From the NCBI RefSeq assembly GCF_000971275.1, contig NZ_LAPV01000009.1:62001-126000 (forward strand): a DNA stretch of 64,000 nucleotides, in the 5' to 3' direction. Positions 1 to 64,000 of this stretch are shown here, one piece after another. The stretch's first letter is position 1, and the number at the start of each line of letters is the position of its first letter. Made by a program: the position numbers and the translations under genes. Below the pieces are notes generated by a model, which worked only from the letters and a program-made list of their open reading frames with translations, ran no database searches and had not been told where the DNA came from. The DNA is from Devosia psychrophila. GTDB taxonomy: Bacteria; Pseudomonadota; Alphaproteobacteria; Rhizobiales; Devosiaceae.

Positions 1-857
1 GGATGGCGGCGGCTTTGGCTCGCACCGAAAAGCTGGTAGTCGGCACCTCGGTGCTGACGCCGACGTTCCGGCTACATCCCTCAGTCGTGGCCCATGCTTT
101 CGGCACGCTTGGCGCTATGTTTCCCGAACGCGTCATTCTCGGCGTCGGCACCGGCGAGTCGCTGAATGAAGTGCCCTCCACCGGCATGGTCTGGCCTGAG
201 CTCAAGGAACGCTCAGCGCGCCTGCGCGAGGCCGTAACGCTAATCCGCAAGCTGTGGAGCGAGGATCGCGTCACCTTCGATGGCGAATATTATAAGACCC
301 AGAACGCCACCATCTATGACAAGCCCGACACGATGGTGCCGATCTACCTGGCCGCCGGCGGGCCGCTCAATGCCAAATATGCCGGTCGCGCTGGCGATGG
401 TTTCATCTGCACATCGGGCAAGGGCGCCAAGCTCTATGTCGATCAACTGCTGCCCAATGTTGCCATCGGACGAGCCGAATCCGGCCGTGAAGCACTGCCG
501 TTCGAGCGCATGATCGAAGTAAAGGTTTCGTTCGACACTGACGCCGCAGCGGCTCTCGAAAGTACCCGAGGCTGGGCCGCTCTTTCTTTGAGCGCCGAAG
601 AAAAACACTCTGTCGAAGACCCCGCCGAAATGGAACGCCTCGCATCTCAACTGCCCATCGAGCGCATCGCCAAGCGCTGGATCGTGTCGAGCGATCCCGA
701 CGAGCACGTCGCGGCCATCAAGACCTATATGGACTACGGCTTTGATCATCTGGTGTTCCATGCCCCGGGCGAGGACCAGAGCCGCTTCATCGCGCTTTAC
801 GCCCAGGAAATCCTGCCGCGCCTGCGGGCGCTCGTGCCAAACGTCCCGGCCCTTTAG
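1..857 (+). CDS. fgd: F420-dependent glucose-6-phosphate dehydrogenase, 5'-truncated by the window edge
   Basis: Luciferase-like (LLM) TIM-barrel enzyme that oxidises glucose-6-phosphate to 6-phosphogluconolactone while reducing F420 to F420H2. The visible 284 residues align along their length with my recollection of M. tuberculosis FGD1: GTSVLTPTFR, GVGTGESLNE, AKYAGRAGDGFICTSGK, IAKRWIVSSDPDE and HLVFHAPG. The F420/active-site Glu in GTGE and the residues I recall as binding the substrate phosphate (Lys in EVKVS, Lys in IAKRW, Arg in DQSRF) are all present, which favours true Fgd over a generic LLM protein. About 57 N-terminal residues, including the active-site His, lie left of the window; bases 1-2 complete the Trp codon before the first visible Met. 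It ends 9 bases before cofE, so the two are probably one operon. High confidence in family; good confidence in substrate. Confidence 0.88.
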   Translation, partial: MAAALARTEKLVVGTSVLTPTFRLHPSVVAHAFGTLGAMFPERVILGVGTGESLNEVPSTGMVWPELKERSARLREAVTLIRKLWSEDRVTFDGEYYKTQNATIYDKPDTMVPIYLAAGGPLNAKYAGRAGDGFICTSGKGAKLYVDQLLPNVAIGRAESGREALPFERMIEVKVSFDTDAAAALESTRGWAALSLSAEEKHSVEDPAEMERLASQLPIERIAKRWIVSSDPDEHVAAIKTYMDYGFDHLVFHAPGEDQSRFIALYAQEILPRLRALVPNVPAL

Positions 858-866
858 GTCCACGAT

Positions 867-1688
867 ATGTCCATGCCGCGCTATTCAGTTTGGGGCGTTA
901 CCGGAATGCCGGAGATCGACGCGGGCGATGACCTCGTCGCGCTGATCGCCGACGCCGTCCAGACGTCGATCGCTGAGGACTCCGACGCATTCTTGCGCGA
1001 TGGCGACATTCTGGTCATCACCAGCAAGATCATCTCCAAAGCCGAGGGCATGCAGGTGCCCGCTGCCGACCGCGAAAAGGCCATCGCAATGGACACCGTG
1101 CGTGTCGTCGCTGAGCGCATCCATCCGGGCGGCGTCACCCAGATCGTCGAAACTCGTCATGGCCTCGTCATGGCAGCCGCCGGCATAGACACCTCCAACG
1201 TACCCGACGGTTTGGCGCTGCGCCTGCCCGAAGACCCGGACCGCTCCGCACGTGCGCTGTGTGAAGGCCTACGCCAGCATTTCGGCGTCTCGCTCGGCAT
1301 TATCGTCACCGACACATTCGGCCGCCCATGGCGTGTCGGCCAGACCGACGTGGCCATCGGTGCAGCCGGCATCATTGTCACCGACGACTTGCGTGGGGGC
1401 GTCGATGCCAACGGCCGCCCGCTCAACGTTACCATCACGGTGCTCGCCGATGAACTTGCGGGAGCCGCCGACTTGGTCAAGGGCAAGGCGAGCGGCATTC
1501 CCGTCGCCGTGGTGCGCGGCTTGGGCAAACTTGTCACCGACATCGATGCCCCCGGTGCCCGCACACTGACCCGCGTCGGCGACGACGACATGTTCCGCTT
1601 CGGCTCAGCCGAGGCTTATCAACTGGGCTACGATGCCGCGCAGGCCGAACGCGCCCAAATACCTGCTAAACGCGTCACACAGGACTGA
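867..1688 (+). CDS. cofE: Coenzyme F420-0:L-glutamate ligase CofE
   Basis: Cytosolic GTP-dependent ligase that adds L-glutamate to F420-0 and extends the poly-gamma-glutamate tail, the last step in making F420. The 273 residues cover the CofE fold alone; the C-terminal nitroreductase-like domain of mycobacterial FbiB is absent. Family motifs include [11 protein letters not shown] near residue 51, [17 protein letters not shown] near 90, and [17 protein letters not shown] starting at residue 149. It lies 9 bases after fgd and 7 bases before the periplasmic binding-protein gene, so transcription is very likely shared. No cofC, cofD or fbiC homologue is seen in the window, so its substrate F420-0 may be imported rather than made. 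Function is confident from family; the salvage role is inferred from context. Confidence 0.93.
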
Positions 1689-1695
1689 ACCCCAA

Positions 1696-2637
1696 ATGCG
1701 CACCCTTCCCCATCTGCTTAGCCTTGCCGTGCTTGCCCTGTCTGCCAGCGTTGCGACGGCGCAGACTACATATCCGCTGATGCTGGACAATTGCGGCGTC
1801 GAAATCACCCTGGCCGCGGCGCCGGCCAAGGTGGTCACCATCAAATCGACCGCCACCGAAATGCTGCTGGCGCTGGGCCTCGGCAACCACATTGTCGGCG
1901 TCGGTTTCCAGGATGGCCCGGCGCCCGAGCCATGGACCGCAGGAGCCGCAGCCTTGCCGGTGCTGTCCGACAAGCTACCCTCCCAGGAAGTGGTGCTCGA
2001 AGCCGAACCCGACTTCGTCTACGGCGGGTGGGAGAGCAACTTTGCCGCAGACGGCGCCGGTGAACGTCCAACCTTAACCGCGCTTGGCGTCGCCACCTAC
2101 GTCTCACCGGCAGCCTGCCGTTCCGTCAAACCAGCCAAGCTGACGTTTGACGAGGTGTTCTCGGAGATCGACGAGATGGGCGTGATATTTGACGCTAAAC
2201 CCGCCGCCGACGTTTTGATCGCCGAGCAGCGGGCAGCACTCGAGGCTATTCCCGCCGACGAGCGCGGCCTCACCGCCGTCTGGTATTCCTCAGGCACCAA
2301 AGCGCCTTATATCGGCGCTGGTAGCGGTGCTCCGCAGATGATGCTGGAAGCCCTAGGCCTCGACAACATCATGGCCAGCCAGGACGAAGGCTGGCTTTCC
2401 AGCAGTTGGGAGGCCGTGGTCGATGCCAACCCGGATGTGATCGTATTGGTCGATGCCACCTGGAACTCCGCCGAGCACAAGAAAAAGCTGCTGGCCGAAA
2501 ACCCCATCACCAGCAAGCTCGACGCCGTGATCAACCAGCGCTACCTCGTGGTGCCCTTTCCGGCCTCAGAAGCCGGCGTGCGCAATGTTAGCGCAACGGC
2601 AGACATGGCGGCACAACTGGCCGATCTTTCCTTCTGA
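1696..2637 (+). CDS. Periplasmic binding protein of a probable F420-0 ABC importer
   Basis: A 313-residue substrate-binding protein of the FecB/BtuF class (PF01497). A signal peptide covers about residues 1-23, ending Ala-Thr-Ala before Gln, with no lipobox, so the product should be a soluble periplasmic protein. The ATG at 1696 is preferred because it begins the signal peptide and lies 7 bases after cofE; an in-frame ATG at 1633 lies inside cofE. The mature start (YPLMLDNCGVEITL), VVTIKSTATEMLLALGLG, VYGGWESNFAADGAGERPTL and YIGAGSGAPQMM resemble the clade proposed as F420-0 binding protein in actinobacteria that keep only cofE (TIGR03868, recalled from memory). Generic tools may call it a B12 or iron-siderophore binding protein; the neighbours argue for F420-0. 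Confidence 0.82.
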   Translation: MRTLPHLLSLAVLALSASVATAQTTYPLMLDNCGVEITLAAAPAKVVTIKSTATEMLLALGLGNHIVGVGFQDGPAPEPWTAGAAALPVLSDKLPSQEVVLEAEPDFVYGGWESNFAADGAGERPTLTALGVATYVSPAACRSVKPAKLTFDEVFSEIDEMGVIFDAKPAADVLIAEQRAALEAIPADERGLTAVWYSSGTKAPYIGAGSGAPQMMLEALGLDNIMASQDEGWLSSSWEAVVDANPDVIVLVDATWNSAEHKKKLLAENPITSKLDAVINQRYLVVPFPASEAGVRNVSATADMAAQLADLSF

Positions 2638-2680
2638 AACCGACCAGAGTGTTTGGTCGTCCCCACAACCCCGATCTGCG

Positions 2681-2716
2681 CCTCCCCCTTGACGGGGGAG
2701 GCTGGGCGAGGGCGGC
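2681..2716. repeat. Palindromic REP-like repeat
   Basis: A hairpin with arms CCTCCCCC and GGGGGAGG, followed by GCTGGGCGAGGGCGG. The same core sequence occurs twice, in opposite orientations, at 16899-17017. It fills the only sizeable gap in the F420 cassette, between the binding-protein and permease genes, and could act as a partial terminator or mRNA stabiliser; that role is inference. Confidence 0.6.
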
Positions 2717-2734
2717 CACGCGCTCCCGTCAACG

Positions 2735-3751
2735 ATGAGTTCACAGACCCGTCTGGCAACGATCAGCCTGAGCCTGCTGGCATTGTTGCTAGCCAGCCTC
2801 GTGCTGGCCGTCATTTTCGGGCCGGCAGACATAGAGCCTGTCGAAGTCTGGCAGACCATCCTCCATCATTTAGGCCTGATCGCAGAAAGCCCCGTCAGCC
2901 GCCTGCGCGATGCCATAATCTGGGAACTGCGCCTGCCCCGCGTTCTTGCTGCGGCAGCCGTCGGCGCCGGCCTCGCCTTGTGCGGCGCCGTGATGCAGGC
3001 GCTGACCCGCAATCCGCTGGCCGATCCTTACCTGCTCGGCCTATCATCAGGGGCGTCGCTCGGCGCCGTGGCCTTCCTGCTGCTCGGCGCTTCCCTTCTC
3101 ATGTCGCTGGGTGCCTTCCTCGGCGCTGGTGCAGCAATGGCCCTAACCCTGCTGGTCACTCAATTGCTTGGCGGCGCCACGCCAACCCGTGCAATCCTGG
3201 CCGGCATTTCTGTCTCGGCCCTCGCCGCCGCTGCCACATCCTTCCTGATTTTCTGGTCCGCTACCGGCGATTCCTACCGCGAAATCCTGAGCTGGCTGAT
3301 GGGCTCGCTCAGCGGCGTAGTCTGGTCCGAGGCACTGCTGGTCATCGGCACACTCGCTCTAACCGGCCTGCCCATCCTCCTCTCCGGCCGTGCCCTCGAC
3401 GCCTTCGCCTTCGGCGACACGGCCGCCGCCACGCTGGGTGTCGATGTCCCGCGCCTTCGCTGGTGGCTACTCGGGGGCACTGCCCTGCTCACCGGCGTAC
3501 TTGTATCCGTCGGCGGCGCCATCGGCTTTGTCGGCCTGATCATCCCCCACGTCGTCCGGCTGATAACCGGTTCGCGCCATCGCGTCTTGCTGCCCATCGC
3601 CATGCTGCTTGGCGCCAGCTTCATGGTCTGGACCGATACCGCCGCCCGCAGCATGTTCGCTCCACGCGAACTGCCAGTCGGCATCATCACCGCCCTGCTC
3701 GGCGCCCCAATCTTCCTCATGGTGCTGCTCCGCTACCGGCGCATCACATGA
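2735..3751 (+). CDS. Permease of a probable F420-0 ABC importer (FecCD/BtuC family)
   Basis: A 338-residue inner-membrane permease with about ten hydrophobic segments, the first at about residues 7-28. The family signature [21 protein letters not shown] near residues 69-88 and NPLADPYLLGLSSGASLG just after it are typical of FecCD/BtuC subunits, as is GGAIGFVGLIIPHVVRL, the coupling region that touches the ATPase. It starts 97 bases after the binding protein, across a REP-like hairpin, and its stop overlaps the ATPase start by 4 bases (ATGA), so the two are translationally coupled. Family alone would say B12/siderophore transport; linkage to cofE and fgd points to F420-0. I recall a matching actinobacterial permease family, TIGR03869. 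Confidence 0.85.
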   Translation: MSSQTRLATISLSLLALLLASLVLAVIFGPADIEPVEVWQTILHHLGLIAESPVSRLRDAIIWELRLPRVLAAAAVGAGLALCGAVMQALTRNPLADPYLLGLSSGASLGAVAFLLLGASLLMSLGAFLGAGAAMALTLLVTQLLGGATPTRAILAGISVSALAAAATSFLIFWSATGDSYREILSWLMGSLSGVVWSEALLVIGTLALTGLPILLSGRALDAFAFGDTAAATLGVDVPRLRWWLLGGTALLTGVLVSVGGAIGFVGLIIPHVVRLITGSRHRVLLPIAMLLGASFMVWTDTAARSMFAPRELPVGIITALLGAPIFLMVLLRYRRIT

Positions 3752-4560
3752 GCGGCCTGATTGTCTCCAACCTCAGTGTGACGCTGGGCGAGAAAACCAT
3801 TCTCAGTGACATTGCACTCACAGCCATGCCCGGGAGCATGACTGGATTAATTGGTCCCAATGGTGCCGGCAAATCCACGCTGATGCGCGCCATGCTCAAG
3901 CTGACGCCGCTGAGTTCTGGCACGATAACCTTCGACGGCACCAACCTGCTCGCCATGCCAGGTCGGGCCCGCGCCCAACTCACCGCCTTTGTTGAACAGA
4001 GCGGCAGCACCGATTCCCGCCTCACTGCCCGGGAAGTCGTCATGCTCGGTCGCATCCCGTTCCAGTCCGTCTGGCAATCCATGCCATCGCCCGCCGACTT
4101 AACCGAAGCCGAAACCGCGCTCGCCGCCGTCAACATGACCGCTTTCGCCGAGCGCCTGTTCCACACTCTCTCCGGCGGCGAACAGCAGCGCATCCTGATC
4201 GCCCGCGCTATCGCCCAGCAACCGCGCCTGCTTATCCTCGACGAGCCGACCAGCCATCTCGACGTCCATGCTCAGCTGATCACGCTCGACCTGCTACGCG
4301 GCCGCGCCCAAGCCGGCGCCACCGTGGTGCTGGCCTTGCACGATCTCAACCTCGCCGCCGCCTTCTGTGACACTCTGGTCGTCCTGCATGATGGGCACTT
4401 GGCGGGACAAGGCACCGCCGAACAAGTGCTCACCCCGGCCCTGCTTCGCACCGTCTACGGCGTCGAGGCTACCCTGCTGCAGCACCCCAAAACTGGACGT
4501 CCCCTGATCGCCTACGACCTGCCGAGCCGATTACGCATGGCCCCACCTAATAGCGATTGA
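3748..4560 (+). CDS. ATP-binding protein of a probable F420-0 ABC importer
   Basis: A 270-residue ABC ATPase of the FecE/BtuD class that powers the importer. Visible motifs are Walker A GPNGAGKST (residues 36-44), the ABC signature LSGGEQQR (from 141), Walker B LLILDEP (from about 161) and the switch His in LALHDLN. The start is the ATG overlapping the permease stop; the reading frame stays open far upstream, but those codons lie under the permease gene and are not part of this protein. With the binding protein and permease it makes a complete importer. I recall TIGR03873 as the equivalent actinobacterial ATPase family. Confidence 0.88.
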   Translation: MSGLIVSNLSVTLGEKTILSDIALTAMPGSMTGLIGPNGAGKSTLMRAMLKLTPLSSGTITFDGTNLLAMPGRARAQLTAFVEQSGSTDSRLTAREVVMLGRIPFQSVWQSMPSPADLTEAETALAAVNMTAFAERLFHTLSGGEQQRILIARAIAQQPRLLILDEPTSHLDVHAQLITLDLLRGRAQAGATVVLALHDLNLAAAFCDTLVVLHDGHLAGQGTAEQVLTPALLRTVYGVEATLLQHPKTGRPLIAYDLPSRLRMAPPNSD

Positions 4561-4594
4561 CAATTTTCCGGCGCCGACCCAAATTTTGATCGTC

Positions 4595-4612
4595 TGGTCA
4601 AAAATTAGACCA
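4595..4612. promoter_or_regulatory. Candidate operator dyad TGGTC-N8-GACCA
   Basis: A 5+5 inverted repeat lies 22-39 bases upstream of the LLM oxidoreductase start at 4634, in the 73-base gap after the importer ATPase. TGGTC/GACCA half-sites are typical of GntR-family repressors, although their usual spacing is shorter. No regulator gene is adjacent. Speculative. Confidence 0.3.
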
Positions 4613-4633
4613 TGGGCATTCGGGGAGGCATTC

Positions 4634-5635
4634 ATGGAATTCGGCATCACCTTCAAAGGCTTCATCGAGGCCGACCGCGCCCGCTATCTGGTTCGTGCCG
4701 CCGAATATGCCGGCTTCTCCTACTGCTGGTTTTACGACTCGCACATTCTATGGCGCGATTGCTATGCCGCCATCGCCATGTGCATGGAACACACCGAACA
4801 CATGCGGTTTGGGCCTTTGGTGACAAACCCGGACGTGCGCGACTGGTCGGTCGCGGCCTCGATCTTCGGCTCGCTGTCCAAACAATCCGGCGGCCGCTTT
4901 GACCTCGCCGTTGGCCGCGGCGACTCGTCGATGCGTGTTATGGGCAAAAAGCCCGCTACCCTCGCTCGCGTCGCTGAATTCATCGCCAAGACCCAGGCCA
5001 TGGTGCGCGGCGAAGAGGTCTCTTATGGCGAGATTCCGGCTGCCGTGAAATTTCCATGGGCCGTCGGCCACGAAATGCCAAGCTGGATCGCCGCCTACGG
5101 CCCGCTTGCCCTCAAGACCGCTGGGGAACATGCCGGTGGCGTCGTGCTGCAACTGGCCGATCCCGGCCTTTGCAAATGGTTCACTGATCAGTGCATCGAC
5201 GCCGGCAAGGCCGCAGGCAAAGACATGTCGAACTTCCGCTCTATGGCCGCCGCTCCCGCCTATTTCGGCGACAAGGCCCGCGCCATCGAGGCCACCAAGT
5301 GGTTCCCCGCCATGGTCGGCAACCACGTCGCCGACATCGTCGAAAAATACGGCGCCGACAGCGACAAGGTTCCGGCCTCACTCACCAGCTACATCGAAAA
5401 GCGCCGCGGCTACGACTATTCCAAACATGGCCAGGCCGATAACCCGTTCCTCGATTTCATCACCCCGGACGTGGTCGAAAACTTTTGCGTGCTCGGCGAA
5501 CCCGAAGACCACATCACCAAGATCCACGCGCTCGAAGAAGCCGGCGTCACCCAGTTCAACATCTATCTCGACAGCGGCGACGAAGAAGAAATCATCGCCA
5601 ACTACGGCCGCCACGTCATCCCGGCATTCCGCTAA
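4634..5635 (+). CDS. LLM-class F420-dependent oxidoreductase, substrate unknown
   Basis: A 333-residue luciferase-like TIM-barrel protein beginning MEFGITFKGF. The ATG at 4634 is chosen because GGGGAGG sits 6 bases upstream; a more distal in-frame ATG at 4586 has no such site. WFYDSHILWRDCYAA near the N-terminus and RFDLAVGRGDSSMRVMG further on fit a subgroup that I recall as F420-dependent (the TIGR03842 type). It follows the F420-0 importer after 73 bases and is probably a consumer of the F420H2 made by Fgd. Flavin rather than F420 as cofactor cannot be excluded from sequence alone. Confidence 0.78.
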   Translation: MEFGITFKGFIEADRARYLVRAAEYAGFSYCWFYDSHILWRDCYAAIAMCMEHTEHMRFGPLVTNPDVRDWSVAASIFGSLSKQSGGRFDLAVGRGDSSMRVMGKKPATLARVAEFIAKTQAMVRGEEVSYGEIPAAVKFPWAVGHEMPSWIAAYGPLALKTAGEHAGGVVLQLADPGLCKWFTDQCIDAGKAAGKDMSNFRSMAAAPAYFGDKARAIEATKWFPAMVGNHVADIVEKYGADSDKVPASLTSYIEKRRGYDYSKHGQADNPFLDFITPDVVENFCVLGEPEDHITKIHALEEAGVTQFNIYLDSGDEEEIIANYGRHVIPAFR

Positions 5636-5663
5636 GCGTCAAGACGGCGCCCCTCCACTTTAT

Positions 5664-5736
5664 CCCTCGGGCTTGACCCGAGGGCCAGTCTCCACTCGGC
5701 GCAAACTCTCAAAGGCCCTCGGGTCAAGGCTGAGGG
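5664..5736. repeat. Pair of inverted palindromic repeats
   Basis: CCCTCGGGCTTGACCCGAGGG at 5664-5684 is itself a hairpin (CCCTCGGG pairing with CCCGAGGG), and a second, slightly diverged copy lies inverted at 5714-5736. They separate two convergent genes, the LLM oxidoreductase and the MBL hydrolase, so they may also end transcription. Similar palindromes are common between genes in alphaproteobacteria. Confidence 0.55.
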
Positions 5737-5769
5737 AAAACGGTGGATGGGGGAACCACGCAGCACCGG

Positions 5770-6606
5770 CTACCGGTTCAATATAATCCCGCTCAACACA
5801 TCCACCTGCATTCCATCAAACGCCGGGGTCACATTCCCCGGCGTTTCTGCGTCGGTGCGGGCATAATCCAGGTCGATATGCATATTGGTCAGCACCGCCT
5901 GCCTCGGCGCAAACCGCGCGATCCAGTCCAACGTTTCAGGCAGGCTGAGATGACTAGGATGCGGCGTGGGCCGCAGCGCATCTACGATCCACAAATCGAG
6001 CCCGGAGATCGCGGGGAATGAAGCCTCGGGAAAGCCCGACAGGTCGCACGAATAAGCGACATTGCCGACGCGATAACCGAGCGAATTGATATTGCCGTGG
6101 GTCTGCTTGAACACGCCCACAGTGATCGAGCCGCCCGGCCCATCGACCTCCACCACATCACCGGGCACGATCTCGTGCGCATTGAGAATAGGCGGATAGT
6201 CGCTGCCCGGCGGCGAGACAAAGCAATAGCCGAACGCCTCGTTCAGCCGCGCGCCGGTCTCCGCATCAAAATACACATCGACCCGCCTGCGGTTATGCAG
6301 CGCCAGCACGCGCAAGTCGTCGATGCCATGGGTATGGTCGGCATGGGCGTGGGTGTAGAGCACCGCCTCGACCCGATCAACATTGGCCGCCAGCATCTGC
6401 TCGCGCAGATCACAGCCTGTATCGACCACGATCCGGGTCGGATCACCGCTGCCCTCGATGAAACCCTCGATCAGCAGCGAACAGCGCAAGCGCCGGTTGC
6501 GTGGCTCAGTAGGATCGCATCTCCCCCAGTCATTGCCGATGCGCGGCACGCCGCCAGATGACCCGCAGCCCAGAATGGTCGCGACGATCCGTTGCGCTGC
6601 AGGCAT
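5770..6606 (-). CDS. MBL-fold metallohydrolase, PhnP-like
   Basis: A 278-residue metallo-beta-lactamase-fold hydrolase. The metal-binding motif appears as YTHAHADHTHGIDDLR (HxHxDH), preceded by the N-terminal ILGCGSSGGVPRIG strand-turn and followed by a later DLSGFPEASFP region and a TNMHIDLDY His/Asp segment near the C-terminus. This arrangement is that of the PhnP/RNase Z-like branch, often annotated as phosphoribosyl 1,2-cyclic phosphate phosphodiesterase, but no phn gene is nearby and the substrate is unknown. It begins 3 bases after tatD stops and is the last gene of the rlpA-to-tatD run. Confidence 0.85.
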   Translation of the reverse strand: MPAAQRIVATILGCGSSGGVPRIGNDWGRCDPTEPRNRRLRCSLLIEGFIEGSGDPTRIVVDTGCDLREQMLAANVDRVEAVLYTHAHADHTHGIDDLRVLALHNRRRVDVYFDAETGARLNEAFGYCFVSPPGSDYPPILNAHEIVPGDVVEVDGPGGSITVGVFKQTHGNINSLGYRVGNVAYSCDLSGFPEASFPAISGLDLWIVDALRPTPHPSHLSLPETLDWIARFAPRQAVLTNMHIDLDYARTDAETPGNVTPAFDGMQVDVLSGIILNR

Positions 6607-6609
6607 GGG

Positions 6610-7389
6610 TCAGACAGGTCCCACTTTGGTGAACAGTCGGTGAAAATTGGCGGTGGTCTCCGCCCCGAGCTGTTCGAGGCTTATCCCACGTACCTCAGCT
6701 ACCTTTTCGGCCGTGTGGCGCACGAAGCTGGGCTCGTTGCTTTCGCCGCGATGCGGGATCGGCGCAAGATAAGGTGCATCAGTTTCAACCAGATAGCGAT
6801 CGGCTGGAACGAACTTGGCGACCTCGCGAATTTCCTCGGCATTGCGGAAAGTGATGATGCCGGAAAAGGAGATATATCCGCCGAGGTCGAGCGCCGTGCG
6901 GGCGAGGCTTTCACTTGCAGTGAAACAATGCAGCAGGAAGGGAAAGGTCCCCTGCGCCGTCTCTTGGCGCAGGATTGCCGCCATGTCGTCATCGCACTTG
7001 CGGCTGTGGATAACCAGTGGAAGACCGGTGATCCGGGCCGCCGCAATGTGACGATGCAGACCGGTGGCCTGTGCCTCGCGCGGCGCATTATCGTAGAAGT
7101 AGTCAAGCCCCGCTTCGCCGATAGCAACGCAACGGGGATGGGCACTTAGACGGACTAGATCATCTGTTTGAATATGCAATTCTTCGTCGGCGTGGTGCGG
7201 ATGCGTGCCTACCGAGCACCAGACGTTCGGGTAACGTTCCGCGATGGCGGCGTATGTGGAAAACTTATCCACATACGTGGATATCGTCACCATCCCGGTC
7301 ACACCAGCCGCCGCCGCGCGCTCCAGAACGCCGTCGATATCAGCGGCCAGCGCCTCGAAGTCCAGGTGGCAATGGCTGTCGATCAACAT
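6610..7389 (-). CDS. tatD: TatD-family metal-dependent DNase/hydrolase
   Basis: A 259-residue TIM-barrel hydrolase. Metal ligands are visible in IDSHCHLD (His6, His8), GEAGLDYFYD, VIHSRKCDDD, LLHCFTAS and VETDAPYLAP, the full TatD set, and the length is normal. Family members act as 3'-5' DNases or D-tyrosyl deacylase-like enzymes; the exact substrate here is unknown. It starts 3 bases after metG stops, in the order metG-tatD-MBL found in many bacteria. Confidence 0.93.
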   Translation of the reverse strand: MLIDSHCHLDFEALAADIDGVLERAAAAGVTGMVTISTYVDKFSTYAAIAERYPNVWCSVGTHPHHADEELHIQTDDLVRLSAHPRCVAIGEAGLDYFYDNAPREAQATGLHRHIAAARITGLPLVIHSRKCDDDMAAILRQETAQGTFPFLLHCFTASESLARTALDLGGYISFSGIITFRNAEEIREVAKFVPADRYLVETDAPYLAPIPHRGESNEPSFVRHTAEKVAEVRGISLEQLGAETTANFHRLFTKVGPV

Positions 7390-7392
7390 CGC

Positions 7393-8943
7393 CTATTCCG
7401 CCTTGCGATCGATGCGCGCGAACACACCCTGCGGCACAGGTAGCTCGGTTCCTGCTGCCAGCAAACCAGGAATCTTGCTGTCAGCCAGCGTGCGGTTTTC
7501 TGCCGGCACGCCGAGCTGGTCCAGCAAACGAGCCGCCGAGGCCGGCACGAAAGCCAGCATCGGAATTGTCAGGCGCCGCACCGCATCGGCCGTAACGTAG
7601 AGTACGGTAGCCATCCGCGCGGGATCGGTCTTTTTCAGCGCCCAGGGTTCCTGAGCGGCGAAGTAATTATTGGCAGAGCTCAATGCCGTGATGATCGCGC
7701 CAGTCGCTTCGTGCACCAACTGCTCGTCCATAGCCTTCTGCGCTGCTTCGATCGCCTCTGTGACTTCGGCGGTGATCGCATTGTCGGCGTCGCTCAGCGC
7801 ACCGGGCGTCGGCACCCTGGCATCGCAGTTCTTGTTGATCATCGATAGCGAGCGCTGCGCCAGGTTGCCCAGATTGTTGGCCAGATCGGCATTGACCCGC
7901 AGCGTCAGCTTCTCGTTGCTATAGTCGCCGTCATTGCCGAAGGAAACTTCGCGCAGGAAGAAATAGCGCACCGCATCGGCCCCGAACTCTTCGACCAATT
8001 CGAACGGATCGATGACATTGCCTAGCGATTTGCTCATCTTCTGACCATCGACGGTTAGGAACCCATGCGCAAACACGCGATGCTGCACTTCTATGCCTGC
8101 GCTCATCAGGAAGGCGGGCCAATAGACGGTGTGGAAGCGGATGATGTCCTTGCCGATGACATGTAGGTCCGCCGGCCAGAATTTCTTGAACAGCTCGCTG
8201 CCTTCATCGGGGAAGCCTACGCCGGTGATGTAGTTGGTCAGCGCGTCGACCCAGACATACATCACATGCCCCTCGGCGCCAGGCACAGGAATGCCCCAGT
8301 CGAAGGTGGTGCGTGAGATCGAAAGGTCCTGCAGCCCGCCCTTCACAAACGAGATGATCTCGTTGCGGCGCTCTTTGGGAGCGATGAAATCCGGATTGGT
8401 CTCGTAAAGGTCCAGCAGTTTCTGCTGATAGGCCGATAGGCGGAAGAAATAGGTCGGCTCTTCGACCCAGTTCACTTCGGCGCCGGTCGGGGCAAGCTTC
8501 TTTCCGTCTTTTTCGGTCAGCTCGGCCTCGTCAAAATAGGCCTCGTCGCGGACCGAATACCAGCCCTTGTAGGTCGACTGGAAGATGTCGCCGTTGTTGC
8601 CGGCGGCCATTTTGGTCCAGATCGCCTGGCTGGCCTCGTGGTGGCGCTGCTCGGTCGTGCGGATGAAATCGTCGTTCGAGACGTTCAGCGTCTCCGCCAG
8701 CTTACGGAACTCCGCCGAATTCTTGTCTGCGAGTTCGCGTGGCGTTACGCCCTGCGCTGCAGCCGTCTGCACCATCTTGATGCCGTGTTCGTCGGTGCCG
8801 GTCAGGAAATATACCTCGCGGCCTTCCAGCCGCTTCCAGCGAGCGATGGCGTCGGTCGCGATCATCTCATAGGCGTGGCCGATATGCGGTGCGCCATTGG
8901 GGTAGGAGATTGCGGTCGTGACGTAGAACGGCTTGGAGGTCAT
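7393..8943 (-). CDS. metG: Methionyl-tRNA synthetase
   Basis: Charges tRNA-Met with methionine. The 516-residue class I synthetase begins [10 protein letters not shown], with the HIGH signature PHIGH at residues 19-23 and the KMSKS loop intact in [10 protein letters not shown]. The insertion that often carries zinc-binding cysteines lacks them ([14 protein letters not shown]), as in the shorter alphaproteobacterial form. There is no C-terminal tRNA-binding domain. The start at 8943 overlaps the holB stop by 4 bases (ATGA); 42 further open codons upstream lie under holB and are excluded. Confidence 0.97.
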
Positions 8944-9962
8944 AAGGGCTCGGCTGAAACTGTAGTGGCTACATGCTTCCTGATCGCATCGAAGATGGCG
9001 ACAAGCGTCTGTTTCATATCCAGACTGATGCTGTCGGCCTCGGCAAAAAGGGCGTGAGCCTTGTCCCATAGCTCGTTGGCAGAGGCAAGACGCATGCGTG
9101 CGCCTGGCTGCATTGCTGCATTTCGGGCCTCGTCAGCCAGCCAGTCATCAAGCATTTCACGAGCAAAGGTGAGCTCGGTGCTCTGGCGCTCCGCTCCCAG
9201 CGCGTCAGAAAGTTGCAGGGCAACACTGGCTGGATGCTGCGCCGGATTTAATAGCCACGCCTGCAATGCACCCAGTGCCGAGTCCGCCTCCAAGGCCAGC
9301 GTCTCAAAAGCCCGGCGTGGACGACCACCCGCGAGGGCGACAGCGCGGTCTAGCTCAGTCTGGCCTAGGCTTGCATCATGATCGAGCAGCACGGCGCGCA
9401 CATCATCCTGACCAACCGAGCGCAAAGCAACGTTGTGGCAGCGCGACTTGATGGTAGGCAGCAACTGCCCGGGTCGATGCGAGATCAGCAGGAAGATCGT
9501 CTCGGGCGGCGGTTCTTCCAGCGTCTTCAGCAAGGCGTTGGCGGCTGACGGATTGCAATGGTCGATCGTATCGATGATCGAAACGCGATACCCCGCCCTG
9601 CCCCGCGTGTGGTGCAGGCTGTCACGCAACTCGCGCACATCCTCGACACGGATGACGGTGTAAAAGCTTTTAGCGTCCTTGGGACGGCGGCGCAGTAGGA
9701 ACAGGTTCGGATGCGACAGCGCCCCGATTTGCTCCTCAACGCGATGACCGTCTTCGTCACCGGTCTGCGTCAGAATGGCGGCCGCCAGCTCGAAGGCAAA
9801 CGTCGCCTTGCCGATGCCCTGCGGCCCATGCAGCAAGATAGCGCCCGGTAGCCGGCGATCAGCAAGCTGCGCGAGGATCGGCGCCCGCACCCGCTCATGC
9901 CCGCGCGCCAATTGGCGGCGTTCGGGCGGTAGCACGTCTTCAAGCGCGTCAGGATCCGTCAC
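8940..9962 (-). CDS. holB: DNA polymerase III subunit delta'
   Basis: A 340-residue clamp-loader subunit of the replicative polymerase. Walker A-like GPQGIGKAT follows the ILLHGP strand near residue 41, and [18 protein letters not shown] is the characteristic AAA+ segment with the SRC motif soon after (IKSRCHN). It overlaps tmk upstream and metG downstream by 4 bases each, so the tmk-holB-metG set is tightly coupled. Confidence 0.95.
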
Positions 9963-10645
9963 GCTTGCGAACCAGCCAGCAATTCCGGAAACCGTTGGCT
10001 GGCAGCCTTCCAGATCGCCGCCTCCAGCGTCTCTTCGGGCTGGGCCGCGGAAATCACCACGCAGCGTTCGGGATTATCCTTGGCGATGCGCAGGAAGCCA
10101 TCGCGCAGGCGCTTGTGCCACTCGATCTCTTCTTTCTCGAAGCGATCGCCGGATACTTGAAGCCCATCTTCGACCGCACGTTCGGCCACCCGCTTGAACG
10201 CGGCGTCGGGATCCATGTCGAGGACGATGGTCAGATCAGGCGTGTGGCCGTCGAGGGCAAGGGCTTCAAGGCCGGCAATCAGCTTGTCATCCACACCACC
10301 GGTCAGCCCCTGATAGGCGCGGGTCGAATCATGAAACCGGTCCGACAGCACCCATGTGCCGTTGCGCAGGTTGGGCGCAATCAACTGATTGACGTGGTCG
10401 AGCCGCGCCGCCGCGAAGAGTACCGCCTCGCCGCCGGGGCCCCAGCTTTCCGAGCGGCCTTGCAAGATGAACGAGCGGATGGCTTCAGCCTTTGGCGTAC
10501 CACCGGGTTCGCGCGTGCGAATGGCCTCTATCGAGTGCCGCTGCAGGTTTTGCAGCAGGCGCTTGACCTGGGTGGATTTGCCGACGCCTTCGCCACCTTC
10601 AAAGGTGATGAAACGGGCGTGACTGATTTTGGGCGCATCGAGCAT
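9959..10645 (-). CDS. tmk: Thymidylate kinase
   Basis: Phosphorylates dTMP to dTDP. The 228-residue P-loop kinase has FEGGEGVGKST near residues 14-24, the DR motif in LSDRFHDSTRAYQG, and an LID-like region before FEKEEIEWHKRLRDGF. Its stop overlaps the holB start by 4 bases, and it lies 20 bases after the D,D-carboxypeptidase gene. Confidence 0.96.
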   Translation of the reverse strand: MLDAPKISHARFITFEGGEGVGKSTQVKRLLQNLQRHSIEAIRTREPGGTPKAEAIRSFILQGRSESWGPGGEAVLFAAARLDHVNQLIAPNLRNGTWVLSDRFHDSTRAYQGLTGGVDDKLIAGLEALALDGHTPDLTIVLDMDPDAAFKRVAERAVEDGLQVSGDRFEKEEIEWHKRLRDGFLRIAKDNPERCVVISAAQPEETLEAAIWKAASQRFPELLAGSQA

Positions 10646-10665
10646 GACGGCTTTCTATACGAGTC

Positions 10666-11811
10666 TCACATCCAGCCAAGAGCAAGCTGCTTGAGGGCGT
10701 CAGTTGCCTTGCGCACGATATCGCCTTCTTTGACGGTCTCCGCGGCAAACAGCGGCGCAACCTGCACCAGTTGATCGTCGCAGAACACGTGCAGCTCGGC
10801 GATCTTGTCGCCCTGCATCACGGGCGGCATCAGCGGGCTTGTATAGGATACCGATGCGCTAAGGCATTTGCGCGACCCGCGCGGCAGATAGAGCGCGACC
10901 TCGCCGTCACCAACCAGCGCCACACTCGCACTGGTGCCGCCATAAACATTGGCATAGGCAACTACGGCGCCATCGGGATAGGCCGAGAAACGCTCGAACG
11001 CCCGGGCGCCCCAGGTGATCAGCTTGCGCCCCTCTTCGGTGCGCTGGGCCATCGACGTCAGGCCATGCACCACGGCGATCAGGCGTCGTCCGCCATCCTT
11101 GGTGGAAATAACAGACCCATAACCGGCAGATTCCGTATGGCCAGTCTTGAGCCCGTCGACGCCGATGCCGAGTTCTACGAGAGAATTCCGGTTCGGCTGC
11201 TTGATGCCGTTCCACTCCATCTCGGGCTCCGAGAAGTAGTGATAATAATCGGGAAATTTGCTGATCAGGTATCGCGCCAGATCGGCCAAATCCCGCGCAG
11301 TCACATGCATATCCGGGTCTGGCAGGCCGGTGGGATTGGTGAAATGGGAATCGGATAGCCCAATTTCTTCGCCGAGCTCGTTCATCATTGCCGCAAAGCT
11401 GCCTTCCGAGCCGGCGATGCCTTCAGCTAGTACGATGGCTGCGTCATTGCCCGACTGGATAACGACTGAGCGGACCAGGTTCTCGACGCTGATCTTTGAA
11501 TTGAGGTCGGCAAACATGGTCGAGCCGCCGGAGGTGGCGCCGCCGGTACGCCACGCGTGTTCGGAAACGAAAAACTCGTCGCTCATTTTGAGTTGGCCAT
11601 CGCGGATCTGGTGGAACACCACGGCGATCGTCATGAGCTTGGCCATGCTGGCCGGCTCCATCGGCAGGTCGGCATCTTTCTGAAAGATCACCGTGCCGGA
11701 CTCTTCGTCCATCAGGATGGCGAACTTTGCCTGGGTGTCGAACTGCGCCTGCGCCATGGCGGGCGCGACCAGCGCCAGCGTGATCGCCAGAATTTGCAAC
11801 AAGCGCGTCAC
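10666..11811 (-). CDS. D-alanyl-D-alanine carboxypeptidase (DacA/C-type PBP)
   Basis: Periplasmic peptidase that trims the terminal D-Ala of peptidoglycan stem peptides. I prefer the GTG at 11811, which has GGGAGG about 7 bases upstream and directly starts a signal peptide (VTRLLQILAITLALVAPAMA, residues 1-20). An ATG eight codons earlier, at 11835, lacks a ribosome site. Active-site motifs are SMAK (Ser55, Lys58), SGN in IQSGNDAAIV, and KTG in LKTGHTESAG. A PBP5-like C-terminal domain follows and ends in an amphipathic-looking segment likely to anchor it to the membrane. It follows rlpA in what appears to be one cell-wall operon. Confidence 0.93.
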   Translation of the reverse strand: MTRLLQILAITLALVAPAMAQAQFDTQAKFAILMDEESGTVIFQKDADLPMEPASMAKLMTIAVVFHQIRDGQLKMSDEFFVSEHAWRTGGATSGGSTMFADLNSKISVENLVRSVVIQSGNDAAIVLAEGIAGSEGSFAAMMNELGEEIGLSDSHFTNPTGLPDPDMHVTARDLADLARYLISKFPDYYHYFSEPEMEWNGIKQPNRNSLVELGIGVDGLKTGHTESAGYGSVISTKDGGRRLIAVVHGLTSMAQRTEEGRKLITWGARAFERFSAYPDGAVVAYANVYGGTSASVALVGDGEVALYLPRGSRKCLSASVSYTSPLMPPVMQGDKIAELHVFCDDQLVQVAPLFAAETVKEGDIVRKATDALKQLALGWM

Positions 11812-11840
11812 GTCCACCCCTCCCGATGCCGACATTCAGA

Positions 11841-12875
11841 CTAGTTGAGCTTTATGTCATTCAATCCGAGTTCGCGAGCCAGATCGAGAACATCAATGCG
11901 TGATACGCCGGGCTTGAGATAGGTCATGCGAAGACGGGTTGCGTCGCGGCCGCCGACAGTGACCGGCTCCTCTGCCACCGACCCGAGGATTGCGAACTGC
12001 TCGGTCAGGGCTATCGCATTGTCCTGATTGGAAAAAGTACCAAGCGTAAGGTCGATGGTTCGAGCGTCGGCATCCATCGACTGCACCCAGTCAGCCAGCG
12101 CGGGGGACTGTGTGCCCATGGCGTTAACGGCAGCGAAGGCTGTGCCTATATTGGCGTCAGCCTGCTTTGGACCTTCGGCATAAGAGAACATGCCACCAAA
12201 GAAATTGCCGGCGATATCGGCCAGGCTATTGGTGCCGTCGGCATAGGCGGTGCGCGTGCTGCCGCCGAAATCGGCTGGGCCGGAGTAGCTGGCCACCAGC
12301 CTGCGGGTGTCGTCGCCTTCGAGTGGCGCCGGGCCGACATATTCGGCTTTTATTTGTGTATGACCGTTGTTTACGTAGCCAAGCATTTCTGCGGCGCGGT
12401 GTGACAGATCCATGATGCGACCAGGCATATAAGGCCCGCGATCATTGACCCGCACGACCACCGAGCGGCCATTGGCTTCGTTGGTAACGCGGACATAGGA
12501 CGGCAGCGGTAGAGTTGGGTGGGCGCCGGTGATGGCGTTGGCCGAGAAGATTTCGCCGTTGGCGGTGCGGCGGCCATGGAAGTCGGAGCCGTACCAGGAT
12601 GCGTCGCCGGTTGCGACGTAGTTGGGTTGTTCGGCTGGGGTGTAGACGTTACCCCGCACGGTATAGGGTTTGCCGACCTGATAGCGGCCGCCGCCCTTGG
12701 GTGGATTGGGATTGTTGGTGACGCGGGGCGACACCCCTACCCCATATTCGGATGAGCTGAAGGCGCCGCGCTTTAGGGTTGCGCCGAGACCACCGCCGCC
12801 ACAGGCAGCGATTATCGGGGCAATCAGGGTTGCCAGAGCGACAAGGCGGATGGCGTTACGCCAAGGGGTCGTCAT
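11841..12875 (-). CDS. rlpA: RlpA-family septal ring lipoprotein with SPOR-like C-terminus
   Basis: A 344-residue lipoprotein of the RlpA family, which contains lytic transglycosylases that act on peptidoglycan at division sites. The start at 12875 (MTTPWRNAIRL) gives a lipoprotein signal ending in Ala-Ala-Cys25; 22 open codons further upstream are not needed. The double-psi beta-barrel domain includes ASWYGSDFHGRRTANGE, VRVNDRGPYMPGRIMDLS and the catalytic Asp. The last 75 residues (from about TIDLTLGTFSNQDNA) look like a SPOR peptidoglycan-binding domain. It heads the rlpA-dac-tmk-holB-metG-tatD run. Confidence 0.9.
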   Translation of the reverse strand: MTTPWRNAIRLVALATLIAPIIAACGGGGLGATLKRGAFSSSEYGVGVSPRVTNNPNPPKGGGRYQVGKPYTVRGNVYTPAEQPNYVATGDASWYGSDFHGRRTANGEIFSANAITGAHPTLPLPSYVRVTNEANGRSVVVRVNDRGPYMPGRIMDLSHRAAEMLGYVNNGHTQIKAEYVGPAPLEGDDTRRLVASYSGPADFGGSTRTAYADGTNSLADIAGNFFGGMFSYAEGPKQADANIGTAFAAVNAMGTQSPALADWVQSMDADARTIDLTLGTFSNQDNAIALTEQFAILGSVAEEPVTVGGRDATRLRMTYLKPGVSRIDVLDLARELGLNDIKLN

Positions 12876-13076
12876 CACGGTCAAGCAAACTCTTACGCTG
12901 GTCACACTACGAGCGTAGATCATAACGCGATCAGGGAACACTCGCGCCTACAGAACCGATTTCTGGTTTCAGCGAGGTTAAAGACAACAGACTGTTAGCA
13001 CTGAGAGTAGCATTTGAAGCCAATAGGTGACGGATCGGTGGACAAACTCTCCCACTCCCGGCCTTGCATCGAACAG

Positions 13077-13098
13077 GATATAAAGATATCTTTATATC
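13077..13098. promoter_or_regulatory. Perfect 22-bp palindrome upstream of metH (candidate SahR-type operator)
   Basis: Half-site GATATAAAGAT is followed directly by its exact reverse complement, 28 bases before the metH start. AT-rich palindromes of this form upstream of methionine-cycle genes are what ArsR-family SahR regulators are reported to bind in Proteobacteria. The regulator gene is not in the window, so the assignment is inference; the symmetry itself is exact. Confidence 0.6.
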
Positions 13099-13125
13099 TT
13101 CTGGAAATAGCGAACTTGCAGGTAG

Positions 13126-16884
<3,759 letters not shown>

Positions 16885-16898
16885 GAGTCCTTGTTGGG

Positions 16899-17017
16899 TA
16901 CCCCCTCCTAGCCTCCCCCTGATGAGGGGGAGGAATCTGGGCGGCGTTTTACCCACGATATCGCCAAAAAACTGGATGGAATTCCTCCCCCTTTTCAGGG
17001 GGAGGCTAGGTGGGGTA
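16899..17017. repeat. Inverted pair of REP-like palindromes
   Basis: The left arm (16899-16936: TACCCC, CTCCTAGCC, TCCCCCTGATGAGGGGGAGGAAT) and right arm (16981-17017: ATTCCTCCCCCTTTTCAGGGGGAGGC, then TAGGTGGGGTA) are near-exact reverse complements around a 44-base middle, and each arm is itself a hairpin. The core matches 2681-2716. The layout resembles a bacterial interspersed mosaic element. It directly follows metH and could form a large hairpin that ends or stabilises its mRNA. Confidence 0.65.
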
Positions 17018-17025
17018 TTCTTCCT

Positions 17026-17376
17026 TTGTCACGCATTGAACCCATCGCTGTTACGCTGATCACCGAGCCCGGCCGGCTGCTGGCGCTCGATGGCGATACC
17101 GCCCTGCTCCGTCTGCCGGCCAACTCGGGCCATGGGCATGAAGACGGCGGCCAGTGCATCGCCTGCGCCATGCGGACCGATGTGCGTGCGTTGTTGTTTG
17201 ATATGCTGGAGGGGGCAAAACAGGGTTTGCGGCCAGCGTTCAGCAAGGTCGTGGTGGATGCGAGTGCGGTGAAGGATGTTTCGGTGGTGATCGCGGCGCT
17301 CACCGGGAAACTGCCGGCGCAGGCGTTGCGGGATCATACGGTGGCGCGGATGTTTTATCTGGCTGGCGCGGCTTAG
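17026..17376 (+). CDS. Small CobW-like protein lacking the P-loop
   Basis: A 116-residue protein with no certain function. The centre, GGQCIACAMRTDVRALLFDML, then FSKVVVDASAVKDVSVVIAALTG, resembles the metal-binding CxCC region and following strands of CobW/COG0523 GTPases (there GCICCTVRGDL, then FDRVVIETTGLADP). The N-terminal IAVTLIT could match the first CobW strand, but the Walker A loop that should follow is absent, so GTP hydrolysis is unlikely. Only a CxxC pair remains of the metal site. It begins with TTG at 17026, immediately after the REP pair, and its stop overlaps the convergent DUF1643 gene by 4 bases. Either a shrunken CobW relative or an independent small family. Confidence 0.6.
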   Translation: MSRIEPIAVTLITEPGRLLALDGDTALLRLPANSGHGHEDGGQCIACAMRTDVRALLFDMLEGAKQGLRPAFSKVVVDASAVKDVSVVIAALTGKLPAQALRDHTVARMFYLAGAA

Positions 17377-17924
17377 CTGGATTGGTACCGCACCAGCGGC
17401 GTATCAGCCCGTAGATATAGCGGATGTTTCGGCGAACCATCGCCATTGATGCCGAAGCACCACAGGTCCACGCCATCGGCGCGCAATGCTTCGACTAGCG
17501 CCCTGCCGGCGGGAGCCAGGGCCTTGTTGAGCTTGCCGTGGCACAGGATGACGAAATCGGCGCCAGCGGCAGCCTTGCGGATGGCTGGGAGGTTTTCGTC
17601 GGATACCGCGACGAGGCCGGGCGCCAGCAGCATTTTAGGATCGGTGGCGCGGTAGTCGCCGACATTGGCCTTGACCATGGCGGTGTAGCCCTCGCGATTG
17701 GCGAAGGTCCATTCGCGGGCGCATGTCGGATCATTCGCCGTGGCGTCGGCGGTGCTGGGGTTCATGCCGATGAACAGAATATAACGGATGCTGAATGAAT
17801 TTCCGGTCCACCGACGCATCAGCTGCCGATAGCGTCCATCGGCGCTGAAGGTGGCGTCGCCTTTAACGCCAGGCATCAGGGCCAAGCGCACCTTGCCGCC
17901 GGGGTCGTGGCTGGTGAGGGTCAT
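17373..17924 (-). CDS. DUF1643 domain protein
   Basis: A 183-residue protein of the DUF1643 family, function unknown. The family hallmark [18 protein letters not shown] is present, then [13 protein letters not shown] and [10 protein letters not shown]. The fold is thought to be uracil-DNA-glycosylase-like in some annotations, but I see no proof of that here. The start at 17924 overlaps the folD stop by 4 bases (ATGA), so it is translated with folD; 24 open codons upstream lie inside folD. Confidence 0.83.
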
Positions 17925-18823
17925 GCGGTGAGGTCGCTCGGTGGCACGAGGCCATTGATCAGCGAGGCGGTTGTGACGGTGTTGGCCAGGAGGCACGCGA
18001 TCGTCATCGGGCCGACGCCGCCGGGCACTGGCGTGATGGCACCGGCGACTTCGGCGACTTCGGCAAATGCCACGTCACCCAGCAGGCGGGTCTTGCCTTC
18101 GCCGCGCTCCGGCGCGTCGATGCGGTTGATGCCGACGTCGATGACGGTAGCGCCGGGCTTGATCCAGTCGGCCTTGATCATTTCGGGACGGCCGACGGCG
18201 GCGATGACAATGTCGGCCTGGCGCACGATACTCGGCAGATCGCGGGTGCGCGAATGCGCCATGGTAACGGTGCAGTTCTCGCGCAGCAGCAATTGCGCAA
18301 TCGGCTTGCCGACGAGGTTGGAACGGCCGACGACAACGGCGTGCAGGCCGGACAGGTCGCCCAGCGTATCGCGTAGCAGCATCAGGCAGCCGAGCGGCGT
18401 GCAGGAGACCGGGCCTGGCAGGCCGATGGCCAGCTTGCCGACGCTGGCAGGCGTGAAGCAATCGACATCCTTGGCCGGGTCGATGGTCTGGATGATCTTG
18501 AGGCTATCGATGTGGGCGGGCACCGGCAACTGCACCAGGATACCGTGGATCGCCGGGTCCGCATTGAGCTTTTGAACCAGCGCCAGCACTTCGGCCTCGC
18601 TGACGGTTTCAGGCAATTCATACTTTTCGGAATGCATGCCCATTTCGACGGTCTGCTTGGCCTTTTGAGCCACATAGACCTGACTGCCTGGATCGTAGCC
18701 GACGATGACCACAGCGAGACCGGGCGTAATGCCGTGCTCGGCCTTGAGGCGCGCTACATGGCCAGCAATGCGACCGCGCAGGCCTTCGGCGAACAGTTTT
18801 CCGTCGATGATTTTTGCGGTCAT
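17921..18823 (-). CDS. folD: Bifunctional methylenetetrahydrofolate dehydrogenase / methenyltetrahydrofolate cyclohydrolase
   Basis: Interconverts 5,10-methylene-, 5,10-methenyl- and 10-formyl-tetrahydrofolate. The 300-residue protein starts [16 protein letters not shown] with GGAG about 6 bases upstream. The catalytic Lys lies in [33 protein letters not shown] and the NADP-binding [17 protein letters not shown] are all normal. The frame is open for 117 codons further upstream, but that stretch runs through three 49-bp hairpin repeats and is not coding. DUF1643 is coupled downstream. The hairpins upstream on the same strand may control its expression. Confidence 0.97.
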
Positions 18824-18898
18824 GGGACACTCCAAGGGGTGATGGCGCAGCAATAGAAAACGCCGGGCCATTCGTCCATGGTGGTGGGCAAATAAAAG

Positions 18899-19023
18899 GG
18901 CTGCAATGGCATGACCATTGCAGCCGGTCCGATCATGAAAAGAAAAGGGCTGCAATGGCATGACCATTGCAGCCGGTCCGATCATGAAAAGAAAAGGGCT
19001 GCAATGGCATGACCATTGCAGCC
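18899..19023 (-). repeat. Three tandem 49-bp units, each an intrinsic-terminator-like hairpin
   Basis: Hairpins at 18899-18925, 18948-18974 and 18997-19023 are identical: an 11-bp perfect stem, GGCTGCAATGG with CCATTGCAGCC, and a 5-base loop. The 22 bases between hairpins are also identical, giving an exact 49-base period. Read on the minus strand, the two right-hand hairpins are followed by CCTTTTCTTTT and the left-hand one by CCTTTTATTT, the form of a Rho-independent terminator. All three face folD, whose start is 76 bases further on. Three copies without variable spacers is not a CRISPR. Confidence 0.85.
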
Positions 19024-19137
19024 CTGGGGAACGTCGGCCAACCGCGCTGTTGAGGGCTTGGGGGACAAGCGGCCTGCCGACACTCCTCGTCCACCGGTTG
19101 CATGGGTCGATTGCCGTGCCAGTGAACTGAGTGTCAA
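18997..19137 (-). ncRNA. Candidate structured small RNA or folD leader on the minus strand
   Basis: On the minus strand, GACACUC (19129-19135) can pair with GAGUGUC (19079-19085), enclosing CACUGG/CCGGUG (19119-19124 with 19092-19097). Next, GUCGGCAGGCCGC (19069-19081) pairs with GCGGUUGGCCGAC (19033-19045) with one mismatch. This is followed 10 bases later by the first terminator-like hairpin. The 3-base overlap of the outer and second stems would allow alternative folds. It does not match a riboswitch consensus I can recall with confidence; a 6S-like RNA or a ZTP-type leader are the options I would test first. The stems are visible; transcription is inferred. Confidence 0.35.
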
Positions 19138-19323
19138 GGTGGTGCGCAATTGCGGCAAGAAAAGTCCCCTTCACACCGATGTGAAATCCGGGCCAGCTCG
19201 GTGGCCCAGTTGATGGCTTGCCGCGAAGCTGTCATTTCATTGGGCTAGACGCTGCCGGATATGCAGCGCGATTCCGCAGAAGACGGCAGGTTCAATCCGG
19301 AACCTGCGATTTGAAAGAGCAAG

Positions 19324-20799
19324 ATGACCACGATCAGCCCGCCGCGCCGTGAAAAGCAGTCCTTCACCGATCCCGAGAAGGCCTGGAAATATCTGGCGGA
19401 GCTGTATCACCGCAATACCAGCTTCATCCGCGGTCATCTCGATGCGCTGGCCAAGGGCTCGGTGCCGGAAGGCCGGGTCCGCGCCTGCTATCCTCAGGTG
19501 GAAGTGCGTTCGACCAGCTATAGCAAGACCGAGAGTACCCTGCCCTATGGTTTCCTCCATACGCCCGGGCTGTATCGCACCACGGTGACGGCGCCCGACC
19601 TGTTCAAGCAGTATTTCCAGGAGCAGTTCACTGTCATCCTCAAGAACCATGGTGGCACCATCGACATCACCGAGTCGGACACGCCGATTCCACTGCATTT
19701 TGCGGTGAAGGCCAATGAGCGTATCGACGGCGAGGCGCTCAACGCGCTCAATATTCCGCTGCGCGACGTGTTCGATGCCCCCGACCTTGGCAATACCGAT
19801 GACGAGATTGCCAACGGCACCTTCGTGCCGCCCAAGGGCGGACCATACCCGCTATCGGCCTTCACCGCGCCGCGGGTGGATTACTCGCTGTTCCGGCTGA
19901 GCCATTACACCGGCACCGACGCCAGCCACTTCCAGAATTTTGTGATTTTCACCAACTACGCCTTCTACATCGACGAGTTCTGCCGCATCGCGAAGGGCTA
20001 TATGGCCGATGGCCACCCGCATTATGAGAGCTTCATCGAGCCCGGCAATGTGGTGACCGACAACGCCCTGCGTGGTGGTGCGGTGGCCGGAACGTCGCCG
20101 GTTCGTGCGCCACAAATGCCCGCTTATCACCTGACCGCCGACCGTGGCCGCGGCATCACCATGGTCAATATTGGCGTTGGCCCATCAAATGCCAAAACCA
20201 TCACCGACCATATCGCGGTACTGCGTCCGCATGCCTGGATCATGCTCGGCCACTGCGCCGGGCTACGCAATTCGCAGGAACTGGGCGACTACGTGCTCGC
20301 CCATGCCTATGTGCGAGAGGACCATGTGCTCGATGCCGACTTGCCGCTGTCGGTGCCGATTCCAGCGCTTGCCGAAATCCAGGTCGCGCTTGAGCAGGCG
20401 GTGCACGAGATTACCGACACGCAGGGCGTCGAGACCAAGAAGATCATGCGCACCGGCACGGTTGCCACCTTCGACAACCGCAATTGGGAATTGCGCGACC
20501 AAGTCGAGATTACGCGTCAGCTGAGCCAGTCTCGCGCCGTAGCGCTGGATATGGAGTCAGCGACGATCGCTGCGAATGGATTCCGCTTTAGGGTGCCTTA
20601 TGGGACGTTGCTGTGCGTTTCAGACAAGCCGCTACATGGCGAGCTGAAGCTGCCGGGCATGGCCTCGGATTTCTACCGGACGCAGGTCAACCGGCATTTG
20701 CAGATTGGGCTGCGGGCGATGGAGATATTGCGCGACCAGCCGGCGGAACGGCTGCATTCGCGGAAGCTGCGCAGTTTTGCGGAGACGGCGTTTCAGTAG
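19324..20799 (+). CDS. amn: AMP nucleosidase
   Basis: Hydrolyses AMP to adenine and ribose-5-phosphate, draining the adenylate pool. The 491 residues are close to the E. coli length (about 484), with the family N-terminal domain (AWKYLAELYHRNTSFIRGHL) and the phosphorylase-like C-terminal domain (VNIGVGPSNAKTITDHIAVLRPHAWIM, LGHCAGLRNSQELGDYVLAHAY, and VALDMESATIAANGFRFRVPYGTLL). Divergent from folD. Regulation is not evident beyond an 8-bp hairpin just upstream of the start. Confidence 0.95.
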   Translation: MTTISPPRREKQSFTDPEKAWKYLAELYHRNTSFIRGHLDALAKGSVPEGRVRACYPQVEVRSTSYSKTESTLPYGFLHTPGLYRTTVTAPDLFKQYFQEQFTVILKNHGGTIDITESDTPIPLHFAVKANERIDGEALNALNIPLRDVFDAPDLGNTDDEIANGTFVPPKGGPYPLSAFTAPRVDYSLFRLSHYTGTDASHFQNFVIFTNYAFYIDEFCRIAKGYMADGHPHYESFIEPGNVVTDNALRGGAVAGTSPVRAPQMPAYHLTADRGRGITMVNIGVGPSNAKTITDHIAVLRPHAWIMLGHCAGLRNSQELGDYVLAHAYVREDHVLDADLPLSVPIPALAEIQVALEQAVHEITDTQGVETKKIMRTGTVATFDNRNWELRDQVEITRQLSQSRAVALDMESATIAANGFRFRVPYGTLLCVSDKPLHGELKLPGMASDFYRTQVNRHLQIGLRAMEILRDQPAERLHSRKLRSFAETAFQ

Positions 20800-20938
20800 G
20801 CTTGATTGGTTGAAAAGGGTTGGCGCGTCGTCAAAGCCGGGACGCTGCCTTCACTTTGCATATATGGAGCGCTTGTGGCTTGCTTCAAGCCCCAGACTTG
20901 GCAGTAAAAGGGTGCCCTCATCGCTAGAGGAACTTCCC

Positions 20939-21340
20939 ATGACTCCATCCAATGAAGTGTACTACCACGGCACACGCGCCGATCTGCGCGTGGGCGATCT
21001 GATCGGCCCCGGATACAAGTCGAACTACGGTCAGCATAAGCTCAATGGCTGGGTCTACTTCGCCGCGACCCAGGAGGCGGCGATCTGGGGTGCTGAACTC
21101 GCTATGGGCGACGGACGGCAGCGAATCCACATCGTTGAGCCGACGGGGCCGTTCGTGGACGACCCCAACCTGACGGACAAGAAATTTCCCGGCAATCCGA
21201 CGAAGTCATATCGCAGCCAGCAGCCGCTGCGGGTGATCGGCGAACTCGAAACCTGGCAGGGGCACCCGCCCGAGCAGGTGCAAAAGATGCTGGATCGCCT
21301 GGAAGAGCTGAAACAGCAAGGCATTGAAGCGATCGATTGA
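20939..21340 (+). CDS. arr: Arr-type NAD+: rifamycin ADP-ribosyltransferase
   Basis: A 133-residue protein of the Arr family, which inactivates rifamycins by ADP-ribosylating a hydroxyl of the ansa chain. YHGTRADLRVGDLI (catalytic His), the Tyr in GWVYFAAT, and IVEPTGPFVDDPNLTDKKFPGNPT are near-signature Arr sequences, and the length is the usual one. The start at 20939 has GAGGA 8-9 bases upstream; open codons to the left have no ribosome site. Short Arr proteins are widespread on environmental chromosomes, so this need not be recent acquisition; no mobile element is adjacent. Actual resistance would depend on expression. Confidence 0.93.
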   Translation: MTPSNEVYYHGTRADLRVGDLIGPGYKSNYGQHKLNGWVYFAATQEAAIWGAELAMGDGRQRIHIVEPTGPFVDDPNLTDKKFPGNPTKSYRSQQPLRVIGELETWQGHPPEQVQKMLDRLEELKQQGIEAID

Positions 21341-21364
21341 TGCGGTTTACCAGTATCAGCCATT

Positions 21365-21394
21365 AAAAAAGCCCGGCATCGCTGCCGGGCTTTT
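21365..21394. terminator. Bidirectional intrinsic terminator between arr and eno
   Basis: AGCCCGGCA (21370-21378) pairs with TGCCGGGCT (21383-21391) around a 4-base loop. It is preceded by six A and followed by TTTT, so it can stop both arr (plus) and eno (minus). Confidence 0.88.
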
Positions 21395-21412
21395 GCATTC
21401 AGTGTGGTGAAT

Positions 21413-22723
<1,311 letters not shown>

Positions 22724-22806
22724 TCAGCGCCTCTCGTAGACGCCCCTTGTGACAAGTAAAAGAGGGCAGATACAAAAAACCGCCACGCGCGCCTGTAAGC
22801 CAGGCG

Positions 22807-23763
22807 TCAGATGCTCAATTTGCCATTAGCGATCAACCAGGACACCGATTGCTGGACCGCCGCGAGCGATGAGTAACGCGGCACATGTCCAAGCAGGCGT
22901 CGGCCCTTGTCTATCGAACAGTTGGGACTGCGGGAAATATGCCCCCAGCTCGATTCCGCATTCTCGGCCGATTGCCGTGACTTCCAGTCTTCCCAAGGCA
23001 GAAATTCAAGATTGGGTTCATGGCCAAACCACCTCGACATCGCCTCGGCGTAATGACGCAGTGTAATGGCTCCGGGCGACACAGCATGAAAGGCCTCACC
23101 CGTGGACGCACCCCAATTGGCGATAGCCAGCATCATCAATTGCGCAATGTCGTCGGCGTGGACATGATGTACCGTCTCCATGCCGAAGTTGGGCAGTGCC
23201 AGCCGCTTTCCATGCGCCAGGGTGGCGAACGCTGCATCGTCAAAATGGCCGGCCGGATTGAGCGGCGACCAACCCTCGCCCACAATATGGCCGGGATGCA
23301 GGATGGTCACAGGAAAGCCCCGTCGCCGGGCCAGGTCGAGCAGATACCGCTCAATGGCGGCCTTTTGGATGCCATAGTCGCCGAAGGGCCGCTTGGTGAC
23401 ATCCTCTGGCGTCGGCACGACCTCGGAAAAGCCATGCGTCCAGATCGTGCCAATATGCAGGAAGTGCTGGACCTTTCCGATCAGCGCTTCCGCCAACTGC
23501 GACGCGCTGGCAAGCGTAAAGCAGATATTGTCGATGACGATCTCTGGCTTGAGCGCGGCTATGGCGGTGCCGAATTCCCCTTGTTTTTCGAGAAGATCGC
23601 GGTCCAGCGTGACCCGTTCCACCACAGCCCAAGTCGGATCATCGGCGTAGGGCTTTGACGCACCGCGCGTTACCGCCGCGACCTCATGACCCGCCCGGAC
23701 AAGGCGCGGGACGAGATAGCTGCCGATGTGCCCCGTGGCTCCGATGACAACGATGCGCGCCAT
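22807..23763 (-). CDS. NAD-dependent epimerase/dehydratase family protein
   Basis: A 318-residue extended short-chain dehydrogenase. The nucleotide-binding GATGHIG (residues 8-14) and the YxxxK pair (Tyr130, Lys134, in GDYGIQKAAIE) are intact, followed by VTILHPGHIVG, so it should be active. The substrate is probably a nucleotide sugar or a related polyol, but nothing in the neighbourhood fixes it. About 240 bases separate it from the oxidoreductase gene on the same strand. Confidence 0.83.
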   Translation of the reverse strand: MARIVVIGATGHIGSYLVPRLVRAGHEVAAVTRGASKPYADDPTWAVVERVTLDRDLLEKQGEFGTAIAALKPEIVIDNICFTLASASQLAEALIGKVQHFLHIGTIWTHGFSEVVPTPEDVTKRPFGDYGIQKAAIERYLLDLARRRGFPVTILHPGHIVGEGWSPLNPAGHFDDAAFATLAHGKRLALPNFGMETVHHVHADDIAQLMMLAIANWGASTGEAFHAVSPGAITLRHYAEAMSRWFGHEPNLEFLPWEDWKSRQSAENAESSWGHISRSPNCSIDKGRRLLGHVPRYSSLAAVQQSVSWLIANGKLSI

Positions 23764-24002
23764 GATGAAATCTCATTTCCGGTTATGGATTAGCCAAGCT
23801 GCGGCTTTGTCCTAGCATGTCAGTGCATCGTGTGTAGAACACGTTCCTGAGGAGGACGGTTGCGAGAAAACGCTGCTGTAGCGGCGACATTGGCCGTCCG
23901 TGCCCTGGAACGACGATGCTGGCCGGAGGGAGGTCCAGGCGAGACCGGGTGTAACGCTCGGTACGGCTGCGATCAAGCGCTGATTGGGCTTGCTGGAATT
24001 GG

Positions 24003-25070
24003 CTAGCCCAGCTTTTGTGCCGCACCGGCTGCGGCATGCTCGGTGCGGTCTTTCTCGGTGACCGCGGCCAGATCGATAATTCTCTGCAGATTGGCGGCGT
24101 GTCGGAAGCTTGGTTCCTGATTGACGCCGGTGCGGACTGCCTCGGTGAAGCGGGCATAATTGGTTGGCGTTGGTTCGACGGCGACCTCGGTCCATGTTGC
24201 GGCTTCGACGTCACCGCCGAGGCAGGTCATCAGCTTGGGATTGAAGTTGGTGTCTGTGACTTCGATACCACCCTTCTCTCCGTAGATCCTCAGGCGCAGG
24301 TCATTGAGGTGGCCCGAGCCCCAACGGGTGGCGTGGATGGCGGCCATGGCGCCATTGTCCATTTCGGCGGTCATGACGAAGGTGTCGTTGGCGTCGAGGT
24401 CATACTCGCCGATGCGGGAATCCTCGGCCTTGTGGAAGGTCTGAAGGCGGAAGAACGCCGTCTTGTAGTCGCAGCCGGCTGCATAGGAGGCGAAGTCGAG
24501 GATATGGATGCCGATGTCGCCCAGCACACCATTTGAGCCGTGCCTGGTGCTAAGGCGCCAGAGCCAGGTCGGCGAGCTGCGCCAATCGCCCCAGGCCTTC
24601 GATACCAGCCAGCTTTGCAGATAGCTGGCCTCGATATGCTTGACCTCACCGATAGCGCCAGCGGCGATCAGGTCATGGGCTTTCTGCAGTTGCGGCACGT
24701 TGCGATAGGTCAGGTTGACCATGTTGATCAGGCCGAGCCTTTCGGCCAGTTCAGTCATTTCTACGGTTTTGGCGTGGTCAGTCGCCAGCGGCTTTTCACA
24801 GAACACATGCTTGCCAGCATTCAGGATGGCGAGGGTTGTAGGGTAATGCACGCGGTCAGGTGTGATATTAGTGACGGCGTCAAACTCGCCCCAGGCAAGC
24901 GCCTCTTCGAGGGTCAAAAATCCGCGTGGAATGCCATGCAGTTCGCGGAACTCGGTGAGCTTGGCCTCGTCGGTATCGACCGCCGCAACGATCTCAACGC
25001 CCTCGATTTCGTTGAACCCCTTGACGTGAAGCCGGGCCATGCCGCCGGTGCCGAGCATGAGAAGTCGCAT
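24003..25070 (-). CDS. Gfo/Idh/MocA-family oxidoreductase
   Basis: A 355-residue NAD(P)-dependent oxidoreductase of sugars or inositols. It has the Rossmann GTGGMARLHVKGF (7-19), the EKP motif at 92-94 (CEKPLATDH), and the C-terminal domain with DIGIHILDFASYAAG, where the Asp/His pair is catalytic in the family. The start at 25070 follows AGGGG; 13 open codons upstream are excluded. No pathway neighbour identifies its substrate. The epimerase/dehydratase family gene lies next on the same strand, which hints at a shared sugar role, but the 240-base gap weakens that. Confidence 0.88.
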   Translation of the reverse strand: MRLLMLGTGGMARLHVKGFNEIEGVEIVAAVDTDEAKLTEFRELHGIPRGFLTLEEALAWGEFDAVTNITPDRVHYPTTLAILNAGKHVFCEKPLATDHAKTVEMTELAERLGLINMVNLTYRNVPQLQKAHDLIAAGAIGEVKHIEASYLQSWLVSKAWGDWRSSPTWLWRLSTRHGSNGVLGDIGIHILDFASYAAGCDYKTAFFRLQTFHKAEDSRIGEYDLDANDTFVMTAEMDNGAMAAIHATRWGSGHLNDLRLRIYGEKGGIEVTDTNFNPKLMTCLGGDVEAATWTEVAVEPTPTNYARFTEAVRTGVNQEPSFRHAANLQRIIDLAAVTEKDRTEHAAAGAAQKLG

Positions 25071-25142
25071 TGGAAACCCCTGGGTTACGGAACGTTGCGT
25101 CAGCTGCAAGGCTAAAGTCGTCCGCGACCGGAAGGGTTGCCA

Positions 25143-25319
25143 CTAGTCTTTCAGCTTGTGGCCGTCGATCTTTTTCTGGGCCAGCGCCTTTTCGGCTGCC
25201 TGCTGCAGTTTTTCGCCCTTGGTGCGGCCGAACAGCAGACGATTTTGGGCTGCTTGATCGTCCTTGGACGCGCGGGCCTTCTGCTTGCGGACGGTGCGGA
25301 GATTGATGATTTCAGCCAT
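25143..25319 (-). CDS. DUF4169 family small protein
   Basis: A 58-residue, Lys/Arg/Gln-rich protein beginning MAEIINLRTVRKQKAR and ending HKLKD. The IINLR start and the basic helix match DUF4169, a short family common in alphaproteobacteria and of unknown function. It lies 24 bases after the pyrG stop on the same strand, so it is probably co-transcribed with pyrG. No membrane segment or cysteine is present. Confidence 0.8.
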   Translation of the reverse strand: MAEIINLRTVRKQKARASKDDQAAQNRLLFGRTKGEKLQQAAEKALAQKKIDGHKLKD

Positions 25320-25343
25320 GCGAGGATTTTAGCAGGATTTCAG

Positions 25344-26978
<1,635 letters not shown>

Positions 26979-27028
26979 TCACCTTAATCACATCAGCGTC
27001 GATTCGTAGAGCTAGCTTTGCGCTCTAC

Positions 27029-27060
27029 ACAAAAAGAAAGAAGGGGATGTTTCCATCCCC
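27029..27060 (-). terminator. Intrinsic terminator after secG
   Basis: On the minus strand GGGGATG (27054-27060) pairs with CATCCCC (27043-27049) around GAAA, followed by TTCTTTCTTTTT. It lies just after the secG stop and isolates secG from pyrG. Confidence 0.85.
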
Positions 27061-27083
27061 CTCTTTGTGTCGCCTTGCGGCGC

Positions 27084-27599
27084 TTAGTTGGTCGCCGGAG
27101 CGACCGGCGTTTCAGCGGGGGTCGCCGCCGGAGCATCCGGCACCGGCAGGTCACTGTTGGCGTCGGGAGCCGCAGGCGCAGCGTCAGTCGCAGCTGGCGC
27201 AATGTCTTGGGTGACCGGATCGGCGCCGGCAGGTGCCGTCGGATCAGATGCAGGAACCGGAAGGTCGGAGGTCGTGCCGCCCTGCAGTGAATTCAGCGCA
27301 TCGAGCACGCTGGTCGGCGCGGCGCCATCTTCCGTTGCCGTCGCACGCTCGAGAATTCCCGAGGTGGTGCGATCCAGTTCCGAGATAATGGTCAGGCCAA
27401 TCGCCGTGGCGAAGAACAGCGTCGCCAGAATCGCCGTGGTACGGGTCAGCAGGTTCGCCGAGCCGCGGGCGGTCATGAAACCACCACCGCCGCCGCCACC
27501 GCCAATGCCCAGCGCGCCGCCCTCGGAGCGCTGCAGCAGGATAACTGCAATCAGCGCCAGGACGATCAGCAAATAGGCCACAATCAGGACGTTTGCCAT
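27084..27599 (-). CDS. secG: Preprotein translocase subunit SecG
   Basis: Inner-membrane subunit of the SecYEG export channel. Residues 1-21 and about 53-73 are the two membrane segments, flanking QRSEGGALGIGGGGGGGGFMTARG, the typical cytosolic loop. At 171 residues it is longer than the E. coli protein because of an Ala/Pro/Asp-rich tail (about 95-171), a normal feature of alphaproteobacterial SecG. It follows tpiA on the same strand after a 111-base gap. Confidence 0.94.
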   Translation of the reverse strand: MANVLIVAYLLIVLALIAVILLQRSEGGALGIGGGGGGGGFMTARGSANLLTRTTAILATLFFATAIGLTIISELDRTTSGILERATATEDGAAPTSVLDALNSLQGGTTSDLPVPASDPTAPAGADPVTQDIAPAATDAAPAAPDANSDLPVPDAPAATPAETPVAPATN

Positions 27600-27710
27600 T
27601 CTGTCTCAGTCTATTGGTCTGTCAAAAGATGGCGCGTCTTACACGCCCCTGCCAGCAAATGCCATAGGCCAGCCGGAATTTCCAACCGGCCTCACAGCAT
27701 CAGCCTTGCA

Positions 27711-28466
27711 CTACACAGCCGAGATAATGGTGTAGAAGTCTTTTGCCAAGAGGCTGGCGCCGCCGACGAGGCCTCCGTTGACGTTTTCGATCTGCAGAAT
27801 CTCGCGCGCATTCTGCGGCTTGAGCGAACCGCCATAGAGAATGTGGATCGATGCGCCCTTGTCGCCGAAGCGATCAACGAGCTGGCGACGGATTGAATTG
27901 TGCATCTGGGCAATGTCGTCATTACTTGGGGTGCGGCCGGTGCCGATGGCCCATATCGGCTCATAGGCTATGATGACCTGATGCAGCTCGGCGGCATCGG
28001 GAATTGAGGCGGCGAGCTGGGCGGCCACCACGGAATCAGCCGTGCCGCCATCGCGCTGCGCTTCGGTCTCTCCGACACAGATGATCGGCTTGAGCCCAGA
28101 CCCGATAGCCGCTTCAGCCTTCGCCCTGACCTGATCGTCGGTTTCGCCATGATTGGCGCGGCGCTCGGAATGGCCCACGATGACATACTGCGCGCCAGCA
28201 TCGGCGAGCATCGAGGCGGAAACGTCGCCTGTATGGGCGCCTGATGCCACAGCATGGCAATCCTGTCCGCCGGCCAGTATGCCGGCACTAGCGCCTTGGC
28301 GAGCAACGGCGGCAAGAATGGTAGCGGGGGGGCAGATAACGACCAACGCCCGGGGTGCTTCGCCGGTGGTGAGCATGCCTGCAAGCGTCGTCAACTCCTC
28401 CAGCGAGCCCCTCAGGCCGTTCATTTTCCAGTTCCCTGCGATCAGCGGCGTAATTGTCGTTGTCAC
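27711..28466 (-). CDS. tpiA: Triose-phosphate isomerase
   Basis: Interconverts dihydroxyacetone phosphate and glyceraldehyde-3-phosphate. Catalytic Lys in AGNWKMNG, His in VIVGHSERR, and Glu in [12 protein letters not shown] are present. I choose GTG at 28466 (251 residues), because AGGAG lies 6 bases upstream; an ATG five codons earlier, at 28481, overlaps that ribosome site and would give an atypical start. Divergent from the ppiD-like gene. Confidence 0.95.
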
Positions 28467-28591
28467 TCTTTGCTCCTGCATGCCTCTTGCACCGGGACTA
28501 GGTTTGCCCTAACCCCGGCTGTCAAAATGGATTACTAGTGCCCTCCCGCTATCGCGGTAAAGCCTCGTGTTGCCCAAATGGAACGTCTCAG

Positions 28592-30463
28592 ATGCTTGAT
28601 AGTTTGCGTGTTTTTGCAAAATCCTGGCCCGGTAAGATCATGGGCGGCTTCCTGCTTGTTGGTATCGCCGGCTTTGGCATCAACAATGTCATCACCGATC
28701 TGGGCAGCAACACTGTAGCCCGAGTCGGTAACGCAGAAATCAATTCCCGCGAGTTCCTGCGCGCTTATCAAAACCAGCTGAACCAGGTGGCTCAGCAGAT
28801 TGGCTCCGTGCCGACGGCAGAGGAAGCCGTCAACCTGGGCGTACCTTCCATGGTGCTGCAGAACCTTGCACAAGATGCGGCTCTCGATCAGGTAGCTGAC
28901 GATTTTGGCCTGGGCGTGTCCGAGGACCAGCTCAGCAAGATGCTGCGCGCCGATCCATCGTTCCAGAACGCATTGGGGGTGTTTGATCCCTCCAGCTTCA
29001 CCCAGGTGCTGCAGTCGAGCGGCCTGACAGAGGCAGAATATTTCGAGAGCCAGACTGAGTCAGCACGCCGCCAGCAGCTCGTGCTGAGCCTGTTTGGTGA
29101 CACCAAGCTGCCGGCTACGGCGTCAACCCTCGTCAATCGCTATGCAGCCGACCGTCGTACCATCGACTATTTCGTGCTGGGCGAGACCAATGTCGAAACC
29201 CCAGCTGCGCCGACCGAAGCCGAGCTGGCCGCCTACCTGACCGAGCATCAGGCAGAGTTCCGCACGGTCGAAACTCGCTCGGTGCAGATGCTGCGCCTGA
29301 CCACTGCCGACCTGGCGGCGACCAAGACCATAAGCGAAGACGCGGTTGCGGCGGAATTTGAGCGCACCAAGGCGAGCCTCGTGCAGGCCGAACGCCGCAC
29401 CATCCAGCAGGTCGTGCTGAACGATGAGCAGGTTGCAGCTTTCCAAGCTGGCCTCGCTGCCGGCACGCCGTTTGAAGGTCTGGTTGCAGAAGCCGGCGTT
29501 ACGCCGACCGACCTCGGTAGCCTGACTCAGGCCCAGATCAACGATACCAATCTGGCCGCAGCAGCCTTTGGCGTTGCACAGGGCAGCTTCGTCATCATCG
29601 ACGGCGTAGCCGGCAAGCGCGCCGTACACGTCTCTGCCATCGAAGGCGGCGGCGAGCCGAACCTTGAAGGCTCCCGCGAACAGATTACCCAGAACCTCGC
29701 GCTTGCCGAAGCCCGCGACGAACTGGCCGAAGTGCAGGACCAGATCGAAGAACTGCGCGCCGCATTCCGCCCGCTGAGCGAGATTGCCACACGGTTCAAC
29801 CTCGACCTCTATGAGACCAATGTCACCGCCGCCGGCACCGAACTCGACGTGCTGCCGGACCTGAGCACCGAGGATCGTCCGCGGGTGACGCAGGCCGTCT
29901 TCAAGGCTACCGAAGGCGCGCTTACACCAGCCATCACTCTGGCAGGCAATGGCAACCTTTGGTTCGACCTCAACAAGATCGATCCGGCGCGCGACCAGAC
30001 GCTGGACGAGGTACGTGACCAGGTTGCGACGGCCTTGACCACCGAACGTACGAATAATGCGATCATTGCGGCCCAGGCCGAGGCTGTGAAACGTCTCGAC
30101 AATGGCGAAGCGATTGCCGATGTCGCGACGTCTTACAACGTGTTCCCGCAGCTCAGCCCGCCGTTCACCCGCTTCGGCTCGGATGACGGTACTGTAGATG
30201 CTGCTGTCGCGTCTGCCGCATTTTCTGGCGCTGCCGATCATCACGGTTCGGCGGTCAATCAGGCGGGCGAATTCATCGTGTTCCAGGTGACCGACCTGAC
30301 CGCGGCTGAAGGCGCTTTGGCAAAGGCTGCCAATGACAGCCTCGAGAACGAGCAGCGCGTCGGCATCTATGGCGACTTCGTCACCGCTGTGCGCGACGAT
30401 GCCGGACTGCGCATCAACCAACAGGCACTCAGCGCCGCGCTGGCACTCAATACCGGCCTGTAA
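28592..30463 (+). CDS. ppiD: PpiD-like membrane-anchored peptidyl-prolyl isomerase
   Basis: A 623-residue periplasmic folding factor with a SurA_N-type chaperone domain and a parvulin-like core. The N-terminus MLDSLRVFAKSWPGKI leads into a single membrane helix (about 16-33), then VARVGNAEINSREF, the usual start of the SurA_N_3 domain. The parvulin-like region is about residues 240-365, and a second partial one may lie near 480-600. The start at 28592 is inferred from the membrane helix and family alignment; 18 upstream codons were excluded. It precedes trpE by 23 bases, a common alphaproteobacterial order. Confidence 0.88.
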   Translation: MLDSLRVFAKSWPGKIMGGFLLVGIAGFGINNVITDLGSNTVARVGNAEINSREFLRAYQNQLNQVAQQIGSVPTAEEAVNLGVPSMVLQNLAQDAALDQVADDFGLGVSEDQLSKMLRADPSFQNALGVFDPSSFTQVLQSSGLTEAEYFESQTESARRQQLVLSLFGDTKLPATASTLVNRYAADRRTIDYFVLGETNVETPAAPTEAELAAYLTEHQAEFRTVETRSVQMLRLTTADLAATKTISEDAVAAEFERTKASLVQAERRTIQQVVLNDEQVAAFQAGLAAGTPFEGLVAEAGVTPTDLGSLTQAQINDTNLAAAAFGVAQGSFVIIDGVAGKRAVHVSAIEGGGEPNLEGSREQITQNLALAEARDELAEVQDQIEELRAAFRPLSEIATRFNLDLYETNVTAAGTELDVLPDLSTEDRPRVTQAVFKATEGALTPAITLAGNGNLWFDLNKIDPARDQTLDEVRDQVATALTTERTNNAIIAAQAEAVKRLDNGEAIADVATSYNVFPQLSPPFTRFGSDDGTVDAAVASAAFSGAADHHGSAVNQAGEFIVFQVTDLTAAEGALAKAANDSLENEQRVGIYGDFVTAVRDDAGLRINQQALSAALALNTGL

Positions 30464-30486
30464 TCCACGGGCCGGCCCAACCCAAA

Positions 30487-32010
30487 ATGGATACCATAAC
30501 GATGGGCGACGACCTCTTTCTGCGCTTCTCCGAGCAATACACTGCTGGAAAATCGCAGATCGTCTGGCGTCGCATCGTGGCCGATCTGGAAACGCCGGTC
30601 GGCACCTATCTCAAACTCGCGCAGGGACGGAAAAATACGTTCCTGCTCGAGTCGGTGCAGGATGCTTCGGTCCGCGGGCGCTATTCGATCATCGGCACCC
30701 AGCCGGACGTGATCCTCAAGGTCGAGGCCGGCGCTGCCACCATCAACCGTGGGGCGCAGGTCGATGAGACCAGCTTCGAGCCGCTATCCGAGCTTCCGCT
30801 CGATGCGCTTCGCAGCCTGGTGGCGGATAGCAAGATCGACGTGCCCGCCTGCCTGCCACCGCAATCGGCCGGCATCTACGGTTACCTCGGCTATGAAATG
30901 GTCCGCTACATGGAAGTGCTGCCCGACAGCAATCCGGACCATCTGCAGACGCCCGAAGCCATCTTGATGCGACCATCGCTGCTGGCCATTTTCGATACGC
31001 TCAAGGACGAGCTGTATCTGACCGCGCCGGTCTATGTTCGTGATGGTGTGTCGGCCCGGCACGCTTATGAAGCCGCCGAATCGCGGATCGACGACGCCAT
31101 TGCCCGGCTGAGCCAGGCCATGCCGGCAACCCCTGCCCTGCCCGACCTGGCATCCATCACCGTCACCAGCAACACGTCGCAAGACGAGTATTTCGCCATG
31201 GTGGCCAGGGCCAAGGACTACATCACGGCAGGCGACATTTTCCAGGTTGTGCTGAGCCAACGCTTCGAGGCGGAATTCACCCTGCCTCCGACCGCGCTTT
31301 ATCGCGCGCTGCGCCGCACCAATCCCAGCCCCTACATGTATTTCCTCGATTTCGGGGATTTCGCGGTTGCGGGGTCAAGCCCCGAGATATTGGTCCGCGT
31401 GCAGGACGGCGAGATTACGATCCGCCCGATCGCCGGGACGCGCAAGCGCGGCTCTACGCCGACGCGGGACCAGGAACTGGCGGCCGAACTGCTGGCCGAT
31501 CCCAAGGAGATGGCCGAACACCTGATGCTGCTCGACCTCGGCCGCAACGACGTCGGCCGCGTCGCCAAGACCGGCACGGTCAAGGTCACCGACAAGTTCT
31601 TCCTCGAATTTTATTCCCACGTCATGCACATCGTCTCCAACGTCGTCGGCGTGCTGGATCCTAAATACGACTTCGTCGACGCGCTCTCGGCGGGCTTCCC
31701 GGCTGGCACTGTCTCAGGGGCGCCAAAAGTGCGCGCCATGGAGATCATCGACGAGCTGGAAAAATCGCGTCGCGGCATCTATGGCGGCTGCGTCGGCTAT
31801 TTCAGCGCCGATGGCACCATGGACACCTGCATCGTGCTGCGTACCGCCATCCTCAAGGACGGCAAGCTTTACGCCCAGGCTGGTGCAGGCATCGTCGCCG
31901 ACAGCGTTCCCGAACTCGAGCACATGGAATGCGAAAACAAGGCCCGTGCCCTTTTCAGCGCCGCCGAGGAAGCGCTACGCTATGCCGGCGAGGCGAGGAT
32001 CGGGCAATGA
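30487..32010 (+). CDS. trpE: Anthranilate synthase component I
   Basis: Converts chorismate to anthranilate with ammonia from TrpG. The 507-residue protein has the regulatory N-terminal domain with the tryptophan-site LLESVQ motif, and the catalytic core: DIFQVVLSQRFEA, NPSPYMYFLDFGDFAVAGSSPE, PIAGTRKRG, LGRNDVGRV, and SAGFPAGTVSGAPKVRAMEIID. It is a separate gene and not the TrpE-TrpG fusion typical of Rhizobiaceae. No recognisable leader peptide or attenuator fits in the 23 bases before it. An ATG at 30502 is an alternative start. Confidence 0.97.
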   Translation: MDTITMGDDLFLRFSEQYTAGKSQIVWRRIVADLETPVGTYLKLAQGRKNTFLLESVQDASVRGRYSIIGTQPDVILKVEAGAATINRGAQVDETSFEPLSELPLDALRSLVADSKIDVPACLPPQSAGIYGYLGYEMVRYMEVLPDSNPDHLQTPEAILMRPSLLAIFDTLKDELYLTAPVYVRDGVSARHAYEAAESRIDDAIARLSQAMPATPALPDLASITVTSNTSQDEYFAMVARAKDYITAGDIFQVVLSQRFEAEFTLPPTALYRALRRTNPSPYMYFLDFGDFAVAGSSPEILVRVQDGEITIRPIAGTRKRGSTPTRDQELAAELLADPKEMAEHLMLLDLGRNDVGRVAKTGTVKVTDKFFLEFYSHVMHIVSNVVGVLDPKYDFVDALSAGFPAGTVSGAPKVRAMEIIDELEKSRRGIYGGCVGYFSADGTMDTCIVLRTAILKDGKLYAQAGAGIVADSVPELEHMECENKARALFSAAEEALRYAGEARIGQ

Positions 32011-32054
32011 TGGCGCAGGCATTCTTTCAACATCGATGGCGGAACTGGTTCTGA
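32007..32054 (+). CDS. Putative 15-residue tryptophan-containing mini-ORF between trpE and trpG
   Basis: A short frame, MMAQAFFQHRWRNWF, starts at the ATG overlapping the trpE stop (ATGA) and ends 43 bases before trpG. It contains two Trp codons three apart. No terminator hairpin with a U run follows, so it is not a classical attenuator. It may serve to pass ribosomes from trpE toward trpG, or may be chance. Confidence 0.3.
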   Translation: MMAQAFFQHRWRNWF

Positions 32055-32096
32055 ACACCGAACCCGTTACCCCAAAGCCGCGCTGGAACCAGATAA

Positions 32097-32696
32097 ATGA
32101 CCCGCACGCTCGTCATCGATAACTACGACAGCTTTACCTACAATCTCGTCCATTTCCTGGGCGAACTCGGCGCCGACATCACTGTCAGGCGTAACGACAA
32201 GATCACGCTCGATGAAATTGCCGAGATGGCGCCCGAAGCCATACTGCTATCGCCCGGCCCGGCCACGCCCAATGAGGCCGGCATCTGCCTGGCGCTGATC
32301 GAGCGCTTTGCGGCTACCACGCCGATCCTCGGCGTGTGCCTCGGCCATCAGGCCATCGGCCAGGCCATGGGCGGCGACGTGATCCGCGCCCCCCACCTGG
32401 TGCATGGCAAGACTTCCAGGATCCATCACACCGGCCAGGGCCTGTTCCGCGGCCTCAACAACGATTTCGAGGCGACGCGCTACCACTCGCTGATCGTGCA
32501 GCAGGATACCTTGCCCGACGTGCTCGAAGTGACGGCGACAACCGACGACGGGCTAATCATGGGCATGCAGCACAAGACGCTGCCGGTGCATGGCGTGCAG
32601 TTCCACCCCGAGAGCATCGCCAGCGAGAACGGCCATGCCCTGCTGCAGAATTTCCTCAACCTGGCCAGCGACTTCAACGCAAAGAAGGCCGCGTGA
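32097..32696 (+). CDS. trpG: Anthranilate synthase component II (glutamine amidotransferase)
   Basis: Supplies ammonia to TrpE. The 199-residue class I glutaminase has the catalytic Cys in [27 protein letters not shown], and the His/Glu pair in [10 protein letters not shown]. Its stop overlaps the trpD start by one base (TGATG). It may double as PabA for folate synthesis, as in many bacteria, but that is not shown here. Confidence 0.96.
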
Positions 32697-33712
32697 TGGA
32701 CATCAAGCAGGCACTCAACAAAATTGCCGACCGCCATGACCTGACCGGCGAGGAAATGCGTAGCGTCATGCGCATCATCATGGCCGGGGAAGCCACCCCA
32801 AGCCAGATCGGCGCCTTCCTGATGGGCATGCGCATCAAGGGCGAAAGCGTCGGCGAAATCGCCGCGGCGGTCTCGATCCTGCGCGAGCAGATGGTGCCGG
32901 TCATCGCGCCCGAGAACGCCATCGACATCGTCGGCACCGGCGGTGACGGCGTCGGCAGCCTCAATATCTCTACGGCCACGGCGTTGGTCGTGGCAGCAGC
33001 AGGCGTGCCGGTGGCAAAGCATGGCAACAAAGCGCTGTCGTCGCGCTCGGGCTCGTCGCAAGCGCTGGAAGCGCTTGGCGTCAAGCTGGACCTGACGCCC
33101 GAGCAGATCGGCCACACCATCGCGAACGTCGGCATCGGCTTCATGTTCGCGCCGAGCCATCACCCGGCAATGCGCCATGTCGGGCCAGCCCGGACCGAAA
33201 TGGGCGTCCGGACGCTGTTCAACCTATTGGGACCGCAGTCCAATCCGGCCGGCGTGCGGCGCTACTTGCTCGGCGTCTATTCCCAGCAGTGGGTCGAGCC
33301 GGTGGCGGCGGCCTTGCTGGCCAATCGCGCGATCAAAGCCTGGGTGGTGCATTCTAGCGAGGGCCTCGACGAACTGTCGACGTCGGGTCCGAACTTCGTC
33401 GCTCAGATTGCCAATGGCGACCTGCGCAGCTTCGAGCTGCATCCCGAAAAGGTTGGCCTCAAGCTGACCGATCCCAAAGGCCTGCTCGGCGGCGAGCCCG
33501 CAGACAACGCTGCGGCTATTGTCGCATTGTTCGATGGCGCGCCGGGCGCCTATCGTGAAACCGTCCTGCTCAATGCCGGCGCGGCGCTGCTTGTCGCCGA
33601 CAAGGTTCAAACCATCGAAGATGGCATTGCCCTGGCGCGCGAAACCATCGACGCGGGCAAGGCCAAACACACACTCGCCCGCCTCGTGGCGGTATCGAAC
33701 GGACACGATTGA
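32696..33712 (+). CDS. trpD: Anthranilate phosphoribosyltransferase
   Basis: Joins anthranilate to PRPP. The 338 residues show the PRPP-binding [38 protein letters not shown], and [21 protein letters not shown]. The start at 32696 overlaps the trpG stop; the open frame further upstream lies under trpG. Its stop overlaps the trpC start by one base. Confidence 0.97.
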
Positions 33713-34524
33713 TGAGCGATATCCTGCAGCAGATCGAAGCCTACAAGCGCGAGGAAATCGCGGCGGCCAAGGCCATGCGGCCGTGGGCCGAGGTGGTGGC
33801 ACAGGCCCATGACCAGCCAGCTCCGCGCGGCTTCATCAGGGCGATCAAGGCCAAGCGCGACCAGGGTCAATATGCCCTGATCGCCGAGGTCAAGAAGGCC
33901 AGTCCCTCCAAGGGCCTGATCCGCGCCGATTTCAACCCCGCCGAAATCGCTCGCGCCTATGAAATGGCCGGCGCTGCCTGTCTCTCGGTGCTGACCGATC
34001 GCCCGAGTTTCCAGGGCTCGCCGAGCTATTTGATCGAGGCCCGCGCGGCGACGCAATTGCCGGTGCTGCGCAAAGACTTCCTGTTCGAAACCTACCAGGT
34101 CGCCGAAGCCCGGGCCTGGGGGGCCGATTGCATCCTGATCATCCTCGCTGCCGTCGGCGATGACGTGGCGCGCTACCTGCTGGACGCCGCCGAAGAATGG
34201 GGCATGGACGCCCTGGTCGAAGTGCATGACCAGATCGAGTTGGACCGCGCGCTTTTGCTCGGCGCCGAGTTCATCGGCATCAACAATCGTAACCTGCGCA
34301 CTTTCGAGACGACGCTGGAAACCTCGGTGGCGCTCGCCATCGGCGTGCCGAAGAATACGTTGCTGGTCAGCGAGAGCGGCATCGTCAGCCACGAGCATGT
34401 CTTGATGCTCGACCAGCGGGCCAATATCAGTACGTTCCTTGTTGGTGAAAGCCTGATGCGCCAAGACGATGTGGCGGCGGCAACCCGGGCGCTGCTGATG
34501 GGCGCCCCCCAGGCAGTGCGCTGA
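33712..34524 (+). CDS. trpC: Indole-3-glycerol phosphate synthase
   Basis: Closes the indole ring in tryptophan synthesis. The 270-residue TIM barrel has [62 protein letters not shown] and [15 protein letters not shown] 33712 overlaps the trpD stop; the preceding TTG is ignored. trpF, trpB and trpA are not in the window, as is usual in alphaproteobacteria where they form another operon. Confidence 0.97.
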
Positions 34525-35000
34525 TGGCTGGCGGCCTGACCCATCTCAACGAAAAGGGCGAGGCGCATATCGTCGATATCGGTGACAAGGCGGTTACCCG
34601 TCGCAGGGCCGTGGCGCAGGCGAGACTGGTAGCCAAGGTGGAAACCATCGCTGCCATCATGGGCGGAAGCCTTAAGAAGGGCGACGCGCTGGCAGTGGCC
34701 CGCATTGCCGGCATTATGGCTGCCAAAAAGACTTCAGAGTTGATCCCCCTCTGCCACCCGCTCGCCCTGACCAAGGTCGTCATCAACATCGACGTCGAAG
34801 ACATGGATGCTATCCGCATCGAGGCAATCGCTGAAACTACAGGACAAACCGGGGTCGAGATGGAAGCCCTGGTTGCGGCGTCAACTGCCGCTTTGACGCT
34901 TTATGATATGGCAAAGGCCATCGACAAAGCCATGGTGATTACCAATCTGATGCTCGTCGAAAAATCCGGCGGCAAATCTGGTGACTTTACGCGGTTATGA
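34524..35000 (+). CDS. moaC: Cyclic pyranopterin monophosphate synthase MoaC
   Basis: Second step of molybdenum cofactor synthesis, converting 3',8-cyclo-7,8-dihydro-GTP to cyclic pyranopterin monophosphate. The 158 residues have KKTSELIPLCHPLALTKV, TTGQTGVEMEALVAASTAALTLYDMAKAIDK and the final EKSGGKSG; catalytic Lys and Asp are present. The start overlaps trpC by one base and the stop overlaps moeA by 4 bases, giving a trpC-moaC-moeA coupling. Confidence 0.96.
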   Translation: MAGGLTHLNEKGEAHIVDIGDKAVTRRRAVAQARLVAKVETIAAIMGGSLKKGDALAVARIAGIMAAKKTSELIPLCHPLALTKVVINIDVEDMDAIRIEAIAETTGQTGVEMEALVAASTAALTLYDMAKAIDKAMVITNLMLVEKSGGKSGDFTRL

Positions 35001-36199
35001 ACCTGCTCCCTGTCGAAGACGCCATCACGGCCATCCTGAAACGCGTACCGGAACCCATAGCAGAAACCGTCGAGCTTGCGGTTGCCGCTGGCCGCGTGCT
35101 GCTGCAGCCAGTTATCGCCACACATGACCAGCCACCGTTCAATGCCAGCGCCATGGACGGCTATGCCATGCGGGCTGCCGATGTGGTCGATGGACACACG
35201 CTAAAGCTCATCGGCACGTCCCAGGCGGGCGCCGGCTTTCCCGGTTCTGTCGGTGAGGGCGAAGCAGTCCGCATCTTTACCGGCGCCCCGGTGCCGGCAG
35301 GCGCTGATACCGTCATCATGCAGGAAGAAGCTGTCGCGGATGGCGGATTTGTTTCCTTCACCGTCCCTGCCCGGCTCGGACACAGCGTCCGGCCCTTGGG
35401 CAATGATTTCGCCAAGGGCCAAGTGCTGGTCGAAGCCGGCGTGCGCCTAGCGCCGATGCAATTGGCTGTAGCAGCAGCGGCGAATGCCGCGACGCTTCAG
35501 GTAGCGAAACGTCCGTGCGTCAGCTTGTTGGCGACCGGCGACGAGCTGGTGCTGCCCGGTTCGGTAGTCGGCACCGACCAGATCGTGGCCTCCAACAGCT
35601 CTGGTCTGCGTCCGCTGCTGATCCCTTATGCCGAAACCGTCATCGACCACGGCATTGCCCGCGACACGCGCGACGAATTGCGTAGCAAGCTCGATGAGGT
35701 CTTTGCCAGCCAGCCCGATATCGTCATCACCACGGGGGGCGCCAGCGTCGGTGACCACGACATCGTCAGGGACATCCTGCTCGAGCTCGGCGTGACGCTG
35801 GATTTCTGGAAGATCAACATGCGCCCGGGCAAGCCGTTGATGTTCGGCACTCGGGGCAAGACCCTAGTGTTTGGCCTGCCGGGCAACCCGGTGTCGGCCA
35901 TGGTCACCGCCCTGGTGTTCATTCGCCCGGCCCTGCGCCAATGGCTAGGCTATCCCGAACCCATGCTGTGGCGGCTGCCCCTGGCGGCCCCCACCCCTCC
36001 CAATAGCGCTCGCCGCCACTTCATGCGCGCCCAGCTGGTCCATACACCGACGGGGCCGGAACTGCTGCCAATACCGCAGACCGACAGCGGCCATACCTCG
36101 TCGCTGGCGCGCGCTGACATGCTGATTGTGCAGCCGGGGGGCGATCCGGGCCAGCAGGCCGGCGCAATTGTCGAAGCACTTCCACTGGACTATTTCTAA
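34997..36199 (+). CDS. moeA: Molybdopterin molybdenumtransferase MoeA
   Basis: Inserts molybdate into adenylylated molybdopterin. The 400 residues contain PPFNASAMDGYAMRAAD, FTGAPVPAGADTVIMQEE, TTGGASVGDHDIV, and GLPGNPVSAMVTALVFIRP. It is the last of the tightly coupled genes before lexA, which follows after 107 bases with its own SOS-controlled promoter. Confidence 0.96.
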   Translation: MNLLPVEDAITAILKRVPEPIAETVELAVAAGRVLLQPVIATHDQPPFNASAMDGYAMRAADVVDGHTLKLIGTSQAGAGFPGSVGEGEAVRIFTGAPVPAGADTVIMQEEAVADGGFVSFTVPARLGHSVRPLGNDFAKGQVLVEAGVRLAPMQLAVAAAANAATLQVAKRPCVSLLATGDELVLPGSVVGTDQIVASNSSGLRPLLIPYAETVIDHGIARDTRDELRSKLDEVFASQPDIVITTGGASVGDHDIVRDILLELGVTLDFWKINMRPGKPLMFGTRGKTLVFGLPGNPVSAMVTALVFIRPALRQWLGYPEPMLWRLPLAAPTPPNSARRHFMRAQLVHTPTGPELLPIPQTDSGHTSSLARADMLIVQPGGDPGQQAGAIVEALPLDYF

Positions 36200-36243
36200 G
36201 GGCGGAGGCGCACAATATTCCGAAAATACGCGGGGATATTGCG

Positions 36244-36258
36244 GAACATAACTAGAAC
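36244..36258. promoter_or_regulatory. SOS (LexA) box 1 upstream of lexA
   Basis: GAAC-N7-GAAC, the alphaproteobacterial LexA site (read GTTC-N7-GTTC on the other strand). It lies 49-63 bases before the lexA start, so lexA is likely autoregulated. Confidence 0.85.
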
Positions 36259-36268
36259 ACGTATTGTC

Positions 36269-36283
36269 GTTCTGCCTACGTTC
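36269..36283. promoter_or_regulatory. SOS (LexA) box 2 upstream of lexA
   Basis: GTTC-TGCCTAC-GTTC, a second exact match to the alphaproteobacterial consensus, 24-38 bases before the lexA start and in opposite orientation to box 1. Two boxes suggest tight, possibly cooperative, autorepression. Confidence 0.82.
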
Positions 36284-36306
36284 CGATTCTGTCCTCGAGG
36301 GGCCCC

Positions 36307-37023
36307 ATGCTCACGCGCAAACAACACGAGCTGCTGATGTTCATCCACGAGCGGATGAAGGAAAGCGGTATTCCGCCATCGTTCGACGAGATGAAGGATG
36401 CGCTCGATCTGGCGTCCAAGTCCGGCATCCATCGTCTGATTACGGCGCTGGAAGAGCGCGGTTTCATCCGCCGACTGCCGAACCGGGCTCGCGCGCTGGA
36501 AGTCGTCAAGCTCCCCGATTCGATGAACCCGTCGCTTGGCGGTCGCAAGACACGCTTTGAGCCCTCGGTCATCGAAGGCAGCCTGGGAAAAGTCAGCGCC
36601 ACGACATCTCGCGCTCTTAGCGCACAAGATGAATATGCACGACCGATTGCCATTCCCGTCATGGGCCGCATCGCCGCGGGTACTCCGATCGAGGCAATCC
36701 AAACTCATTCGCACACCATCATGGTGCCGCCCGAAATGCTGGGTGCCGGCGAGCACTATGCGCTTGAAGTGCGCGGCGACTCGATGATCGATGCCGGAAT
36801 TTTCGATGGCGATACCGTCCTGATTAAGAAGCAGGATCAGGCATCGACCGGCGAGATCGTTGTAGCGCTAGTAGACGACGAAGAAGCCACGCTGAAGCGA
36901 CTGCGCCGCAAGGGCGATACGATAGCTCTGGAGGCCGCCAATCCAGCCTATGAGACCCGTATTTTCCCACCTCACCGCGTCAAGGTGCAGGGCCGCCTCG
37001 TTGGCCTGCTGAGGAAATACTGA
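36307..37023 (+). CDS. lexA: LexA repressor
   Basis: Represses the DNA-damage response and cleaves itself when RecA is activated. The 238-residue protein has the winged-helix N-terminus ([17 protein letters not shown]), cleavage site Ala124-Gly125 in [10 protein letters not shown], and the Ser159/Lys197 dyad ([14 protein letters not shown]). The length is typical for alphaproteobacteria. Two SOS boxes precede it. Its stop overlaps the next small gene by one base, so that gene is likely in the SOS regulon too. Confidence 0.97.
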
Positions 37024-37355
37024 TGCGCATTGCCCTGCTTTTCGTGGGAATTATTGCGGTCCTGGGCGGACCGACGTCAGCGCAGGAGGCTAGCGTCAAA
37101 GAGACCCGATGCTGGGTGGGTGGGGTGACATTCTCGGCCGGCGCTGGGATCAATGCTGGCGACGGCATTGCGACCTGTCAGGCGGGAACAGGCTGGCAAA
37201 AAGCCGCAACAGGCGCCTTGGTAAGCGGCTGCATGCTGGAAGGAAAGCTATCCTCTGTTGGCGCGGTTATCGGCATTCGCAACAATGACAGCTTGTTACT
37301 GCAATGCGACGCCAGCGGCCGTTGGACGACGATTGGTACTCTATCGGAAAGTTGA
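37023..37355 (+). CDS. Small secreted Cys-containing protein, function unknown
   Basis: A 110-residue protein with a signal peptide (about 1-20, cleaving after Thr-Ser-Ala before Gln). The mature part has four cysteines, near residues 30, 53, 70 and 94, that could form two disulfides, and is Gly/Ala-rich. The ATG overlaps the lexA stop (TGATG). I do not recognise a family. Its coupling to lexA suggests induction during DNA damage, which is inference. Confidence 0.7.
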   Translation: MRIALLFVGIIAVLGGPTSAQEASVKETRCWVGGVTFSAGAGINAGDGIATCQAGTGWQKAATGALVSGCMLEGKLSSVGAVIGIRNNDSLLLQCDASGRWTTIGTLSES

Positions 37356-37723
37356 TGCTGCGGCCGGCGTTAGCTGCCTACCATCAATGAGCCTCTTCAG
37401 TCCTGCTGCGTTGCAACGCGGCGGGGCTATTTTTATGTCCGGCCTCGCGCAGGTGTAACCAAGCTTCTCAAGCCGTTGATTGACATGTCATGCCTTTGCC
37501 AATGCTCGTCAGAAAGTTGCTTGCGTTGCATACGTTTGCAAAGTCATCGTTTGGCAAGAACTTGAGGATTGCCTGGCTTCGTGCCATTTATAGGGCATAG
37601 GTTTTCAGCCTAAGTCGGCTGCCTGATGCCGGTTCGCCGGACCGTGGCTACCTACTCGACCATGCGAACGTTATGTCCCTTTGGCATCTTGCCACTGGAT
37701 AACCGCTCGTTACGAGCACAGTC
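37356..37723. other. Non-coding stretch upstream of the broken cold-shock gene
   Basis: A 368-base stretch with no supportable gene. It has the look of a long cold-shock-gene leader: relatively AT-rich, with a TTGACA at 37479-37484 and a CCGGTTCGCCGG hairpin at 37629-37640. A promoter and 5' UTR for the csp relic are likely, but I cannot place a start site. Confidence 0.5.
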
Positions 37724-37935
37724 GTGTCCGCAATCATCGGCGCCGTTAAATTCTTCAACACCACCAAGGGCTTCAGCTTCATCTCGACTGAAAATGGCGG
37801 CAAGGATGCCTTCTCCACATCTCCGCCGTTCAGCGTTCGGGCCTCCAGGGCCTGTATGAGAGCGACAAGGTAACCTGCGAGATCGAGACAGGCCGTGACG
37901 GCAAGTAATCGGTCACCAACCTGACCCTGCTCTAG
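37724..37935 (+). pseudogene. Cold-shock protein (CspA family) pseudogene
   Basis: Starting at GTG 37724, the frame reads IIGAVKFFNTTKGFSFIST, then GGKDAF, a clear cold-shock domain with RNP1-like KGFSFI. After GGKDAF the match moves to another frame, HISAVQRSGLQGLYESDKVTCEIE, consistent with one lost base near 37802 (a missing G in the Phe-Val junction). Further on, an in-frame TAA follows the GRDGK segment, where the family continues into SVTNL; the tail SVTNLTLL then ends at TAG 37933-37935. Two independent lesions make sequencing error unlikely. The conserved Phe of KGFGFI is retained while Gly is replaced by Ser. Confidence 0.82.
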
Positions 37936-37981
37936 TCGTATCAGGCTTTACGCAGCGAGAGCGCTCCCGGCGCTGCTCGAG

Positions 37982-38010
37982 AGAACCACCGCAGTTCCTG
38001 CGGTGGTTCT
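37982..38010. terminator. Strong hairpin after the csp relic
   Basis: A 13-bp perfect stem, AGAACCACCGCAG with CTGCGGTGGTTCT, around loop TTC. Only a short T-rich tail follows, but stem strength and position fit the terminator of the cold-shock gene. Confidence 0.7.
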
Positions 38011-38046
38011 TGTGTGCCCGGGTTGTGCCAGGACTTGTAGCAAACG

Positions 38047-38076
38047 AAAGGCCCGCGCATCCTCGCGCGGGCCTTT
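38047..38076. terminator. Bidirectional intrinsic terminator between csp relic and dehydratase gene
   Basis: AAAGGCCCGCGC (38047-38058) pairs with GCGCGGGCCTTT (38065-38076) around ATCCTC. A and T runs flank both sides. It ends the minus-strand IlvD/Edd gene, whose stop is 23 bases away. Confidence 0.82.
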
Positions 38077-38098
38077 CTGATTCAGTGGTCGAACAGAC

Positions 38099-39907
38099 TT
38101 AGTGGTTGTCGCGCGGGATGCCGTTGGTCTGGGCGATGCGCTGGTACTTTTCGGCGGGCTTGAGGATGGCGCCGTCGCCGAGCTGCCCGACGATGCCGCG
38201 CTGGATTTCCTGCCACGGCGTCTGGTGCTTGGGATACTTGTAACCGCCCGACGCTTCGAGATCCGCACGGCGGGTCGCGATTTCCTCGTCCGAAATCAGG
38301 ATATTGGCCTGGCCGATATTGAGATCGATCCGCACCCGGTCGCCGGTCTTGAGGATAGCGAGATTGCCACCCGCGGCCGCTTCCGGGGATGCGTTGAGGA
38401 TCGAGGGCGATCCCGAGGTGCCCGACTGGCGGCCATCGCCGATACAGGCCAGGGCATGAATGCCACGCTTGATCAGGTAGTTGGGCGGCCGCATGTTGAC
38501 CACCTCGGCAGCCCCCGGATAACCGATCGGGCCAGCGCCGCGCATGAACAGCAGTGTATGCTCGTCGATATCGAGCGAGGGATCGTCGATCCGGTGGTGA
38601 TAATCTTCCGGACCATCGAACACGACAGCCTTGCCCTCGAACATGCCCGGATGATCCGGGTTGGTCAGGTAGCGGTCACGAAACTCAGTCGAGATCACGC
38701 TGGTCTTCATGATGGCGTTGTCGAACATATTGCCGCGCAGCACGAGGAAGCCCGCTTCGGTCTTGAGCGGATTGTCGAAGCGGCGGATCACCTTGTCGTC
38801 CTGGATCGTCGTATTGCGGCAGTTCTCGCCAATGGTCTTACCGTTGACGGTGGGCGCGTTTTCGCGGATCAGGCCCTGGGTCATCAACTCGTTGACCACC
38901 GCCGGCACGCCGCCAGCATGGTAATAGTCTTCGCCGAGATACTCGCCAGCGGGCTGAAGGTTCACCAGCAGCGGCACCTTGTGGCCATAGGTCTGGAAAT
39001 CCTGCAGCTCCAGTTCGACGCCGATATGCTTGGCGATGGCCTGGATATGGATCGGCGCATTGGTCGAGCCACCGATCGCCGAATTGACGACGATGGTGTT
39101 GATGAAATTGTCCTTGGTCAGGATGTCGGAGGGCTTGAGGTCCTCGCGCACCATGTCGACGATGCGCTTGCCGGTACGATAGGCCATTTCCTGGCGGTCG
39201 CGATACGGCGCCGGAATGGCGGCCGAACCCGGCAGCTGCATGCCCAGCGACTCGGCCAGCGAGTTCATGGTCGATGCGGTGCCCATGGTGTTGCAATAGC
39301 CGGTCGACGGCGCCGACGATGCCACCAGTTCAATAAACTGGGCATAGTCGATCTCGCCGGCCGCCATCATCTGGCGCGCCTTCCAAACGATGGTGCCGGA
39401 GCCGGTGCGTTCGCCCTTGTGCCAGCCGTTCAGCATCGGGCCGACCGACAGCGCGATGGCGGGAATATTGACGGTCGCCGCGCCCATCAGCATGGCCGGG
39501 GTGGTCTTGTCGCAGCCGATGGTCAGCACGACGCCGTCGAGCGGATAGCCATACAGCACTTCGACGAGGCCGAGATAGGCGAGGTTGCGGTCGAGGCCGG
39601 CCGTCGGGCGCTTGCCGGTTTCCTGGATCGGGTGCACCGGAAATTCGATGGCGATGCCACCGGCTTCACGGATGCCTTCGCGGACGCGCTCGGCCAGGAC
39701 TATATGATGACGGTTGCAAGGGCTGAGATCAGAGCCGGTCTGGGCAATGCCGATGATCGGCTTGTCGGACTGCAGCTCTTCGCGCGACACACCGAAATTC
39801 ATGTAGCGCTCAAGATAGAGCGCGGTCATATCCGGGTTGTCCGGGTTGTCGAACCAGGCGCGTGAACGCAGTTTCTGCTTTGCCGAACCGGCGTTGTCTG
39901 CCGTCAT
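38099..39907 (-). CDS. IlvD/Edd-family sugar-acid dehydratase, probably galactonate or arabinonate dehydratase
   Basis: A 602-residue iron-sulfur dehydratase. Cluster cysteines are visible in [22 protein letters not shown] and [12 protein letters not shown], with [15 protein letters not shown] near the C-terminus. This subgroup (about 580-600 residues) contains L-arabinonate, D-xylonate and D-galactonate dehydratases rather than IlvD itself. Next to dgoK and dgoA, the likely reaction is D-galactonate to 2-keto-3-deoxy-galactonate, replacing enolase-type DgoD. The start at 39907 has AGAGGAA about 7 bases upstream; 315 open codons to the right are antisense to dgoK and excluded. Divergent from dgoK. 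Confidence 0.9.
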
Positions 39908-40196
39908 GTGATGTTCCTCTACAGTCCGCGGACGTGCCCACGTTTGGAGTCGTTTTAACATGGCAATGGCCGCTGTGAATGCCCCTCGCGAGAAAAAATC
40001 ATACAAATGAGCGCTCGGTGAAATTTGCTCACGAGCGACATTCCCGAACGCGCTGAAAATCTTACCAAACGAGGCGATTTTTTTGGGCAGTGGGCGCAGT
40101 TGTGCCCCACCGCGCCGACCACAGAATCGGACTGGCTGAAACAACTGCCAGCCTTTAGGGTCGCGCCGCGATAAGGCTCCGCGGTGAGGAAAATTC

Positions 40197-41117
40197 GTGA
40201 CTGGAAACGTTGATTGGGTTGCTGTTGACTGGGGAACTTCGAACCTCCGCGGCTGGGGCATTGCCGAAGATGGGTCGGTGGTGTTCGAAAAGACATCGCC
40301 CAAGGGCATGGGAAAGCTGACGCGCGAGGAATTCCCCGCAGCGCTGGCCGAACTGCTCGAGGGTGTGGCCCCTGGCCGCTCGGGCAAGCTGGAAGTACTG
40401 ATCTGCGGCATGGCCGGCGCCCGACAGGGCTGGCTCGAAGCGCCATACCTTGAGGCACCGACCGACCTGCGCGGCCTGCTCGATGGCGCCGTGCACCCCG
40501 ACATGGGCGACAGCCCGATCCGCGCCTCTATCCTGCCTGGCGTTTGCCAGAAGGCCGGCGGCGACAATGTGATGCGTGGCGAAGAAACCCAACTTCTGGG
40601 CCTCGCTTCGCTCAATCCGGGTTTTTCCGGCATGGTCTGCATGCCCGGCACACATTCCAAATGGGCCCAGCTATCCGGCAGCCGCATCGAACGCTTCTCG
40701 ACGGCGATGACCGGCGAAATGTTCGAACTGCTGCGCACCCATTCGGTATTGCGCCATTCGCTGGCTGGCGATCTCGACGGTCCCGGCCGTTCTGATGGTT
40801 TCAAGGCAGGCGCCGAAGCGGGTCTTGCCCATCCCGAACAATTGCTCGGCACGCTGTTCCAGGTCCGCGCCGGCGCGCTGCTTTCGGGTCGTCAGCCTGA
40901 TTGGTGTGCTGGCTATCTATCGGGGTTGCTGATTGGAACCGAAGTGGGCAGCAACCGTCATCTGGTTGGCGACGCGACCGTGCCACTGATCGGCGCGCCT
41001 GCACTGTGTGCGCTTTATGCGCAGGTGCTGGAAATGGCTGGCGCCAGCGGCGCCCCCAAGGACGCCACCGAAATCGTGCTGGCCGGCCTCAAGGCCGCGC
41101 GCAGCTTTGCAGCTTAG
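40197..41117 (+). CDS. dgoK: 2-dehydro-3-deoxygalactonokinase
   Basis: Phosphorylates 2-keto-3-deoxy-D-galactonate at C6. The 306 residues begin with [15 protein letters not shown], the phosphate-binding start of the DgoK family, and include [18 protein letters not shown] and [12 protein letters not shown]. The start is GTG at 40197, with GTGAGGA upstream. It precedes dgoA by 16 bases. Confidence 0.93.
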
Positions 41118-41133
41118 ACCGGAGTACGGGTCA

Positions 41134-41745
41134 ATGGAACATCGTCATCTCATCGCCATCCTGCGTGGCATCACCCCGCCCGAAACCGTGGACGTGTGCC
41201 AGGCGCTGATCAGCGCCGGCATCACCATGATCGAAGTGCCGTTGAATTCGCCCGATGCGCTGACCAGCATTGCGCTGGCCTCCAATTCGTTGAGCGAGCA
41301 GGCCGCAATCGGCGCCGGCACGGTGTTGACCAAGAAGCAGGTCTGGGCCGTATCCGACGCGGGCGGCACGTTCATCGTCTCACCCGACACCAACAAGCAG
41401 GTGATCGAGGAAACCGTTCGACTGCAGCTGCTGTCCTATCCCGGCGTGTTCACCCCGTCCGATGCGTTCCGCGCTATCAAGGCCGGTGCCAGCGGACTCA
41501 AGTTCTTCCCCGCCGAAGTGCTCGGCCCCAAGGGTATCAAGGCCATCAAGGCGGTGCTGCCGCCGGAGTTGCCGATCTATGCCGTGGGCGGCGCCAATCC
41601 GGATAACTTCACCGAGTATTTCGCCGCCGGCTGCACCGGCTTTGGTCTCGGCACCTATGTTTATAAGCCCGGCATGACCGCAGCCGACGTCGCCGAGCGC
41701 GCCGCCACCGCCGTGGCCGCCTATGACGCGGGAAAACCCCAATGA
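41134..41745 (+). CDS. dgoA: 2-dehydro-3-deoxy-6-phosphogalactonate aldolase
   Basis: Splits KDPGal into pyruvate and D-glyceraldehyde-3-phosphate. The 203-residue class I aldolase has the Schiff-base Lys in SGLKFFPAEVLG, the general-acid Glu in MIEVPLNSP, GAGTVLTKKQV, and YAVGGANPDNF. The ATG at 41134 follows GGAG; 42 upstream codons lie in dgoK and the gap. It overlaps the SMP-30 gene by 4 bases (ATGA). Confidence 0.95.
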   Translation: MEHRHLIAILRGITPPETVDVCQALISAGITMIEVPLNSPDALTSIALASNSLSEQAAIGAGTVLTKKQVWAVSDAGGTFIVSPDTNKQVIEETVRLQLLSYPGVFTPSDAFRAIKAGASGLKFFPAEVLGPKGIKAIKAVLPPELPIYAVGGANPDNFTEYFAAGCTGFGLGTYVYKPGMTAADVAERAATAVAAYDAGKPQ

Positions 41746-42620
41746 CCGAGACAGCAAAGCTCCTGCTCGATAGCAAATGCCAGCTTGGCGAAGGCCCGCT
41801 TTGGCACCCCGGGCGCCAGCAACTGTTCTTCTTCGATATCAACGAACAGTCGCTGTTCGCTGTCACGGCTCAGGGCGAGATCGCCGATAGCTGGCTGTTC
41901 AACGAATTTATAGCAGCAGCCGCCATTCTCGATGATCACACGCTGGTGCTGGCCACCGATACCGGCCTCAAGGAATTCGATCTCAATACTGGCGGCATGA
42001 ACCGCATCAACGAGGTCGAAGCCGATAACCCCAAGACCCGCACTAACGACAGCCGCGTGCATCCGTCCGGCGCCTTCTGGTTCAGCACTATGATCAACAG
42101 CGAAGACGAGGCCGCTATCGGCTCGCTGTATCATTACCGTGCCGGCGTGCTGACGACGCTCAAGTCCGGAGTTAAGATTTCCAACGCCACCTGTTTCTCG
42201 CCCGATGGCAAAAAAGCGTATTGGACCGATACCCCGACCAAACAGATCATGCAGGTCGATACCGATCCGGCTACCGGCCTGCCGATCGGCGAATGGGCCC
42301 TGTTCGCCGACGTGTCTGAAGGTCGCGGCTATCCCGATGGCGCAGTGGTCGATAGCGAAGGTTACCTATGGAACGCCAAGTGGGGCGGATCCTGTGTCGT
42401 ACGCCATGCCCCGGACGGCTCGATCGACCGCATCGTTGAAGTCCCCGTCAGCCAAGTCACCTGCCCGGCTTTTGGTGGCCCGCATCTCAAGACGCTCTAC
42501 ATCACTACCGCCGCGAAAAATCTCAGCAACATACAGCTTGTATCCGAAAAACATGCAGGCAGTTTGTTTGCGATTGATCTCGACATTGCCGGCTTGCCCG
42601 AAACGCCCATTACTCTCTGA
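41742..42620 (+). CDS. SMP-30/gluconolactonase-family sugar lactonase
   Basis: A 292-residue six-bladed beta-propeller lactonase. The metal ligands are visible: Glu in LGEGPLWHP, Asn in RTNDSRVHPSG, Asn in KISNATCFS and Asp in YPDGAVVDSEG. Placed between dgoA and a beta-galactosidase, it most likely opens galactono-lactone to galactonate. Coupled to dgoA by a 4-base overlap. Confidence 0.9.
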   Translation: MTETAKLLLDSKCQLGEGPLWHPGRQQLFFFDINEQSLFAVTAQGEIADSWLFNEFIAAAAILDDHTLVLATDTGLKEFDLNTGGMNRINEVEADNPKTRTNDSRVHPSGAFWFSTMINSEDEAAIGSLYHYRAGVLTTLKSGVKISNATCFSPDGKKAYWTDTPTKQIMQVDTDPATGLPIGEWALFADVSEGRGYPDGAVVDSEGYLWNAKWGGSCVVRHAPDGSIDRIVEVPVSQVTCPAFGGPHLKTLYITTAAKNLSNIQLVSEKHAGSLFAIDLDIAGLPETPITL

Positions 42621-42630
42621 GACAACTGCC

Positions 42631-44589
42631 ATGACCGCACCATCCCTCGGCGTCTGCTACTATCCCGAACACTGGCCTGAGGAGGTTTGGGAGCGCGACG
42701 CTGCGCGGATGGCCGAAGTCGGCATAACCTGGGTGCGTATCGGCGAATTCGCCTGGTCCAAGCTGGAGCCAACGCCGGGCAACCTGACGTTCGACTGGAT
42801 CATCCGGGCAATGGATGTGCTGGGCAGGCACGGGCTCAAGGTGGTGTTCGGCACGCCGACCGCCACGCCGCCACGCTGGATGGTGGACAAGCACCCCGAC
42901 ATGCTGGCGGTCGACGCCCGCGGCCAGCGCAAGGGTTTTGGCTCGCGCCGCCACTATGATTTCAGCCATCTCGGCTATCGCGAGGAGGCCGGTCGCATCA
43001 CGCGGCTGTTGGCTGGTGCGGTTGGCCAGCACCCTGCGCTTGGCGCCTGGCAAACCGATAATGAATATGGCTGCCACGGCACCACCTATTCCTACTCGCC
43101 TGCCGCCAGGCAAGGCTTCCAGCTATGGCTGCAGGACAAATACAGCACCGTCGATGCGCTGAACCAGGCCTGGGGCAACGTGTTCTGGTCGATGGAATAC
43201 AACCGCTTCGACCAGATCGATCTGCCAAACCTGCTGGTCTGCGAAGCTGCACCGGCGCATGACATGGATTTCCGCCGCTATGCGTCCGACCAGGTCGCCG
43301 CCTTCAACAAGGTGCAGTACGACATCCTGAAGCAAGTGCGGCCCGACCTGCCGGTGATCCACAATTTCATGAGCCGCACCAGCGACTTCGACCACTACGA
43401 GGTGGCCAAGACGCTCGATATTGCCAGCTGGGACAGTTATCCGCTCGGCCACCTTGCGGTTAGCAACGAACCCGAGGAAACCAAGCGCCTCTACATGCGC
43501 CAGGGCGATCCGGACAATGCCGCCTTCCATCACGATCTTTATCGCACCGTGGGCCATGGCCGCTGGTGGATTATGGAGCAGCAGCCCGGCCCGGTGAACT
43601 GGGCGCAGTTCAATCCAGATCCCCTGCCTGGCATGGCCCGCCTCTGGGCCTGGGAAGCCTTCGCCCATGGCGCAGAGGTTGTCACATATTTCCGCTGGCG
43701 CCAGGCGCCGTTTGCGCAGGAACAGATGCATGCCGGCCTGCTTCGGCCCGACAGCGAGCCCGCGCCCGCGTACCACGAGGCCATGCAGGTCGCCGAAGAG
43801 CTCAAGACCATCAGCCTTGACGGCCCTGCCGCCAAGGGCCGCGTTGCCGTGGTCTACGACTACCAGAGCGAATGGGCATGGGAAATCCAGCCCCAGGCCA
43901 AGGGTTTCAGTCACGGGGCCCACGTCCGGGAGCTTTATGCCGCTTTCCGCAAGCATGGCGTGGATATCGACGTGCTACCGCCGAGTACCACGAGCTTTGC
44001 CGGTTATGACATCGTAGCCATCCCCGCCCTGTTCGCCTGGAATGATGACCTGCGCACTGCCATTGCCGACTTCGACGGCCACCTGCTGATCGGGCCGCGC
44101 TCCGGCTCCAAGACGCAGGATTTTGCCATACCGACAGGACTTGCGCCGGACCTGCCGAGCAACCTGCTCGACGTCAAGGTCATGCGGATCGACAGCATCG
44201 ATCCAACCCTCGACATCGAAGTCCGGGGCAGTGGTGCGATTCACCACTGGCGCGAGCGGCTCGAAACACGGACCAATGTGGTCATCGAGGATGTCGAAGG
44301 ATGGCCCGTGCTGGTTAACCAGGGCAAGCTGTTCTACCTCGGTGCCAGCGGCACCAAATCGCTGATCCAGCGCGTGGCGGATTACCTGATCGCCGAGGCA
44401 GACCTGCCGACCATTGCCTTGCCGGCCGGCGTCCGATGCCGCACCCGTGCCGGCTTCCGCATCTATGTAAACTACGGCGCTGGCCCGGCTACTCTGGTGC
44501 CGGCCTCCGACGAATCCGGTTACGTACTCGGCACTGCTGATATGTTGGCAGCCGGCGTCACCGTGGCGCGACTCGCCACGGGCGGGTGA
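42631..44589 (+). CDS. GH42 beta-galactosidase
   Basis: A 652-residue glycoside hydrolase family 42 enzyme that releases galactose from beta-galactosides. It begins LGVCYYPEHWPEEVWERDAARM; the acid/base Glu145 lies in QTDNEYG and the nucleophile Glu316 in WWIMEQQPG. The trimerisation domain and C-terminal beta domain follow. No signal peptide, so it acts on imported substrate. The start at 42631 is 10 bases after the lactonase stop. The last 32 bases overlap the 3' end of convergent comEC. Confidence 0.95.
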   Translation: MTAPSLGVCYYPEHWPEEVWERDAARMAEVGITWVRIGEFAWSKLEPTPGNLTFDWIIRAMDVLGRHGLKVVFGTPTATPPRWMVDKHPDMLAVDARGQRKGFGSRRHYDFSHLGYREEAGRITRLLAGAVGQHPALGAWQTDNEYGCHGTTYSYSPAARQGFQLWLQDKYSTVDALNQAWGNVFWSMEYNRFDQIDLPNLLVCEAAPAHDMDFRRYASDQVAAFNKVQYDILKQVRPDLPVIHNFMSRTSDFDHYEVAKTLDIASWDSYPLGHLAVSNEPEETKRLYMRQGDPDNAAFHHDLYRTVGHGRWWIMEQQPGPVNWAQFNPDPLPGMARLWAWEAFAHGAEVVTYFRWRQAPFAQEQMHAGLLRPDSEPAPAYHEAMQVAEELKTISLDGPAAKGRVAVVYDYQSEWAWEIQPQAKGFSHGAHVRELYAAFRKHGVDIDVLPPSTTSFAGYDIVAIPALFAWNDDLRTAIADFDGHLLIGPRSGSKTQDFAIPTGLAPDLPSNLLDVKVMRIDSIDPTLDIEVRGSGAIHHWRERLETRTNVVIEDVEGWPVLVNQGKLFYLGASGTKSLIQRVADYLIAEADLPTIALPAGVRCRTRAGFRIYVNYGAGPATLVPASDESGYVLGTADMLAAGVTVARLATGG

Positions 44590-46678
44590 CATTGGGGATG
44601 GCGGTGCGGATATCGAACCGCGCCGTCGCTTCGTTCCAGCGTAGCCAGTGAACGCCGCCCGCATACAGAGCATTGCCATCGATCAATTGTCCGCCAACGC
44701 AGGTTGATGGCACCCGCATCCGCGCAATGATCAGGTCATGCAACCCGCAATCCTCGGCGAAGGCGGCCGCGTTGCGAATGATGGCTATCGAAAAGCGCTC
44801 ATTCTGCGCGATGCAGCCGAGCGCATCGCAGCGCGTGCCGGGCACCTCCGAAGCGATGAGCTCCTGATAGTGCTGGCCCCACACCTCGACTGCAAAGCTG
44901 CCCACCTTGCCGCTGACCAGGCCCATACCGTCCTCGGTTCGCATCGCCACGGCCTGCGTCGTGTCCGCGATCAACAGATCCGGCCGCTTGTCGAGCCCGA
45001 CCAACAGGATGAGCGGCAGCGCCAAAGCCGGCCCTGCCAGCCGCCACCAACTGTTGACGAAAGCAAACCAGGCGAGCGCTACGAGGCCGATGATTAAGGC
45101 CACACTGGTCAGCAACGGGTTACCGGCCAGGCCCGCGCTCCAGCCCGCTACCAGTGTCGCGCCATCGACCATGCGATCGATGCCCCAGCCCATCGCGATG
45201 AGGAACCAACCTTCCATTCCGAACGGCATTGCAAGCACTGACATCACCGCAACAGGCATGACGACGAGGCTCACCACCGGCAGCACCAGCACATTGCCCA
45301 ACACCCCGAGCGGCGAGGTTTGCTGGAAGTGATAGGCCGAGAAAAGCAAAGTGGCCGTGCCTGCGATTAAGCTGGTTAGCGCTGTCGCCCATACCGTCTT
45401 CCATAGCCGCTGGCCCCAGTTGCGATCTCCTTCCGGCGCCTTGCGTGGAATCTCGTAGATGCCGATCAGTGCCACTACGGCGGCGAACGACAGCTGGAAG
45501 CTGGCGCGGAACACGCTGGCCGGATCGATCAGGATAATGGCCAGCGCCGCGATGGCGACATTGCGCATGGTAAGCGCTCGCCGTCCGGCCAGCACGGCGC
45601 CGAAGATCAGCCCGAGCATGATAGTCGAGCGCAGCGCGGGCACATTTGCCAGCCCACCGGCCAGCAGCAGGTAGAAGATCGCCGCCGCAATGCCACCAGC
45701 CGCCGCGATCTTCTTGACCGGCCAGCGGGTTGCAGTTGCCGGGATCGAGGCCAGCAGCAGCCGCAGCAGGAAGAACATGCCACCGGCGACAATCGACAGA
45801 TGCAGCCCCGAGATCGAATAGATATGCGCCAGCCCAGAGGCCGCCATCACCTCGCGGGTCTCATCATCGATAGCGCTCTGATCACCGACCACCATGGCCC
45901 GGCCAATGGCAGCCGAGGAGCCATCCAGCACTGCGTCGATGCGGGCGCCAATCGCCATGCGCAGGCTCTCGATGGCGCGCGTCACGTCGAATGCGGTGCC
46001 TGAAGCGACCAAGCTGAACTCGCTGGTCACATTGCCATAGGCACCGATGCCGGCGAAATAGGCGTGGAACTGGCTGTCGAACGCCCCCGGCAGGATCGGC
46101 CCCGGCACAGGCGCCAACCGGATTTTGCCGCGAATAATATCACCCGGCGCCAACGGCGGCTGCGGCGGCACCATCAGTCGCGCTTTCGTAACGGGAACCG
46201 GGCGATCACCCGTAACCGGAGTGATACCCGACACCACGATACGCCGTGCTTCGTCGGTCGCCGAGATCACTTCATCGACGCGCGCCTCGTAGGTTCCAAA
46301 TGCCGGCCGCGCCAGCATGGTGGTCCCAAACCACGTTCCATGGAGCGGCAACAGGCAAAAACCCAGCCAGGCGGCAGCAAACACGCAGAACATTGGCAGC
46401 ATGCTGGCCTGTCGGAGCAATACAATGGCCAGTGCCATTGCCGCGCCGACGCCAGCCAGTGCCCAGCCCTCCGGCTCGAACGGCAGCCCGGCATAGACGA
46501 TCAAGCCGGCGATCATCGCAAACGGCAGCAGCACGAACAGCCGCCGCGATGTGACGGCACCAGCCAGCGCAAGCCTTGCCGTCCGGGCCTTTCGCGGCAA
46601 AATCACCTGTGGCAAAGCCGGGCGCAAGGGCACCAGCAGTGCCCCGTCCTCGCGCTCGCGTGTCTCCGCAACCTGCAC
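44558..46678 (-). CDS. comEC: ComEC/Rec2-family DNA-uptake channel protein
   Basis: A 706-residue inner-membrane protein. It has an N-terminal soluble OB-like region with DUF4131 features (residues ~100-220), then the Competence domain with many membrane helices ([43 protein letters not shown]). The C-terminal metallo-beta-lactamase-like domain of full ComEC is much reduced: only a short extracytoplasmic tail remains. Usual role is transport of single-stranded DNA in transformation; other competence genes are not in this window. In related genomes this gene sits between lexA and gltX. Confidence 0.88.
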
Positions 46679-46755
46679 CGGCCCTGCCCCCGCCCTTGCG
46701 CTCGTGCCGCTCTATGCTACACACGGCGCCTAAATCCTCCAAGCATTCCGGTCTC

Positions 46756-48174
46756 ATGTCCCAAGTCGTCACCCGCTTCGCCCCCTCGCCCACCGGCTAC
46801 CTCCATATCGGCGGCGCCCGCACTGCGTTGTTCAGCTGGGCCTATGCCCAGAGCAAGGGCGGTAAGATGCTGCTGCGCATCGAAGATACCGATCGCGAAC
46901 GCTCGACCGAAGCTGCTGTTGTAGCGCTGGTCGATGGTCTCAAGTGGCTCGGCCTCGACTGGGATGGCGAGCCGATAAGCCAGTTCGGCCGCGCCGCGCG
47001 CCATGCCGAGGTGGCTCACGAGCTGGTAAAAATGGGCCATGCCTATTATTGCTACTGCTCGCCCGCCGAGCTCGACCAGATGCGCGAAGAGGCCCGCGCT
47101 GCCGGTAAGCCGCCGCGCTACAACGGCTACTGGCGCGACCGTGATCAGAGCGAGGCGCCGGCTGGCGTTTCGCCCGTGGTCCGCATCAAGTCTCCGGTTT
47201 CCGGCGACATCGTCGTCGACGATCACGTGCAGGGCAAGGTCGTGTTCAAGACCGAGAACCTCGACGACTTCATCATCCTTCGCTCGGACGGAACGCCGAC
47301 ATACATGCATGCCGTGGTGGTGGACGACCATGACATGGGCGTCACCCATATCATTCGAGGCGACGACCACCTGACCAATGCCGCCCGCCAGATCGTCATC
47401 TATAATGCGATGGGCTGGACCGTGCCGGAGATGGCGCATATACCCCTGATCCATGGCCCCGATGGCGCCAAGCTGTCAAAGCGCCATGGCGCGCTCGGCG
47501 TCGAAGCCTATCGCCAGATGGGCTATCTGCCTGAAGCCGTACGCAATTACCTGGCCCGCCTCGGCTGGAGCCATGGCGACGACGAGATTTTTTCGACCCA
47601 GCAGATGATCGAGTGGTTCAGCCTCGAAGGCCTTAATAAGGGTGCGGCGCGCTTCGATTTCGTCAAGCTTGAGAACATCAACGGCCACTATATCCGCGAG
47701 GCCGCGCCGGACTACCTGTATGGCGTGATGCTGGCGACTGCTGCCGAAGTCGGCCGTGAGGTCGACGTGGCGGGACTTATTGCAAACAAGGATACGGTGC
47801 TCTCCGCCCTGCCCGAGCTGCAGCCGCGCGCCAAGACGGTGCTGGAGCTGATCGACCTGGCCCAGTTCATCTATGCGGTGCGTCCGCTGATCATCGATGC
47901 GGCTGCGTCGGCCCATTTGACCGTGGATACGCGCGCCGTTCTCAAGGACATGGCCGAAGTCCTTCGCGGCCTCAATGAATGGTCGGTACCAGCCATCGAC
48001 GGGGCCATGCGCGAACTGGCAGAAGCCAGGGGCCTCAAGCTCGGCAAGCTGGCCCAGCCTTTGCGTGCAGCCCTGACTGGCCACACGGTTTCGCCCGGCA
48101 TTTTCGAGGTTATGGTGCTGATCGGCCGCGACGAAAGCATGGCGCGCCTCGAAGACCAAACCGTCACTTTCTAG
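46756..48174 (+). CDS. gltX: Glutamyl-tRNA synthetase
   Basis: Charges tRNA-Glu (and possibly tRNA-Gln). The 472-residue class I synthetase has the HIGH-type [18 protein letters not shown] at the N-terminus and the KMSKS-type [10 protein letters not shown]. The ATG at 46756 begins [11 protein letters not shown]; the 60 open codons upstream overlap the divergent comEC and are excluded. Followed by an 8-bp hairpin, then gltA. Confidence 0.97.
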
Positions 48175-48185
48175 TGCTATTAGTA

Positions 48186-48204
48186 GGGTAAGCCTTGCTT
48201 ACCC
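48186..48204. terminator. Hairpin after gltX
   Basis: GGGTAAGC (48186-48193) pairs with GCTTACCC (48197-48204) around CTT, 12 bases after the gltX stop. No T run follows, so it may be a weak or Rho-assisted terminator. Confidence 0.45.
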
Positions 48205-48321
48205 ATTGGTTGCTTCGGATCGGCAAAAGCGATACCTGTCCGAGGCAGCTACGACTGCCCAGTTTTCGGCCCCGATGACTGCATTCGCGCGGTCTGGTAC
48301 GGGGCCCTCGAGGAGAGCTCA

Positions 48322-49611
48322 ATGACCGATAAAGTCGCCAAACTCATCGTCGGGGACCAGACGCACGAATTTCCAGTGCTCTCGGGTTCCATCGGGCCGG
48401 ATGTGATCGATATCCGTTCGCTCTACGCCAAGACCGGCATGTTTACTTACGATCCCGGCTTCACCTCGACGGCGGCGTGCGACAGCTCCATCACCTATAT
48501 CGACGGCGACAAGGGCCAGTTGCTGTATCGCGGCTACCCGATCGATCAGCTCTCCGAGAAGAGCACCTATATCGAGGTCTGCTACCTCCTGCTGTACGGC
48601 GAATTGCCTAACAAGACCCAGCTCGCCGAATTCGAGCAGCTGGTGACGCACCACACCATGGTGCATGAGCAGATGCACTATTTCTATCGTGGCTTCCGCC
48701 GCGACGCGCATCCGATGGCCATCATGACCGGCGTCGTCGGCGCCATGGCCGCGTTCTACCATGACTCCACCGACATCACCGATCCGCAGCAGCGCGAGAT
48801 CGCTTCGATTCGCATGATCGCCAAGATGCCGACAATCGCCGCCATGGCCTACAAGTATTCGGTCGGCCAGCCCTTCGTCTATCCGCGCAATGATCTCGAC
48901 TACGCGTCGAACTTCTTGCATATGTGCTTCTCGGTTCCGGCAGAAAATTACAAGGTGAACCCAATCATCGCCAAAGCGATGGACCTGATTTTCACCCTGC
49001 ACGCCGATCATGAGCAGAACGCGTCTACCTCGACCGTGCGTCTTGCCGGCTCATCCGATGCTAATCCCTTCGCCTGTATCGCTGCTGGCGTGGCCTGCCT
49101 GTGGGGCCCTGCCCATGGCGGCGCTAACGAAGCCGCGCTCAACATGCTCAAGGAAATTGGCACGGTCGACCGCATTCCCGAATACATCGCCCGCGCCAAG
49201 GACAAGTCCGACGGATTCAAGCTGATGGGCTTCGGGCACCGCGTCTACAAGAACTTCGACCCGCGGGCGACCGTGATGCAGAAGACCGCCAAGGAAGTGC
49301 TCGACCTGCTGGGCGTGCACAACAACCCAACGCTGCAGGTGGCGCAGGAGCTCGAGAAGATCGCGCTCGAGGACCCCTACTTCATCGAACGCAAGCTGTA
49401 TCCCAACGTCGATTTTTACTCGGGCATCATCCTTGAGGCCATCGGCTTCCCGACCTCGATGTTCACCGTGTTGTTCTCTGTCGCCCGCACCGTTGGCTGG
49501 ATCAGCCAGTGGAAGGAAATGATCGCCGATCCGCAGAAGAAAATCGGCCGTCCGCGCCAGCTTTATAATGGTGCGCCAGCTCGCGACTACGAAGCGCCGG
49601 GCGCTCGCTGA
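48322..49611 (+). CDS. gltA: Citrate synthase
   Basis: First step of the citric acid cycle, joining oxaloacetate and acetyl-CoA. The 429-residue type II (hexameric) enzyme has [29 protein letters not shown] and the C-terminal [22 protein letters not shown]; catalytic His and Asp residues are in place. An AGGAGAG site lies about 6 bases upstream. Its last 25 bases overlap the convergent lpxB. Confidence 0.98.
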
Positions 49612-50741
49612 CGCCAATGCGCCAGGATCCGGTCCGCCGGGTCCTGCCGGAGATGGCCTTCGGCGCCAGTCTCCATCAAGTTTGAAAGCTCGCCAAAGGC
49701 CTCGATCTGGTCTTTGCGGGCTTTTTTGCTGTCCAGCAAGGCCTGCACTTCGCGCACGATAGCATCTATATCGGGATTAGCCTGGACGAGCTCGGGCACC
49801 ACGGCACGGCCGAGCACGATATTGGGCAGCGACACCTGCGGCCGGCCCAGCTTGTCGAACACCCTGGCCTGCGGCCTGTCGAGCACGTAGCTCACCACCA
49901 TCGGCACCTGCGCTAGACCCAGTTCCAGCGTGGCTGTCCCCGAGACCACAACCGCCAGAACGGCGTCGCGATAGATGGCTGCCCGCGCATTCCTGTCCGC
50001 CACGACCTGCACAGGCACCGGCCAATCCGCCACGACGCGCTCGATACGCTCCTTGAGAGCCGGCAAAGTTGGAATGATGAAGCCATCGACGGCCGGATTG
50101 CCCGACACCCGTTCCGCAAGCTGCTGGAACAACGGCAGGTGTCGGCGCAGCTCCCCGGCACGGCTGCCGGGCAGCAGCAGCAGCGGGCCCCGATCAACGG
50201 CTGAGCGAGTCAGCCGCTCGCTGAGAGCCGGATGACCGACATAGAAGGTCGGAGGACCATCAAGTCGCGCCATCACCCCCGGCTCGAAGGGCAGGACCGC
50301 CAGCACTTCCTCGAACAGCGGCTTGAGCTTGGCGGCGCGTTGCGGCGCACGGGCCCAGACCGACGGCGCCACATAGAGAATCAGCTTGCCGGCATAGCGG
50401 AGCCGCTTCAGCCGTTTGGCCACCAGCTTGGAAAAATCCTGCGCATCGACCAGCACGACGATGTCGGGACTGGCTTTGCGGATGGCCCGTGCGGTCTGCT
50501 CCACCCGCCACAGCAGCAAAGGCAGCCGCAGCAGCACATCGCTGATGCCCATGACGGCCAGGTCACTCATCGGGAACAGCGATTTTAGCAGGCCCTCGTC
50601 GGCTAACTCCCGCCCGCCGACGCCGATGAAAGCCAGTGGCACGCGTAGCTTGAGCCGGCGAATGAGATCTGCCGCGATGCGGTCACCCGACGGCTCGCCG
50701 GCCAGGATGAACAGCTTCAGCCGCTCGGTTGGCTCGCTCAT
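49587..50741 (-). CDS. lpxB: Lipid-A-disaccharide synthase
   Basis: Joins UDP-2,3-diacylglucosamine and lipid X in lipid A synthesis. The 384-residue GT19 enzyme begins [50 protein letters not shown] and [15 protein letters not shown] are typical. It starts directly after the lpxA stop with no base between, so LpxI, usually encoded between the two, is absent here. Last gene of the envelope block. Confidence 0.96.
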
Positions 50742-51551
50742 CTACTCTGCGGCATTGCCGTTGCGCGGCAAAAGGATCGGACGGTCCGAAGCCGCGGCAA
50801 TGAAGGCCACGACCTCCTGCACCAAGGCGTCGTTCTTAAACAGTTCTGCCGCATCCTCGACCCGCTCGCGCAAGGTACCCTCGCTGGCAAATATCTGCCT
50901 GTAGGCGGCGCGCAACTGGTGAATTGCCTCGCGGTCGAACTTTCGGCGCTTGAGACCGATCAGGTTGAGACCGGTCAACGTGGCGCGATTGCCGACGGCC
51001 ATGCCATAGGGAATAACGTCGCCATCGACCATCGACTGCGCGCCGATAAAGGCATGTGCGCCGATGCGGGTAAACTGATGGATGACGCAGGTACCGCCGA
51101 AGATGACGTTATCCCCGATCTGGCAATGGCCGGCAATACCGACATAATTGGCCATGATGACGTTGTTGCCAATGATCGCGTCGTGGGCCACATGGGCGCA
51201 GGCCATGATCAGGCAGTCGTTCCCGATCTTGGTTAGCATGCCGCCGTTTTCGGTACCCGGATTGATCGTGACCGACTCACGTATCGTGCAACGCTCACCG
51301 ATAACGAGGCGCGAAGCCTCGCCATGATATTTGAGGTCCTGCGGCTTGTGGCCGATCGAGGCGAACGGATAGACTTGGGTATCCGCACCGATTTCGGTGT
51401 GGCCATCGATGGACACATGCGAGACCAGTTCCACGCGGTCATGCAGCACGACATTGCGGCCGACGATGCAAAACGGACCGACCTTGACGCCATTTCCCAG
51501 ACGAGCACCTGGCGCGACAATCGCGGTCGAATGGACTTCCGCAGAACTCAC
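50742..51551 (-). CDS. lpxA: UDP-N-acetylglucosamine acyltransferase
   Basis: First step of lipid A synthesis. The 269 residues form a left-handed beta-helix of hexapeptide repeats, with the catalytic His within ACAHVAHDA, then IGDNVIFGGTCVIHQFTRIG, and a C-terminal helical domain containing GLNLIGLKRRKF. It overlaps fabZ by 4 bases and abuts lpxB. Confidence 0.97.
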   Translation of the reverse strand: MSSAEVHSTAIVAPGARLGNGVKVGPFCIVGRNVVLHDRVELVSHVSIDGHTEIGADTQVYPFASIGHKPQDLKYHGEASRLVIGERCTIRESVTINPGTENGGMLTKIGNDCLIMACAHVAHDAIIGNNVIMANYVGIAGHCQIGDNVIFGGTCVIHQFTRIGAHAFIGAQSMVDGDVIPYGMAVGNRATLTGLNLIGLKRRKFDREAIHQLRAAYRQIFASEGTLRERVEDAAELFKNDALVQEVVAFIAAASDRPILLPRNGNAAE

Positions 51552-52024
51552 GCTGTTGCCTCGACGATCATGGCGGTGATTTCGGCCTCGGCAATGATGG
51601 TCCCATCCACGATGGCCTTGGCCTCGTAGCGACCGACATTGCGGCGGCGCTGGATCTTGGAGATATGAAACTCGATGACATCGCCTGGCCCGGCCGGTTT
51701 GCGGAACTTGGCCTTATCGACACCCAGCATTAGCACGATGTTCTTCTTGCCGCCGCCTGAGTCATGCTTGATGACGATCGCACCGGCGGTCTGGGCCATG
51801 CCCTCGATGATCAGCACACCCGGAAAAATCGGGTTCTCCGGGAAATGGCCCTGGAAAATGGGCTCGTTGAAAGTGACATTCTTGATGCCAACGGCAGTTT
51901 CGTCGCCATTGATCTTGATGATCTTGTCGATCATCAAGAACGGGTAGCGGTGCGGCAGGCTCTTGAGAATCTCGGCAATGTTCATTGCCGAGAGCTCGGT
52001 GCTCGCTGGTACGCTGTCGATCAT
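51548..52024 (-). CDS. fabZ: 3-hydroxyacyl-ACP dehydratase FabZ
   Basis: Dehydrates 3-hydroxyacyl-ACP in fatty acid synthesis and balances acyl flow with lipid A. The 158-residue hot-dog protein has PHRYPFLMID, the catalytic His in GHFPENPIFPG, and the Glu in VLIIEGMAQTAG. 4-base overlaps with lpxD upstream and lpxA downstream. Confidence 0.97.
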   Translation of the reverse strand: MIDSVPASTELSAMNIAEILKSLPHRYPFLMIDKIIKINGDETAVGIKNVTFNEPIFQGHFPENPIFPGVLIIEGMAQTAGAIVIKHDSGGGKKNIVLMLGVDKAKFRKPAGPGDVIEFHISKIQRRRNVGRYEAKAIVDGTIIAEAEITAMIVEATA

Positions 52025-53049
52025 CCGCGCTTGTCCCCCTTGGAAAGTTTACGCATCGTGGCGAGTTCTCGCCAAAAATCTCTTATATCCTGTGCCGGTG
52101 CACCGGCAAGCTTGCTGCCCGGAGGCCAGTTTTTCGTCACCGCCGCACGGCCATTCACCACCGAACCGGCGCCGATCGTGAGGTGGCCCGACGTGCCAAC
52201 GCCGCCACCCATCAGCACCCCATCGCCAACAACGGTCGATCCGGCAAGCCCGCTCATCGCGGCAATCAGGCAATTGCGCCCGATTTTGCAGTTATGGCCA
52301 ATCTGCACCAGATTGTCGATTTTGGTGCCTTCACCAATAGTGGTATCGCCGAGCGCGCCACGGTCGATCGTCGAATTGGCGCCGATCTCGACCCGATCCT
52401 GTACCAGCACGCGGCCTAGTTGCGGAACTTTCCGATTAGACTGACCAAAGTCGAGCCAGCCAAAGCCCTCGGTGCCAATCCGGACGCCGGAATGGATTAC
52501 CACTTCATTGCCGATATGGGCACAGTCGATGGTGCAATTGGGGGCGACGGTGCTGTTGCGCCCGATGGTCACGCCTGCACCGATAACGGTATTGGCGCCG
52601 ACCACAGTGCCGCGGCCAATCTCGACGCCGGGTCCGATCACCACGTTGGAGCCAATCACCACGTCACGCTCGAAGATCGGCGCACCGAGGTCCTCACGGC
52701 CAGAAAGGATCACCGCGCGGGTATTGGATGGGTAAAGGTAATCGAGAATATCGGCAAACAGGTGATGCGGTTTGTCGCTGACGATGGCCAGACAATGCGC
52801 TGGCACCACATCGCGCAACGCAGGCAGGACCACCACGGCGCCGGCTGAAGTTGAGCGCAGCTCGTCGATGTAATTCATGTGGGCCGCCAGAGCGAGATCG
52901 CCGCTATCGGCCAGATCGAGATCGGTGACGCCTGAAATTGACAGTTCCGCACCGGCCAACCCGGCTAGCAGATCATCCCGCCTGAGCGCAGCAAGAATGC
53001 TGCCGACCGTATGCGGACCGGCAAAGCGATGAAATCGGGTATCGACCAT
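52021..53049 (-). CDS. lpxD: UDP-3-O-(3-hydroxymyristoyl)glucosamine N-acyltransferase
   Basis: Third step of lipid A synthesis. The 342-residue protein has an N-terminal uridine-binding domain (LDLADSGDLALAAHMNY) and a long hexapeptide-repeat helix with the catalytic His in LVQIGHNCKIG. The start at 53049 (MVDTRFHRFAGPH) is preferred; 22 open codons further upstream lie in the gap after bamA. Confidence 0.95.
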   Translation of the reverse strand: MVDTRFHRFAGPHTVGSILAALRRDDLLAGLAGAELSISGVTDLDLADSGDLALAAHMNYIDELRSTSAGAVVVLPALRDVVPAHCLAIVSDKPHHLFADILDYLYPSNTRAVILSGREDLGAPIFERDVVIGSNVVIGPGVEIGRGTVVGANTVIGAGVTIGRNSTVAPNCTIDCAHIGNEVVIHSGVRIGTEGFGWLDFGQSNRKVPQLGRVLVQDRVEIGANSTIDRGALGDTTIGEGTKIDNLVQIGHNCKIGRNCLIAAMSGLAGSTVVGDGVLMGGGVGTSGHLTIGAGSVVNGRAAVTKNWPPGSKLAGAPAQDIRDFWRELATMRKLSKGDKRG

Positions 53050-53125
53050 AAAGGTGTCACTTGAAAATAATTGAGCCGCGGCGCTACCGCCCCGCGGCTC
53101 AACGAACTGTCTCACGCTATAGCGA

Positions 53126-55246
53126 CTAGAACAAGCTCTGCATGGTGATCTGAAAGACCTGAGTACGGTCTGTCGTTGACTTGTTCAGCACGTGGGCGAC
53201 GTCGCCACGCAGCGGGCCAAACGGGCTATCCCAGATCAGCGAGGCACCGATCGACGTTCGGATCGGAACGTCGATGCTGTTCGGGTCCACAGTGTTGCCG
53301 CTGAGGCGCGGAACATTGTTGCCGTCGATCCAGGCAGCATCAGCCCATACAGCACCGGTCAGTCCGTAGCTCTCCGGCAAGCCGGGGATCGGGAACTGAA
53401 CCTCAGCCGAGGCGCCAGCATAGGCAACTGCACCGAGATACTGGCCATTTTGAATGCGTGGCCCAAGACCGCCACCCTCGAAACCGCGGATCAGCTGCGA
53501 ACCGGGCGAGAATGCCTCGACAGTGCTGACGCCATTGCCGCTCAGGTCATTCACGATGCCAGCCTGGCCACGTACGCTGCCAACGATGCCGCTATCCTGG
53601 ATAATCGGCACATAGTAGCGAGCACGGGCTTCCGACTTGATCAGGCTATGGTCCCAACCAATGTACTGCTGGGTGAACGTCGCGAACAGACCTTCGGTCG
53701 GCTTCTTGGTGTCGTCCAGGCCATTCCAGGTCAGGGTGTAGCCGGCGAAGGCCTTGTAGAATTCCTGATCATTCTTGACCAGCGTCGAATCCGCTGGGTT
53801 CTTGTCGATGATGATCTTGCGCTCGCCACCGGCGAATAGAGTTGCCGAAAGGTCATCGGTGAGCGGGATGCCAGCACGAACCTGGCCACCCGTTGCCTGC
53901 GAACCGTAGACGCTGGATGACGTTTCATCGCTGATGCGATGGTAGGCATCGACGCCGGCGGAGACCTTGAGACCCATGAAGCGGGGCTCGGTGAACGAGA
54001 AGTCGAAGGTACGGCCGGCCTGCGATGCACCGATAGCAGCGCGCAGATACTGGCCACGACCCAGGAAGTTACGTTCGGTCAGCGAGATTTCGCCGAGGAT
54101 ACCGTCGACAGTCGAGTAGCCGGCAGTCGCGCCATATTCACCGGTCGAGCTTTCCGTCACGGCGATGTTGATCACCACCTTGTCGGCAGCAGAACCCTGT
54201 GTGGTAGTCAGATTGACGGCAGAGAAGAAGCCCAGCTCGTCGATGTTCTTGCGGCCACGGACTACAAGTGCACGATTGAAGGGGTCGCCTTCGGCAAACT
54301 CCAGTTCACGGCGGATCACGAAATCGCGGGTCTTGGTATTGCCGGTGATGTTGATGCGCTCGACATAGAGGCGAGCACCTTCATCGACCAGGTAGGTCAC
54401 GTTAAACGTGCCGTTGGTCACATCACGATCGAGACGAGCCCGGACGTCAGCGAAGGAATAGCCCTGCACGGTCGCTTCGTAGGACATGTCCTCGATCGAT
54501 TCCTGCAGATCGGCCGCGGAATAGCTGGCACCCTTACCAGTGCGCACACTGCTCTTGAGAGCATCTGTGTTCAGGCCATTGATGCTGGTTTCGATGCCGA
54601 CATTGGAGAATTCGTACTTCTGGCCTTCATTGACGGTGAAGTTGATGAAGTATGCATTCTTTGCGGCATCATATTCGCCAACCGAAGTGACCTGTGCATC
54701 AGGATAGCCACGGTTTGCGTAAAACAGACGGGTGCGCTCACGGTCGACGGCAATCTTGCGCTCGTCGTACGAGTCATCCTTGAGCAACCAGCTCAGAAAG
54801 CCGGTTTCCTTGGTGAGCATGTTGCTCTTAAGGCTGTTGGCGCCAAATGCGTTGTTACCAGTGAAATTGATCGCCGCGATACCCGCGCGATTGCCTTCAT
54901 TCACGACAAAAACCACGCGAACGCGACCATCTGCGGTCGCTTCGGTGCGCGAAGTCACGGAAACTGACAGGAAGCCGTCACGGTCATAGGCCTGACGGAT
55001 GCTCTCGGTATCCGCAGCCAGACGCTGCTGGGTGAAGATGCCGGAGGCCGACACATCGACCATGGCGAGAAGCTGCGAGTCGCTGAAGCGTCGATTGCCC
55101 TCAAACAGGACTGAACCAACGAGTTGCTCCTGAGCCTGAGCCGTCACAACGCCAAGAAGCGGAATGCTGGGTCCTGCGAGCGGCGCTGCACCCAAAATGG
55201 CAAGCGCCAGTAGTGCGCCGCGCATCAGCTTAGTGGGATGGATCAT
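53126..55246 (-). CDS. bamA: Outer-membrane assembly factor BamA
   Basis: Inserts beta-barrel proteins into the outer membrane. The 706-residue precursor has a signal peptide (about 1-40, ending Gln-Ala-Gln), five POTRA domains (from VGSVLFEGNRRFSDSQL to about residue 360), and a 16-strand barrel that ends QITMQSLF with the required C-terminal Phe. AGGN-type ribosome site before 55246 supports this start over the ATG 24 codons upstream. The gap after rseP is about 180 bases, so bamA may have its own promoter. Confidence 0.96.
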   Translation of the reverse strand: MIHPTKLMRGALLALAILGAAPLAGPSIPLLGVVTAQAQEQLVGSVLFEGNRRFSDSQLLAMVDVSASGIFTQQRLAADTESIRQAYDRDGFLSVSVTSRTEATADGRVRVVFVVNEGNRAGIAAINFTGNNAFGANSLKSNMLTKETGFLSWLLKDDSYDERKIAVDRERTRLFYANRGYPDAQVTSVGEYDAAKNAYFINFTVNEGQKYEFSNVGIETSINGLNTDALKSSVRTGKGASYSAADLQESIEDMSYEATVQGYSFADVRARLDRDVTNGTFNVTYLVDEGARLYVERINITGNTKTRDFVIRRELEFAEGDPFNRALVVRGRKNIDELGFFSAVNLTTTQGSAADKVVINIAVTESSTGEYGATAGYSTVDGILGEISLTERNFLGRGQYLRAAIGASQAGRTFDFSFTEPRFMGLKVSAGVDAYHRISDETSSSVYGSQATGGQVRAGIPLTDDLSATLFAGGERKIIIDKNPADSTLVKNDQEFYKAFAGYTLTWNGLDDTKKPTEGLFATFTQQYIGWDHSLIKSEARARYYVPIIQDSGIVGSVRGQAGIVNDLSGNGVSTVEAFSPGSQLIRGFEGGGLGPRIQNGQYLGAVAYAGASAEVQFPIPGLPESYGLTGAVWADAAWIDGNNVPRLSGNTVDPNSIDVPIRTSIGASLIWDSPFGPLRGDVAHVLNKSTTDRTQVFQITMQSLF

Positions 55247-55428
55247 ATTGTTTTTGCCTTCTGCGACCAAGCCCGGGAATCGCCATGCACAGCGCTCCCC
55301 CAAGCAAACTCCATGCACTGTTTTACCGCCTTTTTAACCAACGACAAGCCGTAAGGCGGGACGCGGTTAGCAAAAGCTTGGTGCCCTTGTATTACTGCAA
55401 CACCTTGCGAACCAAGGTTAACTGCGCC

Positions 55429-56565
55429 TTAACGCAGGATCCCGAAATACGCGAAGATGGTATCGTTAAAGAGCGTGAACACCATGAGCCCAAGGACCAG
55501 GGCGAAGCCGAAGCGAAACCCAATTTCCTGAACCTTCATGCTGAGCGGACGCCCTCTGACGGCTTCAACCAGATAGTACAGAAGGTGGCCGCCGTCGAGC
55601 ATAGGTACCGGCAAAAGATTGAAAATTCCGATATTGAGCGACAGCAGGGCCATCAAATTGATCAGGGCGATAATGCCCAGCGTCGCCACTTCCCCGGAAA
55701 CCTTGGCAACCTTGACCGGACCGCCCAGCTGCTCGACATCGCCGCGACCCACAAAGAAATCGCCGAGGAAGGCACCGGTGCGTTGAACGATAAAGCGAAT
55801 CTCCTCCACCGTCATGCCGACAGCCTCGACCGGACCCGGCCGATACAGCGTCACATCGCCATCTGCCACGTCGCGGCTCACACCGATTCTGCCGATCTTC
55901 TGCATGTTGCCAAAGCGGTCTTCCACCTCTGCTACATCCGGCACCATGACCAGGGTTTGTGCTATGCTGCCGCGTTCGATCTGCACCGTTACCTGCCGCG
56001 CCGGGCTGGTGGCAACCATGCGCTGAAAATCCTCGAAGCCGCGCACTACATAGCCGTCCACTGAAACGATCACATCGCCTGACTGGACGCCTGCGGCCTC
56101 GGCAACCGAGCCGGCAATGACCGAGCCCACCACCGGCGGGATGGTGTAGCGGCCATAGCCAAGCAGCAGCACGTAGAGAATGACAAAGGTAAGCAGCACG
56201 TTGGCAATCGGGCCTGCCGCCACGACCGAAATACGCTGCCAGACATTCTTGTTGGCAAACAGGTGCGGTGCCAGCGCCGGATCGACATGTTCCGCCGCGT
56301 CGGGGTCCGGCACGCTGGCCACGTTCATGTCGCCGACGAAGCGGACATAGCCGCCGAGCGGGATGGCGGAAATCTTCCAGCGCGTGCCGTGCTTGTCATT
56401 CCAGCCGATCAATTCGCGGCCAAAGCCGATCGAAAATTCCTGGATAGCCACGCCATTCCATCGGGCCACGAGATAGTGCCCCATCTCGTGCACAAACACG
56501 ATGACCGTCAGCACCGCCAGGAACGGAACGACGTAAGACAGTAGCCAGTAGATGAATTCGAACAT
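55429..56565 (-). CDS. rseP: RIP metalloprotease RseP
   Basis: Intramembrane site-2 protease acting in envelope-stress signalling. The 378-residue protein has HExxH in FVHEMGHYLVAR (His26, Glu27, His30), one PDZ domain (VVGSVIAGSVAEAAGVQSGDVIVSVDG), and the second metal-site motif NLLPVPMLDGGHLLYYLVE. Four membrane helices fit the family. It follows cdsA by 33 bases. Confidence 0.95.
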   Translation of the reverse strand: MFEFIYWLLSYVVPFLAVLTVIVFVHEMGHYLVARWNGVAIQEFSIGFGRELIGWNDKHGTRWKISAIPLGGYVRFVGDMNVASVPDPDAAEHVDPALAPHLFANKNVWQRISVVAAGPIANVLLTFVILYVLLLGYGRYTIPPVVGSVIAGSVAEAAGVQSGDVIVSVDGYVVRGFEDFQRMVATSPARQVTVQIERGSIAQTLVMVPDVAEVEDRFGNMQKIGRIGVSRDVADGDVTLYRPGPVEAVGMTVEEIRFIVQRTGAFLGDFFVGRGDVEQLGGPVKVAKVSGEVATLGIIALINLMALLSLNIGIFNLLPVPMLDGGHLLYYLVEAVRGRPLSMKVQEIGFRFGFALVLGLMVFTLFNDTIFAYFGILR

Positions 56566-56598
56566 GGTATTCCTTGCTTGGGCAGGCGCCTCGGCGTC

Positions 56599-57459
56599 CT
56601 ACCAGTACAGCAGGCCTTCGGCCACCGAGCCAAATCCTGCGTGCAGCGCACCTACCAGCAGCACCAGCAAAATGCCGAATGTGAGGCTGTCGAGCCGATC
56701 CATCAGGCCGCCGTGGCCGGGGATCAAGTCGCCGCTGTCCTTGATGCGGAAATGCCGCTTCACCGCACTCTCGCTGAGATCGCCAAGCTGGCCAAGCACG
56801 CTGATCGTCGCGGCCAGCAGCAGGCCGATCCACCACGGCGAATCCGTTACTAGAACCCAGACAACGAGCCCTGCCCCGGTCCCTAACGCCAAGCCACCTG
56901 CCGCACCCGACCAAGTCTTGGACGGGGAAATGTCCGGCGCAAGCTTTTCTCCGCCAATCTGACGACCCGCAAAGAACGCGGCGGAATCAGTCATCCAGAC
57001 CACTGTGCCCAGATAGACACCCGCCCAGACGCCAGCAATAGTGTCGCCACGCATGGCCAGCGCGGCGATGATGATCGCACCATAGATGACGAGGCCAAAA
57101 ACGCGCCACAGCGCCGCCTCGCCACGCATGGTGATGGCAATGACTGCAGCAACAGCAATAACCGCCGTGGTTCCCCACGGTCCAAGGTATGGGTAAACCA
57201 CGCCCGACAACGCCACGAACCCGATCAGCACCCAACCGCCCGGCGTCAGCGGCGCTCGCGTTACCATGGTTTCCCATTCGCGATAGGCGAGTGCAAAAAT
57301 CGCCCCTACCACTACTGCAAAAACCACGCCACCGATGTAAAGCGTGCTGGCGGTCAGCGCGACCAGAACGGCAGCCGATAAAAGCCGCGGTCCAAGATCG
57401 GCCCAGCTTCGGCGGCGATTGGGTATAGTCTCAGGAGCGGGTTGACTCGGATCTGTCAA
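56599..57459 (-). CDS. cdsA: Phosphatidate cytidylyltransferase
   Basis: Makes CDP-diacylglycerol for phospholipid synthesis. The 286-residue membrane protein has about seven hydrophobic segments and the CDS signature from SESAVKRHFRIKDSGDLIPG to GGLMDRLDS. Coupled to uppS by a 4-base overlap. Confidence 0.95.
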   Translation of the reverse strand: MTDPSQPAPETIPNRRRSWADLGPRLLSAAVLVALTASTLYIGGVVFAVVVGAIFALAYREWETMVTRAPLTPGGWVLIGFVALSGVVYPYLGPWGTTAVIAVAAVIAITMRGEAALWRVFGLVIYGAIIIAALAMRGDTIAGVWAGVYLGTVVWMTDSAAFFAGRQIGGEKLAPDISPSKTWSGAAGGLALGTGAGLVVWVLVTDSPWWIGLLLAATISVLGQLGDLSESAVKRHFRIKDSGDLIPGHGGLMDRLDSLTFGILLVLLVGALHAGFGSVAEGLLYW

Positions 57460-58217
57460 GATTGTGCCGCCTCGATACCGCCGAAGCGCCGGTCCCGCTG
57501 CGCGAATGTCTCCAGCACCTTGATGAAGCTCGATTCATTGAAATCGGGCCAGTTTTCCTCGAGGAATACGAATTCGGCATAGGCAGACTGCCAGAGCAGG
57601 AAATTGGAAATGCGCTGCTCGCCACTGGTACGGATGATCAATTCGGGGTCAGGCAAGCCGGCCGTGTAGAGCGATGAGGAAATCCGCTCCTCGGTAATAT
57701 CCTCTGGCGAGAGGCGACCGGCAGCGACTTCGCGCGCCAGGTGACGCGCCGCATCGGCGATCTCGGCCTTGCCGCCGTAGTTGAACGCCACTACAAGCAC
57801 GAGCCCGGAATTGGCCGCGGTCTTAGCCTCAACGTCGTCGATCAGGCGGATCAGGCTCGGCTCAAGCCCGTCGCGGCTACCGATAATGCGCACACGCACA
57901 TTGTTGCGGATCAGCTTTTGCAGGTCAGACGCAACAAAACGGCGCAAAAGATTGAAGATGAAGGAAATTTCATCCTTCGGCCGGGCCCAGTTCTCGGATG
58001 AGAAGCTAAACACCGTCACATGTCCCACACCGTAGTTGATGCAGTATTCGACGAGATTGCGCAGGGCTTTGACGCCCTCGATATGGCCTTCGGTGCGACG
58101 CTTGCCGCGGGCTTTTGCCCAGCGGCCATTGCCGTCCATGATCACGCCAAGATGCGTCGGAATACGCAAGCGCGGGCGCTGCGCAACCTCAACGTTCATG
58201 ACTGGATCAATGGACAT
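57456..58217 (-). CDS. uppS: Isoprenyl transferase (undecaprenyl diphosphate synthase)
   Basis: Builds the C55 lipid carrier for cell-wall synthesis. The 253-residue cis-prenyltransferase has the diphosphate-binding GVIMDGNGRWAKARGK, VFSFSSENWARP, and FGGIEAAQ near the end. An ATG six codons in is an alternative start. Located between frr and cdsA. Confidence 0.96.
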   Translation of the reverse strand: MSIDPVMNVEVAQRPRLRIPTHLGVIMDGNGRWAKARGKRRTEGHIEGVKALRNLVEYCINYGVGHVTVFSFSSENWARPKDEISFIFNLLRRFVASDLQKLIRNNVRVRIIGSRDGLEPSLIRLIDDVEAKTAANSGLVLVVAFNYGGKAEIADAARHLAREVAAGRLSPEDITEERISSSLYTAGLPDPELIIRTSGEQRISNFLLWQSAYAEFVFLEENWPDFNESSFIKVLETFAQRDRRFGGIEAAQS

Positions 58218-58246
58218 CTACGCCCTCCTGGCGCAGTAAAGCCGAC

Positions 58247-58801
58247 TTAGACCTGCAAGATTTCAGCTTCTTTGGCGGCGACGACCTGATCGATCTCGGA
58301 CACCGACGCATCGGTTGCCTTCTGCACCAAATCGGACTGCACACGGGCGTCGTCCTGGCTCAAAACGCTATCCTTCTCGGCCTTCTTGAGGGCATCCATG
58401 CCGTCACGACGGATGTGACGTACGGCGACCCGGGCCGCCTCGGCATAGTTATGCGCAACCTTGGCCAGTTCCTTGCGGCGCTGCTCATTAAGCTCGGGCA
58501 GCGGCACGCGAATGACCTGGCCCTCGCCGATCGGGTTGAGTCCCAAACCGCTATCGCGAATGGCCTTTTCCACAGCCATGGCCAGTGAACGATCCCACAC
58601 CTGCACGCTCAACATGCGTGGCTCCGGTACGGTGACCGTGGCGAGCTGGCTCAACGGCGTGCGCGAACCATAGGCTTCAACGGTCACAGGTTCCAACAGA
58701 CTGGCGCTCGCACGGCCGGTCCGCAGGCCAGCCAGTTCCTCACGCAGCGAGGTGATAGACTTCTGCATGCGGGTTTTGATGTCTGCGAGATCATAGGCCA
58801 T
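58247..58801 (-). CDS. frr: Ribosome recycling factor
   Basis: Splits terminated ribosomes together with EF-G. The 184-residue protein has the family start [26 protein letters not shown], the [26 protein letters not shown] segment and the C-terminal helix with [14 protein letters not shown]. It lies 18 bases after pyrH. Confidence 0.97.
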
Positions 58802-58819
58802 GGTAAACGTCCTTCTAGG

Positions 58820-59539
58820 CTAGTTGTGCTTACCGACGCGAGTGAACCGGGTCGAGCCGGCCAGCACGCCGGACAGGCCGGCCGCGTCGTCAAGCGCATA
58901 TACGATTATCGGCATCGAGTTGTCGCGGGCAAGCGCAAATGCCGCTGTGTCCATCACGCGCAGATTCTTGCCGATGACTTCGTCATAGCTGACGAAATCA
59001 TAGCGCGTGGCATTCGGATTTTTCATCGGGTCCTCGGAATAGACCCCATCGACCTTGGTGCCCTTGAGCACTACGTCGCATTCCAGCTCGATCGCCCGCA
59101 AGGTCGAGGCGGTGTCAGTGGTAAAAAATGGGTTGCCGGTGCCGCCCCCCAGCACGACCACGAAACCATCTTCCAGCGCCATCTTGGCGTCGCGGGCGGT
59201 GAAGGTGTCGGCCACCGATGGCATCGAGGCAGCGCTATAGGGCTTGCACTTGGCGCCCTGACGGGAAATGGCATTGGACAGGGCGAGGGCATTGATCATG
59301 GTGCCCAGCATGCCCATCAGGTCGGCCGTGACACGATCAGTGCCTTCTGCAGCACCGGCCATGCCGCGGAAAATATTGCCGCCGCCAACCACTATGGCGA
59401 TCTGCACACCAGTATTGGCGACATCGGCGATCTGCTTGGCGATGCCTTGCAGGAACGCCGGCTCGATTCCGAAGGAGTTATCCCCTGCCAGCGCTTCGCC
59501 CGAGACCTTGAGGAGAATGCGTTTATAGGCAGGCGCCAT
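58820..59539 (-). CDS. pyrH: UMP kinase
   Basis: Phosphorylates UMP to UDP. The 239-residue amino-acid-kinase-fold protein has YKRILLKVSGEALAG, VVGGGNIFRG, VVLGGGTGNPFFTTD and KGTKVDGVYSEDP. The start at 59539 is typical of the family; 18 open codons upstream are excluded. A gap of about 265 bases separates it from tsf. Confidence 0.97.
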   Translation of the reverse strand: MAPAYKRILLKVSGEALAGDNSFGIEPAFLQGIAKQIADVANTGVQIAIVVGGGNIFRGMAGAAEGTDRVTADLMGMLGTMINALALSNAISRQGAKCKPYSAASMPSVADTFTARDAKMALEDGFVVVLGGGTGNPFFTTDTASTLRAIELECDVVLKGTKVDGVYSEDPMKNPNATRYDFVSYDEVIGKNLRVMDTAAFALARDNSMPIIVYALDDAAGLSGVLAGSTRFTRVGKHN

Positions 59540-59804
59540 TGGCAAACCCCTTTTGCTGGACAAGATACTATGGGGTCCCGAATCCGGAAACACCCGACAG
59601 ACCCTATGGCAAAACCACCTTCAACAGAAGGCGTCACACCATTCGAATTACACTACGTCAGGGTTTTGCGCTCGATCCCGGCCAAATCAAGGCGCCGAAA
59701 GTCGCGCTTTCGAACCGCAAAACCGGTGTCCACTTTTGCTGAAAGCGCTGTGGCGGGAGAGCAGCGGACGGGCCCGTGGGCCCGCTCGCAAATGCGAAAT
59801 GCTA

Positions 59805-60734
59805 TTACTTCTTGACGCCGGCAGTGGCTGCAACTTCGGCAGCAAAGTCGGTCTCGACCTTCTCGATGCCCTCGCCGAGCGCATAGCGGACGAAGCGCGT
59901 CAGCTTGATCGGAGCGCCTGCGTCCTTCTCGGCATTATTGATCACATCGCGGACCTTGGTCTCGCCATCGATCACGAAAGTCTGCGCCAGAAGCGTGACC
60001 TCCTCGAAGTACTTGCGCATGCGGCCATCGACCATCTTCTCGGCGATCTCGGCCGACTTGCCCGATTCCTTGACCTGCTCGAGAATGATCGCGCGTTCGC
60101 GAGCAACTACGGCCTGGTCGAGGTCTTCCGGGTCGATCGACAGCGGATTGGTTGCCGCAATGTGCATGGCCAGCTGCTTGCCGAGGGCAGACAGGGCGGC
60201 TTTGTCACCGGTGGATTCAAGAGCAACGAGAATACCGATCTTGCCCAGGCCAGCCTTGACGGCATTGTGGACATAGCTTTCGACGACGCCGTCGGAGACC
60301 GAAACGGTCTCGGTGCGGCGCAGGCTCATGTTCTCGCCGATCTTGGCGATGGCTTCGGTCAGCTCGGCGGAAACCGAGTGGCCCGAGCCGGGGAAGGGCA
60401 TTTCGCCCAGCTTGACGACATCGCCGTCAGCATCGAGCGACAGCTTGGCAATGTTGCTGACGATGGTCTGGAACTGGTCGTTGCGCGCAACGAAGTCAGT
60501 TTCCGAATTCACTTCGACAACCGAGGCCTTGGTGCCAGCAGTAGCAACGCCAACAAGGCCTTCAGCGGCAACGCGGTCGGCCTTCTTGGCAGCCTTGGCA
60601 AGACCGCGCGTGCGCAGCCAATCGACCGCGGCTTCCATGTCGCCATTGGTTTCGGCCAGAGCCTTTTTGCAGTCCATCATCCCGACGCCAGTCGAGTCAC
60701 GGAGCTGCTTGACCATTCCTGCAGAGATTTCCAT
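59805..60734 (-). CDS. tsf: Translation elongation factor Ts
   Basis: Nucleotide-exchange factor for EF-Tu. The 309 residues begin with [22 protein letters not shown], the conserved EF-Tu-contacting UBA region, and include [14 protein letters not shown] and [11 protein letters not shown]. The start at 60734 excludes eight upstream codons. Downstream of rpsB by 72 bases; the pair is normally co-transcribed. Confidence 0.97.
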
Positions 60735-60806
60735 GGGTTCACCTCTTGGCGGCCCCATTACAGGGGCCGCATTGGTTCAAATCAGTACGAAGCTCGAAGT
60801 TCGAGC

Positions 60807-61616
60807 TTAGTTGACGACGGGTGCTTCAGCCGCGACAGCAGCCTCGACCGGGGCGGACGGAGCCTCTTCCGGCAGATCTTCAGCCGGAGCCTGCTCGGAT
60901 GCGCCAACGTCGGCGCCGAGAGCCGACGACGAGCGACGGATGCCGTCGATCGCAGCCTTGGAGACCAGCGACACGTAGAGCTCAAGAGCGCGCGACGCGT
61001 CGTCGTTACCGGGGATTGCGTAGTCGACAGTGTCGGGATCGCAATTGGTGTCGACGATGGCGATGACTGGAATGCCCAGACGACGGGCTTCCTTGATCGC
61101 GTTGGCTTCCTTGTTGGTGTCGATGACGAACAGGAGCGAAGGCAGGTTGCCCATGTCCTTAATGCCGCCGAGGTCACGCTCAAGGCGTTCCTGCTCGCGG
61201 CTCATCATCAGGCGCTCCTTCTTGGTGCGCAGCGCGAGGTCGTCTTCGCCCATCGATTCCAACGCACGAAGACGCGAGATCGAGTTCGAAATGGTCTGCC
61301 AGTTAGTCAGCGTGCCGCCGAGCCAGCGGGAGTTCACGAAATACTGGGCGGATTGCTTGGCAGCCTCGGCAACCAGGGGAGCTGCCTGGCGCTTGGTACC
61401 AACGAACAGCACGCGGCCGCCATCAGCAACGGTGTCCGAGATCAGCTGCAGCGCGCGGCTCAGGGACGGCACGGTCTGGCTCAGGTCGAGAATGTGGATG
61501 TCGTTACGAACGCCGAAAATGTAGCGCTCCATCTTCGGGTTCCACCGGTGCTTCTGGTGACCAAAGTGAACGCCTGCTTCAAGCAGTTGACGCATAGAGA
61601 ATTCGGGCAGTGCCAT
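60807..61616 (-). CDS. rpsB: 30S ribosomal protein S2
   Basis: The 269-residue small-subunit protein has the S2 signatures [34 protein letters not shown], and [21 protein letters not shown]-terminal Ala/Glu/Pro-rich tail of about 40 residues extends it, as in many alphaproteobacteria. The start at 61616 excludes 12 upstream codons. Confidence 0.98.
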
Positions 61617-61942
61617 GATGGCTGCTCCTGTTTTACCGGTTGATGCCGCCACTAGGCCTTGCGACGGTCTCCCGTCACCGGATGGCGCTTCGATTGCTCG
61701 AACCGCCTGCCTCGTGTGTGAAATCGCGTCGACACGCAGTCGAACGCAGGGGCGATATAGGGGATTACCGTCGGGAAGGCAAGGATGGCGTATGCATGAG
61801 CCAGCGTCCGAATTGTACGCTAAACGCTATATTCATGCTATCGACATGCAAAGGGCGCACAGCCTTGGGTATCGATGGCCATTTGATCCGGGCGCCGCCG
61901 ATTAAGAGAAGCTTGATCGCTCTTCCGTAGAAGGAGCGTCAC
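61617..61942. other. Divergent intergenic region rpsB / response regulator
   Basis: A 326-base gene-free stretch. It carries the probable rpsB promoter at 61755-61783 and the GTG-start ribosome site of the regulator (AGAAGGAG, 61930-61937). Open frames within it on the plus strand show no family resemblance. The roughly 130-base rpsB leader could host S2 autoregulation, but I cannot identify a defined motif. Confidence 0.6.
61755..61783 (-). promoter_or_regulatory. Predicted sigma-70 promoter of rpsB-tsf
   Basis: On the minus strand TTGCCT (61778-61783), 17-base spacer, TATATC (61755-61760). The spacing is ideal. It lies about 139 bases before the rpsB start. Confidence 0.5.
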
Positions 61943-62386
61943 GTGCTGGATCCTGCGTCCCCACTATCCGACGTTCGCCTCCTGATCGTGGAGGACGAGG
62001 CTCTAATCGCCATCCTGCTCGAAGAACTCGCAGAAGAAATGGGCTGCCGCACATTACAGACTGTCGCTTCGATTGCGGATGGTCTGGCGGCGATCGAAAA
62101 GTTCAAGCCGCAACTGGCGTTGGTGGATTGCTCGCTCACCCATTCGGGCCCCGACTTCACTATTGCAGACGCGCTGGACGATGCAGGCGTGCCCTTCGTG
62201 TTTTCTAGTGGTCACCATACCAATATCCTGCCGGTGCGGCATCGTTGTCGCGACTTCCTCGCCAAGCCATTCTCGCTGGAATTGCTGCGCACCACGATTA
62301 TCCGTGTCCGCAACGCCCAGCTTCTCGCGACGCTAACAGCGCCCAACGACAACACCCCCGCTAAGCACCCGGTGCCCTTCACGTAG
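61943..62386 (+). CDS. Single-domain response regulator
   Basis: A 147-residue receiver-domain protein without an output domain. The acidic pocket (VEDE, residues 16-19), phosphoacceptor Asp62 in LVDCS, switch Ser88/Ser89 and Lys108 in FLAKPFS are in place, so it should be phosphorylated. It starts with GTG at 61943, with AGAAGGAG 6 bases upstream. No histidine kinase is adjacent. It resembles the receiver proteins often found in Hyphomicrobiales near general-stress or motility genes, but its partner is unknown. Confidence 0.86.
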   Translation: MLDPASPLSDVRLLIVEDEALIAILLEELAEEMGCRTLQTVASIADGLAAIEKFKPQLALVDCSLTHSGPDFTIADALDDAGVPFVFSSGHHTNILPVRHRCRDFLAKPFSLELLRTTIIRVRNAQLLATLTAPNDNTPAKHPVPFT

Positions 62387-62473
62387 CTGTCAAGGAACGG
62401 CGACGTACTCGGCTGCATTTATCTGTCACGGACCCGCGCCCGTTCGTGGGGCCAAGGGGTGAAAGCCCCCGAA

Positions 62474-62514
62474 GCGAGGGAGGAAGGGCAAAAGCTCGCC
62501 TCCCCCGCGCATTT

Positions 62515-62516
<2 letters not shown>
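62474..62516 (+). terminator. Intrinsic terminator of the response regulator gene
   Basis: GCGAGGGAGG (62474-62483) pairs with CCTCCCCCGC (62499-62508), with one mismatch, followed within 4 bases by TTTTT. The tail overlaps the stop codon of convergent dnaE. Confidence 0.65.

Positions 62517-64000
<1,484 letters not shown>

Follow-up and report, generated by a model that had tools for sequence, protein, structure and literature searches.

SahR is an ArsR-family regulator that responds to S-adenosylhomocysteine (SAH) and controls the genes of the SAM cycle, as set out in the part of PMC4239095 that was available. The original description is that of Novichkov et al. 2014, as cited in that paper, and the core regulon given there (Leyn et al. 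2014) comprises sahR, ahcY, metH, metH2, metF and metK, to which bhmT, metE and metE2 are added in certain genomes. In Ensifer aridi LMR001 the binding of SahR is described as dependent on SAH, and expression of sahR was highest in a sahR deletion, which supports autorepression (PMC8877191, available in part).

The locus that we discuss here lies in a 64-kb window, by which we mean the whole stretch of Devosia DNA that was analysed. At positions 13077-13098 the sequence GATATAAAGATATCTTTATATC reads as an exact 11+11 dyad, and the perfect 22-bp palindrome before metH that had been pointed out in a preliminary description of the window is thus confirmed; no other perfect palindrome in the window reaches 18 bp. 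It was also correctly described as AT-rich amid GC-rich DNA, the leader from 12881 to 13131 having 47% G+C and the window 61.2%. The further statement, that such a dyad is very unlikely by chance, is right for a single window, as first-order Markov simulation at this G+C content gives 0.035 perfect palindromes of at least 22 bp per 64 kb, but it does not carry over to the genome, where two or three of that kind are expected per 4.5 Mb by symmetry alone. It is the recurrence of the 22-mer that shows it to be non-random. With up to three mismatches allowed it is found at exactly four places in the 4.52-Mb genome, as against about 0.0006 expected in 4.5 Mb (for a window-like base composition, excluding dinucleotide effects and AT-rich spacers), and the reversed control is not found at all. 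A chance palindrome can be ruled out on these grounds.

All four sites belong to genes of the SAM cycle or to that of its putative regulator, the target genes being identified by Pfam and NCBIfam. The window copy before metH is at C229:75077 with no mismatches. The site at C2:43668, with one mismatch, is 12 bp before a gene (C2:43702-44652) for a 316-aa protein with ArsR and methyltransferase domains, and metF, which begins 12 bases past the stop of that gene, shares its site. The remaining two have three mismatches each and are before ahcY (C61:1891) and metK (C75:46141). Sites near ahcY, metF and an ArsR gene had been anticipated from the window, and the one before metK is additional, but those anticipated before bhmT-like or methionine-transport genes are not among the four of this genome. 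A looser 16-base core gave one extra place, C229:39573, which is within a coding sequence that we read as a pyruvate dehydrogenase subunit and has been set aside as chance; the reversed core matches two places.

In our view SahR very probably uses the palindrome as its operator. It is a repressor of the ArsR family whose C-terminal domain resembles class-I methyltransferases, and it would be released by SAH and control the SAM cycle. SahR-type ArsR regulators had already been named as the best candidates, and this is now supported by targets that correspond to the SahR core regulon and by the ArsR-methyltransferase gene behind one of the sites. The site, its four copies and their targets, the domains of the regulator, the conservation and the co-occurrence were all computed here. 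From the published work on SahR we infer that it binds the site and represses the genes, that SAH is its effector, and which way the response goes. A SahR dimer would occupy the palindrome, overlapping or abutting the metH promoter, and block transcription, dimer binding and promoter overlap both being suggested by the sequence. When SAH accumulates it would bind to the methyltransferase-like domain and SahR would leave the DNA; Novichkov and colleagues are said to have observed such release by SAH in 2014. The genes metH, metF, ahcY, metK and sahR itself would then be induced, with the result that SAH would be cleared, homocysteine remethylated, and methionine and SAM restored.

With regard to the regulator itself, the predicted SahR has Pfam matches to HTH_5 at residues 18-61 and to Methyltransf_31/11/25 at about residues 154-258, and is labelled by NCBIfam merely as an ArsR/SmtB-type regulator. 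In an alignment of 33 SahR proteins, of which the other 32 are 47-92% identical to the one in this genome, the sequence QSQPRxSRHL in the recognition-helix region is invariant, and so is DxGTGTGR, the SAM/SAH-binding motif. In the AlphaFold2 model (mean pLDDT 78.9, pTM 0.68) a long helix links a winged-helix domain to one that is methyltransferase-like. The best 50 matches that Foldseek listed from the PDB are enzymes of methyltransferase type that carry an extra domain at the N-terminus, and several of them were solved with SAH. As the whole-chain TM-scores of these 50 matches are low, at 0.38-0.49 by query length, the predicted fold supports the domain make-up of SahR and not a particular ligand. 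A methyltransferase fold could accommodate SAM as well as SAH, and the available part of PMC4239095 leaves open SAM as the signal of the related SamR. It could thus be that SahR binds the palindrome but with a different effector or sign, for example with SAM as co-repressor as discussed for SamR. We consider this improbable, as the regulon includes ahcY, for the enzyme that clears SAH, in agreement with an SAH signal, whereas of such SAM-cycle genes the SamR regulons described in that part of the paper have only metK.

The site is conserved throughout the relatives, which by their named matches are Devosia and its neighbours. There is at least one site in each of 101 Devosiaceae genomes, and in none of the 101 does the reversed control match. 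Before sahR it is present with up to three mismatches in 30 of 30 loci (the best-scoring 30 of the sample), and in a named set of 80 loci, which shares species with the 30 and includes 3 without upstream DNA, the figures are 73 of 77 with up to three mismatches and all 77 with up to four; a metF match is present in all 80. Before metH the site is found in 73 of 82 cases with up to three mismatches and in 75 with up to four (82 of 83 strong matches were counted, one with only 261 bases upstream being left out), while for 274 pieces of 460 bases from other parts of the window, used as background, the best match has 8-13 mismatches. The preliminary description had held that its proposal would fail if there were no further sites near methionine-cycle genes and no conservation before metH in relatives; the four sites and the 75 of 82 leaders exclude this.

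In the case of ahcY and metK, for which up to 1500 bases upstream were searched, the site is found before ahcY in 23 of 30 genomes with up to three mismatches, 29 with four and all 30 with five, and before metK in 13, 24 and 28 of 28 at the same limits, two of the 30 genomes having no metK match. In 14 genomes a distant protein, with 31-34% identity and an open frame of 333-368 aa, gives the sole match to the N-terminal part of MetH, and in 14 of 14 the site is before that gene; the one of these proteins that was scanned is BhmT-like.

Two observations on individual sahR loci may be recorded here, the first of which tells against our reading. In a Devosia genome of 2.0 Mb (G094) sahR is broken into three pieces, with stops inside two of them (G094:C74:54500-57059); the perfect palindrome is kept before the broken gene, and there are also sites before ahcY and metH, that at metH having 8 of the 11 dyad pairs. 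At another locus the sahR-metF pair is followed, some 2 kb further downstream, by a gene for RNase P RNA (class A; L019:6485-6876, plus strand).

Regulator and site also go together across the order. In a sample of 199 genomes, 7 of them from Devosiaceae, the site is present in 161 of the 181 with a SahR orthologue (best E of 1e-30 or less, a threshold set by us) as against 1 of the 18 without. The lone SahR-less genome with a site is 56% complete, and the reversed control matched in one of the 199. Fisher's exact test gives p = 1.5e-13, a value that overstates the evidence as the genomes are related. There are losses in several families, and within one genus the site is present once in each of two genomes with SahR and missing from three that lack SahR. 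Against this pattern, 20 SahR-bearing genomes have no site with up to three mismatches; their motif may have drifted.

This distribution bears on whether a different dimeric regulator binds the palindrome, with SahR merely one of its targets. There are candidates for such a role, as the genome has 14 HTH_5 (ArsR-type) matches, and in 5 of the 101 Devosiaceae genomes there are sites while a full match to SahR is missing. However those five are incomplete assemblies, 60-90% complete, and SahR is the ArsR gene directly behind the site at every locus, both in the 30 and, with up to four mismatches, in the 77 named loci. The near absence of the site from genomes of the order that lack SahR also speaks against another regulator, and we judge this alternative to be very unlikely.

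The gene behind the window copy, metH (13132-16884, plus strand), encodes a cobalamin-dependent methionine synthase of 1250 aa, which is full-length by NCBIfam (NF007024, 2122.8 bits; TIGR02082, 1722.5 bits) and has the Pfam domains S-methyl_trans, Pterin_bind, B12-binding_2, B12-binding and Met_synt_B12. There are two in-frame candidates for the start codon. At 13132 the ATG is conserved, within ATGAGCC, in 12 of 14 close relatives, with GAGGT ahead of it in 11 of the 14, whereas only 4 of the 14 have the ATG of 13126, which is 27 bases past the palindrome. As the former is better conserved it is probably the start, and the gap from palindrome to start is then 33 bases; the palindrome does lie shortly upstream of metH as originally described, but the gap of 28 bases given for it needs to be revised. 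The AGGT at 13120-13123 (plus strand), 8 bases 5' of this ATG, is the probable ribosome-binding site.

Neither an intrinsic terminator nor, by consensus scan, a consensus sigma-70 promoter was found within 12900-13200. By reading, there is a possible -35 element, TTGCAT, at 13064-13069 and, after a 17-base spacer, a possible -10 element, TATCTT, at 13087-13092 inside the predicted operator, both on the plus strand. In at least 70% of 30 metH leaders the TTG is found at this same spacing from the operator. The metH operator could thus cover a -10 element, and in at least three sahR leaders the arrangement CTRGAC-N16/17-TATAAA would likewise place the -10 inside the operator. Divergent from metH there is a gene on the minus strand (11841-12877), which we take to encode an RlpA-like lipoprotein, with its likely start about 200 bp from the palindrome; its co-regulation with metH is possible but unsupported.

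There was no Rfam match at the gathering threshold across the entire window, and in the metH leader none to the covariance models of the SAM-II, SAM/SAH or cobalamin riboswitches, in agreement with the earlier observation that no SAM-II or cobalamin riboswitch is apparent there; a riboswitch in this leader is rejected. That the palindrome is an RNA hairpin or terminator, or simply chance, and not an operator can be dismissed almost entirely, since although a perfect palindrome can fold into a hairpin if transcribed, the metH leader has no terminator-like and no Rfam match, the palindrome precedes unrelated genes with a spacing to the coding match that varies widely (9-114 bp for sahR, 32-196 bp for metH), its letters and not merely their pairing are conserved, and chance would give only the small expectation above.

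The 7 of the 82 metH leaders that lack the site are all from Devosia in which the first metH domain is in a separate frame of 347-384 aa, with no site before that frame, and the remaining part of metH was seen, by reading, in only one of these genomes (G087). As the site is retained, with up to four mismatches, in seven other family genomes that have separate first-domain frames (348-362 aa), the separation is not itself tied to loss of the site. At L256:406-4133 (minus strand) metH is divided between two frames that overlap by four bases, one for a homocysteine-methyltransferase part of 342 aa and one for the other 900 aa, and there is no SahR-type site with up to five mismatches within the 6 kb.

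The cobalamin-independent gene metE is present in 8 of 40 Devosia genomes, and in all eight there is a site 386-455 bp upstream, separated from the gene by a cobalamin riboswitch. In L257, for example, the site is at 2718-2739, the riboswitch at 2767-2959 and metE at 3126-5375, and the same arrangement is found in the other seven. Three of the seven split-metH Devosia mentioned above have metE, and the other four have a site and a cobalamin riboswitch before mesX, followed by a gene resembling core methionine synthase (one of the synthases was scanned); the four were found by way of their sites and so give no rate. MesX and MesD are described as an oxygen-dependent pair in the available part of PMC7857596, in the text of which the words riboswitch and SahR do not appear. 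In the part of PMC4239095 referred to above metE2 is an occasional target of SahR, and PF08908-metE2 a target of MetR. Among open-licence PubMed Central papers, judged by title and start of abstract, we found nothing on a SahR site in tandem with a cobalamin riboswitch, nor any paper on mesX with a cobalamin riboswitch and methionine synthase. A relative is the SAM-I/AdoCbl NOR gate at metE of Bacillus clausii (PMC9481103, available in part). We are inclined to think that in Devosia the SahR operator goes with the methionine synthase on which a given genome depends, and that, where this enzyme is cobalamin-independent, operator and cobalamin riboswitch are stacked. If so, one protein and one RNA sensor would make up a two-input gate for SAH high AND B12 absent. 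The genomes provide a natural series (full metH, split metH, BhmT-like, metE, mesX-mesD and broken sahR) in which the movement of an operator between enzymes that do the same job can be followed.

With regard to known systems, we found no report of SahR in Devosia in open-licence PubMed Central, as judged by title and start of abstract. In related bacteria the SAH, SAM-II and SAM-SAH riboswitches respond to the same metabolites, but they are RNA, and none was found in the window. The SamR of Xanthomonadales is a distant SahR homologue which, like the SahR discussed here, is found at methionine synthase genes. According to the available part of PMC4239095 it differs in having a 24-bp motif, with only ATC-10nt-GAT in common with that of gammaproteobacterial SahR, and a larger regulon that has no SAM-cycle genes except metK. 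With the SahR of Alphaproteobacteria and Rhizobiales, as described in the same part of that paper, the system shares the ArsR regulator, a palindromic operator of about 20 bp and the targets sahR, metF, ahcY, metH and metK, so that the targets in this genome make up most of the published core regulon. We found no essential difference from the Rhizobiales SahR in that source, the motif being compared by length, symmetry and targets. As the target set, the length and symmetry of the site and the architecture of the regulator all match, we place the system under the known SahR, and the site before metH, predicted as an operator from its matches in the genome and its conservation before metH, is almost certainly a sound but ordinary example of a repressor system already described. 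The general picture of methionine-pathway regulation in bacteria is unchanged, while metH in Devosia gains a predicted regulator, an operator and a probable signal, and control of the methionine cycle in the genus becomes predictable from sequence.
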